This document shows, one piece after another, positions 1-64,000 of a stretch of DNA of 64,000 nucleotides. The translations under genes were made by a program, and so were the position numbers. This stretch comes from Streptomyces sp. NRRL F-5123 (GTDB lineage Bacteria; Actinomycetota; Actinomycetes; Streptomycetales; Streptomycetaceae), in assembly GCF_000721495.1 (NCBI RefSeq), contig NZ_JOHY01000037.1:112284-176283 (forward strand), given 5' to 3'. The notes beneath the pieces are model-generated. The model was not told the origin of the DNA. It was given only the letters and a program-made list of their open reading frames with translations, and made no database searches. How positions within the stretch are numbered: position 1 is the stretch's first letter; each line of letters starts with the position of its first letter.

Positions 1-2785
1 ACGGGCGGAGGGGCGGGGGCTGCCGGTCGCGGCGGTCGTACCCGAGCTGCTGGACGCGCTGGAACGGGAGGGGTGCGCGGTGCTCGCCGCGCCGCCCGGG
101 ACGGGAAAGACGACGCTGGTCCCGCTGGAGCTGGCCGCGGCCGGCGGCGGGCGGGTGGTCGTCGCCGAGCCGCGGCGGATGGCCGCGCGGGCGGCGGCGC
201 TGCGGATGGCGTGGCTGCTGGGCGAGCGGGTCGGCGGACGGGTCGGCTACACCGTGCGCGGCGAGCGGAAGGTCTCCGCCTCGACCGAGATCGAGGTCGT
301 CACCACCGGTGTGCTGCTCCAGCGGCTGCAGCGCGACCCGGAGCTGCCCGGCGTCGGCACCGTCGTCCTCGACGAATGCCACGAGCGGCACCTCGACGCC
401 GACACCGCGATGGCCTTCCTGCTCGACGTGCGCGCCGCGCTGCGCCCCGAACTGCGGCTCGTCGCCGCGTCCGCGACGACCGACACGGCGGCCTGGGCCG
501 CGCTGCTCGGCGGGGCGCCCGTCGTCGAGGCGGCGGGCGTGCTGCATCCCGTGGCCGTGCGGTGGGCGCCGCCGCCGCGCCCGGTACGGCCGCCGCACGG
601 CATGAGCGTGGACCCGGCGCTGCTCGCGCACGTCGCCGCAGTCGTGCGTACCGCGCTCGCCGGCACCGGGGGCGACGTGCTGTGCTTCCTCCCCGGCGCC
701 GGGGAGATCGCCCGGGTCGCCGGGATGCTCGGCGGGCTCGGGGTCGACATGCTCCAACTGCACGGGCGGGCGCCGGCCGCCGTGCAGGAGGCCGCGCTCG
801 CGCCGGGCGAGCGGCGCCGGGTGCTGCTCGCCACGTCGGTGGCGGAGTCCAGTCTGACCGTGCCGGGCGTGCGGGCGGTCGTCGACAGCGGCCTGGCGCG
901 CGAGCCGCGCACCGACCACGCGCGCGGGCTGGGCGCGCTCACCACGGTGCGGGTGTCGCGGGCCGCCGCCGAGCAGCGCGCCGGGCGGGCCGGGCGGGAG
1001 GCGCCCGGCACGGTCTTCCGCTGCTGGTCGCAGGCCGAGCACGACCGGCTGGCCCGGCAGCCCGAGCCGGAGATCGCCCTCGCCGACCTCACCGCCTTCG
1101 CCCTCCAGGCCGCGTGCTGGGGCGAGCCCGACGCGACGGGCCTGGCCCTGCTGGACCCGCCGCCGTCCGGCGCGCTGGCCGCCGCCCGCGCCACGCTGCG
1201 CACGCTGGACGCCGTCGACGACGCGGGCCGCGCCACCCCGCGCGGCCGCCGCCTCACCCGCCTCGGCCTGCACCCCCGGCTGGCCCGCGCCCTCCTCGAC
1301 GCCGCCCCCGAGGTCGGCGCCTCCCGCGCCGCCGAACTCACCGCCCTCCTCTCCGAGGAGGTCCCCTCGACGTACGGCCCCGACCTGACGGCCGCCTGGC
1401 ACACCGCCCGCCGCGCGACCGACGCGTACGCCCCGCGCTGGCGCGCGGAGTCCCGCCGCCTGGAGGCGGCCCTGCGCACGGAGGGCAACACAGCGTCGGG
1501 GCTCGCCCCTGCGGGGGCGGAGTCAGGGGCCGCAGCCGGGGACCCGCGAACGGCGGCCCCCGGCCGCGCCGCGAAACCCACGCCCGGCCCGACGGACGAA
1601 GCCGAGCGTGCCCCAACCGCCGGCGGCACCCCGCGGACAGCCCCCACCCGCGCCGCAGAGCCCACGCCCGGCCCGGCGAACGAAGCCGGAAGCCCACGAA
1701 CAGCCACCCCCGGCCGGGCGAACGAAGCCGAGCGTGCCCCGAACGCCGGCGGCACCCCGCGGACAGCCCCCACCCGCGCCGGGAGCGGAGACCGGCGGCC
1801 GGACACGCCCGGCGCCCGGCTCAGCGACGACGACGCAGCCGGGCTGGTCGTCGCGCTGGCCTTTCCCGAGCGGCTGGCGCGGCGGCGGACAGGAGGCGGG
1901 TATCTGATGGTGTCCGGCACCGCCGCGGACGTCGGGGACGCGCTCGGCGGCGCCGAATGGGTTGCCGTCGCGGTCGCCGACCGTGCCGCGGGCCGGGCGG
2001 CGGCGCGGGTGCGGCTCGCCGCGGTGGCCGACGGGACGACCGCGCGGGCCGCGGCCGGGTGGGCGCTGCAGGCGTACGAGGAGGTGCGCTGGGCCCAGGG
2101 CGACGTGGTGGCCCGGCGCGTCGAGCGGCTCGGCGCGGTGGAGCTGGAGTCGGCCCCGCTGCGCTCCCCCGACCCCGCCGCGGTGCGCGCCGCACTCCTC
2201 GACGGGCTCGCCGCCGAGGGTACGGGGCTGCTGCGCTGGCCCCGGGAGGCCGTGGAGCTGCGGCACCGGATGGCGTTCCTGCACCGCGTGCTGGGCGAGC
2301 CGTGGCCCGACGTCGCCGAGGCCGCCCTGCTGGAGCGCGCCCCGGAGTGGCTCGGCCCCGAGCTGGCCACCGCCCGCCGCCGCGCCGACCTGGAGCGTAC
2401 GGACGCGGGCCGCGCCCTTCCGCGGCTGCTGCCCTGGGCGTCCGGCGACGCGGCGCGCTTCGCGGAGCTGGCGCCCGAACGCCTGGAGGTGCCGAGCGGC
2501 TCCCGCGTCCGCGTCGACTACACGGGCGAGCAGCCCGTCCTCGCGGTGAAGCTCCAGGAGATGTTCGGCCTCGCGGACACCCCGCGCATCGCGGGCGTGC
2601 CCGTCCTCGTCCACCTGCTCTCCCCCGCAGGCCGCCCCGCCGCGGTGACCGCCGACCTCGCCTCCTTCTGGCGCACCGGCTACCCCGCCGTCCGCGCCGA
2701 ACTCCGCGGCCGCTACCCCCGCCATCCGTGGCCGGAGGACCCCTCCACCACGGTCCCTACGCGCCGCCTCAACCCCCGCACCTGA
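1..2785 (+). CDS. hrpB: ATP-dependent RNA helicase HrpB, 5'-truncated by the window edge
   Basis: DEAH-box helicase of the HrpB family, predicted to remodel RNA in the cytoplasm. The frame is open from base 2 with no start, and the upstream residues (GLPVAAVVPELLDAL) fit the usual HrpB N-terminus, so the true start lies before the window. Visible motifs in order: Walker A PPGTGKTT (around base 95-118), DECH (371-382), the SAT-type motif AASATT (about 463-480) and motif VI QRAGRAGR (about 970-997). The C-terminal part (from about 1830) carries the HrpB-specific domain. Oddity: about 110 residues of Ala/Pro/Thr/Arg-rich repetitive sequence (about 1490-1815) sit between the helicase core and the C-terminal domain, making the protein longer than the usual 820-850 residues. 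It ends with TGA at 2785. Family assignment is secure; substrate is unknown. Confidence 0.93.
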   Translation, partial: RAEGRGLPVAAVVPELLDALEREGCAVLAAPPGTGKTTLVPLELAAAGGGRVVVAEPRRMAARAAALRMAWLLGERVGGRVGYTVRGERKVSASTEIEVVTTGVLLQRLQRDPELPGVGTVVLDECHERHLDADTAMAFLLDVRAALRPELRLVAASATTDTAAWAALLGGAPVVEAAGVLHPVAVRWAPPPRPVRPPHGMSVDPALLAHVAAVVRTALAGTGGDVLCFLPGAGEIARVAGMLGGLGVDMLQLHGRAPAAVQEAALAPGERRRVLLATSVAESSLTVPGVRAVVDSGLAREPRTDHARGLGALTTVRVSRAAAEQRAGRAGREAPGTVFRCWSQAEHDRLARQPEPEIALADLTAFALQAACWGEPDATGLALLDPPPSGALAAARATLRTLDAVDDAGRATPRGRRLTRLGLHPRLARALLDAAPEVGASRAAELTALLSEEVPSTYGPDLTAAWHTARRATDAYAPRWRAESRRLEAALRTEGNTASGLAPAGAESGAAAGDPRTAAPGRAAKPTPGPTDEAERAPTAGGTPRTAPTRAAEPTPGPANEAGSPRTATPGRANEAERAPNAGGTPRTAPTRAGSGDRRPDTPGARLSDDDAAGLVVALAFPERLARRRTGGGYLMVSGTAADVGDALGGAEWVAVAVADRAAGRAAARVRLAAVADGTTARAAAGWALQAYEEVRWAQGDVVARRVERLGAVELESAPLRSPDPAAVRAALLDGLAAEGTGLLRWPREAVELRHRMAFLHRVLGEPWPDVAEAALLERAPEWLGPELATARRRADLERTDAGRALPRLLPWASGDAARFAELAPERLEVPSGSRVRVDYTGEQPVLAVKLQEMFGLADTPRIAGVPVLVHLLSPAGRPAAVTADLASFWRTGYPAVRAELRGRYPRHPWPEDPSTTVPTRRLNPRT
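1601..1785. repeat. imperfect internal duplication inside hrpB
   Basis: A block beginning near 1601 (gaagccgagcgtgcccc, then an Arg/Thr/Pro/Ala-coding stretch ending cccacccgcgcc) recurs near 1725 with few changes. Both copies are in frame, giving the peptide pattern NEAERAP-NAGGTPRTAPTRA twice (first copy begins DEAERAP). It lengthens the low-complexity linker of the helicase. Confidence 0.8.
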
Positions 2786-2852
2786 GCCTCCGCGGGGGCT
2801 GGGCGCCCCCCGAGCTGCCCCGTCCCGCCGCGGCGGGACCGTCCCCCCGCCG

Positions 2853-2966
2853 GGGGCTGAGCGCGCTTAGGTGACTGCCACTTGCCGTGGCATGCTGCCT
2901 TCGCCCGGCGGGGCTGAGCGCGCCTAGGTAACTGCCACTTGCCGTGGCATGCTGCCTTCGCCCGGC
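2853..2966. repeat. tandem duplication of a 57-base unit with hairpins
   Basis: GGGGCTGAGCGCGC starts at 2853, 2910 and 2967, giving two full 57-base units that differ at only a couple of positions (gcttaggtga versus gcctaggtaa). Each unit contains the small inverted repeat TGCCAC-TTGCC-GTGGCA (near 2877 and 2934). The third start runs directly into the dispersed element at 2975. Confidence 0.85.
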
Positions 2967-2974
2967 GGGGCTGA

Positions 2975-3028
2975 GCGCGCAGTTCTCCCCCAGAGCTTCG
3001 CCTGGGAGGTACCCCCACGCGCCCCTAA
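2975..3028 (+). repeat. dispersed palindromic element, copy 1
   Basis: Contains the signature gcgcagttctcccc, agcttcgcctgggag and tacccccacgcgcccct. The core folds as an imperfect hairpin around a TTCG loop. Other copies are at about 7645-7700, 25671-25730, 25981-26032, 41625-41675, 43327-43365, 43441-43497 and 59331-59464. Confidence 0.8.
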
Positions 3029-3277
3029 ATCGCTCGCCCTCGCCCGCAAGCCTGCCCCCACCCGCGGGAGGGAAGCGCCCGCGAGCCTGCCCCCGCAGGG
3101 GGGCCGCACGTCAGGGGCTCGCGTATGCCGCGCGGGGGACAAACCAGAGCCGCGGGGGGGCACCTCCCAGGCAGAGCCCAGGGCGAGAAACGCGCGGCCG
3201 GCCCACCATCGGGGGAAGGTCGCGGCACCCACCTCAAGAGGCACCCCGGGGCGCAACCGCCCCCCGCCCGCAGGGGC

Positions 3278-4588
3278 TCAGCTCTCCGAGGACCCCACCG
3301 CGTCAGCGGTCGCCGGCTGCGAGGCCGAGGGAGAGGCGGAACCCGCCCCGGACGGGGTCTCCTCAGGCGTCGGCGCAGCCGTCGCGCACGGGTCCTCCGT
3401 CTGCGTGCCGGAGTCCGTGGGGGTCGGCGTCGCCGAGTCCGTCGGGGTCGGCGACTCGCACACCGGCGGCGTCGTCGGGTCCGTCGAACCCCCGTCCGTG
3501 GGCGGGGTCGTCGGGTCGCCCGAGCCGTCACTCGGCGGCGGCGTGGTCGTCCCGCCGTCCGTGGGCGGCGTGGTCGGGTCGCCCGAGCCGTCGCTCGGCG
3601 GCGGGGTCGTCGTCCCGCCGTCGGTCGGCGGCGGCGTCGTCGTGCCGCCCCCGGGCTCGACCGGCGTCGTGGACTCGCCGCCGCTGCCCGCCGCGGGCGG
3701 CGTGGTAGTAGGCGGCTTGCCCGGCGCACCGGGCTTGGCCGGAGCCGCCGGCGTACCGGGGCTGTCGGGCACGGAGACGGCCCCGCCCTGCTTGAAGTGG
3801 TCGTACCAGGCGCGGACCAGCGAGAGGTAGGCCTGCGAGTGGTTGTAGCCGAGGATCGCCCGGTCCATCTGGGCCGGCACGGCGAGGTCCCGGCCGTCCG
3901 CGCACAGGTAGTGCGCGGCGGCGAGCGCGGCGTCGTAGATGTTGTTCGGGTCGTCCCTGCCGTCGCCGTTGCCGTCCGCTCCCCAGCGCTCCCACGTCGA
4001 GGGGATGAACTGCATGGGCCCGACGGCCCGGTCGTGGACCGGGTCCCCGTCGTAGCGCCCGCCGTCCGTGTCGCTGATGTTCGCGAAGCCGTTGCCGTTG
4101 AGGACGGGCCCGAGGATCGGCTTGTAGGTGGTGCCGTTGGCGTCGACCGCACCGTGCCGGGCCTGGTTGGACTCGACCTGGCCGATGGCGGCGAGGAGTT
4201 CCCAGGGCAGGTGGCAGCCGGGGTCGCTCTCGGCGACGGAGGCCTCGGCGCGCTGGTAGGCGGCGAGCACGGTCGCGGGCAGGCCGGAGCCGTCGGTGGG
4301 GACGTTCACCGAAGGACCGCCGGGGGCTCCCGGTGTCGGGGAGACCAGCGGCGGTCCGGTGGGGGTGTTCAGCGGCGGCATGTCGGTGATGTAGGGCGTG
4401 TCACCGTCGATGGCCGGCCCGGGTGGCGGGGCCACGGTCGTCTGCTGCTCCGTGTGAGCGGGGGCGGCGTGGGCGACCGGGAGGAAGCCCGGTGCCTGTG
4501 ACGCGCTGAGCGCCGCCATCGCCGCGGCGGCAACCGCCGTGCCGGCCGCTCCCCTGCGTAGCCTTCGGCCGTAACGCCGCGCTGCCAT
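3278..4588 (-). CDS. secreted lytic murein transglycosylase (SLT_2/MltB-like)
   Basis: Predicted to cleave the glycan strands of peptidoglycan outside the membrane. The 436-residue protein starts at ATG 4588 behind GGGAGGGGAAG. It has a twin-arginine-rich basic start and hydrophobic stretch (residues 13-33) ending in VAHAAPAH, which reads as a signal peptide cut near residue 41. A Pro-rich linker leads to the catalytic domain (about 105-290): CHLPWELLAAIGQVES contains the probable catalytic Glu139, and AVGPMQFIPSTW plus DGNGDGRDDPNNIYDAALAAA are typical of the family, the latter resembling a calcium-binding loop. The C-terminus is about 130 residues of Thr/Pro/Ser/Gly repeats (GGTTTPPPSDGSGDPTTPPTD type), probably a wall-spanning tail. 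polA lies upstream on the same strand, 221 bases away. Confidence 0.9.
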   Translation of the reverse strand: MAARRYGRRLRRGAAGTAVAAAAMAALSASQAPGFLPVAHAAPAHTEQQTTVAPPPGPAIDGDTPYITDMPPLNTPTGPPLVSPTPGAPGGPSVNVPTDGSGLPATVLAAYQRAEASVAESDPGCHLPWELLAAIGQVESNQARHGAVDANGTTYKPILGPVLNGNGFANISDTDGGRYDGDPVHDRAVGPMQFIPSTWERWGADGNGDGRDDPNNIYDAALAAAHYLCADGRDLAVPAQMDRAILGYNHSQAYLSLVRAWYDHFKQGGAVSVPDSPGTPAAPAKPGAPGKPPTTTPPAAGSGGESTTPVEPGGGTTTPPPTDGGTTTPPPSDGSGDPTTPPTDGGTTTPPPSDGSGDPTTPPTDGGSTDPTTPPVCESPTPTDSATPTPTDSGTQTEDPCATAAPTPEETPSGAGSASPSASQPATADAVGSSES

Positions 4589-4809
4589 AGGGCGCTTCCC
4601 CTCCCAGGTGCGGAGTGCGCCGTCCCCGGCGCCACAACTCCGCCGACCCTACGGCAACTTGCGGCACGTGACCACCGTGCGGACGTACTCAAAATGTGCG
4701 CAAACGGGCACGGCCGGCTTGTCACCGCCCGCCGTTTTCCCCCCGGTCACCTGCTGGTCACCGGCCCGGCGGGGCGCGCGCCGGAGCGCGCGGCCCCGCC
4801 CCGGGGGAC

Positions 4810-7524
4810 TCAGTGGGCCGCCGACTCCCAGTCGGGCCCGGCGCCCACCGACACGTCCAGCGGCGCGCGCAGCGGATACGCCCCGGCCATCTCGCGGCGC
4901 ACCAACTCCTCGACCGCGGCCCGCTCGCCGGGGGCGACCTCGAGCACGATCTCGTCGTGCACCTGGAGCAGCATGCGGGACGCCAGCTGCTCCTTGGTGA
5001 GCGCCTCGTCGACCCGCAGCATCGCGAGCTTGACGATGTCCGCGGCCGAGCCCTGGATCGGCGCGTTGAGCGCCATGCGCTCGGCCATCTCGCGGCGCTG
5101 CCGGTTGTCACTGTTGAGGTCGGGCAGGTACCGGCGGCGGCCGAGCAGCGTCTCGGTGTAGCCGGTGACGCGGGCCTCCTCGACGACGCGGTGCAGGTAG
5201 TCGCGCACCCCGCCGAAGCGCTCGAAGTACGTCTCCATGAGCGCGCGCGCCTCGGCGGCCTCGATGCCGAGCTGCTGCGACAGGCCGAAGGCCGACAGCC
5301 CGTACGCCAGGCCGTAGGACATGGCCTTGATCTTGCGGCGCATCTCCGCGTCGACCGCGTCCCGCCCGACGCCGAAGACCTGGGAGCCGACGGTGGTGTG
5401 CAGGTCCTCGCCGGAGGTGAAGGCGGCGATGAGGCCTTCGTCCTCGGACAGGTGGGCCATGACGCGCAGCTCGATCTGGCTGTAGTCCGCGGTCAGCAGC
5501 GACTCGTAGCCCGCGCCGACGACGAAGCCGCGGCGGATGGCCCGGCCCTCGTCGGTGCGGACCGGCACGTTCTGCAGGTTGGGGTCGGTGGACGACAGCC
5601 GGCCGGTGGCGGCGACGATCTGGCTGAAGGTGGTGTGGATCCGCCCGTCAGGGGCGACCGTCTTGACCAGGCCCTCCACGGTGACGCGCAGCTTGGCCTG
5701 CTCGCGGTGCCTCAGCATGATGACCGGCAGCTCGTGCTCGGTCTGCGCGGCGAGCCAGGCCAGCGCGTCGGCGTCCGTGGTGTAGCCCGTCTTGGTCTTC
5801 TTGGTCTTGGGCAGGCCCAGCTCTCCGAACAGCACCTCCTGGAGCTGCTTGGGCGAGCCGAGGTTGAACTCGTGGCCCACCGAGGCGTGCGCCTCGCCCA
5901 CCGCGTGCTGGACGGCGGCGGCGAACTGCTGCTCCAGTCCCTCCAGATGGGCCCGGTCGGCGGCGATGCCGGTCCGCTCCATCTTCGCCAGCAGCGCGGA
6001 CGTCGGCAGCTCCAGGTCGTGCAGCAGCTCGGCGGCGCCGACCTCGGGCAGCCGCGCGCCGAAGACCTCGCCGAGGTCGAGCACCGTGCGGGCCTGCACC
6101 ATCAGGGCGCCGGCTGCGGCCGCGCCCTCCTCGTCGCCCTCTTCACCGAAGGCGAGCTGGCCGCTGCCGCTGTCGACCGGGGCCAGCTCGCGGCCCAGAT
6201 ACTCCACCGACAGCACGTCGAGCGCGAAGGAGCGGCGGCCCGGCTTGATCAGGTAGGCGGCGAGCGCGGTGTCCATCGACACCCCCTCGACCGTCCAGCC
6301 GTGCTCGGCGAAGACCCGGGCGGTGTTCTTGGCGTTGTGCAGCACCTTGGGGCGGCCGGGGTCGGCGAGCCAGCCGGCGAAGGCCCGCTCGTCGGCCTCG
6401 TCGAGCTGCGCGGGGTCGAACCACGCGGCATCCTCCGCGGTGGCGAGCGCGATCTGGGTGACGCTGCCGGCGCCCAGCGCCCAGGTGTCGACGGTGGCGA
6501 GGCCGACCGGCACCCCGCCGTGCCCGGCGAGCCAGTCCGGCAGGTCACCGGCGGCCAGCACCGTGCCCTCGACGGCGACGCCCTCGGCGACCTCCGCCTC
6601 CTCCTCCGCCTCGCCGGGGTCGGCGGCGAAGAGCCGGTCGCGGAAGTTGGCGTGGCGGAACTCCAGCACGTCCAGCACGCCGGTGACCGCGGCGCGGTCG
6701 TACGGCACGCGCTCCAGGCCCTCGGGGCCGACGGGCAGCGCGACGTCCTTGACCATCTCGGTCAGCCGACGGTTGAGCTTGACGGCGTCCAGGTGCTCCC
6801 GCAGCGCCTCGCCGGCCTTGCCCTTGACCTCGTCCACCCGCTCGACCAGCGCCTCGAACGAGCCGAACTCGTTGATCCACTTCGTCGCCGTCTTCGGCCC
6901 CACGCCGGGGATGCCGGGCAGGTTGTCGGACGGGTCGCCGCGCAGCGCCGCGAAGTCCGGGTACTGCCGCGGGGTCAGGCCGTACTTCTCCTCGACCTTC
7001 GCCGGGGTGTACCGCGTCAGCTCGGACACGCCCTTGGTCGGGTAGAGCACGGTGACGTGGTCGCTGACCAGCTGGAAGGAATCCCGGTCGCCGGTGACGA
7101 TGAGCACGTCGTAGCCGAGCTCCTCGGCCTGGGTGGCGAGGGTGGCGATGACGTCGTCCGCCTCGAATCCCTCGACGGCGAAGCGCTTCACCCCCATCGA
7201 GTCCAGCAGCTCGCCGATCAGCTCGACCTGGCTGCGGAACTCGTCGGGCGTCTTGGTGCGCGTCGCCTTGTACTCCGGATACTCGTCGAAGCGCCAGGTC
7301 TTGCGGGAGACGTCGAAGGCGACCGCCAGATGCGTCGGCTGCTCGTCACGCAGCGTGTTCGACAGCATGGACGTGAAGCCGTAGATCGCGTTCGTCGGCT
7401 GCCCCGTGGCGGTGCTGAAATTCTCCACGGGCAGCGCGTAGAACGCCCGGTACGCCAGCGAATGCCCGTCCAGCAGCATCAGGCGGGGGCGGTCGGTCGT
7501 CGTCTTCGATGCTTTCGTTGCCAC
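4810..7524 (-). CDS. polA: DNA polymerase I
   Basis: Replication and repair polymerase with 5' nuclease. I chose GTG 7524 (VATKASKTTTDRPRLMLLDGH) because GGGAGGATCG stands at the right distance upstream and the resulting 904 residues match the Streptomyces length; longer open frame upstream is not homologous. Domains: 5'-3' exonuclease (about 15-300, with LLDGHSLAYRAFYALP, FEADDVIATLA and GDRDSFQLV), a degenerate 3'-5' exonuclease domain (about 315-490) that lacks the DxE proofreading motif (it reads VGLATVDTW), and the polymerase domain with motif A DYSQIELRVMAH, motif B RRKIKAMSYGLAYGLSAFG and motif C LLQVHDEIVLEV. Divergent from the molybdoenzyme gene at 7831. Confidence 0.98.
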   Translation of the reverse strand: MATKASKTTTDRPRLMLLDGHSLAYRAFYALPVENFSTATGQPTNAIYGFTSMLSNTLRDEQPTHLAVAFDVSRKTWRFDEYPEYKATRTKTPDEFRSQVELIGELLDSMGVKRFAVEGFEADDVIATLATQAEELGYDVLIVTGDRDSFQLVSDHVTVLYPTKGVSELTRYTPAKVEEKYGLTPRQYPDFAALRGDPSDNLPGIPGVGPKTATKWINEFGSFEALVERVDEVKGKAGEALREHLDAVKLNRRLTEMVKDVALPVGPEGLERVPYDRAAVTGVLDVLEFRHANFRDRLFAADPGEAEEEAEVAEGVAVEGTVLAAGDLPDWLAGHGGVPVGLATVDTWALGAGSVTQIALATAEDAAWFDPAQLDEADERAFAGWLADPGRPKVLHNAKNTARVFAEHGWTVEGVSMDTALAAYLIKPGRRSFALDVLSVEYLGRELAPVDSGSGQLAFGEEGDEEGAAAAGALMVQARTVLDLGEVFGARLPEVGAAELLHDLELPTSALLAKMERTGIAADRAHLEGLEQQFAAAVQHAVGEAHASVGHEFNLGSPKQLQEVLFGELGLPKTKKTKTGYTTDADALAWLAAQTEHELPVIMLRHREQAKLRVTVEGLVKTVAPDGRIHTTFSQIVAATGRLSSTDPNLQNVPVRTDEGRAIRRGFVVGAGYESLLTADYSQIELRVMAHLSEDEGLIAAFTSGEDLHTTVGSQVFGVGRDAVDAEMRRKIKAMSYGLAYGLSAFGLSQQLGIEAAEARALMETYFERFGGVRDYLHRVVEEARVTGYTETLLGRRRYLPDLNSDNRQRREMAERMALNAPIQGSAADIVKLAMLRVDEALTKEQLASRMLLQVHDEIVLEVAPGERAAVEELVRREMAGAYPLRAPLDVSVGAGPDWESAAH

Positions 7525-7830
7525 GTGAGCGATCCTCCCACGCGCCACCGACAATCCCGGATTCCAACCGGGTCGGGGCACGCGATCCGCGCCGCCCGGC
7601 ATCGCCGACGGAGGTGGGTTCGCCGGTGGACGGCGAGCCAAGGGGCGCGCCCGTATCGCAACGATGGGGGCACCCGCCCAGGCGAAGCTCCGGGGCGAGC
7701 GGAGGTTCCGGGGAACGAGGGACCGAGCACGGTCGACCTCCCCCCGGACTCCGTCCGGCTCCGCCCCCAAACCGCATACAAGCGCCCGGAGGCGGAGCCG
7801 GCGGCAACAAACGGTGGGAGGATCGTCGCT
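7525..7830. other. divergent intergenic region between polA and the molybdoenzyme gene
   Basis: Just over 300 bases that must hold both promoters. It contains a degenerate reverse copy of the dispersed element (aggggcgcgc near 7641, then gggggcacccgcccaggcg and aagctccggggcgagcgg to about 7701). Both flanking genes have the same type of ribosome binding site (gggaggatcg). I see no convincing consensus promoter and no gene. Confidence 0.6.
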
Positions 7831-10134
7831 ATGGCGAAGAAGGCTCCCGAGGGTGATCCCGTCCAGGACGCGCCGCACGTCAGCGCGCCGAAGAAGGCTG
7901 CCGCCGGGTTGCCGGCGGTCGGGCACACGATGAAGGTGGCCGGGGCGCAGATGGGCGCCCGGCGGGCGACGCTCACGCTGCTCAAGGTCAACCAGAAGGA
8001 CGGTTTCGACTGCCCCGGGTGCGCGTGGCCGGAGCCGGACCACCGGCACACCTTCGAGTTCTGCGAGAACGGCGCCAAGGCCGTCGCCGAGGAGGCGACA
8101 CTGCGCCGCGTCACGCCCGACTTCTTCGCCGCGCACCCGGTCGCCGACCTCGCCCGGCGCAGCGGCTACTGGCTCGGGCAGCAGGGCCGCATCACCCAGC
8201 CGATGTACCTGGCGGAGGGCGCCGAGCACTACGAGGCCGTGCCGTGGGAGCGGGCCTTCGAGCTGGTCGCCGAGGAACTGCACGCGCTCGGCTCACCGGA
8301 CGAGGCCGTCTTCTACACCTCCGGCCGCACCAGCAACGAGGCCGCCTTCCTCTTCCAGCTCTTCGCCCGCGAGTTCGGCACCAACAACCTGCCGGACTGC
8401 TCCAACATGTGCCACGAGTCGTCCGGCTCGGCCCTGACCGAGACCCTCGGCGTCGGCAAGGGCAGTGTGCTGCTCGACGACCTGCACCGCGCCGAGCTGA
8501 TCGTCGTGGCAGGCCAGAACCCGGGCACGAACCACCCGCGGATGCTGTCGGCCCTGGAGAAGGCCAAGCGCGGCGGCGCGAAGGTCGTCACCGTCAACCC
8601 GCTGCCCGAGGCGGGCATGGAGCGCTTCCGCAACCCGCAGACCGCGGGGGGCCTCGCGGGACCGGGCACCAAGCTCACCGACCTCTTCCTGCCCGTGCGG
8701 CTGGGCGGCGACCAGGCGCTCTTCCGGGCGCTGGGCCGGCTGCTGATCGAGGCGGGCGCGCTGGACCGCGCCTTCATCGCCGAGCACACCCACGGCTTCG
8801 CCGACTACGAGGCCGCGGCCCGCGCCGCGGACTGGGCGGAGGTGGAGCGAGCCACCGGCCTGGAGCGGGCCGAGATCGAGAAGCTCCACGCCATGGTGCT
8901 GGACGCGAAAAGCGTCGTGGTGTGCTGGGCGATGGGCCTGACCCAGCACAAGCACGCGGTGCCGACGATCCGCGAGGTCGTCAACTTCCTGCTGCTGCGC
9001 GGCAACGTGGGCCGCCCGGGCGCCGGGGTCTGCCCGGTGCGCGGACACAGCAACGTGCAGGGCGACCGCACGATGGGCATCTTCGAGCGGCCCACCGCGG
9101 CCTTCCTGGACGCCCTGCAGAAGGAGTTCGGCTTCGAGCCGCCGCGCGAGCACGGCCTGGACGTGGTGCGGGCGATCCGCGCGCTGCGCGACGGGCAGGC
9201 GAAGGTCTTCTTCGCGATGGGCGGCAACTTCGTCGCGGCCTCCCCCGACACCGACGTCACGGAGGCGGCGATGCGCCGCGCCCGGCTGACCGTGCACGTC
9301 TCGACGAAACTCAACCGCTCGCACGCGGTGACCGGCGCCCGCGCGCTGATCCTGCCGACGCTCGGCCGCACCGAGAAGGACGTGCAGGCCGCCGGCCCGC
9401 AGTTCGTCAGCGTCGAGGACTCGATGGGCATGGTGCACGCCTCACGCGGCGGGCTGGCGCCGGCCTCGCCGCAGCTGCTGTCGGAGCCGGCGATCGTCTC
9501 CCGGCTGGCCCGCGCGGTGTTCGGCGACCGCAGCGGGGTGCCGTGGGCGGAGTTCGAGAGCGACTACGACCTGATCCGCGACCGCATCGCCCGCGTGGTG
9601 CCGGGCTTCGACGACTTCAACGCCAAGGTGCGCCGCCCCGGCGGCTTCACGCTGCCGCACGGCCCGCGCGACACGCGCACCTTCCCCACCGCGACCGGCA
9701 AGGCCAACTTCACGGCCGCGCCGCTGGAGTACCCCACCGTGCCCGAGGGCCGACTGCTGCTGCAGACGCTGCGCTCGCACGACCAGTACAACACCACGAT
9801 CTACGGCCTCGACGACCGCTACCGCGGGATCAAGGGCGGCCGCCGGGTGGTGCTGGTGCACGCCGACGACGCGGCGGCCGCAGGCCTGCGCGACGGGGAT
9901 TACGCCGACCTGGTCAGCGAGTGGCGGGACGGCTCGGAGCGGCGCGCGGACGGCTTCCGGGTCGTCCACTACCCGACACCGCGCGGATGCACCGCCGCGT
10001 ACTACCCGGAGACCAACGTGCTGATCCCGCTGGACCACACGGCCGAGACCAGCAACACGCCCGCCGCCAAGTCCGTCGTCATCCGGCTGGAGAGGTCCCG
10101 CGAGGGTGCCCCGGCCGACCCGGCGCGCCCGTGA
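7831..10134 (+). CDS. FdhF/YdeP-family molybdopterin oxidoreductase
   Basis: Molybdopterin-dependent oxidoreductase alpha subunit, of the subfamily that includes E. coli YdeP and formate-dehydrogenase-like proteins; the physiological substrate is not known. The 767-residue protein starts at ATG 7831 with GGGAGG eight bases upstream. Near the N-terminus DCPGCAWPEPDH and FCENGAK give three cysteines that could ligate an iron-sulfur cluster. The body shows family patterns: FYTSGRTSNEAAFLFQLFAR, NNLPDCSNMCHESSG, VAGQNPGTNHPRML, GNVGRPGAGVCPVRGHSNVQGD, and a C-terminal MopB-type barrel (LLLQTLRSHDQYNTTIYG). No fdhD, electron-transfer subunit or Mo-cofactor gene is beside it. The thioesterase follows 93 bases downstream on the same strand. 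Confidence 0.92.
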   Translation: MAKKAPEGDPVQDAPHVSAPKKAAAGLPAVGHTMKVAGAQMGARRATLTLLKVNQKDGFDCPGCAWPEPDHRHTFEFCENGAKAVAEEATLRRVTPDFFAAHPVADLARRSGYWLGQQGRITQPMYLAEGAEHYEAVPWERAFELVAEELHALGSPDEAVFYTSGRTSNEAAFLFQLFAREFGTNNLPDCSNMCHESSGSALTETLGVGKGSVLLDDLHRAELIVVAGQNPGTNHPRMLSALEKAKRGGAKVVTVNPLPEAGMERFRNPQTAGGLAGPGTKLTDLFLPVRLGGDQALFRALGRLLIEAGALDRAFIAEHTHGFADYEAAARAADWAEVERATGLERAEIEKLHAMVLDAKSVVVCWAMGLTQHKHAVPTIREVVNFLLLRGNVGRPGAGVCPVRGHSNVQGDRTMGIFERPTAAFLDALQKEFGFEPPREHGLDVVRAIRALRDGQAKVFFAMGGNFVAASPDTDVTEAAMRRARLTVHVSTKLNRSHAVTGARALILPTLGRTEKDVQAAGPQFVSVEDSMGMVHASRGGLAPASPQLLSEPAIVSRLARAVFGDRSGVPWAEFESDYDLIRDRIARVVPGFDDFNAKVRRPGGFTLPHGPRDTRTFPTATGKANFTAAPLEYPTVPEGRLLLQTLRSHDQYNTTIYGLDDRYRGIKGGRRVVLVHADDAAAAGLRDGDYADLVSEWRDGSERRADGFRVVHYPTPRGCTAAYYPETNVLIPLDHTAETSNTPAAKSVVIRLERSREGAPADPARP

Positions 10135-10227
10135 CCGCGCCTGTGCGGTAGAAAGCGAGGGATAAGGACAAGGCTGTCCGGTACACCCACCACGACAGCG
10201 ACGTAGAGGCCGATCGGAGCCGAGCGC

Positions 10228-10701
10228 ATGGGCGAGCAGACCGTCACCCGTTTCCCGCAGGAGATCCTGGAGCAGTACGCCGGGCTCGGCATCGACCTGC
10301 AGGCGCTCTTCTCAGCCGGCCACCTGGGCGTGCGGATGAACATCCGCATCCTGGAGGCGTCGCCGGAGCAGGTGGTCGGCACGATGCCGGTGGAGGGCAA
10401 CACCCAGCCGTACGGACTGCTGCACGGCGGCGCCTCGGCGGTGCTGGCGGAAACGCTGGGCTCGGTCGGCGCGATGCTGCACGGCGGACCCAGCAAGATC
10501 GCGGTCGGTGTCGACCTCAACGCGACGCACCACCGCGGTATGCGCCAGGGCCAGGTCACGGGCACCGCGACGCCGGTGCACCGCGGCCGCTCCTCGGCCA
10601 CCTACGAGATCGTGATCACCGACGACGACTCCGGCAAGCGCGTCTGCACCGCCCGGCTGACCTGCATGCTGCGCCCAGCCGCCCCCGCGGCGACGGCGTG
10701 A
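10228..10701 (+). CDS. PaaI-type hotdog-fold thioesterase
   Basis: 157-residue single-domain hotdog protein, predicted acyl-CoA thioesterase. Family marks are the TQPYGLLHGGASAVLAETLGSVGA stretch (HGG plus the following catalytic acidic residue in AET) and GVDLNATHHRGMRQGQVTGTATPVHRGR. ATG 10228 is preceded by ggagccgagcgc. The stop at 10701 is seven bases from the stop of the convergent LAGLIDADG gene. Substrate cannot be inferred from sequence. Confidence 0.88.
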   Translation: MGEQTVTRFPQEILEQYAGLGIDLQALFSAGHLGVRMNIRILEASPEQVVGTMPVEGNTQPYGLLHGGASAVLAETLGSVGAMLHGGPSKIAVGVDLNATHHRGMRQGQVTGTATPVHRGRSSATYEIVITDDDSGKRVCTARLTCMLRPAAPAATA

Positions 10702-10708
10702 CCCCGTC

Positions 10709-11458
10709 TCAGTACTTGGCCCCGACGTGCAGATCCATGAGCTCCACGGAGGCCCGGCGGGCGACAGAGACGCTGTACGGCCGCTTGCCGCCTCCGGCTA
10801 CCCTCCATTCCACGCCGACCAAGTCGAGGGTTTCGCAGAAGAGCGCACGTATGCCGTCGGAGACGTTGGTGAAGAAATACCGCGGGTACTCGTAGCGCTT
10901 CGGTTCGCCTCCAACCAGCCTTGTCGTCCAGTTGGTGATGCGGCATCCGTCGGAGTGCACCAAACCGCGGACGAACTCCCACGGGTACGTGTCGACGATC
11001 GTCTGCTGCCACGGTTCAAGCGCGATGTGACGCTCGTGCTTGCGACCGGGGCCATGCTGGGGAAAGACCGTCGGCCATTGCTTGCTGCATGCCGTGACCT
11101 GGACGCAGCCCTGCTGTCGCACACGGCAGACGGAGCCGCCCGGCCGGACGGCACGGATGGCGTGCTCGCAAGCATCGATGAGGCCGGGCCATGAGTTGGA
11201 ACAGGCGATCCGCAGGGCGTAGACGCCGCGGCCGTTTCGGCTGAGGCAGCCGTCGCCCAGGTAGAGCCCGAGTAGGTACGGGTAGGCCGGGCCGTCGGTG
11301 CACAGCGGGGTGCGGCCGGTGCCGGACATTCCCGGCCCGTGGGTGGCCCAGCCGCGGATGGCCGCACGCGATATGCCGGTGCTACGACTGGTGGCGTTGA
11401 GGCTGTGGCCTTCGGCAAGCAGGGCAAGGGCCCGACAACGGGTCGCGAGGTCGTACAT
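10709..11458 (-). CDS. LAGLIDADG-type protein with N-terminal helix-turn-helix
   Basis: 249-residue protein when started at ATG 11458 (MYDLATRCRALALL); the frame stays open upstream into the tRNA but without homology. Residues 1-40 resemble a helix-turn-helix of the resolvase/transposase type (ALLAEGHSLNATSRSTGIS, then RAAIRGWATHG). Two LAGLIDADG-like motifs follow, LLGLYLGDG (62-70) and FVRGLVHSDG (162-171), each ending in the acidic residue that normally binds metal, spaced about 100 residues apart as in single-chain homing endonucleases. There is no host intron or intein; it is free-standing. Codons are less G/C-biased than the neighbours, suggesting acquisition. It lies just downstream of the tRNA on the same strand. 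No strong ribosome binding site is visible. It could instead be a DNA-binding regulator with a dead nuclease fold. Confidence 0.75.
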   Translation of the reverse strand: MYDLATRCRALALLAEGHSLNATSRSTGISRAAIRGWATHGPGMSGTGRTPLCTDGPAYPYLLGLYLGDGCLSRNGRGVYALRIACSNSWPGLIDACEHAIRAVRPGGSVCRVRQQGCVQVTACSKQWPTVFPQHGPGRKHERHIALEPWQQTIVDTYPWEFVRGLVHSDGCRITNWTTRLVGGEPKRYEYPRYFFTNVSDGIRALFCETLDLVGVEWRVAGGGKRPYSVSVARRASVELMDLHVGAKY

Positions 11459-11565
11459 ACGACCGAGAATGCACGACGAAGGTCGACCGGCAGACGCGAC
11501 CGAACGAAAGTTCACCCTGTTCAGTGACCTTGCCAAAGGCACCTTTACCTGGGTGTGGGAAGTTG

Positions 11566-11641
11566 TGGTACCCCGGGTGGGATTCGAACCCACGCTGGAT
11601 GCTGTTTGAGAGCACTGCCTCTACCGCTGGGCTACCGGGGC
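11566..11641 (-). tRNA. tRNA with anticodon CAA (Leu) but a class I, short variable loop
   Basis: A full 76-base cloverleaf reads on the minus strand from 11641. Acceptor GCCCCGG pairs with CCGGGGT (first pair G-U), discriminator A and encoded CCA (11568-11566). D stem GCC/GGC, anticodon stem GTGCT/AGCAT with loop CTCAAAC (anticodon CAA at 11608-11606, T33 and A37 present), T stem GTGGG/CCCAC with TTCGAAT loop. The variable loop is only CCAGC. Normal bacterial tRNA-Leu are class II with a long variable arm, so the anticodon and body disagree. Identity by anticodon is leucine; real aminoacylation is unknown. Confidence 0.88.
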
Positions 11642-11741
11642 TCCTTGCGAAACGCGGGGCCTACGGCGGTCCTGCGTGGTCCTACCTTAGCGGAGCTGGG
11701 TAGGCTCTAGTAGCAGCACCCCGCCTGAACCGAGGAGCACC

Positions 11742-12419
11742 GTGAGCGCCCCCGACGAGCCCGCCGCGCAGTCCGGCGAGCAGACCGATCCGCCCGCCGA
11801 CCAGCCGTCCGAGCAGCCCGCGGCATCGTCGCACGTACCCCCGCAGACCACCCGTGTGGTGATCGCGGAGGACGAGGCGCTGATCCGGCTGGACCTCAAG
11901 GAGATGCTGGAGGAGGAGGGCTACGCGGTCGTCGGCGAGGCCGGCGACGGGGAGGCGGCGATCAAACTCGCCGAGGAACACCGCCCGGACCTGGTGATCC
12001 TCGACGTGAAGATGCCGGTGCTGGACGGGATCTCGGCGGCCGAGCGCATCGCGGGCGAGAAGCTCGCGCCGGTGCTGATGCTCACCGCCTTCTCGCAGCG
12101 CGAGCTGGTGGAGCGGGCGCGGGACGCGGGCGCGATGGCCTACCTGGTCAAGCCGTTCAGCAAGAGCGACCTGGTGCCGGCGATCGAGATGGCGGTCAGC
12201 CGCTTCCAGGAGCTGCGGGCGCTGGAGGACGAGGTCGCCGACCTCTCGCAGCGGCTGGAGACGCGCAAGCTGGTGGACCGCGCGAAGAGCGTGCTGCAGA
12301 CGAAGTACGGCCTGACGGAGCCGGCCGCCTTCCGCTGGATCCAGAAGACGTCGATGGACCGCCGGATGTCGATGCAGGCGGTGGCCCAGGCCGTGATCGA
12401 GGAGGTCGCGGGCGAGTAG
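11742..12419 (+). CDS. pdtaR: ANTAR-domain response regulator (PdtaR-like)
   Basis: Two-component response regulator that acts on RNA rather than DNA. GTG 11742 follows cgaggagcacc. A Pro/Glu-rich N-terminal extension (residues 1-36) precedes a receiver domain (37-155): acidic pair EDE at 43-45, phospho-acceptor Asp88 in DLVILDVKMPVLDG, Thr in MLTAF and Lys137 in YLVKPF. The ANTAR domain (about 160-222) has the expected three-helix pattern with VDRAKSVLQTKYGL and EPAAFRWIQKTSMDRRMSM. ANTAR proteins bind paired hairpins in nascent mRNA and cause antitermination. It sits beside the liv operon but is transcribed convergently, separated by a terminator. Length (225 residues) is normal for the actinobacterial family. 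Confidence 0.95.
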   Translation: MSAPDEPAAQSGEQTDPPADQPSEQPAASSHVPPQTTRVVIAEDEALIRLDLKEMLEEEGYAVVGEAGDGEAAIKLAEEHRPDLVILDVKMPVLDGISAAERIAGEKLAPVLMLTAFSQRELVERARDAGAMAYLVKPFSKSDLVPAIEMAVSRFQELRALEDEVADLSQRLETRKLVDRAKSVLQTKYGLTEPAAFRWIQKTSMDRRMSMQAVAQAVIEEVAGE

Positions 12420-12427
12420 AGCCGCCG

Positions 12428-12475
12428 ACGACGGTACGTCCGTACGACGGTACGTCCGTACGACGGTACGTCCGT
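12428..12475. repeat. three tandem 16-base repeats
   Basis: The unit acgacggtacgtccgt is repeated three times exactly (12428, 12444, 12460), directly after the pdtaR stop and before the terminator. Each unit is partly self-complementary around gtac. Confidence 0.92.
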
Positions 12476-12483
12476 ACGACGAG

Positions 12484-12515
12484 GGGGCCGCACCCGGCGA
12501 TCCGGGTGCGGCCCC
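12484..12515. terminator. bidirectional terminator between pdtaR and livF
   Basis: Perfect 14-base-pair stem, GGGGCCGCACCCGG at 12484-12497 and its complement at 12502-12515, with a CGAT loop. It lies between convergent stops at 12419 and 12535, so it can end both transcripts. Confidence 0.9.
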
Positions 12516-12534
12516 TTCCGCGTACGGGCGCGGC

Positions 12535-13251
12535 TCAGTCCTCGCCGAGGTAGGTCTTGCGGACGCCCTCGTCGGTCAGCAGCTCCGCGCCGGTGCCGGA
12601 GAGCTTGATGGTGCCGACCTCCATGACGTGCGCCTGGTCGGCGAGCGACAGCGCGGCCTGCGCGTTCTGCTCGACGAGCAGGATGGTGGTGCCCTGCTCC
12701 TTGAGCTCCTTGATCGTCGCCATGATCTTCTGCATCATGATCGGCGACAGGCCCATCGACGGTTCGTCCAGCATCAGCAGCTTGGGCCGGCACATCAGCG
12801 CCCGGCCCATGGCCAGCATCTGCTGCTCACCGCCGGACAGGGTGCCCGCGGCCTGCTTGCGGCGCTCGCCGAGGATCGGGAAGAGCGTGTAGGCGCGCTC
12901 CATGTCCTGCGTGATCCCGGCGGCGTCCTTGCGGAGGTACGCGCCGAGCTGGAGGTTCTGCTCGATGGTCAGGCTGGGGAAGATGTGCCTGCCCTCGGGC
13001 GAGTGGGCCAGGCCCAGCGCCACGATCTTGTGGGCGGGTTCGCGGTGCAGCGGGCGCCCGTCGAAGACGATCTTCCCGCCGACGGGCCGCAGCAGCCCGC
13101 TGAGGGTGCGCAGGGTGGTGGTCTTACCCGCGCCGTTGGTGCCGATGAGGGTGACGACCTGGCCGGCCTCGACGGAGAACGAGATGCCCTTGACGGCCTC
13201 GATCTTGCCGTACGCGACGCGCAGGTTGTCCACTTCGAGCAGTGCGGTCAT
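12535..13251 (-). CDS. livF: branched-chain amino-acid ABC transporter ATPase LivF
   Basis: 238-residue ATPase of the high-affinity branched-chain amino-acid importer, working at the inner face of the membrane with LivG. Walker A GTNGAGKTT, Q-loop region HSPEGRHIFPSLTIEQN, signature LSGGEQQMLAMGRAL, Walker B LLMLDEPSMGLSP, and the LivF-typical LLVEQNAQAAL are all present. The start ATG 13251 overlaps the livG stop by four bases (ATGA), indicating translational coupling. Last gene of the liv operon; the terminator at 12484-12515 follows. Confidence 0.97.
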   Translation of the reverse strand: MTALLEVDNLRVAYGKIEAVKGISFSVEAGQVVTLIGTNGAGKTTTLRTLSGLLRPVGGKIVFDGRPLHREPAHKIVALGLAHSPEGRHIFPSLTIEQNLQLGAYLRKDAAGITQDMERAYTLFPILGERRKQAAGTLSGGEQQMLAMGRALMCRPKLLMLDEPSMGLSPIMMQKIMATIKELKEQGTTILLVEQNAQAALSLADQAHVMEVGTIKLSGTGAELLTDEGVRKTYLGED

Positions 13252-14225
13252 TTGTCGTTCTCCTGCTGCTCGTCCTGCCCCTGCTCCGGTTCCGGCGAAG
13301 GCTCCGGCGACGGTTCCGGTTCCGGTTCCGGTTCCGGCGACGCCTCCGGCGACGCCTCCGGCTGCGGCTCCGGCAACGGCTCCGCCGAGGGCTCCGGCTG
13401 CGCCTGCTCCCCGCCCGCGTCGAAGGGCTCGCCGAGGTACGCGGCGATGACCCGCTCGTCCTGCTGGACGACCTCGGAGCTGCCCTCGACCAGCTTCTCG
13501 CCCTGCACGAGCACGGCGACGCGGTCGCACAGGTTGAAGATGAAGCGCATGTCGTGCTCGATGACGAGCACGGCGACACCCTGGTCCCGGACGGCGAAGA
13601 CCAGTTCCTCGGTGGCCCGGGTCTCCTGCGGGTTCATGCCCGCGGTCGGCTCGTCGAGCAGCAGCAGACCGGGCTCGCTCGCGAGCGCGCGGGCGATCTC
13701 CAGCTTGCGCTGCTCGCCGTAGGGCAGGTTGCGGGCGAGGTGGTCGGCCTTGCCGGCGAGGCCGGTGAATTCCAGCAGCTCCATCGCGCGGGCCCGCGAG
13801 GTGGCCTCCGCCCGGTGGTAGCCGGGACCGCGGATGATCGCCGAGATCAGCCCTTCCTTGGTCCTGGTGTGCCGCCCGACCAGGACGTTCTCCAGCACCG
13901 TCATGTTGGCGAACAGCCGGATGTTCTGGAAGGTGCGGGCGATGCCGGCCTTGGTGACCAGGTGCGGCTTGGGCGGCAGCACCGTGCCGCGGTAGCTGAC
14001 GGTGCCCTCGGTCGGGACGTACAGCCCGGTGAGGCAGTTGAAGAAGGTGGTCTTGCCCGCGCCGTTGGGGCCGATGAGCCCGACGATCTCCCCGGAGTTG
14101 ACGGTGAGGTCGACGTCGCGGACGGCGGTCAGGCCGCCGAACCGCATGACGACGCCGCTGGCCTGGAGCAGCGGGCCGCCAGGCTCGTCGCGCGGGGCGG
14201 ACTGGTGCGGAATGGTGGTGGTCAT
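13248..14225 (-). CDS. livG: branched-chain amino-acid ABC transporter ATPase LivG
   Basis: 325-residue partner ATPase of LivF. Start ATG 14225 (MTTTIPHQ) behind GAAGGACACC, eight bases after the livM stop. Walker A GPNGAGKTTFFN, the LivG-characteristic IARTFQNIRLF, signature NLPYGEQRKLEIARAL and Walker B LLLLDEPTAGMNP are intact. Oddity: after the normal end of the fold (AAYLGEPF) there is a tail of about 55 residues made of Pro-Glu repeats (EPQPEASPEASPEPEPEPEP pattern), encoded by hexanucleotide repeats of the ttccgg type near 13310-13350. The tail is not part of the family and probably arose by slippage. Confidence 0.96.
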   Translation of the reverse strand: MTTTIPHQSAPRDEPGGPLLQASGVVMRFGGLTAVRDVDLTVNSGEIVGLIGPNGAGKTTFFNCLTGLYVPTEGTVSYRGTVLPPKPHLVTKAGIARTFQNIRLFANMTVLENVLVGRHTRTKEGLISAIIRGPGYHRAEATSRARAMELLEFTGLAGKADHLARNLPYGEQRKLEIARALASEPGLLLLDEPTAGMNPQETRATEELVFAVRDQGVAVLVIEHDMRFIFNLCDRVAVLVQGEKLVEGSSEVVQQDERVIAAYLGEPFDAGGEQAQPEPSAEPLPEPQPEASPEASPEPEPEPEPSPEPSPEPEQGQDEQQENDK

Positions 14226-14233
14226 GGTGTCCT

Positions 14234-16108
14234 TCACGCCCCCGCCGTGCCGACGGATACGGTGTCGTCGCCGAGGGTGCGCTTGCCGGGCGCGGTGGCT
14301 TCGTCCTCGTGGAACTCCAGTTGCCTGCGCCGGTTGGCGATGATGCCCTCCGGCCGCAGCCGCATGATCAGGACCAGCGCGAGGCCGAAGGCGAACAGCT
14401 CGTACTTGGCGAGGAAGTCCAGCTTCTCCGGGATCAGGAAGAGCAGCGACGCGCCCAGGATCGGACCGCTGACCGTACCCATGCCGCCGAGGACGACGGC
14501 GGCGAGCAGGAAGGCGGAGTTCGGCGGCGTCGAGCCGGAGAAGACGTACGGGGTGGGCACCACGGAGTTGGTGACGTGCGCGCTGACGGTGCCGGCCAGG
14601 CCCGCGAGGCAGGCGCCGAGGGCGAAGGCGACGAGCTTGACCCGGAAGCCGTTGATGCCCATCGCGGTGGCCGCGGTCTCGTCCTCGCGGATGGCGATCC
14701 ACGAGCGGCCGATCCGGGAGTCGGCGGCCCGGGTGAAGACCAGCACCACGATGACGGTGATCAGCAGCATCAGCAGGTAGTAGTTGGCGAACCTGCCGAG
14801 CTCGAAGCCGCCGACGTCATGGGTCTTGCCCAGGTTGTAGCCGAAGATCGACAGGTCCGGGATGACGGCGATGCCGTTCGGGCCGTTGGTGATCTTCGGG
14901 CCGCTCACGCCGTCGAGGTTGTTGACGACGATACGGAAGATCTCTCCGAAGCCGAGCGTGACGATGGCCAGGTAGTCGCCGCGCAGCCGCAGCGTCGGGG
15001 CGCCGATCAGCACGCCGAACACCAGGGCCGCGGCGGCTCCGGTGAGGGCGGCGGCCCAGAACGGGAACTGCGTGCCGGACCAGATCGAGTACTGGGAGCC
15101 GGAGACCAGGGCGGCGGTGTAGGCGCCGACGCCGAGGAAAGCGACGTACCCGAGGTCCAGCAGGCCGGTGAGGCCGACGACGATGTTCAGGCCGAGGGCG
15201 ACGGTGCCGACGATGAGGATGTTGACGCCGAGGTTGGCCCAGTGCTCGTCGTTCTGGACGAACGGGTAGGCGATGGCGGCGACGATGCAGGCGCTGGAGG
15301 AGAAGATCTTGTTCTGCCGGGTGATCTGCTGGAACTGCCGGGTGAGCCCGGCGCCGGCCAGGCCCCAGAAGGTGAAGCAGACGACGATCATGAAGCCGAT
15401 GAAGATGTCGCTGTAGCTGGTCGCGAGGCCGTAGGTGAGGACCTTCACGGCCGCGGCGAAGACCACGACGATCGCCAGCCGCTGGAGCCAGACGTTGAGG
15501 CGGCGGGGGTCGGCGACCTTGAGTTCGGCGTTGCTGACCCGCAGGCCGCGCAGGAGGTGGTAGAGCCGGACGACGCCGGCGGAGGCGAACAGGCCGCGCT
15601 CGGCGTAGTCGTCGTCCTCCTCCAGCGGCGGGCGGTGGGCGGGCAGCCCGAGCGCGCCGATCACCAGGACCGCGCTGCCGCCGGCGGCGATCCAGCCGCC
15701 GGGGTCGAGGTTGGCCAGGCCGTGCAGCTTGGCCGCGATGTCGATGACGGTGTACCAGGTGGTGCCGAAGGTGCCGACGGCCAGCAGCAGCACCGAGTTG
15801 TACGAGCGGCTGGGGTTGAGCCACCCCAGGCCGGGCACCCGGAAGGCGCCCAGCGCGACGACGGCGGTCAGGATTCCGGCGACCAGCGTCATGATCTGCA
15901 GGCCGCCGGGGTAGCCGCTGACGGTCAGGTCGCCCGGGAAGTCGGTGGTGTACGTCCACGACATGAAGGTCGAGGCGATCGACACCGCGGCGCCGAGCAG
16001 CACCAGCAGCCGCGCGGCGGCGAAGGGCAGCGGCAGGTACCTCAGGACGCGTCCGCCGTCCGGGTCGGTGACGGGCAGTCCCTGTGCCGTGGTGGGAAGG
16101 TCGGTCAT
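14234..16108 (-). CDS. livM: branched-chain amino-acid ABC transporter permease LivM, long form
   Basis: Permease of 624 residues starting at ATG 16108, four bases after the livH stop. The C-terminal half is a standard LivM permease: VGLTGLLDLGYVAFLGVGAYTAAL, LRLRGDYLAIVTLGFGEI (the conserved cytoplasmic loop that contacts the ATPases) and SRIGRSWIAIREDETAATAMGI. The N-terminal portion of about 280 residues adds several hydrophobic segments (around 30-50, 70-90, 105-125, 138-158, 212-230, 235-255) not found in the usual 320-420 residue LivM. Such long forms occur in actinobacteria; the role of the extension is unknown. A cytoplasmic linker rich in acidic residues (LEEDDDYAERG) divides the extension. 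Confidence 0.95.
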   Translation of the reverse strand: MTDLPTTAQGLPVTDPDGGRVLRYLPLPFAAARLLVLLGAAVSIASTFMSWTYTTDFPGDLTVSGYPGGLQIMTLVAGILTAVVALGAFRVPGLGWLNPSRSYNSVLLLAVGTFGTTWYTVIDIAAKLHGLANLDPGGWIAAGGSAVLVIGALGLPAHRPPLEEDDDYAERGLFASAGVVRLYHLLRGLRVSNAELKVADPRRLNVWLQRLAIVVVFAAAVKVLTYGLATSYSDIFIGFMIVVCFTFWGLAGAGLTRQFQQITRQNKIFSSSACIVAAIAYPFVQNDEHWANLGVNILIVGTVALGLNIVVGLTGLLDLGYVAFLGVGAYTAALVSGSQYSIWSGTQFPFWAAALTGAAAALVFGVLIGAPTLRLRGDYLAIVTLGFGEIFRIVVNNLDGVSGPKITNGPNGIAVIPDLSIFGYNLGKTHDVGGFELGRFANYYLLMLLITVIVVLVFTRAADSRIGRSWIAIREDETAATAMGINGFRVKLVAFALGACLAGLAGTVSAHVTNSVVPTPYVFSGSTPPNSAFLLAAVVLGGMGTVSGPILGASLLFLIPEKLDFLAKYELFAFGLALVLIMRLRPEGIIANRRRQLEFHEDEATAPGKRTLGDDTVSVGTAGA

Positions 16109-16112
16109 ACGA

Positions 16113-17042
16113 TCACGCCCTGTCCGCTACGCGTTCGCCGAGCAGGCCCTGCGGCCGGACCAGCAGCACCACGATGAGCAGGACGAACGCCCAGACGTTG
16201 GCCCACTCGCTGCCGCCGAGCTGCTGCATGCCGGGGATGTTGGAGATGTACGCGGAGGAGCAGGACTCGGCGATGCCGAGGACGAGGCCGCCGAGCATGG
16301 CTCCGTAGATGTTGCCGATGCCGCCGAGGACGGCGGCGGTGAAGGCCTTCAGGCCCGCCTGGAAGCCGATGTCGTACTTGATCTGGCCGTACTTCAGGCC
16401 GGAGGCGAGACCGGCGACGGCGGCGAAGAAGCCGCCGATGGCGAAGGCGATCACGATGATGCGGTTGGTGTCGATGCCCATCAGCTTCGCCGTGTCCGGG
16501 TCCTGCGCGGTGGCCTGCATCGCCCGGCCGGTGCGCGAGGTGCGGACGAAGCCGGCGAGCGCGGTCATGCACACCACGGCCGCGGCCACCAGGAAGATGT
16601 CACCGGTCTGGATGTCGACGGAGCCCACGTGGAACGGACCGCCGGGCAGCTGCGGGAAGTGCTTGCCCGCGGTGGCGTTCGGGTACCAGAGGAAGACCGC
16701 CTGCTGGAGCGCGAGGGAGAGGCCGATGGCGGTGATCAGCGGTGCCAGCCGTGGGGCGTTCCGCAGCGGGCGGTAGGCGAGACGTTCCGCGCCGACCGCG
16801 ATGAGGACGGACACGATGGCGCCGCCGGCCAGCATGAGCGGCAGCGCCGCCCATATGGACATGCCGTCGGGAAGGTTCGTGTAGACCGCGAGCGCACCGA
16901 AGGCGCCGGTCATGTAGATCTCGCCGTGGGCGAAGTTGATGAGCTGGACGATGCCGTACACCATCGTGTAGCCGATGGCGATGAGCCCGTACATCGAGCC
17001 GATGAACAGCCCGTTGGCCAGCTGTTGCGGCAGGGTGTGCAC
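16113..17042 (-). CDS. livH: branched-chain amino-acid ABC transporter permease LivH
   Basis: 309-residue permease. I chose GTG 17042 (VHTLPQQLANGLFIGSMYGL) because GGAGG lies seven bases upstream and the family N-terminus fits. Characteristic stretches: GYTMVYGIVQLINFAHGEIYMTGAF, PLRNAPRLAPLITAIGLSL, and the ATPase-contact loop TSRTGRAMQATAQDPDTAKLMGID. About eight membrane segments. Separated from the binding protein gene livK by a strong hairpin, so its expression is probably lower than that of livK. Confidence 0.96.
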   Translation of the reverse strand: MHTLPQQLANGLFIGSMYGLIAIGYTMVYGIVQLINFAHGEIYMTGAFGALAVYTNLPDGMSIWAALPLMLAGGAIVSVLIAVGAERLAYRPLRNAPRLAPLITAIGLSLALQQAVFLWYPNATAGKHFPQLPGGPFHVGSVDIQTGDIFLVAAAVVCMTALAGFVRTSRTGRAMQATAQDPDTAKLMGIDTNRIIVIAFAIGGFFAAVAGLASGLKYGQIKYDIGFQAGLKAFTAAVLGGIGNIYGAMLGGLVLGIAESCSSAYISNIPGMQQLGGSEWANVWAFVLLIVVLLVRPQGLLGERVADRA

Positions 17043-17094
17043 CGCATGGCCTCCATGTCGCTGGGTGGACGGGGACGGGTGACAGGGTGGGACC

Positions 17095-17173
17095 GGTGGC
17101 GGGGCCCGGCGGGTTCGCCGGGGCCCGGATGTACTGCGGGCCGCGCGGTCGGTGCGACCGACCGCGCGGCCCG
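17095..17173 (-). terminator. strong hairpins between livK and livH
   Basis: A 17-base-pair perfect stem (CGGGCCGCGCGGTCGGT at 17137-17153, loop GCG, complement to 17173) lies just after the livK stop in the transcription direction. A second, bulged hairpin follows (about 17099-17124). There is no T-tract, so it may be a partial terminator or an mRNA-stabilising structure for the livK 3' end. Confidence 0.8.
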
Positions 17174-17190
17174 GGTGGTACCGGGGTCGG

Positions 17191-18456
17191 TCAGCCGGTG
17201 TACACGCCGGACTTGACCGCCACCCACTTGCCGCTCTTGACCTGGTAGACCGTGAGCTGCTTGTTGGTGGTGTCGCCGTACTGGTCGAACGAGATGTGGC
17301 CGGCGATGCCGTCGAAGTCGGCCTTCTGCACGCCGTCGACGACCTTCGCGCGGGCGTCGTCGGGCAGCTTGCCGTTGTTGGCCTGGACCACCTGGCCGAC
17401 CGCCTTGATGATGGCGGTGGCGGCGTCGTACGAGTAACCGCCGTAGGTGCCGTAGTCACCCGGGTACTTGTTCGCCTTGTACGCCTTGATGAACTCCTGC
17501 GCGGCGGGCAGGCTGTCGACGGGCACGCCCACGGAGGTCGCGATGTCGCCCTCGGCGGCCTGGCCGGCGGTCTTGATGTACGTGTCGGAGTACATGCCGT
17601 CGCCGCCCATGAGCGGGATGTTCACACCGGCCGCCTTGAGCTGCTTGGTGATCAGCTCGGCCTCGTCGTACTGGCCGCCGTAGTAGAGCATGTCGGCGTG
17701 CGAGTTCTTGATCTTGGTGACGAGGGTGGAGTAGTCGTTGTCACCGGTGTTGATGTGGTCGGTGCCGATGACCTTGCCGCCCAGCGCGCCGAACTTCTCC
17801 TTGAAGATCGCCGCGAGGCCCGCGCCGTAGGTCTGCTTGTCGTCGACGACGAACGCGCTCTTCTTCTTGAGCGTGTTGACCGCGTAGTCGGCGGCGAAGT
17901 TGCCCTGGTTGGCGTCGGTGGTGGCGGTGCGGAAGTAGGTCTTGAAGGGGCGCACCTGCTTGCCGGACGCCCAGTCCTTGCCCTGCGTCAGCGCCGGGTT
18001 GGTGTTGGAGGGCGAGATCTCCACCATGTTGGCGTCGCTGAAGACCTGCTGCATCGTCAGGGCCACGTTGGAGTTCAGCGGCCCGACGGCGGCGATGACG
18101 CTCTTGTCGGAGACGAACGCCGTGGCGTTCTGCTGGCCGTTGGCCGGGTTCGCCTTGTCGTCCAGCGCCTTGACCTGGAAGGTCACACCGGGGACGAGCT
18201 TCTTGGCGTTCGCGTCTTCGACGGCGAGCTTGACGCCGTACTGGATGCCCAGGCCGGTGGCGGAGTTGGCGCCGGTCAGCGGCGCGTCGACGCCGATCAC
18301 CACGGTGATGTTGTCGCCGGAGGCAGCACTGCTGCTGCCGGAGCCGCCGCTGTCCCCGCCCTTTTTGTCGTCGTCGCTGCGTGAGCCGCACGCGGAGAGC
18401 GTGAGGGCCCCGGTGGCGATCACGGAGGTGAGAATCAGCAAGGAACGCTGTCGCAC
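17191..18456 (-). CDS. livK: branched-chain amino-acid binding lipoprotein LivK
   Basis: 421-residue periplasmic-binding-fold lipoprotein that captures Leu/Ile/Val for the LivHMGF importer. GTG 18456 is preceded by GGGGAAAGGA. The signal peptide (MRQRSLLILTSVIATGALT) ends in lipobox LSAC with lipidated Cys23, followed by an Asp/Gly/Ser spacer. Family marks are VVIGVDAPLTGANSATGLGIQYG, AVGPLNSNVALTMQQVF, ISPSNTNPALT and YFRTATTDANQG. First gene of the livKHMGF unit. Confidence 0.97.
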   Translation of the reverse strand: MRQRSLLILTSVIATGALTLSACGSRSDDDKKGGDSGGSGSSSAASGDNITVVIGVDAPLTGANSATGLGIQYGVKLAVEDANAKKLVPGVTFQVKALDDKANPANGQQNATAFVSDKSVIAAVGPLNSNVALTMQQVFSDANMVEISPSNTNPALTQGKDWASGKQVRPFKTYFRTATTDANQGNFAADYAVNTLKKKSAFVVDDKQTYGAGLAAIFKEKFGALGGKVIGTDHINTGDNDYSTLVTKIKNSHADMLYYGGQYDEAELITKQLKAAGVNIPLMGGDGMYSDTYIKTAGQAAEGDIATSVGVPVDSLPAAQEFIKAYKANKYPGDYGTYGGYSYDAATAIIKAVGQVVQANNGKLPDDARAKVVDGVQKADFDGIAGHISFDQYGDTTNKQLTVYQVKSGKWVAVKSGVYTG

Positions 18457-18885
18457 GGTCAGTCCTTTCCCCTACACGGCCTTCTCTCATGAGAAGCCGA
18501 AGCCGCGCGCGGAACCCGAACTGACAAATCCGGTGGCGCGGTGACTGGCCGTGACTCTAGGCCTGGTTCGTGCCATTAGGCATAGGTGCGGCCAAGAGTG
18601 TGACTGTCTTGTTATGCCGATCCGAAACTCTTGAGCTTCTCTTGAGATTCCGGGGGACTTTTCGTACATAGCCCACTTGCCACCGAGGCGCCCAGATAGT
18701 GAAAACCGCACTTCCCGTGCGGGGCAAGGCCTCCGGGGGCGCCACCGGCCGGACCGGGGCCGCGGGGGCGGCAGGCGGGGACCGCCGCGGGCCGTTCGGC
18801 CGGACGCCGGGAATGTTTATTGCGCGCGCGTTACGCAGCGTTAATTGCAGTCGAGGGGCAAATACCCGGAGGGGGTCCGGAGGGC
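18457..18885. other. upstream region of livK
   Basis: About 430 bases between the pyk terminator and livK, lower in G+C than the coding DNA. It holds two direct CTCTTGAG octamers (18628-18635 and 18639-18646) eleven bases apart, and a small hairpin CCGCAC-TTCCC-GTGCGG (18706-18722) followed on the minus strand by TTTT, which could be a second pyk terminator or a leader structure. No protein-coding frame is convincing. Confidence 0.55.
18628..18646. promoter_or_regulatory. paired direct octamers upstream of livK
   Basis: CTCTTGAG occurs twice, spaced by CTT so that the repeats are one helical turn (11 bases) apart, about 170-190 bases before the livK start. This spacing is typical of a protein-binding direct repeat; no regulator is assigned. 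Confidence 0.4.
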
Positions 18886-18928
18886 CGAAAAACCGCGCCC
18901 CCGCGGGCGGTGGCCGACGGGGGCGCGG
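18886..18928 (-). terminator. intrinsic terminator of pyk
   Basis: Stem CCGCGCCCCCG (18893-18903) pairs with CGGGGGCGCGG (18918-18928); on the minus strand it is followed directly by TTTTTCGG. It stands 25 bases after the pyk stop. This is one of few classic stem-plus-T-tract terminators in the window. Confidence 0.92.
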
Positions 18929-18952
18929 AAGAAGTCAGGAGCTATTTCGAGT

Positions 18953-20395
18953 TCACCCATTACGCGGCGGTAGCTCGTCGACACCGATGTGGTGGACCCG
19001 GACCATATTGGTGGTGCCGGGCATTCCGGGCGGCGAGCCCGCCGTGATCACCACGACGTCGCCCTTCTTGCAGCGGCCGATCCGCAGCAGCTCCTCGTCC
19101 ACCTGCCGCACCATCTCGTCGGTCGTCTGCACCATCGGGCCGAGGAAGGCCTCCACGCCCCAGGTCAGGGTGAGCTGGGAGCGGGTGGACTGCTCCGGGG
19201 TGAAGGCCAGCACCGGGATGGGCGAGCGGTAGCGGGACAGCCGGCGGACGGTGTCGCCGGACTGCGTGAAGGCGACCAGGAAGCGGGCGTCCAGGAAGTC
19301 GCCCATCTCGGCGGCGGCCCTGGCCACCGCGCCGCCCTGGGTGCGCGGCTTGGAGGAGTCGGTGAGCGGCGCGAGGCCGGCCGTGAGCATGTCCTCCTCG
19401 GCCGCCCGGACGATCCGCGCCATCGTCTTGACGGTCGCGATCGGGTACTTGCCGACGCTGGTCTCGCCGGACAGCATGACCGCGTCCGTGCCGTCCATGA
19501 CCGCGTTGGCCACGTCGCTGGCCTCGGCGCGCGTGGGGCGGGAGTTGTCGATCATCGAGTCCAGCATCTGGGTGGCGACGATGACCGGCTTGGCGTTCCG
19601 CCGGGCCAGCGCGACCGCACGTTTCTGCACCAGCGGCACCGCCTCCAGCGGCATCTCCACACCCAGGTCGCCGCGGGCGACCATGATGCCGTCGAAGGCG
19701 TCCACGATCTCTTCGAGGTTGTCGACCGCCTGCGGCTTCTCGATCTTGGCGATCACCGGGACCCGGCGGCCCTCCTCGGCCATCACCCGCAGCACGTCGT
19801 CCACGTCCCGCCCGGAGCGCACGAAGGACAGCGCGACGACGTCCGCGCCGGTGCGCAGCGCCCAGCGCAGGTCCCGGATGTCCTTGTCGGACAGCGCGGG
19901 CACGGACACCGCGACGCCCGGCAGGTTGAGGCCCTTGTTGTCGGAGACCAGGCCGCCCTCGATACACATGGTGTGCACCCGCGGCCCCTCGACGTCCGTC
20001 ACCTCCAGGGTGACCCGGCCGTCGTCGACCAGGATCCGCTCGCCGCGCGCCACGTCGGCCGGCAGGCCCTTGTACGTGGTGCCGCAGATCTGCTGGTCAC
20101 CCTCGATGTCGTCGGCGGTGATGGTGAACAGGTCACCGCGTTCAAGCAGTACAGGGCCCTCCGCGAAACGGCCGAGCCTGATCTTCGGGCCCTGAAGGTC
20201 CGCCAGGATGCCGACGCTGCGGCCGATCTCGTCGGAGGCCTTGCGCACCCGACGGTAACGGTCCTCGTGCTCGGCGTAACTTCCGTGGCTCAGGTTGAGG
20301 CGTGCCACGTCCATTCCGGCCTCGACCAGGGCCTTGATCTGGTCGTAGGAGTCGGTGGCAGGTCCCAGGGTGCAGACAATCTTGGCTCGGCGCAT
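18953..20395 (-). CDS. pyk: pyruvate kinase
   Basis: Converts phosphoenolpyruvate and ADP to pyruvate and ATP in glycolysis. 480 residues, normal bacterial length. Diagnostic segments: MRRAKIVCTLGPAT at the start, ARLNLSHGSYAEH, DLQGPKIRLG, VIAKIEKPQAVDNLEEI (catalytic Lys/Glu), GIMVARGDLGVE and AKPVIVATQMLDSMI, plus the C-terminal allosteric domain. ATG 20395 has no obvious ribosome binding site; the upstream gaps to the divergent nucleotidase gene hold its promoter. Streptomycetes commonly carry two pyk genes; this position corresponds, as I recall, to the second copy in S. coelicolor. Confidence 0.97.
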   Translation of the reverse strand: MRRAKIVCTLGPATDSYDQIKALVEAGMDVARLNLSHGSYAEHEDRYRRVRKASDEIGRSVGILADLQGPKIRLGRFAEGPVLLERGDLFTITADDIEGDQQICGTTYKGLPADVARGERILVDDGRVTLEVTDVEGPRVHTMCIEGGLVSDNKGLNLPGVAVSVPALSDKDIRDLRWALRTGADVVALSFVRSGRDVDDVLRVMAEEGRRVPVIAKIEKPQAVDNLEEIVDAFDGIMVARGDLGVEMPLEAVPLVQKRAVALARRNAKPVIVATQMLDSMIDNSRPTRAEASDVANAVMDGTDAVMLSGETSVGKYPIATVKTMARIVRAAEEDMLTAGLAPLTDSSKPRTQGGAVARAAAEMGDFLDARFLVAFTQSGDTVRRLSRYRSPIPVLAFTPEQSTRSQLTLTWGVEAFLGPMVQTTDEMVRQVDEELLRIGRCKKGDVVVITAGSPPGMPGTTNMVRVHHIGVDELPPRNG

Positions 20396-20465
20396 GTGTC
20401 GAGCGTATGACTTACCGGTTGGTAGTCGTGGCCTCTACGGGCAACTGCCCAACGACAGCTGAATT

Positions 20466-20485
20466 AACGGTTGTTGACAACTTTC
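20466..20485. promoter_or_regulatory. inverted repeat in the pyk / nucleotidase divergent region
   Basis: GTTGT-TG-ACAAC is a small palindrome in an A/T-richer stretch between the divergent starts at 20395 and 20632. It includes a TTGACA-like hexamer on the plus strand, though no good -10 follows. It may be an operator or a -35 region; evidence is only its symmetry and location. Confidence 0.35.
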
Positions 20486-20631
20486 GAAGTGTGCGGGGGG
20501 CCGCTCGGATGAGCACCCCGGTCGCGACGACAACAGTAGTTAACCTGCAAGGCCTGTTGCTCCGGCCTGTCGTTGGTCCACAATCTACGCGCGTTGTGCT
20601 TCAGCGCCCGCGAACCGTCAAGGAGAACGAC

Positions 20632-22452
20632 ATGCCGCTCAACCGCAGGGACTTCATCAACCGCTCGGCCGCCACCGGCGCCGGCGTCGCGCTCGCGGGC
20701 GCCGCGGGCGCGGTCGCCGCCGCCCCCGCGCAGGCCGCGGAGGCCGGCGAGGGCCACGGGCGGCAGAAGACCTTCGGGCTGCGCGTCCTCGGCACCACCG
20801 ACCTGCACGGCCATGCCCTGAACTGGGACTACTTCACGAACGCCGAGTACGACGACGCCACCCACAACGACGTCGGCCTCGCCAAGATCGCCACCCTCGT
20901 CGAGCAGGCCCGCGCCGAGAAGGGCCACGACCGCACGCTGCTGATCGACGCCGGCGACATCATCCAGGGCACCCAGCTGTCGTACTACTTCGCCCGCGTG
21001 GAGCCCATCACCGGCGCGCGCACGGGCCCGCAGCACCCGATGGCGCTGGCCATGAACCACATGAAGTACGACGCCGCCGCGCTCGGCAACCACGAGTTCA
21101 ACTACGGCATCCCGCTGCTGCGCGCCTTCCAGGAACAGTGCGACTTCCCGCTGCTGGCCGCCAACGCCGTCGACGCCAAGACGCTCAAGCCCGCCTTCCC
21201 GCCCTACCTGGTCAAGGAGCTGAAGGTACCGGGCCTGCCGCCGGTCAAGGTCGGGATCCTGGGCCTGACCAACCCCGGCATCGCGGTGTGGGACAAGGCC
21301 AACGTGCAGGGCAAGATGGCCTTCCCGGGCCTGGTGGAGCAGGCGAAGGTATACGTCCCGAAGCTGCGGGCCCTCGGCTGCGACGTGGTGATCTGCACCG
21401 ACCACTCGGGCCTGGACGGCGGCACCACGTACGGCGACGCCGTGCCCTACCCGGAGAACGCGTCCTCGCAGGTCGCCGCGCAGGTGCCGGGCATCGACGC
21501 GATCCTGGTCGGCCACACCCACGTCGAGCGGCCGCAGACCCTGGTCGTCAACGAGGAGACCGGGAAGACCGTCGTGTTGTCCGAGCCGCTGTACTGGGGC
21601 ATGCGGCTGTCGGTCTTCGACATCGACCTCACCTTCGAGCGCGGCCGCTGGCACGTCTCCTCGGTCACCGCCGAGGTGCGCAACGCCAACACCGTCGCCG
21701 AGGACCCGCAGGTGGCGCGCCTGGTCCGGGACGAGCACCAGAAGGTCGTCGCTTATGTCAACCAGATCATCGGCACCTGCACCGTCGCGATGTCCGCGGC
21801 GCAGTCCACGTACAAGGACACGCCGATCATCGACTTCCTCAACCTGGTCCAGGCCGACACCGTCAAGGCCGCGCTGGCGGGCACCCAGTACGCCGACCTG
21901 CCGGTGATCTCCGAGGCCTCGCCCTTCTCCCGCACCGCCGCGATCCCGGCCGGCCAGGTCTCGCTGCGGGACGTCGCGGGCCTGTACGTCTACGAGAACA
22001 CCCTGGACGCCAAGATCCTCACCGGCGCCCAGGTCAAGGACTACCTGGAGTGGTCCGCGGCCTACTTCGTGCAGACCGCGCCGGACGCGCCCGTCGACCC
22101 GGCGAAGCTCACCAACGCCAACAACACGCCCGACTTCAGCTACGACGTGCTCAGCGGGCTGTCGTACGACATCGACATCGCCCAGCCGGCCGGCTCGCGC
22201 ATCGTGAACCTCACCGCGGGCGGGCAGCCGGTCGACCCGGCGGCGCAGTTCGTGCTCGCCGTCAACAACTACCGCTCCAGCGGCGGCAGCAACTACCCGC
22301 ACGTGGCCGCGGCGCAGTCGGTGTGGTCCAACTCCGACGAGATCCGCAACACGATCATCGCGTGGGTCCGGGCGCACGGCGGCATCGACCCGGCGTCCTT
22401 CCCGGCCGACCAGTGGCGGCTCACCCGCGCCGGAGTGCCGGTGTTCGCATAG
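20632..22452 (+). CDS. Tat-exported 5'-nucleotidase / 2',3'-cyclic phosphodiesterase family protein
   Basis: 606-residue exported metallophosphatase that releases phosphate from nucleotides outside the cell. ATG 20632 follows AAGGAGAACGAC. The N-terminus NRRDFINRSAATGAGVALAG has the twin-arginine motif and a hydrophobic segment ending APAQAAEA. The metallophosphatase domain has GTTDLHGH, DAGDIIQGT, ALGNHEFNYG, and VGHTHVERP metal ligands; the C-terminal 5'-nucleotidase domain (about 350-580) has DTPIIDFLNLVQADTV, LYVYENTL and VNNYRSSGGSNYP, the substrate-stacking region. This combination is that of the bifunctional CpdB/UshA group. Its last 32 bases overlap the 3' end of the convergent monooxygenase gene. 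Confidence 0.94.
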   Translation: MPLNRRDFINRSAATGAGVALAGAAGAVAAAPAQAAEAGEGHGRQKTFGLRVLGTTDLHGHALNWDYFTNAEYDDATHNDVGLAKIATLVEQARAEKGHDRTLLIDAGDIIQGTQLSYYFARVEPITGARTGPQHPMALAMNHMKYDAAALGNHEFNYGIPLLRAFQEQCDFPLLAANAVDAKTLKPAFPPYLVKELKVPGLPPVKVGILGLTNPGIAVWDKANVQGKMAFPGLVEQAKVYVPKLRALGCDVVICTDHSGLDGGTTYGDAVPYPENASSQVAAQVPGIDAILVGHTHVERPQTLVVNEETGKTVVLSEPLYWGMRLSVFDIDLTFERGRWHVSSVTAEVRNANTVAEDPQVARLVRDEHQKVVAYVNQIIGTCTVAMSAAQSTYKDTPIIDFLNLVQADTVKAALAGTQYADLPVISEASPFSRTAAIPAGQVSLRDVAGLYVYENTLDAKILTGAQVKDYLEWSAAYFVQTAPDAPVDPAKLTNANNTPDFSYDVLSGLSYDIDIAQPAGSRIVNLTAGGQPVDPAAQFVLAVNNYRSSGGSNYPHVAAAQSVWSNSDEIRNTIIAWVRAHGGIDPASFPADQWRLTRAGVPVFA

Positions 22453-24058
22453 CCGACTCCGCCCCGGCGGCCCCTCCCCCGGCGCGGGTGCGGGCGGGGT
22501 CGCCGAGGCCGAACGTGGTGAAGGCGGTCCTGGCCGGCAGCGGGTAGTACTCGGTGCCGGCCAGCAGCGCGGTCAGGTCGTTGAGGATCACCGCCGAGCG
22601 CCACGCGGCCAGGCCCAGGTCCGGGGCGCCGACGCCGTGGGTGTGGCGCTCGGCGTTCTGCACGTAGATCCGGCCGGTCACCGAACGGTCCAGCTCCAGC
22701 CGGTGCCGCGCGTCCACCCGCGGCCGGCCCGAGGCGTCGCGCAGCAGCCGGTCCTCCAGCGGGGCGAGCAGCTGGTCGAGCGGGCGCTCGCGGTAGCCGG
22801 TCGCCAGCACCACGGCGTTGGTCACCAGCCGGCTGCGGGTGCCCTGCTCGGGGTGCTCCAGGTGCAGTTCGATCGCGGTGGTGCCGATCCGCCCGGCCGT
22901 GCGCACGCTCACCCCGGGCGTGAGCACCGCGTCCGGCCAGCCGCCGTCGAGGGTGCGGCGGTAGAGCTCGTCGTGGATCGCGGTGATCGTCTCGGTGTCG
23001 ATGCCCTTGTGCAGCTGCCACTGCCGCGGCAGGAGCCCGTCGCGCACCGGCTCGGCCAGGGCGTGGAAGTACCGCGTGTAATCCGGGGTGAAGTGCTCCA
23101 GGCCGAGCCGGCTGTACTCCATCGGCGCGAACGCGGGGGTACGGGCCAGCCAGGTGATCGCCTCCCGCCCCACCGGCCGCGACCGCAGCAGGTCGAGGAA
23201 GACCTCGGCGCCGGACTGCCCCGAGCCGATCACCGTGACGTGCTCGGCCGCGAGCAGCCGCTCGCGCTGCGGGACGTACTCCGCCGAGTGCACGACGGGC
23301 ACGGTCGGCGCCTCCGCGAGCGGCCGCAGCGGCTCGGGGACGTACGGGGCGGTGCCTACGCCGAGCACCAGGTGCCGGGCGTACGTGCGGCCCAGCGCCT
23401 CGGCCTCGCCGCGTGCGTCGAGCTGGGTGTGGTCGACCTCGAAGCGGGCGTGCCCCGGATCCCAGCGGACCGTGTCGACCTGCTGCCCGAAGTGCGTGGA
23501 CGGCAGGGCGTCGGCGACCCAGCGGCAGTAGGCGTCGTACTCGGCGCGGTGGATGTGGAAGCGCTCGGCGAAGTAGAAGGGGAAGAGCCGCTCGCGGGAT
23601 TTGAGGTGGTTCAGGAACGACCAGCGGCTCGCCGGGTCGACGAGGGTCACCAGGTCGGCGAGGAAGGGCACTTGCAGGGTGGCGCCGTCCACCAGCAGCC
23701 CCGGGTGCCAGTGGAAGGCCTGGCGCTGGTCGTAGAAGGCGGCGGTCAGGCCCGGTACGGCGTCGGCGAGGGCGGCGAGCGAGAGGTTGAAGGGCCCGAC
23801 CCCGATCCCGAGCAGGTCGAAGGGCTCGGGGTCTTCCTGGTCGGGGGCCGGCTGGTCTGTCGGCTGGTCGGGGGCTTGCTGGTCAGGGGCTTGCTGCGGG
23901 GCCGCGGCGTACTCGGGGGCGGGGGCGGCGTACGGGGGCCGGTCCGGCGCGGGCGGGGCGAGGGCGGCGGGCCCGGGGGGCGCGGGCTCGGGGGGCGCGG
24001 CCCGGTGCGGGCCGGGGGTGGGGTCGGGCTCCGCGGGCTGCGGGGTCGGGGCGTTCAT
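22421..24058 (-). CDS. lysine/ornithine/diamine N-monooxygenase (DesB/IucD-like)
   Basis: FAD- and NADPH-dependent N-hydroxylase of siderophore pathways. 545 residues from ATG 24058 behind GGAAGGAAGG. After an unusual Pro/Ala/Gln-rich N-terminal extension of about 78 residues comes the FAD motif LGIGVGPFNLSL (83-94), the conserved FYDQRQAFHWHPGLLVDGA and PFLADLVTLVDP, an NADPH motif VIGSGQSGAEVFLDLL, and the late VVLATGYRERP. Together with the decarboxylase 39 bases upstream it resembles desB of the desferrioxamine pathway, where it would hydroxylate a diamine such as cadaverine. The matching acyltransferase and NIS synthetase are missing here. The exact substrate (lysine, ornithine, cadaverine, putrescine) cannot be read from sequence. 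Confidence 0.9.
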   Translation of the reverse strand: MNAPTPQPAEPDPTPGPHRAAPPEPAPPGPAALAPPAPDRPPYAAPAPEYAAAPQQAPDQQAPDQPTDQPAPDQEDPEPFDLLGIGVGPFNLSLAALADAVPGLTAAFYDQRQAFHWHPGLLVDGATLQVPFLADLVTLVDPASRWSFLNHLKSRERLFPFYFAERFHIHRAEYDAYCRWVADALPSTHFGQQVDTVRWDPGHARFEVDHTQLDARGEAEALGRTYARHLVLGVGTAPYVPEPLRPLAEAPTVPVVHSAEYVPQRERLLAAEHVTVIGSGQSGAEVFLDLLRSRPVGREAITWLARTPAFAPMEYSRLGLEHFTPDYTRYFHALAEPVRDGLLPRQWQLHKGIDTETITAIHDELYRRTLDGGWPDAVLTPGVSVRTAGRIGTTAIELHLEHPEQGTRSRLVTNAVVLATGYRERPLDQLLAPLEDRLLRDASGRPRVDARHRLELDRSVTGRIYVQNAERHTHGVGAPDLGLAAWRSAVILNDLTALLAGTEYYPLPARTAFTTFGLGDPARTRAGGGAAGAESAMRTPALRRG

Positions 24059-24097
24059 CGGACTGGGCCTTCCTTCCGTGGTGCAGCGCCCGGCGGG

Positions 24098-25498
24098 TCA
24101 GGACAGCTCCTGCGCCCGCCGGGTGTGCGCGTCGGTCACCAGGCGGAGCAGGGCGTCCAGGTCCTGCGGGCGGATGTGCGGGTTGAGCAGGGTCGCCTTG
24201 AGCCACAGCCGGCCGTCCACGGTGGCGCGGCCGAGTACCGCCCGGCCCTCGTACATCAGCTCCCGGCGCAGCGCCGCCACCTGCTCGTCGCCGGCGCCCG
24301 CGGGGCGGAAGAGGACGGTGCTGATCGTGGGCTGCGCGTACAGCTCCAGGTCCGGGTGGCGCTCCACCGCCGCGGCGAGCTCCCGGGCGTGCCCGCACAC
24401 CGCGTCGACCAGGGCCGCCATGCCCTCGCGGCCGAGCGCCCGCAGCGTGACGGCGATCTTGAGCACGTCCGGGCGGCGGGTCGTCCGCAGCGAGCGGCCC
24501 AGCAGGTCGGGCATGCCGGCCTCGGTGTCGTCGGCGGCGTTCAGATAGTCGGCCTGGTGGCCGAGCGGGCGCAGGGCGGCGCCGTCCGGCACGGCCAGCA
24601 GGCCCGCGGCGACCGGCTGCCACCCCAGCTTGTGCAGGTCGAGGGTGACGGAGACCGCCGACTGGAGCCCGTCGAGCTTGCCCGCCTCGTGCCGGCTGAA
24701 GAGCAGCGGCCCGCCGTAGGCCGCGTCCACGTGCAGCTCCGCGCCGTGCCGCGCGGCGGTCTGGGCGAGCTGCGGCAGCGGGTCGATGGCCCCGGTGTCC
24801 GTCGTTCCCGCGGTCGCGACGAGCAGGGCGCGGCCGGGCAGTTCGTCGAGGGCGGCGTCCACCGCTGCCGGGTCCAGCACGCCCGCGGGCGTGTCCACGG
24901 CGATCGGCTTGGGCAGGCCCAGCAGCCAGGCCGCGCGCTGCACGCTGTGGTGCGCGTTGGCCCCGCACACCACCTGCACGCGCGGGCCCCCCGCCGCCCG
25001 CTCCCGGGCCAGCAGCAGGGCGAGCTGGTTCGACTCCGTACCGCCGGTGGTCATGAGCGCGTCCGGCGCGGGCAGGTCCGGGTAGACCAGCGCGCCCAGC
25101 ACCGCCGCGGCCCGCCCCTCGATCTCCGTCGCCGCGGGCGCCTGGTCCCAGGAGTCCAGCGACGGGTTCAGCGCCGCCGCCCCCAGTTCCGCGGCTGCCG
25201 CGAGCGCGAGGGGCGGGCAGTGCAGATGGGCGGCGCAGTACGCGTCCGCCGGGTCCGCCGCGCCCCGCGCCATCTCCCGTACGAGCGTGTGCAGCGCCTC
25301 GTGCGCGCCCGTCCCGTGCCCCTGCATCGGCCGCCCCATCGCCCCCGCGACCCGCCGCGCCGTCTCCCCCGGCCCCCCGGCCGGCACCGGCCCGCCCCGC
25401 GCCGCCGCGCCCTCCTCCAACGCTGCCAGCACCGTCTCGACCAGCGGCCGCAGTTCCGCGGCCCCGTGCCGGCCTCCGGCCAGCGCGGGCATCTCCAT
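24098..25498 (-). CDS. PLP-dependent group II decarboxylase (DesA / diaminobutyrate decarboxylase-like)
   Basis: 466 residues from ATG 25498 (MEMPALAGG) behind GAGAGGA; a second ATG at 25492 is possible. Family signs: HLHCPPLALAAAAELGAAALNPSLDSWDQAP (substrate region), TTGGTESNQLALLLARE (phosphate binding), AHHSVQRAAWLLG (ring-stacking His), HVDAAYGGP (Asp258 to the PLP nitrogen) and DLHKLGWQP with Schiff-base Lys290. Expected product is a diamine from a basic amino acid, which the following N-monooxygenase would hydroxylate. The two genes look like one operon. I see no iron-box-like palindrome upstream. Confidence 0.88.
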   Translation of the reverse strand: MEMPALAGGRHGAAELRPLVETVLAALEEGAAARGGPVPAGGPGETARRVAGAMGRPMQGHGTGAHEALHTLVREMARGAADPADAYCAAHLHCPPLALAAAAELGAAALNPSLDSWDQAPAATEIEGRAAAVLGALVYPDLPAPDALMTTGGTESNQLALLLARERAAGGPRVQVVCGANAHHSVQRAAWLLGLPKPIAVDTPAGVLDPAAVDAALDELPGRALLVATAGTTDTGAIDPLPQLAQTAARHGAELHVDAAYGGPLLFSRHEAGKLDGLQSAVSVTLDLHKLGWQPVAAGLLAVPDGAALRPLGHQADYLNAADDTEAGMPDLLGRSLRTTRRPDVLKIAVTLRALGREGMAALVDAVCGHARELAAAVERHPDLELYAQPTISTVLFRPAGAGDEQVAALRRELMYEGRAVLGRATVDGRLWLKATLLNPHIRPQDLDALLRLVTDAHTRRAQELS

Positions 25499-26117
25499 CT
25501 GGACCCGTCCTCTCTCCCGGAGAGCCCAACGAGCCACTGCGTGCGGCGGTACGGTTCGCTGCGCGGTGCGTTTTGCGGTGGTGCCCGCGCTCTTTCGCCC
25601 GTGGGGGCTGATCCGGGTCGCCCCGGGGTGCGCCTGGAGGTGCTTTACGCGACCTTCTGCGCGTGGGGGGTTGCTCGCGCAGTTCTCCCCCAGGGCTTCG
25701 CCTGGGAGATGCCCCCACGCGCCCCTTTGGTTGCCCGGCGGGGCATCGCGCACTCCGTGCGGTGTGGGTCGGGTGCCGGCCGGCACGGGGCACCTCCTCG
25801 GAATGCGCGTCCGACCTCTCCCGTATTCGGCAAGGGCCTCGATGCGCATTCCTGCGGGGGCACCCCGCACCGTCCCCCTCCGGCATCGTTGGCGGCTGCC
25901 TGCCGGTGGGGGTGATGTGTGCGGGGCGAGGGCACCCGTTGTTCCTGCAGCGGGGGCTGCTGCGGGGGAGGGCACTCGTTTCAGGGGCGCGCGGGCGTTT
26001 CTCCCAGGCGAAGCTCTGGGGGAGAACTGCCCGCTCGGCCACCCGCCCACCGCAAGGACCCGCCTTCGGCGGAAGGGGCAGCCCGGAGCGCCGACTCGGG
26101 CCACCCCCACCGCGGAG
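25499..26117. repeat. gene-free region with an inverted pair of dispersed elements
   Basis: About 620 bases between the decarboxylase start and the pepN stop, without any credible gene. A forward copy of the dispersed element lies at 25671-25730 (gcgcagttctcccc ... gcccccacgcgcccct) and a reverse copy at 25981-26032 (ggggcgcgcgggc ... ctgggggagaactgc), so they face each other across about 250 bases. In the first copy the core CCCAGG-GCTTCG-CCTGGG is a perfect hairpin. Confidence 0.8.
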
Positions 26118-28634
26118 TCAGGCCGCGCCCCCGCGGACGCGCAGGGTGCGGGCCAGGTCGTCGAGGCGGTCAGACAGGGACCGCGCCAACGCGGGCGTCA
26201 GGCCCGTCGAGGTGAGGCACTCGCGGCCCAGCTCCAGGGTCTGCGTCGAGACCGCCGTCGAGGGGAACGCCGTCCTCCCCGCCTCCGAGGCGATCGCCGT
26301 GCCGCGGCGGGCGGCGAGCGGCGGGGCGTCCGCGAAGTAGCGGGCCACGTAGTCCGCGGTCAGATCGGCGTGCTCGGGCTGCCAGAAGCCCTGCGCGTGG
26401 GCCGCGAAGAGGTAGTTCGACAGCGTGTCGTCGGTGAACATCGCCTCCCACGCCGCGGCCTTGGCCTCGGCCGAGGGGAGGGCGGCGCGGCAGCGGGCGG
26501 CGCCCTCGAGGCCCGTCGCGCTCGGGTCGGCGGCCAGCGCCGCGTCGATCTCGGCGGCCGACGCCGCCCCGAGCACGGCCAGCCGCAGCAGCATGCGCCA
26601 GCGCAGCTCGGGGTCGAGCGGCGCGCCGCCGGGGATCTCGCCGCCGTCGTACCAGCCGCGCAGCTCCGCCACGGACTCCTCGTCGTACGCGCAGTCGACC
26701 AGCGTGCGGGTCGCGGTCAGGCGCGTGCCGTCGAGGCCTGCCGCGAGGAGCTGCCGGGCGATCGCGCCCAGCGTGCGCAGCGCCGCCGGGCGGGCGTCCG
26801 GGGAGAGGTACCGGTCGGCGACCAGGGTGCGGGCGAAGGTGAGGACGGCCTCGACGATCGCGGGCTCCGGCTCGCCCGGCAGGTGGGCGGCGGCAAGGGC
26901 GAGGTAGTCCGCGGGCGGCAGGCCCCCGTCGCGTACGAGGGTGCGCGCGGCGTTCCAGGCGACGGCCCGCCCGAGCGGGTCGGGCAGCCCGCCGAGGGTG
27001 TCGCGCAGCGTCTCCCACGACTGCGGGTCGAAGTGGACCTTGGTGTACGTGAGGTCGCCGTCGTTGAGCAGGATGAGGTCGGGCCGCGGCCCGGACAGGT
27101 CGTGGTGCTCGCCGACCGACCCGGCGGCGACGTCCACCGTGAGGCGCTCGCGCAGCACCAGCGTGCCGGGGTCGGCGACGGCCCGGTCGTACAGTCCGAC
27201 GCCGACGCGGTGCGGGCGGGTGCCGCGGTGCCGGATCTCCAGCCGCCAGAACCCCTCGGGCGCGCCGGGCGGCGTGTCGGGGGTGAGGGTGTCGACGCCC
27301 GAGGTGCGCAGCCAGGCCGCGGCCCACGCGGGGACGTCGCGGTCGGTCGCGCTGCCGAGGGAGTCGATGAAGTCGGCGAGGTCGGCGTTGCCGAAGCGGT
27401 GCCGGGCGAAGTGCGTGTTGAGCCCTGCGGTGAAGGCCTTGGGGCCGAGCCAGGTGACGAGCTGCCGCAGCGCGGAGGCGCCCTTGGCGTACGAGATGCC
27501 GTCGAAGTTGTTGAGCGCGGACGCGGTGTCGGGCACGTCCGCCGGGTCGGGCGCGACCGGGTGCGTCGAGGGCCGCTGGTCGGCGTCGTAGCCCCACGCC
27601 TTGCGGGCGACGGCGAAGTCCGTCCACGTGCCCGTGAAGGACGTCGCCTCCGAGAGCACCTGGAAGCCCATGTACTCGGCGAAGGACTCGTTCAGCCAGA
27701 TGTCGTCCCACCAGCGCAGCGTGACGAGGTCGCCGAACCACATGTGCGCCATCTCGTGCGCGATCACCACCGCGCGGAACTGCTCCTCGGCGGGCGTGAC
27801 CGCCGAGCGCGGCAGGTACGCCTCGCGGAAGGTGACGAGCCCGGGGTTCTCCATCGCGCCCGCGTTGAACTCCGGCACGAACGCCTGGTCGTAGGAGTCG
27901 TACGGGTAGGGCTCGTCGAACAGCTCGTGGTAGCGGTCGAAGCAGCGACGGGTGATGTCGAACAGCGCGGCCGCGTCCCGGTCCAGGTGCGGCGCGAGCG
28001 AGCGGCGGCAGTGCAGGCCGAACGGCAGCCCGGCGTGCTCGGTGCGCACCGAGTGCCACGGCCCGGCGGCGACCGCCACGAAGTACGTCGCCAGCGGCGG
28101 GGTCGTCGCGAGCTGCCAGCGGCCCGGCGCGGTACGGGTCGCGACGCCGTTGCCGAGCACCGTCCACTGGGGCGGGGCGGTCACGGTGACGTCGAAGACC
28201 GCCTTCAGGTCCGGCTGGTCGAAGGACGCGGCGACCTGCTGCATGTCGTTCATGAACAGCTGGCTGTGGACGTATGCCTCGCCGTCCGCCGGGTCGGTGA
28301 AGCGGTGCATGCCCTCGCCGGTGCGCGAGTACGGCATGTCCGCCTCGACCGTCAGCTCGTGCTCGCCCGCGGCCAGGCCCGCCAGCGGCAGCCGGTTGTC
28401 GTCCAGCAGCGCCGGGTCGAGCGCGCGGCCGTCGAGGACGACGCGGCGCAGGGCGGCGGGGCGGATCTCGGCGAAGGTGTCGCAGTCGCGCCGGGCCTCG
28501 AACCGGATCACGGCCGTCGAGCCGAACACCTCGTCCCCGCGGGTGAGGTCGAGGTCGAGCGCGTAGTGGATGACGGTCAGGTCGCGGGCACGGGTCTCGG
28601 CCTCGGCGTGGGTCAGAACAGGCATGCGGCTCAT
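26118..28634 (-). CDS. pepN: aminopeptidase N (M1 family)
   Basis: 838-residue zinc aminopeptidase of the actinobacterial PepN type, presumably cytoplasmic (no signal peptide). Substrate-anchoring GAMEN at 259-263, zinc site HEMAHMWFGD (His293, Glu294, His297) with third ligand Glu316 in WLNESFAEY, and catalytic Tyr region GISYAKGASALRQL are present. The C-terminal alpha-helical ERAP1-like domain follows from about 470. I use ATG 28634 (MSRMPVLTHAE); ATG 28625 (MPVLTHAE) is an equally plausible start. Divergent from the gene at 28713. Confidence 0.96.
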   Translation of the reverse strand: MSRMPVLTHAEAETRARDLTVIHYALDLDLTRGDEVFGSTAVIRFEARRDCDTFAEIRPAALRRVVLDGRALDPALLDDNRLPLAGLAAGEHELTVEADMPYSRTGEGMHRFTDPADGEAYVHSQLFMNDMQQVAASFDQPDLKAVFDVTVTAPPQWTVLGNGVATRTAPGRWQLATTPPLATYFVAVAAGPWHSVRTEHAGLPFGLHCRRSLAPHLDRDAAALFDITRRCFDRYHELFDEPYPYDSYDQAFVPEFNAGAMENPGLVTFREAYLPRSAVTPAEEQFRAVVIAHEMAHMWFGDLVTLRWWDDIWLNESFAEYMGFQVLSEATSFTGTWTDFAVARKAWGYDADQRPSTHPVAPDPADVPDTASALNNFDGISYAKGASALRQLVTWLGPKAFTAGLNTHFARHRFGNADLADFIDSLGSATDRDVPAWAAAWLRTSGVDTLTPDTPPGAPEGFWRLEIRHRGTRPHRVGVGLYDRAVADPGTLVLRERLTVDVAAGSVGEHHDLSGPRPDLILLNDGDLTYTKVHFDPQSWETLRDTLGGLPDPLGRAVAWNAARTLVRDGGLPPADYLALAAAHLPGEPEPAIVEAVLTFARTLVADRYLSPDARPAALRTLGAIARQLLAAGLDGTRLTATRTLVDCAYDEESVAELRGWYDGGEIPGGAPLDPELRWRMLLRLAVLGAASAAEIDAALAADPSATGLEGAARCRAALPSAEAKAAAWEAMFTDDTLSNYLFAAHAQGFWQPEHADLTADYVARYFADAPPLAARRGTAIASEAGRTAFPSTAVSTQTLELGRECLTSTGLTPALARSLSDRLDDLARTLRVRGGAA

Positions 28635-28712
28635 GCTGCCCTACCGGGCCGCCGCCCGGTAAGCGCCGCGGTGCTCCGGCGCGTAGGCTCGTCGGCGTAG
28701 GGGGAGGTGGCC

Positions 28713-29636
28713 ATGGCCGGGTACGCCGAGGAGACGGAGCAGGGCACGGGGGGCGGGCCGATCGTGCACGGCTTCCCGCACCTGGACACCGTACGGACCG
28801 CGCTCGCCGCGCTCCACCGGCGGCTCTCCGGGGACGGCGTACGGCGCTTCGCCGCCAGCGTGCACCCCGAACTCGCCGCGTTCCCCGCGGAGGAGGACCT
28901 CTACCTCGGCGTGCAGCGCGTCGCGAAGGTGATGGTGCAGCACTTCCGGCTGCCGGACGCGCGGATGGTCGTGAGCTTCCGCGACATGGTCCACGCCGGG
29001 AACGTCGAACTGGCCGCCGGGCCCGAGTACTTCATCGAGCTGCACGCCCGGTTCAAGGCCGACCGGCGGGACGTGGCCGCGGCCCTCGCGCACGAGGTCA
29101 TGCACGTCTACCTGCACCGGCTCGGGCTCTCGCTGCCCGGCACCCGCGACAACGAGATCCTCACGGACACCGCTGCCACGTACCTCGGGGCGGGGTGGCT
29201 GCTGCTCGACGCATACCGCGAGGACGCGGCGGTCGTCGGCGACCGGGTCACACGGGCCGCGTACAAGCTGGGCTACCTCACGCCGGAGGAGTTCGGCTAC
29301 GTCCTCGCCAAGCGGGGCGCGGCCTTCGCGGAGGACCCCGAGCCGTGGTTCCGCTCCCCGCAGGCCGTCGACGCCTACCGCGCGGGCCGCGACCGCCACA
29401 TCGAGGACCTGCGCGCCGCCCCCCTCGCCGCCGCGGGCTGGACCGCCCGCCGCCGCTACACCCGCGACCGCCGCGCCCTGGCCTCCGGCCCGGGGTACGC
29501 CTTCTCCTCCGACCCCTCGGGCGTCAAGGTCTCCTTCCCCTGCCCGCACTGCTTCCAGCGCCTCCGCCTGCCCTGCCGGGGCCGGGTGCGGGCCAGGTGC
29601 ACGCTGTGCGGGGCGGAGCTGGCGCTCGACACGTGA
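28713..29636 (+). CDS. uncharacterised HExxH protein with C-terminal zinc ribbon
   Basis: 307 residues from ATG 28713 with GGGGAGG six bases upstream (an in-frame GTG at 28707 overlaps that site). No signal peptide. A helical domain carries AALAHEVMHVYLHRLG, a zinc-protease motif with His127, Glu128 and His131, and NEILTDTAATYLGAG (Glu148, Asp152) sixteen residues later supplies a likely third metal ligand as in gluzincins. The last 35 residues form a cysteine cluster (Cys277, 280, 288, 296, 299; CPHC and CTLC) resembling a zinc ribbon. The layout, protease core plus zinc ribbon, recalls SprT-like proteins but the sequence differs. I do not recognise the family; a protein-repair or nucleic-acid-linked protease is a guess. 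Confidence 0.8.
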   Translation: MAGYAEETEQGTGGGPIVHGFPHLDTVRTALAALHRRLSGDGVRRFAASVHPELAAFPAEEDLYLGVQRVAKVMVQHFRLPDARMVVSFRDMVHAGNVELAAGPEYFIELHARFKADRRDVAAALAHEVMHVYLHRLGLSLPGTRDNEILTDTAATYLGAGWLLLDAYREDAAVVGDRVTRAAYKLGYLTPEEFGYVLAKRGAAFAEDPEPWFRSPQAVDAYRAGRDRHIEDLRAAPLAAAGWTARRRYTRDRRALASGPGYAFSSDPSGVKVSFPCPHCFQRLRLPCRGRVRARCTLCGAELALDT

Positions 29637-29762
29637 GCTTCTGCTTTTCGGGGGCCGCTTCCGGGGGTGCCTCTTGCGGTAGGCGTCGCGGTCTTCTGCC
29701 GGTGAGGGGCCGGTCGCGCGGGACACCGCACCACGCCCCCCGCAGCGCCCCCGGAAACAACG

Positions 29763-29804
29763 CACAGCGCCCACCTCCGTGGTCGGGGAAGGGTGGGCGC
29801 TGTG
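29763..29804. terminator. bidirectional terminator downstream of gltD
   Basis: CACAGCGCCCACC (29763-29775) pairs perfectly with GGTGGGCGCTGTG (29792-29804) around a 16-base loop, between the convergent stops at 29636 and 29850. Confidence 0.88.
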
Positions 29805-29849
29805 GTGTTACTGCACCGCACGTCGTTGTGCGGGACAGGCGGGGGACCG

Positions 29850-31305
29850 TCAGACGGTCAGGGGCCGGTCCGTCGGGCGGATCGGGGAGGGGAGGGCCGA
29901 GGGGAGTCCGGTCAGGTACGCGTCGACCGACTTCGCCGCGGAGCGGCCCTCGGCGATGGCCCAGACGATGAGGGACTGGCCGCGGCCCGCGTCGCCGGCG
30001 ACGAAGACGCCGTCGACGTTGGTCGCGTAGTTCGCGTCACGGGCGATGTTGCCGCGGGCGTCGAGCTGGAGCCCGAGCTGGTCGACCAGGCCGTTGGACT
30101 GGTCGGTGCCGGTGAAGCCCATCGCGAGGGTGACCAGGTCGGCCGGGATGACGCGCTCGGTGCCCTCCTGGGGGACGAACCTGCCGTCCTGGAACACGAC
30201 CTCGACCAGGTGCAGCTCGCGGACGTTGCCATCGGCGTCGCCGGTGAACTTCACCGTGTTGACCGAGTAGACCCGCTCGCCGCCCTCCTCGTGCGCGGAG
30301 GTGACCTTGTAGACGGCCGGCATCGTCGGCCAGGGCTGGCCGGCGGGGCGGTCGTCGGAGGGGCGCGGCATGATCTCCAGCTGGGTGACCGACAGCGCGC
30401 CCTGGCGGTGGGCGGTGCCCACGCAGTCCGCGCCGGTGTCGCCGCCGCCGATGACCACGACGTGCTTGCCCTCGGCGGTGATGGGGGACGTCACGAAGTC
30501 GCCCTCCTGCACCTTGTTGGCCAGCGGCAGGTACTCCATGGCGTAGTGCACGCCGGCCAGTTCGCGGCCCTCGGCGGGGAGGTCGCGGGAGACGGTCGCG
30601 CCGGCCGCGATGACGACGGCGTCGTACCGCTTGGCGAGCTTCGCCGCGTCCAGGTCGGTGCCGATCTGCACGCCGGTGCGGAACTTGGTGCCCTCCGCGC
30701 GCATCTGCTCGATGCGCCGGTTGATGTGCCGCTTCTCCATCTTGAACTCGGGGATGCCGTAGCGCAGCAGTCCGCCGATGCGGTCGGCCCGCTCGTACAC
30801 CGCGACGGTGTGCCCGGCGCGGGTGAGCTGCTGGGCGGCGGCCAGGCCTGCGGGGCCCGAGCCGATGACGGCGACGGTCTTGCCGGACAGCCGCTCGGGC
30901 GGCTGCGGCGTGACGTCACCGGCGTCCCACGCCTTGTCGATGATGGTGACTTCGACGTTCTTGATGGTGACGGCCGGCTGGTTGATGCCGAGTACGCACG
31001 CCGACTCGCAGGGCGCCGGGCACAGCCGCCCGGTGAACTCCGGGAAGTTGTTGGTGGCGTGCAGCCGCTCGGAGGCGGCCTTCCAGTCCTCGCGGTAGGC
31101 GTAGTCGTTCCACTCGGGGATCAGGTTCCCGAGGGGGCAGCCGTTGTGGCAGAACGGGATGCCGCAGTCCATGCAGCGGCCGGCCTGCTTGGTGATGATC
31201 GGCAGCAGCCCGCCGGGGACGTAGACCTCGTTCCAGTCCTGCTTGCGCTCCTCGACCGGGCGGGTGGGCGCGCCCTCGCGGCCGGTGGTGAGGAAGCCCT
31301 TGGGG

Positions 31306-31313
<8 letters not shown>
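29850..31313 (-). CDS. gltD: glutamate synthase small subunit
   Basis: 487 residues; feeds electrons from NADPH to GltB. N-terminal iron-sulfur domain has [17 protein letters not shown] and CPAPCESAC; then FAD motif [32 protein letters not shown] motif [13 protein letters not shown], and the C-terminal [21 protein letters not shown] 31313 overlaps the gltB stop by eight bases (ATGGCTGA), so the two are translationally coupled and made in equal amounts. Confidence 0.97.
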
Positions 31314-35853
<4,540 letters not shown>

Positions 35854-36180
35854 GGCTCTCCCGTCGTCGTCATTGGCTTGAAAGCATCGCCTGTCTCCAG
35901 GCATGCGCAACAGGGACGACGTTGGCCCTCTGCGATTTCGTGCAGGTTACATGATGGCCGAGTGTTCGAGAACCGGATACTCAGTATCACCATATGGACA
36001 TACCGAAGGGGTGGAGCGGCCATATCGGGCCGTCCTCGTACCGCGGGGGTTACCGACGATGCCGAGGGGTGCCCTGGCAGCTCTGCCGGTTGGGTTACCG
36101 AGTGATGCCCGGTGTGGCGCTGACTGAAACGGCCACGAAACACAAGACTTGTTACGGGTGTGCCGGCGGACGGAATTCGG
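35854..36180. promoter_or_regulatory. upstream region of gltBD
   Basis: Promoter region of the glutamate synthase operon, notably lower in G+C than the flanks. It contains the direct repeat GGGTTACCGA at 36047-36056 and 36092-36101, and GAAAC-N6-GAAAC (36126-36141), a spacing like that between GlnR half-sites, although a proper GTnAC partner at the next turn is absent. No gene is seen. Confidence 0.45.
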
Positions 36181-36924
36181 TCAGCCGACGGCGGAGCCGA
36201 TCAGGCTTCCCAGTACGAAGGTAACTCCACCGGCCGCCGCACCCAAGACCAGCTGCCGCAGACCGCTGTACCACCACGACCGGGCCGTGACGCGCGCCAC
36301 GGCCGCGCCGCAGCCGAAGAGACCGGCGAGCGCCAGCAGCACCGCAGGCCACAGGGCGTCCGCGCCCAGCAGGTAGGGCAGCACGGGGAGCAGCGCGCCC
36401 AGCGCGAAGGACACGAACGACGAGGACGCGGCCACCAGCGGCGACGGCAGGTCGCCCGGGTCGATGCCCAGCTCCTCGCGGGCGTGGATCTCCAGCGCCT
36501 GCTCGGGGTCCTTCGACAGCTGCCGGGCCACCTCGTGCGCCAGCTCCGGCTCCACGCCGCGCGACACGTACAGCGCGGCCAGCTCGCGCAGCTCGTCCTC
36601 GGGGTGCCGGTCCAGCTCGATCCGCTCGACCGCGAGCTCGGCCTCGACCAGCTCGCGCTGCGAGGCCACCGAGGTGTACTCCCCGGCGGCCATGGAGAAG
36701 GCGCCGGCCGCGAGCCCGGCCAGACCCGTCACGACGACGGTGCGCGAACTCACATCGCCGCCGGCCACGCCGGTCATCAGTGCGAGGTTCGACACCAGGC
36801 CGTCCATCGCCCCGAAGACCGCGGGCCGAAGCCAGCCGCCGGACACGTCCCGGTGCTGGTGGTGGGGTACGTGGTAGGGGGTGGACGGGGCGGAGGCGGC
36901 GTCCTCGACGGCTGCGCTGGTCAT
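36181..36924 (-). CDS. VIT1/CCC1-family metal ion transporter
   Basis: 247-residue membrane protein, ATG 36924 behind GGGGGAGGGGTGG. Predicted to move Fe(II) or Mn(II) out of the cytoplasm. Features: HHQHRDVSGGWLRPAVFGAMDGLVSNLALMTGV (first membrane segment with the conserved Asp), AAGAFSMAAGEYTSVASQRE, then a cytoplasmic Glu-rich region (EAELAVERIELDRHPEDEL, EVARQL, EIHAREELGID) corresponding to the metal-binding domain between helices 2 and 3, and three further membrane segments. Positioned between lgt and gltB on the same strand, perhaps in one long transcript. Confidence 0.93.
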   Translation of the reverse strand: MTSAAVEDAASAPSTPYHVPHHQHRDVSGGWLRPAVFGAMDGLVSNLALMTGVAGGDVSSRTVVVTGLAGLAAGAFSMAAGEYTSVASQRELVEAELAVERIELDRHPEDELRELAALYVSRGVEPELAHEVARQLSKDPEQALEIHAREELGIDPGDLPSPLVAASSSFVSFALGALLPVLPYLLGADALWPAVLLALAGLFGCGAAVARVTARSWWYSGLRQLVLGAAAGGVTFVLGSLIGSAVG

Positions 36925-36943
36925 ACGGTCCACCCCTCCCCCG

Positions 36944-37027
36944 CGCGGCCGCACGGCCGCGGAATCCGGAAACAGATTCGACCGTACCGGGGGGCGGCAG
37001 CCCTCCGCCAGCAAGGAAAGGCTGCCC
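36944..37027 (-). terminator. hairpins after lgt
   Basis: Two inverted repeats lie between lgt and the VIT gene: GGCAGCC (from about 36998) with GGCTGCC (to about 37027), and CGCGGCCG-CA-CGGCCGCG at 36944-36961. The second one is just before the VIT ribosome binding site. They may reduce read-through. Confidence 0.5.
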
Positions 37028-37040
37028 TGACCTGCGAAAA

Positions 37041-38069
37041 CTAGCCCGCGGCGGGCTTGCCGGCGGGTTCCGCCGCGCCCTCTTCCGGCTGCTCGGCGGC
37101 GGTTTCGGTGTCCTCGTCGGCCCCCGCTCCGGCCTCGGTCCCGGGCTCGGAGACGTCCTCGGCGTCCGCGGCGGGCTTCCCGGCGTCCCCCGCGTCTCCG
37201 GCCCCGCCGGTCACGTCGGCCGCCTTGATGCCCGCGGCACCGTCCGCGCCCGGCTCCACGACCGCCTCGCGGCCCGGCCGCAGCCTGCTCGACACCACGA
37301 GGTACACCACGGCCGCGGCGAAGACGACGATCGCCGTCCAGTCGTTGAGACGCATGCCCAGAATGCGGTGCGCGTAGTCGACGCGCATGTGCTCGATCCA
37401 GAACCGCCCCACCGTGTACGCGGCCACGTAGAGCGCGAAGGCCCGCCCGTGCCCGAGCTTGAAGCGGCGGTCGGCCCAGATCACCAGCAGCGCTACACCG
37501 ACGCACCACAGCGACTCGTACAGGAAGGTCGGGTGGTACGTGACCAGGTCCGGCGTGGCGTCCGGGCGGTGCGCGGCGTCGATCTTCAGGCCCCACGGCA
37601 GCGTGGTGGGCTTGCCGTACAGCTCCTGGTTGAACCAGTTGCCCCAGCGGCCCGCGGCCTGCGCGAGGGCGATGCCCGGCGCGATGGCGTCGGCGTACGC
37701 GGGCAGAGCGATGCCGCGGCGGCGGCAGCCGATCCAGGCGCCCAGCGCGCCCATCGCGATGGCACCCCAGATACCCAGGCCGCCCTGCCACACCTTGAAG
37801 GCGTCGACCCAGTCCTTGCCGTCGGTGAAGTACAGCTCGTAGTCGGTGATCACGTGGTAGAGCCGGCCGCCGACGAGGCCGAAGGGCACCGCCCACACGG
37901 CGATGTCGGCGACCGTGCCGACCTTGCCGCCGCGGGCGATCCAGCGCTTGTTGCCGTACCAGACGGCGATGAAGACGCCGATGATGATGCAGAACGCGTA
38001 GCCGCGCAGCGGGACCGGTCCGAGGTGGACGACGCCGTGCGAGGGGCTGGGGATGAATGCGAGTTCCAT
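37041..38069 (-). CDS. lgt: prolipoprotein diacylglyceryl transferase
   Basis: Membrane enzyme that attaches diacylglycerol to lipobox cysteines, the first step of lipoprotein maturation (LivK in this window is one likely client). 342 residues from ATG 38069 (MELAFIPSPSHGVVHLGPVPLRGY). Family motifs: GGRLYHVITDYELYF, WQGGLGIWGAI, and the signature AAGRWGNWFNQELYG with the essential Arg and Asn. About seven membrane segments end near residue 265. The final 75 residues are an acidic Ala/Glu/Asp/Gly-rich cytoplasmic tail typical of streptomycete Lgt. Confidence 0.96.
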   Translation of the reverse strand: MELAFIPSPSHGVVHLGPVPLRGYAFCIIIGVFIAVWYGNKRWIARGGKVGTVADIAVWAVPFGLVGGRLYHVITDYELYFTDGKDWVDAFKVWQGGLGIWGAIAMGALGAWIGCRRRGIALPAYADAIAPGIALAQAAGRWGNWFNQELYGKPTTLPWGLKIDAAHRPDATPDLVTYHPTFLYESLWCVGVALLVIWADRRFKLGHGRAFALYVAAYTVGRFWIEHMRVDYAHRILGMRLNDWTAIVVFAAAVVYLVVSSRLRPGREAVVEPGADGAAGIKAADVTGGAGDAGDAGKPAADAEDVSEPGTEAGAGADEDTETAAEQPEEGAAEPAGKPAAG

Positions 38070-38208
38070 GGCAATGTCCGACGCTACCGTGCCGGACGCG
38101 CACACGGCAGCCCGCCCGGCTACGTCTGGATAACGGCCGGGCGCGCAGCGTCGGGCCCCCGCGGCTCCGCGTGACCGCCGGGGCGGTGCCCGCGGAGCCC
38201 GGGGCGGC

Positions 38209-39066
38209 TCACGGCGACGGGCTCGCGGTCCCTGTCGGTGTTGCCGTCGCCGTCGGGCCGGGGGAGGCCGTCGCCGTGCCGGCGGGCTTGCCCTTGTTGG
38301 CGTCCGCGACCCTCTGCTTGAGGCTGTCCGGGGTGAGCGCGGGGCTGGTGCCGTAGACGCTCTTGCCGTTCAGCAGCACGGTCGGGGTGGAGTTGAACCC
38401 GGATTTGCCGAAGGCGTCGTTGGATTTGCGCACCCAGTTGTCGTGTGTGCCGTCGTTCACACAGGACGTGAAGGCGGCCGTCTTCAGTCCGGGCACCTTC
38501 TCGGCGAGGGAGAGCAGAGTGTCCTTGTCGCCGAACTTGTCGTCCTGCTCGTCGGGCTGGTTGTCGTAGAGGACGTCGTGGTAGGCGCGGAACTTCCCGG
38601 CGTCCTGGGCGCAGGCCGCGGCGTTCGCGGCGTTGAGCGAGCCGTCGCCGCCGAGGTTGCCGTCGATGAGCGTCACCAGGTGGTAATCGGTGCGCATCTG
38701 CCCGCTGTCCTCCAGCGCGTGGATGGTGGGCGTGAACTGCTTCTCGAAGGCGTCGCACGCCGGGCAGCGGAAGTCCTCGTAGATCGTCAGGACCGAGGGC
38801 GCGTCCGCGGCGCCGACCGGGATCACCAGGCTGTTGTCGCCGGTGGCGCCGCTGGGCGCGGCAGCAGGGGTGCCGGGGAGGGCGCCGCTGCCCGAGCCGT
38901 GGTTGCTGGCCACGACCCCGATCACCGCCCCGACGCCCAGTACGGCCGCCACCACCGCCACGGCGATCAGGGTCCGCTTGCGGCGCTGCCGGGCCTGCTC
39001 CCGGGCACGCTGCTCGCGCAGGGCCTCGCGGGCGCTGCGTTTTCCGTCTCGATTGCGTTCGCTCAC
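38209..39066 (-). CDS. membrane-anchored DsbA-like thioredoxin-fold protein
   Basis: 285 residues from GTG 39066 (VSERNRDGKRSAREAL). A very basic cytoplasmic start (residues 3-31) precedes one membrane anchor (32-53), so the rest is extracytoplasmic. The thioredoxin domain has EDFRCPACDAFEKQF with redox pair Cys101/Cys104, helical insert GDGSLNAANAAACAQDAGKFRAYHDVLY, and the cis-Pro loop GFNSTPTVLLNG. Predicted disulfide oxidoreductase for exported proteins. The C-terminus is a short Pro/Thr/Ala tail. It is the usual neighbour of lgt and trpA in streptomycetes. A strong hairpin lies just upstream of the start. Confidence 0.93.
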   Translation of the reverse strand: MSERNRDGKRSAREALREQRAREQARQRRKRTLIAVAVVAAVLGVGAVIGVVASNHGSGSGALPGTPAAAPSGATGDNSLVIPVGAADAPSVLTIYEDFRCPACDAFEKQFTPTIHALEDSGQMRTDYHLVTLIDGNLGGDGSLNAANAAACAQDAGKFRAYHDVLYDNQPDEQDDKFGDKDTLLSLAEKVPGLKTAAFTSCVNDGTHDNWVRKSNDAFGKSGFNSTPTVLLNGKSVYGTSPALTPDSLKQRVADANKGKPAGTATASPGPTATATPTGTASPSP

Positions 39067-39075
39067 GCCCAGCGC

Positions 39076-39114
39076 AACGGTGGGGGGATGCGCCCAGCGC
39101 CTCCCCCCACCGTT
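39076..39114 (-). promoter_or_regulatory. strong hairpin just upstream of the DsbA-like gene
   Basis: AACGGTGGGGGG (39076-39087) pairs with CCCCCCACCGTT (39103-39114), twelve perfect base pairs around a 15-base loop, ending nine bases before the GTG start. Followed by T5 only on the plus strand, where no gene is present; on the transcribed strand it would sit in the leader and could stop trpA read-through or limit ribosome access. Confidence 0.75.
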
Positions 39115-39157
39115 TTTCGCTCGCGGGAGTGACAAGAATCGCTCCCCCGGGTGATCG

Positions 39158-39972
39158 TCAGGCCCGCTTGCGTACGCCCTCGGCCAGCTCGGCGGCCAGC
39201 GCGCGGACGGCGGCGAGCCCGGCGGCCAGGTCGTCACCGGCGTCCAGTACGCGCTTGACGAAGGCCGATCCGACGATGACGCCGTCGGCGAAGCCCGCCA
39301 CCTCGGCGGCCTGCGCGGCGTTCGACACCCCGAGCCCGACGCACACCGGCAGGCCGGTCGTGGCGCGGGTGCGCCGCACCAGGTCGGCCGCCTGCTCGCC
39401 GACGCTCGCGCGGGTGCCGGTCACGCCCATGAGCGAGGCCGCGTAGACGAAGCCGGAGCCCGCCTCGGTGATGCGCGCCAGCCGCTCGTCGCGGCTGGAG
39501 GGCGCGACGACGAAGACCGTCCCGAGACCGTGCTCGGCGGCCGCCTTCCGCCACGTCCCGGACTCCTCGACCGGCAGGTCGGGCAGGATGCACCCGGCGC
39601 CGCCCGCCTCGGCCAGCTCGGCGGCGAAGCGCTCGGCACCGTAGCGGTCGACCGGGTTCCAGTACGTCATGACCAGCACCGGCTTGCCGGTGGCCGCGTA
39701 CGCCTCGCGCACCGTGCGCAGCACGTCGGCGATCCGGACGCCGCCGCGCAGCGCGATGTCGTCGGCGGTCTGGATGACCGGGCCGTCCAGCACCGGGTCG
39801 CTGTGCGGCAGCCCGACCTCGACGATGTCGGCGCCGCCGTCGAAGGCCGCCTTGATCGTCTCGATGCCGCCGTCGACGGTCGGGAAGCCCGCGGGGACGT
39901 ACGCGATCAGCGCGGCGCGGTTCTCGGCCTTCGCGTCCGCGAGCGTCTTGTCCAGCAGTTCGATCGTGCCGC

Positions 39973-39976
<4 letters not shown>
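39158..39976 (-). CDS. trpA: tryptophan synthase alpha chain
   Basis: 272 residues; cleaves indole-3-glycerol phosphate to indole. Catalytic Glu in [18 protein letters not shown] and Asp in DPVLDGP, with PDLPVEES and the phosphate site GLGVSN and [12 protein letters not shown] 39976 overlaps the trpB stop by four bases (GTGA), so translation is coupled to trpB. Confidence 0.98.
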
Positions 39977-41229
<1,253 letters not shown>

Positions 41230-41359
41230 GGGTGTCCCCTGGTCAGGTGTACGTACGCGCTGCGCGCGGGGCTCGACTCGTCCGGACGCGGGTCCGGATG
41301 CGCTTGCCCCGCGGGGCGCGGTGACGGAACGGCACGCGTACGCCGCGGCTCGGCGGCTG

Positions 41360-41542
41360 CTACGGGTGGCGGTGAGGGCGTGCTTGTGCGGCTGCTGTCG
41401 CGCCGCGGCGCCATCGCCTGCCGTTCACCTGGCCGGGCTCGCACCCGATGACGTACCGCACGCGCCGCCCCAGCACCCGGCGCGCCGGCGCCCGGCACCC
41501 CCGGGGCCGGCATCCGCGCGCCAGCCGTACGTCCAATGACAT
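41360..41542 (-). CDS. trpM: TrpM small basic protein
   Basis: 60-residue Arg-rich protein (begins [19 protein letters not shown], later [20 protein letters not shown]) between trpC and trpB. This position and sequence correspond to the streptomycete TrpM, reported in S. coelicolor as a small protein that modulates tryptophan biosynthesis and differentiation; I rely on memory for that. ATG 41542 has AAGGTGAAG upstream. Three cysteines are present. Mechanism is not evident from sequence. Confidence 0.8.
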
Positions 41543-41777
41543 GGGCTTCACCTTACCGTGCCGGGTGAGCTTTTTTCGGGGGGGCTGCCCCGACGCCGCC
41601 GGGTGCGCCTGCCGCGGGGGGCGAGCGTTTTTGAGGGGCTCGTGGAAGTACCCCCACGCGCGCCTGAAACGGGTGCCCCACGATGCGGCCGCGGCCTGGA
41701 AACGCCCGCCGCCCTGTGCAGCAGCCGAAAACGCCCGCCCGGCGGGGGCCGGGATGCCCGGCGGGGCGGAGGTGAGG
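41543..41777. repeat. trpC-trpM spacer with a degenerate dispersed element
   Basis: 235 bases. About 41625-41675 reads gagcgtttttgaggggctcg, then tggaagtacccccacgcgcgcc, a diverged copy of the dispersed element. A run of six T and seven G near 41570 follows the trpM ribosome binding region. No gene. Confidence 0.6.
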
Positions 41778-42587
41778 TCAGTCGCGGCCGGGCCGCAAGG
41801 CCGGGTGGGCGCCGGCGGCGACGAGGTCCGCGACCGCGGTGCGGGGGTCGCGCCCGGTGACGAGCGATTCACCCACGAGCACCGCGTCAGCGCCGTCGTT
41901 CGCGTAGGCGATGAGATCGTGGGGCCCGCGGACCCCGGACTCCGCGATCTTCACGATGTGGTCCGGGATCTCCGGCGCGACGCGCCCGAAATTGCCGCGG
42001 TCGACCTGCAAGGTCTTCAGGTCGCGCGCGTTCACGCCGATGATGCGCGCGCCGGCGTCGACCGCCCGCGCGACCTCCTCCTCGTCGTGCACCTCGACGA
42101 TCGGGGTGAGGCCGATCGACTCCGCCCGCTCGATGAGCGAGACGAGCGCGGGCTGGTCGAGGGCCGACACGATGAGCAGCGCGAGGTCCGCCCCGTAGGC
42201 GCGGGCCTCCCACAGCTGGTAGGCGGAGACGATGAAGTCCTTGCGCAGGACGGGGATGTCGACCTTGGCGCGGACCGCCTCCAGGTCGGCGAGGGAGCCG
42301 CCGAAGCGGCGCTGCTCGGTGAGGACGCTGATGACCGCCGCGCCGCCCGCCTCGTAGTCGGCGGCGAGGCCCGCGGGGTCGGCGATCGCGGCGAGCGCGC
42401 CCTTGGACGGGCTGGACCGCTTGACCTCGCAGATGACCTTCACGGCGTCGCCGCGGAGGGCCGCGACGCCGTCCTTCGCGTCACGGGCCTTGGCGGCGCG
42501 CTCCTTGAGCTCGTCGAGGGACACGCGAGCCTGCCGCTCGGCGAGGTCGGCACGGACTCCGTCGATGATCTCGTCGAGCACACTCAC
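41778..42587 (-). CDS. trpC: indole-3-glycerol phosphate synthase
   Basis: 269 residues from GTG 42587 ([19 protein letters not shown]) with AAAGGGAG eight bases upstream; a second GTG two codons on is possible. Catalytic residues occur in [12 protein letters not shown] (Glu, Lys), [18 protein letters not shown] (Lys) and [15 protein letters not shown]. First structural gene of the trpC-trpM-trpB-trpA unit. Confidence 0.97.
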
Positions 42588-42722
42588 GCGACAGCTCCCT
42601 TTCGGCCGGCCGTACAGCGAAATGATCAGGCCGGAGGCGGTGACCACCGACTCCGACGATGGTATCGGGCAGGTGCCCGGCAGCCCGCATCCGGTGATCC
42701 GCGGTCCCACCACCTGGACAAT

Positions 42723-42752
42723 CTTGCCCCGGTTGCGAGAACCCGGGGCAAG
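42723..42752 (-). terminator. terminator after the DUF2752 gene
   Basis: CTTGCCCCGG and CCGGGGCAAG (42723-42732 and 42743-42752) form a ten-base-pair stem immediately after the stop at 42754, upstream of trpC. Confidence 0.85.
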
Positions 42753-42753
42753 T

Positions 42754-43179
42754 TCAGGGCGCGAGTGCCGCCCCGAAGGGCAGGTTCCGGACCACGGTGA
42801 AGGCCAGCAGGAGCCCGCACACGGCGTAGAGCGCGGCGGGGGGCAGGGCGGGGTCGAAGCGCCGGCCGCGCAGCGCGCGGAGGAACCACAGCGTCCAGAC
42901 GGCGGCGAAGACGGCGTACCCGGCGACCGCGGCCGCGTTGCAGCCCAGCGCGGTGCCGAGGTGCCCGTGGGCGAGCGCGTGGGCGCCGCGCAGGCCGCCG
43001 CAGCCCGGGCAGTACAGGCCCGTGTAGTGCAGCAGCGGGCACACGGGGTAGTGCCCGGGCTGGTTCGGGTCGACGGCTGCGACGTAGCCGAACCCGGCGA
43101 GGACGGCGCCGAGCACACCGAGCGGTACGGCGATCCCGCCGCGTACGCGGGTGGGAGCGGCGGTCGCGGCGTGGGTCAC
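42754..43179 (-). CDS. DUF2752 membrane protein
   Basis: 141 residues from GTG 43179, with GGGGGAGG nine bases upstream. Three or four hydrophobic segments and the family signature [26 protein letters not shown], with four cysteines at or facing the membrane surface. Function unknown; a conserved neighbour of trpC in streptomycetes. Confidence 0.88.
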
Positions 43180-43600
43180 GCCGCCGATCCTCCCCCGCCC
43201 TTCGCGGGCCGGCACCCCGGAAGCCTCCGTACGGGTGATGAGGTGGCGGCTGCGCCGCGGGTTGAGCGTTTTCAGCCTGCGGCGGGGCTGGGGGGTGAGC
43301 GTTTCCAGCCTGCGGCGGGGCTGGGGGGTGAGCGTTTTCAGGGGCGCGTGGGCGTACCTCCCAGCCCCGACCGGGGCGCGGGTGGTCACCGGCCCGAAGG
43401 GGCAGTTGCTCTCGCGTCCGGACCACCGGCCGGTGGGTGGTTGCTCGCGCAGTTCTCCCCCGCAGCTTCGCCTGGAAGGTACCCCCACGCGCCCCTTCGG
43501 GGCACGAGCCCCTGCGCAGCGGAAAACGCGGCGGCGCAGCCCGTCCCCCGCGAGGGGAACGGCTGCGCCGGAGGAGGGACGGGGCGGAGCCCCGGAGGGG
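43180..43600. repeat. repeat-filled gap
   Basis: About 420 bases with no credible gene. A 33-base tandem repeat (starts GAGCGTT at 43264, 43297, 43330) runs into a copy of the dispersed element (43327-43365), then a block (43373-43410, gtggtcaccggcccgaag in its middle) whose exact reverse complement occurs at 59384-59421, then a second, forward element copy (43441-43497). It ends in a hairpin that serves the next gene. Confidence 0.85.
43532..43570 (-). terminator. terminator of the HGxxPAAW gene
   Basis: CGGCGCAGCC (43532-43541) pairs with GGCTGCGCCG (43561-43570); the loop contains a further partial pairing of CCCC with GGGG. Confidence 0.8.
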
Positions 43601-43861
43601 TCAGGCGTGCGCGGCGGCCTGCTCGCGCTCGCCGCGCTCGCTCGTCGTCGCCGGCACGGTGACCTGCGTCTTGCGGCCCATGCCCATGGACTTCATGATG
43701 CCGCCGACCACCGGGCCGAGCAGGGTGACGCCCATGCTGATCCAGAACGGGACCGGGTCCGCGGCCACGATGAAGACACCGGCGGCGCAGAAGCCGACGA
43801 AGGAGATGATCACGCCGGTCCAGGCGGCCGGGGTGTGTCCGTGGTCGTAGTGGGCCGCCAT
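43601..43861 (-). CDS. HGxxPAAW-family small membrane protein
   Basis: 86 residues from ATG 43861, with AGGGAG six bases upstream. Contains the family signature YDHGHTPAAWTG followed by two membrane helices (about 12-35 and 42-62) and a charged tail. Function unknown; regularly found next to trp genes in actinobacteria. Confidence 0.88.
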   Translation of the reverse strand: MAAHYDHGHTPAAWTGVIISFVGFCAAGVFIVAADPVPFWISMGVTLLGPVVGGIMKSMGMGRKTQVTVPATTSERGEREQAAAHA

Positions 43862-43981
43862 GAAGAACTCCCTGATGCTCACACTCGGGGGCGACCTTCG
43901 CCTCCTGCTCCGCCCCCATTGTTGCGCGTATCGGGGGCGGAACGTGCAGCGGGGTGGGCGCGCCGGGGTGTGGTGCCGGTC

Positions 43982-44779
43982 TCAGGCGGCGGGCCCGGTC
44001 GGGTCCTCGCCGCGGTCCAGGGCTTTCCACAGGTCCTCCGCGCGGTCGGGGTCGACGGGCGCGGGGCGGCGGGCCGCGGCGGTGGCCCGGGTACGGGCGG
44101 GGCGGGCGGCTCCCGGGGCGTCGTAGCGGCTGGACATCGCCGGCCAGGACGGGCCGTACCGCAGCGCGAGCAGCCCGGCGGCGAGCAGCAGCAGGCCGCC
44201 GGCGACGGAGACGAAGGGCCAGCCGGTCGTGGTGACGTGCCGGGCGGTGTCGTGCGCGAGGCCCGCGGTGGAGGCGGCGGCCTCGTTCACTGCCGCGTGG
44301 CTGCCGCGCCGGGCGAGCGTGGCCGCCACAGTGCCGAGGCCGGTGAGCGCGAGCAGGGCGGAGACGATGTAGCGGCCGGTACGGCGGACGGCGAAGACGG
44401 CGACGAGCGAGGCCAGCCCCACGAGGGCGAGCCCGCCGGGGAGCGCGGTCGTGTCCGTGCCGCTGGCGTGCACGGGGAGGTTGGTCTCGCCGAAGGCGGC
44501 GTAGCCGCGCGACCAGGTCTTGCTCGCGGCGACCAGCACCAGGCTCGCCCCGAGCGCCCCCGCCGGCAGTGCGACGCCGAGGGTGCGCAACCCGGCGCGC
44601 CGCGCGGCCGCGGCGCGGTCCTCCGCGGACGCGGACACGTCGCCGCCCGCGGGCACGGCGGCGGACGCGGACACGTCGCCGCCCGCGGGCACGGCGGCGT
44701 CCGGCGCGGACCCGGCGGCAGGGGCGGAGGCGTCGGCGGCGGTTTCTTCGGCGGCGGACTGGCGCGGGACGGAGGTCAC
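43982..44779 (-). CDS. TIGR02234-type Trp-region membrane protein
   Basis: 265 residues from GTG 44779. An Ala/Ser/Pro-rich start contains the repeated peptide AVPAGGDVSASA, followed by four membrane segments (about 62-85, 105-125, 130-150, 185-205) with GDTTA-like extracytoplasmic loop GTDTTALPGG, and an Arg/Ala-rich cytoplasmic tail. Members of this family sit with tryptophan genes in actinobacteria; activity unknown. Start is chosen from the membrane-protein homology; ribosome binding site (ggtgggg) is weak. Confidence 0.85.
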   Translation of the reverse strand: MTSVPRQSAAEETAADASAPAAGSAPDAAVPAGGDVSASAAVPAGGDVSASAEDRAAAARRAGLRTLGVALPAGALGASLVLVAASKTWSRGYAAFGETNLPVHASGTDTTALPGGLALVGLASLVAVFAVRRTGRYIVSALLALTGLGTVAATLARRGSHAAVNEAAASTAGLAHDTARHVTTTGWPFVSVAGGLLLLAAGLLALRYGPSWPAMSSRYDAPGAARPARTRATAAARRPAPVDPDRAEDLWKALDRGEDPTGPAA

Positions 44780-44865
44780 CCCACCACTATCCCCTGCCGC
44801 CGGGTGGTACCGGCGACCGGGGCCCGCGGCGGCGCGGAACGCGCAGACCGGGACAAGCCGCTCCC

Positions 44866-45055
44866 ACACCCCCTCACCGGGTCCGAGGGCTCCTACCCGG
44901 TGTCCTTCCCGTACACGCACGGCGAGGCGCTCAACGACGTGCGGAGCGGCACGAACGGCGAGTGCGCGGGCTCGTACCTCTGCACGGGCGCGGTCGGCTA
45001 CGACGGCCCGACCGGCATCGGCACCCCGAACGGCCCGACCGCCTCCACCGGCTGA
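44866..45055 (+). pseudogene. C-terminal fragment of an exported serine peptidase (sedolisin/S53-like)
   Basis: On the plus strand, opposite to all neighbours, the frame ending at TGA 45055 encodes YPVSFPYTHGEALNDV followed by SGTNGECAGSYLCTGAVGYD and GPTGIGTPNG. This matches the C-terminal end of secreted streptomycete subtilase/sedolisin proteins (pattern DVTSG-NG, YLCTAG-GYDGPTGLGTPNG). Only about 60 residues remain; no start, signal peptide or catalytic domain is present, so it is a gene remnant. Confidence 0.65.
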
Positions 45056-45070
45056 CCGGCTGACAGAACG

Positions 45071-45109
45071 GCCGGGGGGCGGGGCGGGCGTGACGGCCCG
45101 CCCCCCGGC
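45071..45109 (-). terminator. terminator of trpE
   Basis: GCCGGGGGGCGGG (45071-45083) pairs perfectly with CCCGCCCCCCGGC (45097-45109), 19 bases after the trpE stop on the minus strand. Confidence 0.88.
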
Positions 45110-45127
45110 ATCCGTGAGAGGGATCCG

Positions 45128-46657
45128 CTACGAGGGCTGCGACGCCCGGGCCGCGCGCGTCATGTGGTTGGCGATCGCGACCGCGCGCAGCACCGCCGCC
45201 GCCTTGTTGCGGCACTCGGTGTCCTCCGCCTCCGGGTCGGAGTCGGCGACGACGCCCGCGCCCGCCTGCACGTACGCGACGCCGTCGCGCAGCACCGCGG
45301 TGCGGATGGCGATCGCGGTGTCGGAGTCCCCGGCGAAGTCCAGGTAGCCGACGCAGCCGCCGTAGACGCCGCGGCGGACGGGCTCCAGTTCCTCGATGAT
45401 CTGCATGGCACGCGGCTTGGGCGCGCCCGACAGCGTGCCGGCCGGGAAGCACGCGGTGAGCACGTCGAAGGCGGTGCGGTTCTCGGCCACCCGGCCCGTC
45501 ACGGTCGAGACGATGTGCATGACGTGCGAGTAGCGCTCGACCGACATGAAGTCGACGACCTCGACGCTGCCCGGCTCGCACACCCGCCCCAGGTCGTTGC
45601 GCCCGAGGTCGACGAGCATCAGGTGCTCGGCGCGCTCCTTGGGGTCGGCGAGCAGCTCCTCGGCGAGCGCCGCGTCCGCCTGCGGGGTCGCGCCGCGCGG
45701 CCGGGTGCCCGCGATGGGGTGCACCATGGCCTGCCCGTCCTCGACCTTGACGAGCGCCTCGGGGCTGGAGCCGACGACGTCGAAGCCCTCCAGCCGCAGC
45801 AGGTACATGTACGGGGAGGGGTTGGTGGTGCGCAGCACGCGGTAGACGTCGAGGGCGCTCGCCACGCAGTCCGTCGTCATCCGCTGCGAGACGACGACCT
45901 GGAAGGCCTCGCCCGCGTGGATGCGCTCCTTGATGTCCACGACCGCGCTCTGGTACTCCTGGCCGCCGAAGCCCCAGCTGACGGGGAAGTCGACCGACGC
46001 GGGCAGTTCGGCGGGCGGCTGCGGGAGCGCCCGGCCGAGGTCGGCCTGCATCGCGTCGAGGCGGGCGACGGCGTCGGCGTAGGCCTCGTCGACACCGGTG
46101 TCCTCGTCGTTGTGGTTGATCGCGTTGGCGATCAGCAGCACCGTGCCGTCCCAGTGGTCCAGCACCGCGAGGTCGGAGGTGAGCAGCATGGTCAGCTCGG
46201 GCAGGTCCAGCGGGTCGTGGGTGCTGTCGCCGATGCGCTCCAGGCGGCGCACGATGTCGTAGCCGAGGTAGCCGACCATGCCGCCGGTGAAGGGCGGCAT
46301 ACCGGACGTGAGGTCGCGCGGGGTGTGCAGCGCCTCGACGGTGGCGCGCAGCGCCTGCAGCGGGTCGCCGTCGACGGGCACGCCGACCGGTGGGGAGCCG
46401 AGCCAGTGCGCCTGCCCGTCGCGTACGGTCAGCGTCGCCGCCGAGCGCACCCCGACGAAGCTGTAGCGGGACCAGGAACCGCCGCCGGCGCCGCTGTTGG
46501 AGCTGGTGTCGGCGGATTCCAGCAGGAAGGTGCCGACCCGCTCGCCGGCGAGCTTGCGGTAGAGCCCGACCGGCGTGTCGCCGTCCGCGAGGAGGCGGCG
46601 GCTGACCGGGATGACGCGGCGGTCGACCGCGAGCTTGCGGAACGTGTCCAGGTCCAT
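45128..46657 (-). CDS. trpE: anthranilate synthase component I
   Basis: 509 residues; converts chorismate to anthranilate with a glutamine amidotransferase partner not in this window. ATG 46657 (MDLDTFRKLAVD) follows TAAGGTCTGCGGCC, eleven bases after the hisI stop. The feedback site LLES is present in FLLESADTSSNSG, and the catalytic half has QVVVSQRM, SPSPYMYLLR-like NPSPYMYLLRLEG, IAGTRPRG, HLMLVDLGRNDLGRV and FPAGTLSGAPK. No leader peptide or attenuator is seen before it, so it is probably transcribed with hisI. Confidence 0.97.
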   Translation of the reverse strand: MDLDTFRKLAVDRRVIPVSRRLLADGDTPVGLYRKLAGERVGTFLLESADTSSNSGAGGGSWSRYSFVGVRSAATLTVRDGQAHWLGSPPVGVPVDGDPLQALRATVEALHTPRDLTSGMPPFTGGMVGYLGYDIVRRLERIGDSTHDPLDLPELTMLLTSDLAVLDHWDGTVLLIANAINHNDEDTGVDEAYADAVARLDAMQADLGRALPQPPAELPASVDFPVSWGFGGQEYQSAVVDIKERIHAGEAFQVVVSQRMTTDCVASALDVYRVLRTTNPSPYMYLLRLEGFDVVGSSPEALVKVEDGQAMVHPIAGTRPRGATPQADAALAEELLADPKERAEHLMLVDLGRNDLGRVCEPGSVEVVDFMSVERYSHVMHIVSTVTGRVAENRTAFDVLTACFPAGTLSGAPKPRAMQIIEELEPVRRGVYGGCVGYLDFAGDSDTAIAIRTAVLRDGVAYVQAGAGVVADSDPEAEDTECRNKAAAVLRAVAIANHMTRAARASQPS

Positions 46658-46668
46658 GGCCGCAGACC

Positions 46669-47031
46669 TTACTGGCCCGGTGCGGGCAGCAGGACGTCCG
46701 CGTCGAAGCACGTGCGGTCCCCGGTGTGGCAGGCGGCGCCGACCTGGTCGACCCGGACGAGCACGGTGTCGCCGTCGCAGTCCAGCGCGACGGACTTGAC
46801 GTGCTGGACGTGCCCCGAGGTGTCGCCCTTGGTCCAGTACTCGCCGCGGCTGCGGCTCCAGTACGTGCAGCGGCCGGTGGTCAGGGTGCGGTGCAGCGCC
46901 TCGTCGTCCATCCAGCCGAGCATCAGCACCTCACCGGTGTCGTACTGCTGGGCGATGGCGGGCACCAGGCCGTCTGCGGTGCGCTTGAGGCGGGCGGCGA
47001 CGGCGGGGTCGAGCTGGGACATGGGGTCCAT
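46669..47031 (-). CDS. hisI: phosphoribosyl-AMP cyclohydrolase
   Basis: 120 residues; third step of histidine synthesis. Metal and catalytic residues in [47 protein letters not shown] and [11 protein letters not shown] (Cys, His). ATG 47031 or the internal ATG 47022 (MSQLDPA) could be the start. The histidine gene is detached from the main his operon and is joined to trpE. Confidence 0.96.
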
Positions 47032-47271
47032 GATGCCGCCGTTCGGGGTGCGCGCGGAAATGACGTGTCCGGATGCCGGACCGGGTCCTTCCGGGGTACG
47101 CGGCCGGCTCCGGGTGCGCGGCCGGAAGTGGCTGGATCCGTACCGTCACGAGGCCCCGGAAAGCGCGCACCGGCATCGATAACCGGCAAAGGGGATAAGC
47201 GGATTGGCTGTAGCCAAGCTGTCGCGGGGTTGTTACTCGCGACCGTCACCCGTATGGGGCATCCTTCGTGC

Positions 47272-48225
47272 ATGGGTTTTCCACCTCCGCCTCCGCACAA
47301 CGGCCCGCCGCCGCCCCCCGACCAGGGTGGCGGCTTCGGCCCGCCCCAGGGCTTCGGCCCGCCTCCTCCCCCGCCCCCGAACGACGGTTACGGCTACCCG
47401 CAGCAGGGCGGCGGCTTCGGCCCGCCCGGGCCCCCCGGACCACCGGCCCCTCCCGGCGGGGGCTACGGCTACCCCGGTGACGGCGGCTACGGCGGCCCCC
47501 CGCAGGGCGGCGGCTACGGCGGCCCTCCGCAGGGCGGCGGCTTCGGGCAGGGCGGTTACGGGCCCGGCGGATTCCCGCCGCCCCCGCCGCCGAACAACAC
47601 CAAGCGCAACGTCTGGATAGCCGTCGGCGCGGTCGTGGTCGTCGGCGCCATCATCGGCATCGCGGTCGCAGCGGGCGGTGGCGACGGCGACAAGAAGCCG
47701 AGCGCGAAGGACACGACGTCGATATCGATGCCGACCGCGACGCATCTGCCGACGGACATCCCGTCACCGACGTTCAGCCTGCCCACCGATTTCCCGAGCC
47801 TGGACCTGCCGACCGACCTCCCGAGCGACGACAGCTCCGACGAGCCGGACCCGTCCGCGTCGGACTCCCAGGACATCGCGTACATCGTGGTCGACCCGGG
47901 CAAGTGCTTCAACGCCCCGTCGATGACGCACACCATCGACGAGGTGCAGGTCGTGTCCTGCACGACGCCGCACGACGCGCAGTCGGTCGCCACCAAGACG
48001 CTGTCCGGGACCTTCGCCTCCGAGCAGGACATCCAGGACAAGGCATTCGACCTGTGCAAGGCCGACGCCAAGGCGCACGCGCCGGCGGACGGCAAGGAGT
48101 ACTACGAGTACGTGCTCTACCCGCAGTTGGTGACGTACGAGATCCAGGGCCGCAAGACGGTCACCTGCGCGCTCAGCATCAACGACGGGACCAACGGCAA
48201 GAAGCTCACCAAGAAGCTGGCGTAG
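47272..48225 (+). CDS. Pro/Gly-rich single-pass membrane protein with septum-formation-like domain
   Basis: 317 residues from ATG 47272; ATG 47254 in frame is an alternative. The first 105 residues are Pro/Gly/Tyr/Gln repeats (GGYGGPPQGGGYGGPPQGGG), cytoplasmic and likely disordered. One membrane helix (about 113-135) is followed by a Ser/Asp/Pro stalk and an extracytoplasmic domain with IVVDPGKCFN, VQVVSCTTPHDAQSV and a final cysteine (KTVTCALSI), a pattern like the septum-formation domain of actinobacterial surface proteins. Upstream, GTCGCG-N11-CGCGAC (about 47221-47243) may be part of the promoter. Function unknown. Confidence 0.82.
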   Translation: MGFPPPPPHNGPPPPPDQGGGFGPPQGFGPPPPPPPNDGYGYPQQGGGFGPPGPPGPPAPPGGGYGYPGDGGYGGPPQGGGYGGPPQGGGFGQGGYGPGGFPPPPPPNNTKRNVWIAVGAVVVVGAIIGIAVAAGGGDGDKKPSAKDTTSISMPTATHLPTDIPSPTFSLPTDFPSLDLPTDLPSDDSSDEPDPSASDSQDIAYIVVDPGKCFNAPSMTHTIDEVQVVSCTTPHDAQSVATKTLSGTFASEQDIQDKAFDLCKADAKAHAPADGKEYYEYVLYPQLVTYEIQGRKTVTCALSINDGTNGKKLTKKLA

Positions 48226-48297
48226 CGCCGGGAAATGAAGTAACGCGCCGGTCGCGAGGAGCGGGCGGGAGCGGCGCCGGGGTTCTAACCTGGCGCC

Positions 48298-48930
48298 ATG
48301 ACGACCCATGCACAGCGTGAACGTCTGCTCCTCGCCGACCTGCTGGAGGCTTCCGGGCCCGACGCGCCGACCCTCTGCGGGAACTGGACGACCCGGGATC
48401 TTGCCGCCCATGTCGTCGTACGCGAACGCCGCGGCGACGCGGCGGCCGGCCTGGTCGTGCCGCGACTCGCGGACCGGCTCGAAAGGGTCCGCCGCGAGTA
48501 CGCGGAGCGCCCGTACGCCGAGCTGATCCGGCTGATCAGGACGGGGCCGCCGCGGCTGTCGCCGTTCGCCCTCAAGCAGCTGGACGAGGCGTCCAACACG
48601 GTGGAGTTCTACGTCCACACCGAGGACGTGCGGCGCGCCGCGCCCGAGTGGACCCCGCGGGAGATCGACCCGGTCTTCGCGGACGCACTGTGGAAGCGGC
48701 TGGAGCGCGCCGCCCGGATCTTCGGCCGCCGCTCCCCCGTCGGCCTGGTGCTGCGTCGCCCGGACGGCCAGACGGTGGTGGCGCACCGCGGCTCGCCCGT
48801 CGTGACCGTCACCGGCGAACCGGCCGAGCTGACGATGTACGCCTTCGGGCGGCAGACGGTCGCGGACGTCACGGCGGAGGGCGAGGCCGACGCGGTGGGC
48901 AAGGCGGCGGTCGCGGAACTCGGCGTCTGA
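48298..48930 (+). CDS. TIGR03085-family DinB-like protein
   Basis: 210 residues. MTTHAQRERLLLADLLEASGPDAPTLCGNWTTRDLAAHVVVRE is the N-terminal part of the mycothiol-dependent maleylpyruvate isomerase/DinB fold, with LCGNWTTRDLAAH and NTVEFYVHTEDVRRA giving the usual three metal-ligand histidines. Probably a metal- and mycothiol-linked enzyme of unknown substrate. Converges with the MFS gene, thirteen bases between stops. Confidence 0.9.
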   Translation: MTTHAQRERLLLADLLEASGPDAPTLCGNWTTRDLAAHVVVRERRGDAAAGLVVPRLADRLERVRREYAERPYAELIRLIRTGPPRLSPFALKQLDEASNTVEFYVHTEDVRRAAPEWTPREIDPVFADALWKRLERAARIFGRRSPVGLVLRRPDGQTVVAHRGSPVVTVTGEPAELTMYAFGRQTVADVTAEGEADAVGKAAVAELGV

Positions 48931-48943
48931 CCGCCCGGCGGCG

Positions 48944-50185
48944 TCAGGGGAGCTCGGCGGTCCGCACGGCCGGCAGGAAGGCCGTGAACGCGCCGCCGAC
49001 GGCCGCGAGCAGGGCGCTGGCCAGGAAGACCGGCGAGGGCCCCAGCGCGCCCGCGGCGGCGGCGAAGAGCGGGTAGGCCAGCGGAGCGAGCCCGAATCCG
49101 GTCAGGCTCATCACGGAGGTGACCCGGCCGAGGTAGCCGGGTGCGGTGGCGGTCTGGATCAGCGCGGTCGCGAGCCCCCCGCACACCCCGCAGACCAGCC
49201 CGGCCACGAACGCGGTGGCGGCCGCGGCGGCGAGCGCGGGCCAGATCCCGATGAGGCCGAGGGCCGCGCTCCCCACCAGCAGCGTCGCGATCTGCACGGC
49301 CCCGGCCCGGCGTATCCGCCCGCGGGCGGCCAGCAGCGCCGCGCTGAGGGCGGCGCCGGCGCCGAACGCGGCGATCACCCAGCCGTAGCCGCTCGCGCCC
49401 CAGCCGCGCCGCTCGGCGAGCAGCACCATGCCGACGTTCATCGGACCGGCCAGGCCCAGCTCGCACAGCGCGCCGGACAGCACCAGCGGGCCGACCAGCG
49501 GGTGCCGCCGGATGTAGCCGAGCCCGTCGCGCAGCTCCCTCCCCGCGGGTGCCCGGGTCGCCGCGGGGCGCGGGCCGGGGTCGATACGGGTGCCGAGCAG
49601 CAGCGGCACGGACGCCGCGAAGAACAGCCCGGCGACCAGGAAGGCCGTGGCGCCGCCGCCCAGGCCCATCGCGAGCCCGCCCGCGGGCGGCCCTGCGACC
49701 TGCCCGAGCCGCACCACGAGCGCGCGCAGGCCCTGTACCCGTACGAGCTGGTCGGAGGTGGTGATACGCGGCGGCAGCGCGCCGACGGCGGGCATGAACA
49801 GCGCGTCGACCACGCCGAAGGCCAGCGCCAGCGCGACCAGCAGCCACAGCCCCGGCGAGGCCGCCGCGAGCCCGGCCGCGGCGGCGAGGATCAGCACGCA
49901 GCGCACCGCGTCGCTGCCGATGACCACCCGGCGCGGCCCGAAGCGGTCGGCGACCACTCCCCCGCCGAGCATGAGGAGCGCCCTCGGCACCGCCCCCGCC
50001 GCCATGACCAGGCCGACCTGCGCGGCGGGCACGGCCCGGGCGGCGGCGAAGCCGAGGGCGACGAAGTAGACGGAGTCGCCGAGCATCGAGGCGGTGTAGG
50101 CGCCGAGCCAGCGCAGCACGTTGCCGTCCCGGTACGCGGGCCGGCCGGTGCCTGTCGCGGCGGCGGCTGTCGCGGTCGGGGCCAT
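48944..50185 (-). CDS. MFS exporter
   Basis: 413 residues with twelve predicted hydrophobic segments; ATG 50185 behind GAGGAGACCGG. Major facilitator pattern GGVVADRFGPRRVVIGSDAVR between helices 2 and 3, and ATALIQTATAPGYLGRVTSVMSL in the second half, which resembles the enterobactin/macrolide-type exporters. Substrate unknown. It lies directly downstream of the ArsR-like regulator on the same strand, 71 bases apart, so the regulator may control it. Confidence 0.92.
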   Translation of the reverse strand: MAPTATAAAATGTGRPAYRDGNVLRWLGAYTASMLGDSVYFVALGFAAARAVPAAQVGLVMAAGAVPRALLMLGGGVVADRFGPRRVVIGSDAVRCVLILAAAAGLAAASPGLWLLVALALAFGVVDALFMPAVGALPPRITTSDQLVRVQGLRALVVRLGQVAGPPAGGLAMGLGGGATAFLVAGLFFAASVPLLLGTRIDPGPRPAATRAPAGRELRDGLGYIRRHPLVGPLVLSGALCELGLAGPMNVGMVLLAERRGWGASGYGWVIAAFGAGAALSAALLAARGRIRRAGAVQIATLLVGSAALGLIGIWPALAAAAATAFVAGLVCGVCGGLATALIQTATAPGYLGRVTSVMSLTGFGLAPLAYPLFAAAAGALGPSPVFLASALLAAVGGAFTAFLPAVRTAELP

Positions 50186-50256
50186 GGGCCGGTCTCCTCA
50201 ACATCGGGACGGACGGTCGGGGGCGGCGTCGGGAGCGGGGCGTCAGGGGCGGGGCG

Positions 50257-50871
50257 TCAGGGGCGGAAGGGGAAGCCGTACATCTGCACGGCGACGTGCT
50301 CTCGGCCCGCGGTGTCGCCTGCCTCCTCGGCGGCCCGTCCCCGGTCGGTCCAGCGCTGCATCAGCTCGGTGACCTCGTCGGCCATCTGCTGGAGTTCGGC
50401 GGCGGTGAGGAGCGGCATGAACTCCGAGGAGAAGGACGCGTCGGTCCACTCCCGCGGCCAGGCCGCCTGCTGGTCGAGGAACTGCTCGTAGCGCTCGGCG
50501 CGGGTGGCGAGCAGCTGCCGGGTGACCTGCGCGAGGACGGCGGCGCCTTCCGGGCGGTCGGCGAAGTCGGCGCTGCGGAAGGACCAGCCGCGGTCGGTGG
50601 AGACCTTCCACCAGCGCTCGCGGCCGTCCGTGCCGGGGCCCGGGTCCTCGGTGATGAAGCCGTGCGCGGACATCTTCCGCAGGTGGTAGCTGACCAGCGA
50701 GACGGCCTCGTCGACCTGGTCGGCCAGATGGGAGGCGGTGGCGCTGCGGGCGGTGAGGAGGGCCCGGTAGAGGCGGATGCGCAAGGGGTGGGTGAAGACC
50801 TTGAGCGCGTCGAGGTCGGTGATCTGGTACATGCCACCGGGGGTGCCGGGAGTGCTGTTCTGGTCGCTCAC
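50257..50871 (-). CDS. ArsR-like winged-helix transcriptional regulator
   Basis: 204 residues from GTG 50871 (VSDQNSTPGTPGGMYQITDL) with GGTGGG just upstream. Residues 18-95 form a winged helix: LDALKVFTHPLRIRLYRALL, ATASHLADQVDEAVSLVSYHLRKMSAHGFI, then DGRERWWKVS. The C-terminal half is helical and acidic, probably dimerisation or ligand sensing; no metal-binding Cys motif is seen, so it is not an arsenic sensor. Divergent from the methyltransferase, with a perfect operator-like palindrome between them. Confidence 0.9.
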   Translation of the reverse strand: MSDQNSTPGTPGGMYQITDLDALKVFTHPLRIRLYRALLTARSATASHLADQVDEAVSLVSYHLRKMSAHGFITEDPGPGTDGRERWWKVSTDRGWSFRSADFADRPEGAAVLAQVTRQLLATRAERYEQFLDQQAAWPREWTDASFSSEFMPLLTAAELQQMADEVTELMQRWTDRGRAAEEAGDTAGREHVAVQMYGFPFRP

Positions 50872-50889
50872 CCCACCGAGGTTAGATAC

Positions 50890-50931
50890 GAAAGAAATAT
50901 TGCACAACTATATTTGCGCAATATTTCTTTC
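50890..50931. promoter_or_regulatory. 14+14 perfect inverted repeat, likely operator of the ArsR-like regulator
   Basis: GAAAGAAATATTGC (50890-50903) is repeated exactly inverted at 50918-50931, with a 14-base centre containing TATATT. It is strikingly A/T-rich in a G/C-rich genome. The right half also contains the smaller palindrome ATATT-TGCGC-AATAT (50910-50924). It occupies the space between divergent starts at 50871 and 50980. Confidence 0.85.
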
Positions 50932-50979
50932 TCACCTGATCGCGCCCCTCCGCTCCCGGCCGGAGGGCAGGATGCCGCC

Positions 50980-51582
50980 ATGTCTCTTGACGGCACCCGC
51001 GCACACCTCAGCGGTCCCGGTGACCTGCCGCCCCTCGTCGAGCGTGCGGCACGGACGGCGACCCGGCTGGACTTCCCCTACTCCTGCCGCCCCGAACAGG
51101 GCCGGCTGCTGCACGCGCTCGCGGCGGGCGCGCAGCGCATCGGCGAGACCGGCACCGGTTGCGGGGTGGGCCTGGCCTGGCTGGCCTCCGGCATGCGGAG
51201 CGGCGCCACCGCCGTGAGCGTCGAGCAGGACGCGGAGCGCGCGAAGGCGGCGGCGGAGCTCTTCGCGCCGCTCGCGCCCCGGGTCACCGTGCGGCAGGGC
51301 GACTGGACGGCGATCGCCGAGCACGGCCCCTTCGACCTGCTCGTCCTCGACGGCGGCGGCCAGGCCAAGGGCGGGGCCGCCGCCGACCCGTCGGCGCTGC
51401 TCACCCCGGGCGGCGTCCTGGTCATCGACGACTTCACGCCCTCGCACGGCGCCCCGCCCGTCCACAACGGCGCCCCGGACACCGCCCGGCTGCACTGGCT
51501 CGACCACCCGGCCCTGCGGACGGTGGAGATCCCGCTCGCGCCCGACCTGTCGACCCTGGTCTGCACGCGGACCGGCCGCTGA
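50980..51582 (+). CDS. SAM-dependent O-methyltransferase-like protein
   Basis: 200 residues from ATG 50980 with ggagggcagg upstream. Class I methyltransferase fold: GETGTGCGVGLAWLASG (motif I with an atypical first position), VSVEQDAERAKAAAELF (motif II acid), VRQGDWTAI, and DLLVLDGGGQAKGG with VLVIDDFTPS. Resembles catechol O-methyltransferase-type family 3. Possibly regulated by the divergent ArsR-like protein. Ends 12 bases before the convergent hisF stop. Confidence 0.85.
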   Translation: MSLDGTRAHLSGPGDLPPLVERAARTATRLDFPYSCRPEQGRLLHALAAGAQRIGETGTGCGVGLAWLASGMRSGATAVSVEQDAERAKAAAELFAPLAPRVTVRQGDWTAIAEHGPFDLLVLDGGGQAKGGAAADPSALLTPGGVLVIDDFTPSHGAPPVHNGAPDTARLHWLDHPALRTVEIPLAPDLSTLVCTRTGR

Positions 51583-51594
51583 GCCGCGGGGCCG

Positions 51595-52353
51595 CTACCT
51601 GACGGGGTGGCCCGCCTCGCGCAGCGCCGACTTGACCTCGGGGATCCGCAGGTCGCCGAAGTGGAAGACGGAGGCCGCGAGCACCGCGTCCGCTCCCGCC
51701 GCGACGGCCGGCGCGAAGTCGTCGAGCCGGCCCGCGCCGCCGGAGGCGATGACCGGCACCGACACCCGGGCGCGCACCGCGGCGATCATCTCGGTGTCGT
51801 AGCCGTCCTTCGTGCCGTCGGCGTCCATCGAGTTGAGCAGGATCTCGCCCGCGCCCAGCTCGGCGGCCCGCTCGGCCCACTCGACCGCGTCGATGCCCGT
51901 GCCGCGGCGGCCGCCGTGCGTGGTGACCTCGAAGCCCTCGCCGGAGGCGGCGCGCCGGGCGTCGACCGACAGCACGAGCACCTGGCGCCCGAAGCGCTCG
52001 GCGATCTCCCGCAGCAGCTCGGGCCGGGCGATGGCCGCGGTGTTGACTCCGACCTTGTCGGCGCCGGCCCGCAGCAGCTTGTCGACGTCGTCGGCGCTGC
52101 GCACGCCGCCGCCCACGGTGAGCGGGATGAAGACCTGCTCGGCGGTGCGGCGCACCACGTCGTAGGTGGTCTCGCGGTCGCCGGAGGAGGCGGTGATGTC
52201 GAGGAAGGTCAGCTCGTCGGCGCCCTGGGCGTCGTAGAGCCGGGCCATCTCGACCGGGTCGCCGGCGTCGCGCAGGTTCTGGAAGTTGACGCCCTTGACG
52301 ACCCGTCCGCCGTCCACGTCGAGGCAGGGGATGACGCGTACGGCGAGTGTCAT
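51595..52353 (-). CDS. hisF: imidazole glycerol phosphate synthase cyclase subunit
   Basis: 252 residues; TIM-barrel cyclase that uses ammonia from HisH. Catalytic Asp residues lie in [16 protein letters not shown] and [10 protein letters not shown]; phosphate sites GGGVRS and ASGGAG. ATG 52353 overlaps the ridA stop by four bases (ATGA). Last gene of the his operon. Confidence 0.98.
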
Positions 52354-52835
52354 GCCGGGTCTCCTCGGTCTTCTCGTTCTTCTCGGGTTTCTGACTCTTC
52401 CCGGGCTCCCCGGGCTCCCCGGGCGTCCCGGGCTTCCCGCGATCCGCCGAACGCCTCGATCTCGACCTGCACCAGCACCCGGGAGTCCGTGAAGCCGGCC
52501 ACCACCACCATGGTGGACACCGGGCGGACCGCGCCGAGCACCTCGGCGTGGGCGCGGCCCACGTCGTCGGCGTCCCGGGCATGGCTCAGGTACAGCCGGG
52601 TGCGGACCACGCTGTCCGCGCCCAGGCCGAACGGTTCGAGCGCGGCGAGCGCGTTGCGCAGCGCCAGCAGCGCCTGCTCGTACGGGCTGCCCTCGCCGCG
52701 CACCTCGCCGTCGACGACGGGCAGGGTGCCGGACACCAGGACCCTGTCCCCCGCGGCGACGGCGTGCGCGAAACCGTAGGCCTCCTCCAGCGGACTGCCG
52801 GACTGCTCACGCCGTACTGCGGGGTTCGGGGTCAT
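52350..52835 (-). CDS. RidA-family protein (enamine/imine deaminase-like)
   Basis: 161 residues from ATG 52835, overlapping the priA stop by four bases. YjgF/RidA fold: [63 protein letters not shown] (Arg that binds the carboxylate) and [26 protein letters not shown]. After the normal end there is a charged tail [20 protein letters not shown] and further Arg/Glu repeats, coded by cccgggctc-type repeats. Embedded between priA and hisF with coupling on both sides. Confidence 0.93.
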
Positions 52836-53560
52836 CGGGACACAGCCTCCAGGGCCTCTTCGAGCGTGAACGCCTTCGCGTAGAGCGCCTTTCCCACGAT
52901 CGCGCCTTCCACGCCCTGCGGGACGAGGGAGGCGATCGCGCGCAGGTCGTCCAGGCTGCTCACGCCGCCGGACGCGACGACCGGGCGGTCGGTGGCCGCG
53001 CAGACGCCGGACAGCAGCTCCAGGTTGGGGCCCTGCAGCGTGCCGTCCTTGTTGATGTCGGTCACGACGTAGCGGGCGCAGCCCTCGGAGTCCAGGCGGG
53101 CCAGCGTCTCGTAGAGGTCGCCGCCGTCGCGCGTCCAGCCGCGGCCGCGCAGGGTGGTGCCGCGCACGTCGAGGCCCACCGCGATCTTGTCGCCGTACTG
53201 CGCGATGACCTTCGCGACCCACTCCGGGGTCTCCAGCGCCGCGGTGCCGAGGTTGACCCGGGTGCAGCCGGTGGCGAGCGCCGCGGCGAGCGTGTCGTCG
53301 TCGCGGATGCCGCCGGACAGCTCGACCTTGATGTCCATGCTGCGGGCGACCTCGGCGATCTGCGCCCGGTTGTCGCCGGTGCCGAAGGCCGCGTCCAGGT
53401 CGACCAGATGCAGCCACTCCGCGCCCGCGCTCTGCCAGGCGAGTGCGGCGGCCATCGGGTCGCCGTACGACGTCTCGGAGCCGGACTCGCCGTGCACGAG
53501 GCGTACGGCCTGGCCGTCGCGGACGTCGACGGCGGGGAGCAGTTCGAGCGTGGTGGTCAT
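52832..53560 (-). CDS. priA: bifunctional HisA/TrpF isomerase PriA
   Basis: 242 residues from ATG 53560 ([21 protein letters not shown]), GAGGACG upstream. In streptomycetes this single barrel isomerises both ProFAR (histidine) and PRA (tryptophan). Catalytic Asp in PAVDVRDG and [10 protein letters not shown]; conserved Arg in [26 protein letters not shown] and GAIVGKALY phosphate sites. No separate trpF is seen in the window, consistent with dual function. Confidence 0.96.
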
Positions 53561-53631
53561 CGGGGGTCGTCCTCGGGTCATGGGTGAGCGGTGGGGCTTG
53601 GCGGGCGGCGCCCCGGGCAGGGCCGCCGGGC

Positions 53632-54267
53632 CTAGAAGGTGTCGAGCCAGTTGCGCAGCAGCAGCGCGCCCGCCTCGCCGGACTTCTCCGGGTGGAACTG
53701 CGTGGCCCACAGCGGGCCGTTCTCCACCGCGGCGACGAACGGCTCGCCGTGCGTGGACCAGGTCACCTGCGGGCTGCGGATGCGGTCGCTGCGCTCGTCC
53801 ATCTCCCAGCGGCGCACCGCGTAGGAGTGCACGAAGTAGTAGCGGGTGTCGGCGTCCGTCCCGGCGAAGAGCCGGGAGTCCGCGGGGGCCTTCACCGTGT
53901 TCCAGCCCATGTGCGGGACGACGGGCGCCCGCAGCGGCTCCACCGTGCCGGGCCACTCGTCCAGGCCCTCGGTCTCCACGCCGTGCTCGATGCCGCGGGC
54001 GAAGAGGATCTGCATGCCGACGCAGATGCCCATGACGGGCCGCCCGCCGGCCAGCCGCCGGCCCACTATCCAGTCGCCGCGGACCTCCTTCAGCCCGGCC
54101 ATGCACGCCGCGAAGGCGCCCACGCCGGGCACCAGCAGCCCGTCGGCGGCCATGGCCTTGTCGTAGTCGGCGGTGATCTCGACGTCGGCCCCGGCGTGCG
54201 CGAGGGCGCGCTCGGCGGAGCGGATGTTGCCGAAGCCGTAGTCCAGTACGACGACGCTCTTGCTCAT
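53632..54267 (-). CDS. hisH: imidazole glycerol phosphate synthase glutaminase subunit
   Basis: 211 residues; releases ammonia from glutamine for HisF. Catalytic triad: Cys in [10 protein letters not shown], His and Glu in [15 protein letters not shown]-terminal [12 protein letters not shown] typical. ATG 54267 ten bases after the small membrane gene. Confidence 0.97.
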
Positions 54268-54277
54268 GTCCGTCCCC

Positions 54278-54430
54278 CTAGAGCTGGAGCAGACCGGTGA
54301 CGAGTGCCATCACCGATCCGATGGCCAGCAGCGCGATCAGCGACCTGGACTGCTTCTGCTGCCAGAACGAGTAGACCCCGCCGGCGAGGAACAGCCCCAG
54401 CAGGATGAAGAGGGTCGATCCCTTGTTCAC
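54278..54430 (-). CDS. small two-helix membrane protein in the his operon
   Basis: A 50-residue frame between hisH and hisB: GTG 54430, [20 protein letters not shown], then [20 protein letters not shown] and a hydrophobic end LVTGLLQL. Two membrane helices joined by a short basic loop (QQKQSR). It starts two bases after the hisB stop, with AAGGGCG inside the hisB end as ribosome binding site, and stops ten bases before hisH, so it fills the gap exactly. Too small for routine calling; function unknown. Confidence 0.85.
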
Positions 54431-54432
54431 GG

Positions 54433-55026
54433 CTACAGCGCGCCCTTCGTCGACGGCAGGATTCCCGCCGCCCGCGGGTCACGCTCACTGGCGTACCGCA
54501 GGGCGCGGGCGAGGGCCTTGAACTGGCACTCGACGATGTGGTGGGCGTTGCGCCCGTAGGGCACGTGGACGTGCAGCGCGATCTGCGCCTGGGCGACGAA
54601 GGACTCCAGGATGTGCCGGGTCATCGTGGTGTCGTACGTGCCGATCATCGGCGCCATGGTCTCCGGCTCGGTGTGCACCAGGTACGGGCGGCCGGAGAGG
54701 TCGACGGTGACCTGCGCGAGCGACTCGTCGAGCGGGACGGTGCAGTTGCCGAAGCGGTAGATCCCCACCTTGTCGCCGAGCGCCTGCTTGAAGGCGGCGC
54801 CGAGCGCGAGGGCGGTGTCCTCGATGGTGTGGTGGGTGTCGATGTGCAGGTCGCCCTCGGTCTTGACCGACAGGTCGAACAGCCCGTGCCGGCCGAGCTG
54901 GTCGAGCATGTGGTCGTAGAAACCGACGCCCGTGGACACCGACACCTGCCCGGTGCCGTCCAGGTCGATCTCGACGACCACCGAGGTTTCCTTGGTGGTG
55001 CGCTCGATGCGGCCCACGCGGCTCAT
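54433..55026 (-). CDS. hisB: imidazoleglycerol-phosphate dehydratase
   Basis: 197 residues from ATG 55026 ([16 protein letters not shown]), chosen over ATG 55044 because GGAGGAG lies between them at the right distance. Metal ligands in [27 protein letters not shown] and [15 protein letters not shown]. Monofunctional enzyme without the phosphatase domain. Confidence 0.97.
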
Positions 55027-55040
55027 GCGCGTCTCCTCCG

Positions 55041-56147
55041 TCATGCTGTGTGCTCCTTGAAGACCGCGCGCGCCGCGTCCAGGAACGCGTCGTTCTCGGC
55101 GGGGGTGCCGACCGAGACCCGCAGCCGGCCGGGGACCGAGAGGTCCCGGACCAGCACGCCGTGCGCGAGGATCGCCTCCCAGGCGGTGCGGTTGTCGGCG
55201 AAGACGCCGAACTGCACGAAGTTCGCGTCAGAGGCGGTGACCTGGTAGCCGATCGCGGTCAGCTCGCGGACGACGCGGTCGCGCTCGGTCTTGAGCTGCT
55301 CGACGTAGCCGAGCAGGGTGTCGGTGTGCTCCAGCGCGGCGAGCGCGGTGGCCTGGGTGACGGCCGACAGGTGGTAGGGCAGCCGGACCAGCTGCACCGC
55401 GTCCACCACCGCCGGGTCGGCGGCGAGGTAGCCCAGGCGCAGCCCTGCGGCGCCGAAGGCCTTGGACATGGTGCGGGTCAGCACCAGGTTGGGGCGGCCC
55501 TCGATGAGCGGCAGCAGCGACGGCTGGTGCGAGAACTCGCCGTACGCCTCGTCGATCACGACCAGCGCCGGGCCCCGTTCCTGCGCCGCGTCGTACAGCG
55601 CGACGACGGTCTCGGCGGAGACGGCCGTGCCGGTCGGGTTGTTGGGCGAGCACACGAACACCACCTCGGGGCGGCGCTCGGCGATCTCCGCGACGGCGGC
55701 GGCGAGGTCGATCGTGAAGTCGTCGCGCCGCGGCCCCGAGATCCAGCCGGTGCCGGTGCCGCGGGAGATCAGCGCGTGCATCGAGTACGACGGCTCGAAG
55801 CCGATCGCCCGGCGGCCGGGACCGCCGAAGGTCTGCAGCAGCTGCTGGATGATCTCGTTGGAGCCGTTGGCCGCCCACACCTGCTCGGGCGTCACCGCGT
55901 GGCCCGCGGTCTTGGCGAGGTACGCGGCGAGCGCGGTGCGCAGCTCGACCGCGTCGCGGTCCGGGTAGCGGTTGAGGCCGCGCGCGGCCTCGGCCACCCG
56001 CTCGGCGATCCGGGCGACGAGGGCGTCGGGCAGCGGGTACGGGTTCTCGTTGGTGTTGAGCCGCACGGGCACGTCGAGCTGCGGGGCGCCGTACGGGGAC
56101 TTGCCGCGCAGCTCGTCGCGGATGGGCAGGTCGTCGATACGGGTCAC
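55041..56147 (-). CDS. hisC: histidinol-phosphate aminotransferase
   Basis: 368 residues from GTG 56147 ([23 protein letters not shown]), overlapping the hisD stop by four bases (GTGA), with GGGAGG upstream. PLP enzyme: [37 protein letters not shown] and Schiff-base Lys in [17 protein letters not shown]. Confidence 0.97.
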
Positions 56148-57460
56148 TGCGCCGCGCCTCCCTCGAACCTGATCTGCACCGCGGCGCCGTGCGCCGGCAG
56201 GTCCTCGGCGTTGGCGAGCGTCACGACGTGGCCGGCGACGTCGGCGAGGGCGTCGCGGGAGTAGTCGACGACGTGGATGCCGCGCAGGAAGGACTGCACG
56301 GACAGGCCCGAGGAGTGGCAGGCGCAGCCGCCGGTGGGCAGGACGTGGTTGGAACCGGCGCAGTAGTCGCCGAGCGAGACGGGGGCGTGCGGGCCGACGA
56401 AGACCGCGCCCGCGTTGCGCACCCGGGCGGCGACGGCGGCGGCGTCCCGGGTCTGGATCTCCAGGTGCTCGGCGGCGTAGGCGTCGACCACCTCCAGGCC
56501 CTGGTCGAGGGTGTCGACCAGCACGGTCGCGGACTGCCGGCCGGACAGCGCGGCGGTGATCCGCTCGCGGTGCCGGGCGGCGGCGACCTGGACGTCCAGC
56601 TCCTTGTCGACGGCGTCGGCCAGCTCCGCGGAGGTGCTGACCAGCACCGCGGCGGCCAGCGGGTCGTGCTCGGCCTGGCTGATGAGGTCGGCGGCGACGA
56701 AGGCGGGGTCGGCGGAGTCGTCGGCGAGGATCGCGATCTCGGTGGGCCCGGCCTCGGCGTCGATGCCGATCCGGCCCTTGAGCAGGCGCTTGGCGGCGGC
56801 CACGTAGATGTTGCCGGGGCCGGTGACCAGGTCGACCGGGCGGCAGTCCTCGGTGCCGTAGGCGAACATCGCGACGGCCTGGGCGCCGCCGGCCGCGTAC
56901 ACCTCGGTCACGCCGAGCAGCGCGCACGCCGCGAGGATCGTCGGGTGCGGCAGGCCGCCGAACTCCTTCTGCGAGGGCGAGGACACCGCGATGCCCTCGA
57001 CGCCCGCCTCCTGCGCAGGCACCACGTTCATCACCACGGAGGACGGGTAGACGGCGATGCCGCCGGGCACGTACAGCCCGACGCGCCGCACCGGGACCCA
57101 CCGCTCGGTGACCGTGCCGCCGGGCACGACCTGTGTCGTGACGTCCGTACGCCGCTGCTCGCGGTGCACCAGCCGGGCCCGCCGGATCGACTCCTCCAGC
57201 GCCGCCCGCACCGCCGGGTCCAGCTCCGCGAGGGCGTCGGTGAGGGCCTGCGCGGGCACCCGCAGCGAGGCGGGGCGCACACCGTCGAAGCGCTCCCCGA
57301 AATCGAGCACCGCCGCCGAGCCGCGATGCCGTACGTCGTCGCAGATGGGCCGCACAGCCTCAAGGGCGGCCTCGACGTCGAAGTCGGCACGGGGCAGCAG
57401 GTCGCGGTCGATCCCGCCCTCGGGGAAGGCGGCACCGCGCAGATCGATTCGGGAGATCAC
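56144..57460 (-). CDS. hisD: histidinol dehydrogenase
   Basis: 438 residues from GTG 57460 ([15 protein letters not shown]). Last two steps of histidine synthesis. Conserved [60 protein letters not shown] and [11 protein letters not shown] supply NAD, zinc and catalytic His/Glu residues. First gene of the his operon; promoter lies in 57461-57584 opposite the next gene. Confidence 0.98.
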
Positions 57461-57584
57461 GCTGCCAAGTGTAGAGACCCGGACAGGCCGCCCGGCCGCG
57501 CCATCCACTCCGTGATACGAGCGGTCCCGCCCCGGCCCGGCGGGCACTAGCGTGTCGGCGTCGGGATACGGGGAGGGGACACCG

Positions 57585-59168
57585 GTGAGTGACGCTGCAC
57601 ACGGGGCGGGGGCGCCGCCGGACTGGACGGCGGTCGAGCAGCGGATGTGGGAGGCCTTCCGGCAGGGCCGCACCCTGGACCTGCGCACCGGAATCGCCGC
57701 GGAGGACGACCCGCTGCACGGCCCCGCGTGGGGGGCGGACCGTACGGTACGGGCACAGGTCGTCGCCGAGCTGCTGCTCGCCGGGCCGCCGGCCGCGCCC
57801 GGGCGGGTCACCGCGCTCAAGCTCGCCGGGGTGCGGGTCGGCGGACGGCTGATGCTGTCGGGGGCCACCGTCACGCCGTACGTCCAGTTCGACGACTGCC
57901 GCTTCGACGAGCACCTGATGCTCCAGGAGTGCCAGGCCGGCAGCATGCGGCTGGTGCGCTGCCGGATCCCGCGGCTGGACGCCGCCCGGCTGCAGATGAG
58001 CGGCGACCTGCACCTGCCGCAGTGCCGGATCGACGGGGGCATACGGCTGACCGACGCGCACATCGGCACCGACCTGCTGCTCAACGACGTCACCGTCCGC
58101 CCCGGCCGCTCCTCGCGGGCCATCGCCGCCGACGGCCTCACCGTCGGGCAGGACCTGGACGCCGAGCTCATCGACGTCACCGGCGAGCTGAGCCTGCGCA
58201 GCGCCCGTATCGGCGGCCGGCTCAGCCTGCGCGGGGCGACGCTGCGCAACCCCGGCGGACGGCAGGCCCTCAACGCCGCCCGCATCGCCGTCGAGCACAC
58301 CCTCTACCTGTCCGGCGGACGCCGCACCGTCCCCGGCGCCGCCCCCTCCGCCCCGCCCGCCCCGGACACCGAAATCCGCGACTTCACCTGCCACGGCGGG
58401 CTGCGCCTCGACGACGGGCGGTTCGGCAACGCCCTCGTCATCTCCCGGGCCCGCTTCCTGACCTCCACCGCGGAGCAGCAGGTCTCGATCCGCCGCATCC
58501 AGACCCCGGAGCTGTGCTGGCGGCTGCACCGGGCCCCGAACTGCACCGTCGTGGTCTCGGGCACGGTCGGCAAGCTCAACGACTCCCCCAGAGCCTGGCC
58601 CGGCCCCGGGCGGGTGCGCATCACCAGCTTCACGTACGACACCCTCACCCCGCTCGCCGAATTCCCGCTGGCTGCCCGGCTGGAATGGCTCCAGGCGGCC
58701 ACCCCCGAATTCCGCCCCGAACCCTACGAACGGCTCGCCGCCGCACTGCGCGCCGCCGGCGAGGACGCCGAGGCCCGCGAGGTGCTGCTGGCCCGCCAGC
58801 GCCGCCGCCGCGAGACGCTGCCGCTCGCCGGACGCGTCTGGGGCTGGGTCCAGGACGTGACGGTCGGCTACGGCTACCGCCCCGGCCGCGCCGCGATCTG
58901 GATGGCGCTGCTGTGGGCGCTCGGCGCGGTGTACTTCGCCCTCCACCCGAGCCCCCAGCCCGCGGACGCGGGCGGCTACCGCCCCCACTGGAGCCCGCCC
59001 CTCTACGCCCTGGACCTCCTCCTCCCCGTCATCGACCTCGGCCAGGACAACGCCTGGCGCGAAACGGGAATCGCCCAGTGGGTGGCGTCCGTCCTCACCC
59101 TCCTCGGGTGGATGCTCGCCACGACCGCTGCCGCGGGGGCGAGCCGCTTGCTGCGCCGCAGCACGTAG
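57585..59168 (+). CDS. beta-helical repeat membrane protein
   Basis: 527 residues from GTG 57585 with GGGAGGGGACACC upstream. After a short domain, residues 85-300 contain about ten quasi-repeats of 20-22 residues ([26 protein letters not shown], [42 protein letters not shown]), the pattern of a right-handed beta-helix or pentapeptide-like solenoid. Two membrane helices near 435-455 and 497-520 close the protein. Streptomycete relatives are sometimes named membrane-associated oxidoreductases, but no cofactor motif is visible. Lies divergent from hisD. Confidence 0.82.
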
Positions 59169-59623
59169 CCCGTGCCGGGCGCGCGTTCCCGAGGCTGCGG
59201 CTGCACCGCGGGGCAAGCGTTTGCGCTGCCGCGCGGGGCGGGCGTTCGGGTGCGGCTGCGCCGCGGGGCAAGCGTTCAGCTGCGGCTGCACCGCGGGGCA
59301 AGCGTTCAGCTGCGGCTGCACCGCGGGGCAAGCGTTTTTAGGGGCGCGTGGGGGTACCTCCCAGGCGAAGCTCTGGGGGAGGCAGCAACTGCCCCTTCGG
59401 GCCGGTGACCACCCGCGCCCCCGTAGGGGCTGGCCGCGCAGTTCCCCGCGCCCCTAAAAACGCTCACCCCGCGCGGCAGCGCACGCTCGCCCGCCAGGGC
59501 GGAAACGGGCCGCCCCGCGCGGCACCGCGAAACGCCCACCCGGCGCCGCACCGCGAAACGCGCACCCCGCGCGGCAGCGCGAAACGCTCGCCCCCGGCAG
59601 GGCAGCGCACCACGCGGAAGCGG
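59169..59623. repeat. large repeat cluster between convergent genes
   Basis: 455 gene-free bases. A 30-base unit (tgcggctgcaccgcgggg, then caagcgttcagc) is repeated at 59251-59340 and in degenerate form from about 59191. It runs into the dispersed element (59331 onward). AGCGTTTTTAGGGGCGCG (59331-59348) is mirrored exactly at 59447-59464, so about 100 bases including a full element core are bounded by an 18-base inverted repeat. To the right, further aaacgc-gcggcagcg repeats run the opposite way. Confidence 0.88.
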
Positions 59624-62173
<2,550 letters not shown>

Positions 62174-62508
62174 CGTGGTTTCCCTCGCTGGCCCGTACGG
62201 GCCCTCGCCGCCGTGACCGACCGGTGCGGCGCGCGTGCCGACACCGGGCTGGCACCTGACTTCCCGACCGCGTACCCGGGCGGGGCGTCCTCATGCCACG
62301 ATGGCACCTCGGGATCCTCCCGGCATATCGGGCGAGCCCCGGCCGCCGGGGGTGCGCCCGGCAGCGGACCTCGGCCCCCGGCGGGCGGAGCAGCGGCGTC
62401 CCGCGTGCCCCACCCGTCCACCGCCGTCGCTCGCGCGGCGCGTCCGGAACGGCGGTCCCGCCGAACGGGGGCGCGCGGGGGCGGCCCGCCGCCGTACGCT
62501 GGCTCATT
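62174..62508. promoter_or_regulatory. divergent promoter region of the ClpC-like and LON-domain genes
   Basis: 335 bases without a gene. It holds the perfect 14-base palindrome GGCCCGTACGGGCC (62190-62203) close to the ClpC-like start, the palindrome TGCCA-CGA-TGGCA (62294-62306), and a TACGCT hexamer (62494-62499) ten bases before the GTG of the next gene. I see no CTTGAGT/ACTCAAG-type heat-shock operator. Confidence 0.5.
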
Positions 62509-63228
62509 GTGACCGACAGGATTCCGCTCTTCCCCCTGGGCACCACCCTCTTCCCGGGCCTCGTCCTTCCGCTGAACGTCTTCGAGGACCGCTACCGCGC
62601 CCTCGTCGCCGATCTGCTGGCCCTGCCCGAAGGCACCCCGCGGAGGTTCGGCGTCGTCGCGATCAGGAACGGTCAGGAGGTCGCGCCCACCGGGCAGGAG
62701 GGCCGTGCGACCGGCCCGGCCGCCGGGCTCGGGACCGAACCCCTCGCCGCGCTGCACGGCATCGGCTGCATCGCCGACGCGACGGGAGTCGCCGAGCGCG
62801 ACGGCGGCGGCTACGAACTGGTCGCCACCGGCCTCATCCGCTTCAAGCTCCTCTCCCTCGACCTGAGCGGGCCCTACCTCACCGCGGAGATCGAGGAGAT
62901 CCCGGAGACGACGGGCAGCGGCGCGGGCGCCCTGGCCTCGGAGGTCACCCGGGTCTTCGGCACCTACCAGAAGCGCCTCGCGGGCGCCCGCGAGCGCACC
63001 CTCGCGCCGGGCCAGGAATTCCCCGACGACCCCACCGTGCTCTCCTACCTGGTGGCCGCCGCGCTCATCGCCGAGACGCCCGTCAAGCAGACGCTGCTGG
63101 AGGAGCCGGACTCCGCCGCCCGGCTGTCCGCGGAGCTGCGGCTGCTGCGCCGCGAGACCGCGGTCATCGAGAAGCTGCCGTCGCTGCCCGCGGTCGACCT
63201 GACCAGCCAGCCGATCAGCGCGAACTGA
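62509..63228 (+). CDS. LON substrate-binding-domain protein
   Basis: 239 residues from GTG 62509 (VTDRIPLFPLGTTLFPGLVLPLNVFEDRYRAL). This is the stand-alone N-terminal domain of Lon protease without ATPase or protease parts. The pattern LPLFPLG-LFPG--LPL-IFE-RY, then FGVVAI and GIGCIADATGV are diagnostic. No ribosome binding site is present but TACGCT lies ten bases before the GTG, so the mRNA may be leaderless. Downstream ybaK starts eight bases after its stop, same transcript. Possible substrate binding or ubiquitin-like adaptor role is unproven. Confidence 0.92.
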   Translation: MTDRIPLFPLGTTLFPGLVLPLNVFEDRYRALVADLLALPEGTPRRFGVVAIRNGQEVAPTGQEGRATGPAAGLGTEPLAALHGIGCIADATGVAERDGGGYELVATGLIRFKLLSLDLSGPYLTAEIEEIPETTGSGAGALASEVTRVFGTYQKRLAGARERTLAPGQEFPDDPTVLSYLVAAALIAETPVKQTLLEEPDSAARLSAELRLLRRETAVIEKLPSLPAVDLTSQPISAN

Positions 63229-63235
63229 GGGGACG

Positions 63236-63739
63236 ATGGCGAAGAAGCGCAAAGGGGGTCCCGGCGGCGGGACCCCGGCCACGGTCGCGCTGGAGAGCGC
63301 CGGCGCGGACTACACGCTGCACGCGTACGCGCACGACCCCGCATCGGGCCTGTCGTACGGCGAGGAGGCCGCGCACGCGCTCGGGACCAGCCCGGAACGC
63401 GTGTTCAAGACCCTCGTCGCCGAGGTCGACGGCGCGCTGACCGTCGCCGTGGTGCCCGTCGCCGGAGCGCTCGACCTCAAGGCGCTCGCCTCCGCGGTGG
63501 GCGGCAAGCGCGCGGCGATGGCGGACCCGGCCGCAGCCGAGCGTACGACCGGCTACGTGCGCGGCGGCATCTCCCCGCTGGGCCAGCGCCGCCCCCTCCG
63601 CACGGTCCTGGACGCGTCCGCTCTCGCCTTCCCCACGATCTTCGTCTCCGCGGGCAAGCGCGGCCTCGAGGTCGAGCTCGCGCCCGCCGTCCTCCTCGCC
63701 CTGACCTCGGGCGTCCAGTCCCCGATCGCCCGGAGCTAG
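63236..63739 (+). CDS. ybaK: Cys-tRNA(Pro)/Cys-tRNA deacylase YbaK
   Basis: 167 residues; hydrolyses mischarged Cys-tRNA(Pro). ATG 63236 follows GAGGGGACG. Family residues: YTLHAYAHDP, SYGEEAAHALGTSPERVFKTLVAE (with catalytic-site Lys), DLKALASAVGGKRAAMADP, TGYVRGGISPLGQRR and FVSAGKRGLEVELAP. The TAG stop (63737-63739) lies inside the left end of the mobile element: its TA is the target duplication and its G the first base of the inverted repeat. Confidence 0.96.
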   Translation: MAKKRKGGPGGGTPATVALESAGADYTLHAYAHDPASGLSYGEEAAHALGTSPERVFKTLVAEVDGALTVAVVPVAGALDLKALASAVGGKRAAMADPAAAERTTGYVRGGISPLGQRRPLRTVLDASALAFPTIFVSAGKRGLEVELAPAVLLALTSGVQSPIARS

Positions 63740-63901
63740 TGCTGTGACCGGGAGGGTTCACCGGCTTGCGACGCCCGGCACGGCACCTCGCTGCGTTGCC
63801 GTATCGACCGAGTAGGCCCACGACGAGGCCGATCCGGCGCCTTGCGACGCACCGCACCGGACGCCGCAAGCTACCGGCAAACCCTCCCGGTCACAGCACT
63901 A
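63737..63901. mobile_element. miniature inverted-repeat transposable element in the ybaK stop codon
   Basis: A 161-base element (63739-63899) with perfect 20-base terminal inverted repeats, GTGCTGTGACCGGGAGGGTT at the left and its reverse complement at 63880-63899, flanked by TA duplications (63737-63738 and 63900-63901). The interior is also imperfectly self-complementary (ttgcgacgcccggcacgg against its partner near 63860), so the whole element can fold as one hairpin. No transposase. A TA target suggests IS630/Tc1-type mobilisation; CTAG at both ends would also fit an IS5-type target. Confidence 0.85.
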
Positions 63902-63902
63902 G

Positions 63903-64000
63903 GCATCTTCTGCTGCGCAGGGCGCTGAAAACGCCCGCCCGGCGGCGCAGCCGCACCCGACAACGCTCACCGTCCTCCGAAGAGGGCAGCGGCCTACTTC
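63903..64000. other. non-coding right end of the window
   Basis: 98 bases after the element. It contains gaaaacgcccgcccggcggcg, similar to the short repeats at 41700-41760 and 59500-59600. No gene can be seen. Confidence 0.5.

What the first reader, a model, noticed from the sequence alone, without database searches (positions are those of the whole stretch)
11566..11641. A class I-shaped tRNA carrying the leucine anticodon CAA
Seen directly: a complete 76-base cloverleaf with encoded CCA, 7-base anticodon loop CTCAAAC and a 5-base variable loop. Established: bacterial tRNA-Leu are class II with a long variable arm, which LeuRS uses. Inference: this molecule is either a non-canonical leucine isoacceptor, charged by another synthetase, or devoted to something other than normal decoding. 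TTG codons are rare in such genomes, which makes a specialised role plausible. Its neighbour is a LAGLIDADG/HTH protein.
Basis: partly seen in the sequence, partly recalled or inferred. Interest (0 to 1): 0.72.

Follow-up and report, generated by a model that had tools for sequence, protein, structure and literature searches.

The report
Leucine tRNA without its long arm
A bacterial leucine transfer RNA lacks the long extra arm that textbooks give to all bacterial leucine tRNAs, and in relatives this short form and the normal form replace each other at the same chromosomal spot, apparently again and again.

Summary
In detail: a complete class I-shaped tRNA with anticodon CAA lies at 11566-11641, minus strand. 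It is not decaying: relatives keep CAA while stems covary. It is the only CAA tRNA found in its genome; the other Leu tRNAs found are class II. Of 61 genomes (own included), 42 have a class I CAA tRNA, 16 a class II one, none was found with both, 3 have neither. Both forms sit beside the same ANTAR regulator gene (56 of 58 loci), and the class label needs 13 changes, 9 forced, on that gene's tree. The body type carries leucine anticodons: 126 of 127 viral tRNAs (1 unassigned) and 24 of 24 bacterial ones; phage tRNA arrays are rich in it. Most likely it is a working leucine tRNA for UUG, charged by the genome's single LeuRS; a non-decoding role is not supported. Its class tracks the subtype of the neighbouring HTH-LAGLIDADG gene, suggesting endonuclease-linked cassettes; that step is inferred. 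Charging and expression were not tested.

The parts
11566..11641 (-). class I-shaped tRNA-Leu(CAA), 76 nt with encoded CCA
   Evidence: ARAGORN; Rfam RF00005 56.5 bits; covariation in relatives
11606..11608 (-). anticodon CAA (positions 34-36), followed by A37
   Evidence: read from the sequence; T33-C34-A35-A36-A37 invariant in the 30 relatives' sequences aligned
11594..11598 (-). 5-base variable loop CCAGC where bacterial tRNA-Leu normally has a long arm; its last base C48 pairs with G15 (A15-U48 in most relatives)
   Evidence: read from the sequence; Levitt pair A-U in 16 and G-C in 9 of 25 distinct rows
10709..11458 (-). downstream HTH plus LAGLIDADG-like protein, candidate free-standing homing endonuclease, 249 aa from the ATG
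   Evidence: Pfam HTH_23 and LAGLIDADG_3 below cut-off in the window's copy, LAGLIDADG_3 above cut-off in homologues L010 and L013; subtype tracks tRNA class
11742..12419 (+). ANTAR-domain response regulator, the syntenic neighbour on the 5' side of the tRNA
   Evidence: Pfam Response_reg and ANTAR; a homologue lies in 40 of 42 class I and 16 of 16 class II CAA loci

Best explanation
It is a functional leucine tRNA that decodes UUG and lacks the long variable arm. The cellular LeuRS charges it, relying on A73 and the D/T-loop elbow rather than on the arm (inferred from E. coli LeuRS). It is one of two alternative alleles, class I or class II, of one chromosomal tRNA-Leu(CAA) locus beside an ANTAR regulator gene. 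The alleles have replaced each other many times in Actinomycetota. The class I body belongs to a wider family, common in phage tRNA arrays, that carries leucine anticodons. Shown: structure, conservation, sole CAA tRNA found in its genome, alternation with class II at the same locus, leucine-only assigned anticodons of the body type, one LeuRS gene in this genome. Inferred: leucylation, expression, and movement of the alleles as a cassette with the adjacent HTH-LAGLIDADG gene.
For: Complete cloverleaf. Compensatory changes with fixed anticodon. Own genome: 64 RF00005 matches; Leu = CAG, GAG x2, TAA, TAG (class II) and this one CAA. Of 61 genomes, own included: 42 class I CAA, 16 class II CAA, 0 found with both, 3 with neither (G015 at 71% and G051 at 81% complete, G060 at 94%). 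Same locus: a homologue of the ANTAR regulator lies in 16 of 16 class II and 40 of 42 class I loci; the two without it are fragments of 1.7 and 1.9 kb. The class label needs 13 changes on the tree of that regulator, 9 forced by well-supported branches; shuffled mean 14.3. In five of six cross-class comparisons, DNA that is 80-100% identical further upstream falls to 32-46% in the 50 columns before the tRNA. Body = leucine: 126 of 127 viral tRNAs with the D-arm motif, 1 unassigned; 24 of 24 bacterial ones; 29 of 29 loci; the matches of at least 67 bits to the CAA model that were read are all Leu. One LeuRS over the family cut-off in this genome and in 59 of 61 genomes in a capped listing. UUG sits at Leu-majority columns in 49 of 69 cases. 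E. coli tRNA-Leu lacking the arm stays chargeable (PMC9976931, passages).
Against: No charging or expression data. No sigma70-like promoter or terminator found at 11350-11800, though Streptomyces promoters are poorly covered by that scan. The window's copy has G15-C48 where E. coli LeuRS prefers A15-U48; by my reading, Trp and Asn tRNAs of this genome have A15-U48 too, so the pair is not Leu-specific here. 20 of 69 UUG sites are not Leu-majority columns; the 69 include at least one site from G060, which has neither CAA tRNA, and three TTG-rich genes dominate the 40 rows printed. UUG could also be read by the UAA tRNA through wobble, so the CAA tRNA need not be essential. For 29 of the 42 class I genomes the best class II-model match was not read out; absence of class II CAA there rests on scores of 86.6 bits or less and on the pattern search, and the scores alone are not proof, since G053's true class II CAA tRNA scores only 82.3. 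One of the six cross-class comparisons (G045/G047) does not show the clean drop: its last three bins before the tRNA are 60, 58 and 80%.
Confidence: 0.88

Rival explanations
1. The tRNA is charged by another synthetase and mistranslates UUG, or installs another amino acid, like the tRNA-ProX system of Streptomyces.
For: Streptomyces do carry dual-identity tRNAs (PMC11415595, passages). The long arm is missing and G15-C48 replaces A15-U48 in the window's copy.
Against: Assigned anticodons on the body type are leucine only. It alternates with class II Leu(CAA) at one locus. UUG mostly falls on Leu columns. Of the tRNA-ProX marks, A33, A34 and A15-A48 are absent; G21 may be present, depending on how the D loop is numbered (read). 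I recognised no synthetase among the ORFs at 7-17 kb (my reading; no family search of them all).
Confidence: 0.04
2. It is a leucine tRNA, or tRNA-like RNA, with a specialised role outside normal decoding (regulatory, or donor of Leu for non-ribosomal chemistry).
For: UUG is rare (3 of 319 Leu codons), and the UAA tRNA could in principle read UUG.
Against: It is the only CAA anticodon found in the genome, the anticodon is strictly kept, and sister genomes have an ordinary class II tRNA in its place.
Confidence: 0.05
3. It is a decaying or captured phage tRNA with no function.
For: The same body type is common in phage arrays.
Against: Compensatory stem changes, 97.5% pairing, fixed chromosomal neighbourhood, wide conservation, and no other CAA tRNA found.
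Confidence: 0.03
4. Class I and class II alleles reflect ancient duplication with lineage sorting and vertical loss, not repeated replacement.
For: Both classes are spread across the order and class sampled.
Against: No genome was found with both CAA alleles; 13 changes on the regulator tree; identity breaks at the tRNA in five of six cross-class comparisons.
Confidence: 0.15

Closest known systems
Canonical bacterial (class II) tRNA-Leu(CAA)
   Same: Anticodon, A73, G18G19, 3-bp D stem by my reading, same chromosomal locus in relatives
   Different: No long variable arm; different acceptor and D-stem sequences, 38-54% identity over the tRNA in six cross-class comparisons, so a replaced gene rather than a simple arm deletion
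Short-variable-loop tRNA-Leu(TAG) in a mycobacterial tRNA gene cluster (PMC6582537, passages)
   Same: Leucine anticodon on a short-variable-loop body; reported in one sentence of the passages seen
   Different: There an extra copy beside a normal class II isoacceptor in a tRNA array; here the sole CAA tRNA found, at a fixed chromosomal locus
Phage-encoded tRNA-Leu of 74-77 nt
   Same: Same body type; best full-length match to a typed family consensus is 80.8% (Pseudomonas phage vB_PseuGesM_254)
   Different: Part of phage tRNA arrays, with several leucine anticodons
Human mitochondrial tRNA-Leu(UUR) (PMC9976931, passages)
   Same: Leucylated without a long arm; identity from A73 and A14
   Different: Organellar, different sequence and synthetase
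T4/T6 SegB, a free-standing homing endonuclease in a phage tRNA region (PMC13096335, passages)
   Same: Works like: endonuclease gene beside tRNA genes, co-conversion of flanking DNA
   Different: SegB is a phage enzyme; the LAGLIDADG-like protein here is a chromosomal bacterial gene whose cutting is untested, and the two were not compared by sequence

Membership tests
Bacterial tRNA-Leu (as an isoacceptor) | Leucine anticodon | tested here: met
   CAA
Bacterial tRNA-Leu (as an isoacceptor) | Discriminator A73 and G18G19 | tested here: met
   A73 invariant in 45 of 45 rows of alignment A3 and the two Gs invariant or nearly so (rows chosen as tRNA-Leu); both present in the window's copy
Bacterial tRNA-Leu (as an isoacceptor) | A15-U48 Levitt pair (E. 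coli determinant, PMC9976931) | tested here: not met
   Window copy has G15-C48; family A-U 42 of 45, G-C 3 of 45
Bacterial tRNA-Leu (as an isoacceptor) | Leucylation by LeuRS | not testable with these tools
   One LeuRS gene over the cut-off in the genome; no charging data
Class II tRNA | Variable arm of about 10 or more bases | tested here: not met
   5-base loop
tRNA-ProX dual-identity tRNAs | A34, A33, A15-A48 (PMC11415595, passages) | tested here: not met
   C34, T33, G15-C48
Allo-tRNA (8/4 or 9/3) | 8/4 or 9/3 acceptor/T-stem geometry (PMC7609411, passages) | tested here: not met
   7-bp acceptor and 5-bp T stem
Free-standing LAGLIDADG homing endonuclease (neighbour gene) | LAGLIDADG domain | tested here: inconclusive
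   PF14528 14.5 bits in the window copy, below the 22.5 cut-off; 26.8 and 25.2 bits in two homologues
Free-standing LAGLIDADG homing endonuclease (neighbour gene) | Site-specific cutting of the alternative allele and homing | not testable with these tools
   Only indirect: subtype tracks tRNA class

The most novel reading that the evidence does not exclude
Arm-less leucine tRNAs are phage-type alleles that repeatedly invade the bacterial tRNA-Leu locus as a cassette driven by the adjacent HTH-LAGLIDADG endonuclease, each allele protected from the other's nuclease. They persist because losing the arm escapes nucleases and toxins that attack long variable arms, as Septu and retron-Eco7 attack tRNA-Tyr (PMC13096335, passages). 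A core translation gene would then be under a selfish-element and defence arms race.
Probability: 0.25. Interest if true: 0.9.

Novelty: new variant of a known kind. Interest (0 to 1): 0.77.

Why it matters
The rule that bacterial leucine tRNAs are class II is used to define, predict and annotate them. It fails in a sizeable share of one phylum: 85 of 296 evenly drawn Actinomycetota genomes have a match of at least 73 bits to the broad arm-less model (my count; the cut is mine and only the 29 top loci were read out, all short tRNA-Leu), and in many phages. Near-identical genomes with either form give a direct test of what the long arm is for, of how LeuRS recognises its tRNA, and of whether tRNA alleles can be carried by homing endonucleases.

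Tried and rejected
Dual-identity tRNA (tRNA-ProX), allo-tRNA, pseudogene and non-decoding roles were considered and rejected as listed under rivals and membership. A simple in-place deletion of the arm was rejected, because class I and class II alleles of related genomes differ in acceptor and D stem as well (38-54% identity over the tRNA in the six cross-class comparisons; the class I/class I control is 100%). An inverted repeat flanking the tRNA (TTTCGAAGG...CCTTCGAA) looked striking in a few loci, but only 4 of 42 class I loci reach 7 bases, and the window's own copy reaches 3. The plasmid search gave one hit, a chromosome-sized Nonomuraea record without annotation there. No match at E<=1e-3 in the 5,426 E. 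coli genomes with an Enterobacter phage copy as query. PDB search of the LAGLIDADG-like protein gave only 2ab5 at E=0.14. The phylum pattern scan was noisy: its reversed-pattern control hits about as often, so only loci confirmed by ARAGORN were used (24 of 30 fetched). Structure prediction, homologous-protein search and six of eight viral scans were not used. Literature: ten searches in a library that lacks most subscription papers; the only description of a bacterial tRNA-Leu with a short variable loop that I met is one sentence in PMC6582537 (passages). A paper on M. tuberculosis names Leu-2, 3 and 5 as having long loops, which hints that others there are short (PMC11541572, passages). Passages were also looked at in PMC6297222, PMC9569102, PMC6459853 and PMC5733544, and PMC6409571 had no match to the terms; none bore on this. 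Mukai et al. 2017 on novel cloverleafs was recalled, not read; the DOI I tried was not held.

Full report
Observation. The window holds one tRNA, tRNA-Leu(caa), at 11566-11641 on the minus strand; Rfam agrees with 56.5 bits. It has a 7/3/5/5 stem cloverleaf, a 5-base variable loop, T33-C34-A35-A36-A37, A73 and an encoded CCA.

It is real and under selection. A 211-base query matches 37 of 61 genomes, own included, and ARAGORN reads tRNA-Leu(caa) in all 30 fetched loci. In the 30-row alignment the anticodon, A37 and A73 are invariant, while D, anticodon and T stems change by compensation: 97.5% of cells pair, 11 of 21 pairs vary on both sides, 63 two-sided cells against 18.7 in shuffles, and sliding the partners destroys the signal. 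The 15-48 Levitt pair itself covaries, A-U in 16 and G-C in 9 of 25 distinct rows; the window's copy is G-C. One weakness: the 31-39 pair is a mismatch in 13 of 25 rows (A31, C39 in the printed alignment).

It is the only CAA tRNA found in the genome. RF00005 gives 64 matches in G000. ARAGORN over the fetched stretches finds Leu CAG, GAG (two genes), TAA and TAG, all class II, and this one CAA. One 118-nt match has no ARAGORN gene and looks like tRNA-Sec (my reading). UUG is rare: 3 of 319 Leu codons in six ORFs of the window.

Class I and class II alternate. A covariance model of the class I CAA tRNA (R1) was run over 61 genomes (own plus 60). Class I CAA tRNAs score at least 79 bits; ordinary tRNAs that were read (Met, Arg) reach at most 65.4; class I Leu tRNAs with other anticodons range down to about 63 and so overlap the ordinary ones. 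A model of the class II CAA tRNA (R2) finds matches above 95 bits in 15 genomes, all read as CAA by ARAGORN, plus G053 found by pattern. Totals: 42 class I CAA, 16 class II CAA, none with both, 3 with neither (G015 and G051 are 71% and 81% complete; G060 is 94% complete and has a class I TAA tRNA). Caveat: for the class I genomes I read out the best class II-model match in 12 of 42 (all TAA or CAG), plus the own genome in full. The other 29 rest on scores of 86.6 bits or less and on the pattern search, and G053's true class II CAA tRNA scores only 82.3, so scores alone do not exclude one.

They are alleles of one locus. A homologue of the ANTAR response regulator at 11742-12419 (Pfam) lies in 16 of 16 class II loci and in 40 of 42 class I loci; the other two loci are fragments of 1.7 and 1.9 kb. 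On a tree of that protein (56 rows) the class label needs 13 changes, 9 of them forced by well-supported branches; the label is hardly more clustered than when shuffled (mean 14.3; 121 of 500 shuffles as low). This is a gene tree, several rows have long branches and might be paralogues, so the count is of changes on that tree, not of dated events. Six cross-class comparisons were made. In five (G019/G002, G019/G034, G013/G001, G016/G023, G049/G041) DNA is 80-100% identical (94-100% in the last three) at 100-600 columns upstream, then 72-94%, then 32-46% in the last 50 columns before the tRNA; in G049/G041 it recovers to 74-94% from about 100 columns downstream. In the sixth (G045/G047) the last three bins are 60, 58 and 80%, so the break is less clean. 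The class I/class I control G002/G034 stays at 88-100% up to the tRNA. The tRNA appears to have been swapped, not eroded.

The body means leucine. The R1 matches of at least 67 bits that were read are all leucine, with CAG, TAA and TAG beside CAA, and some short GAG tRNAs lie next to them. In G044, among the stretches read, CAA and TAG are class I, CAG, GAG and TAA exist as class II, and there are extra class I CAG and GAG copies. A D-arm motif scan of IMG/VR without anticodon constraint, pooled with an earlier scan that had fixed A35, gives 127 ARAGORN tRNAs with the motif: 126 leucine (TAA 47, TAG 38, CAA 29, CAG 6, AAG 3, GAG 3) and 1 unassigned. 123 of the 127 come from loci of the A35-fixed scan. 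Of the 15 stretches only in the unconstrained scan, 4 carry a tRNA (3 Leu, 1 unassigned) and in 11 ARAGORN finds none; 2 of the 120 stretches of the first scan also have none. In 30 bacterial loci of the phylum sample, whose pattern fixed no anticodon base, 24 had an ARAGORN tRNA, all leucine. An alignment of 45 diverse members, chosen as tRNA-Leu, has A73 invariant, A15-U48 in 42, and 238 two-sided cells against 51.7 in shuffles.

Distribution. The broad model R3 was run over 296 evenly drawn Actinomycetota genomes. Scores show no sharp gap (75.4, 73.6, 70.1, 68.5 bits); with a cut at 73 bits, 85 of 296 genomes have a match, by my count. The 29 fetched top loci are all class I tRNA-Leu (TAA 22, CAA 7); lower ones were not read. 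In GenBank phages a typed consensus matches 243 of 50,697 records at E<=0.01, 85 of them over at least 80% of its length; of the 40 listed, some of them duplicate records, 34 are annotated tRNA-Leu, 1 tRNA-Lys and 5 have no annotation there. In five phage regions read, eight of nine tRNA-Leu genes are 74-77 nt and one is 86 nt, while Ser and Tyr genes are 84-93 nt. In the 120 viral loci, chosen for a class I Leu, tRNA-Leu is under 80 nt in 171 and longer in 36, whereas Ser is 1 to 45 and Tyr 1 to 21. So in these arrays the arm is missing from leucine tRNAs, not from Ser or Tyr.

Mechanism. E. coli LeuRS needs A73 and the elbow (A15-U48, G18G19, A20a), not the long arm, and tRNA-Leu variants without it stay active (PMC9976931, passages). 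In the capped listing, 59 of 61 genomes show one LeuRS over the TIGR00396 cut-off (G015's is partial), G006 has two, and G058 has fragments on two contigs; the own genome has one. No dedicated enzyme is needed or seen. UUG codons in LeuRS genes of genomes without a class II CAA tRNA fall in Leu-majority columns in 49 of 69 cases, against 6 of 8 in class II genomes (30 LeuRS loci, G060 counted with the first group). I therefore infer ordinary leucylation and UUG decoding.

Why it switches. The gene just downstream is an HTH plus LAGLIDADG-like protein; Pfam support is below cut-off in the window's copy and above it in two homologues. It is patchy. Its subtype (GDGC or GDGH/GDGY after the first motif, classified by a script pattern) tracks the tRNA class: in 58 loci of the 61-genome set, class I has 18 C and 3 H/Y (21 none or other), class II has 0 C and 11 H (5 none); Fisher p=2.8e-6, not corrected for relatedness. 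In all loci, most of them fetched by a class I pattern, the table is 88/7 and 0/11. On a quick tree of this protein (107 rows, 96 of them class I) the tRNA class changes 5 times against 10.6 in shuffles, whereas on the regulator tree it changes 13 times. This fits a cassette of tRNA plus endonuclease, but G049/G041 differ in tRNA class with similar downstream DNA, so the two need not always move together. The closest working analogue is SegB, which sits in a phage tRNA region; free-standing endonucleases can co-convert flanking DNA (PMC13096335, passages). [quoted passage not shown] Both links are inference.

Prior art. PMC6582537 notes in one sentence a cluster-encoded tRNA-Leu(TAG) with a short variable loop in mycobacteria (passages). 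PMC7609411, a review of non-canonical tRNAs, lists Leu as class II and does not describe this in the passages seen. I found no description of the chromosomal class switch in ten searches of a library that lacks most subscription papers.

Noticed in passing
G000 contig C1:147348-153795 (L069, L087), outside the window: Three further odd tRNAs of the same genome, a class I-length tRNA-Ser(GCT) of 73 nt, a tRNA-Ala(GGC) and a second tRNA-Trp(CCA), share nearly the same D arm (tagcgcagaggcagRcgc) within 6.5 kb.
   Followed up: no
L253, L264, L298 (G044, G047, G045) and L251, L262, L263 (G038, G043, G046): Class I tRNA-Leu(CAG) genes sit next to an unusual tRNA-Leu(GAG), short (75 nt) in one genus and 86-89 nt in another; a normal class II GAG also exists in G044 and G045, where it was looked for.
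   Followed up: partly
L456, L458, L459, L460, L463, L464, L467, L468 (viral contigs): Several viral contigs seem to hold only the 5' part of a class I tRNA-Leu followed by other sequence, three of them (L460, L464, L468) near-identical, as if it were an attachment-site remnant.
   Followed up: no
L363:974-1047, L366:7013-7086, L339:4228-4300 (viral contigs): Other short-variable-loop tRNA-Leu with a different, class II-like D arm, which suggests that the arm was lost more than once.
   Followed up: no
G006 contig C1:1307778-1310585 and 6173335-6176178: G006 carries two LeuRS genes over the family cut-off; the one read (L534) has many TTG codons in the rows printed.
   Followed up: no
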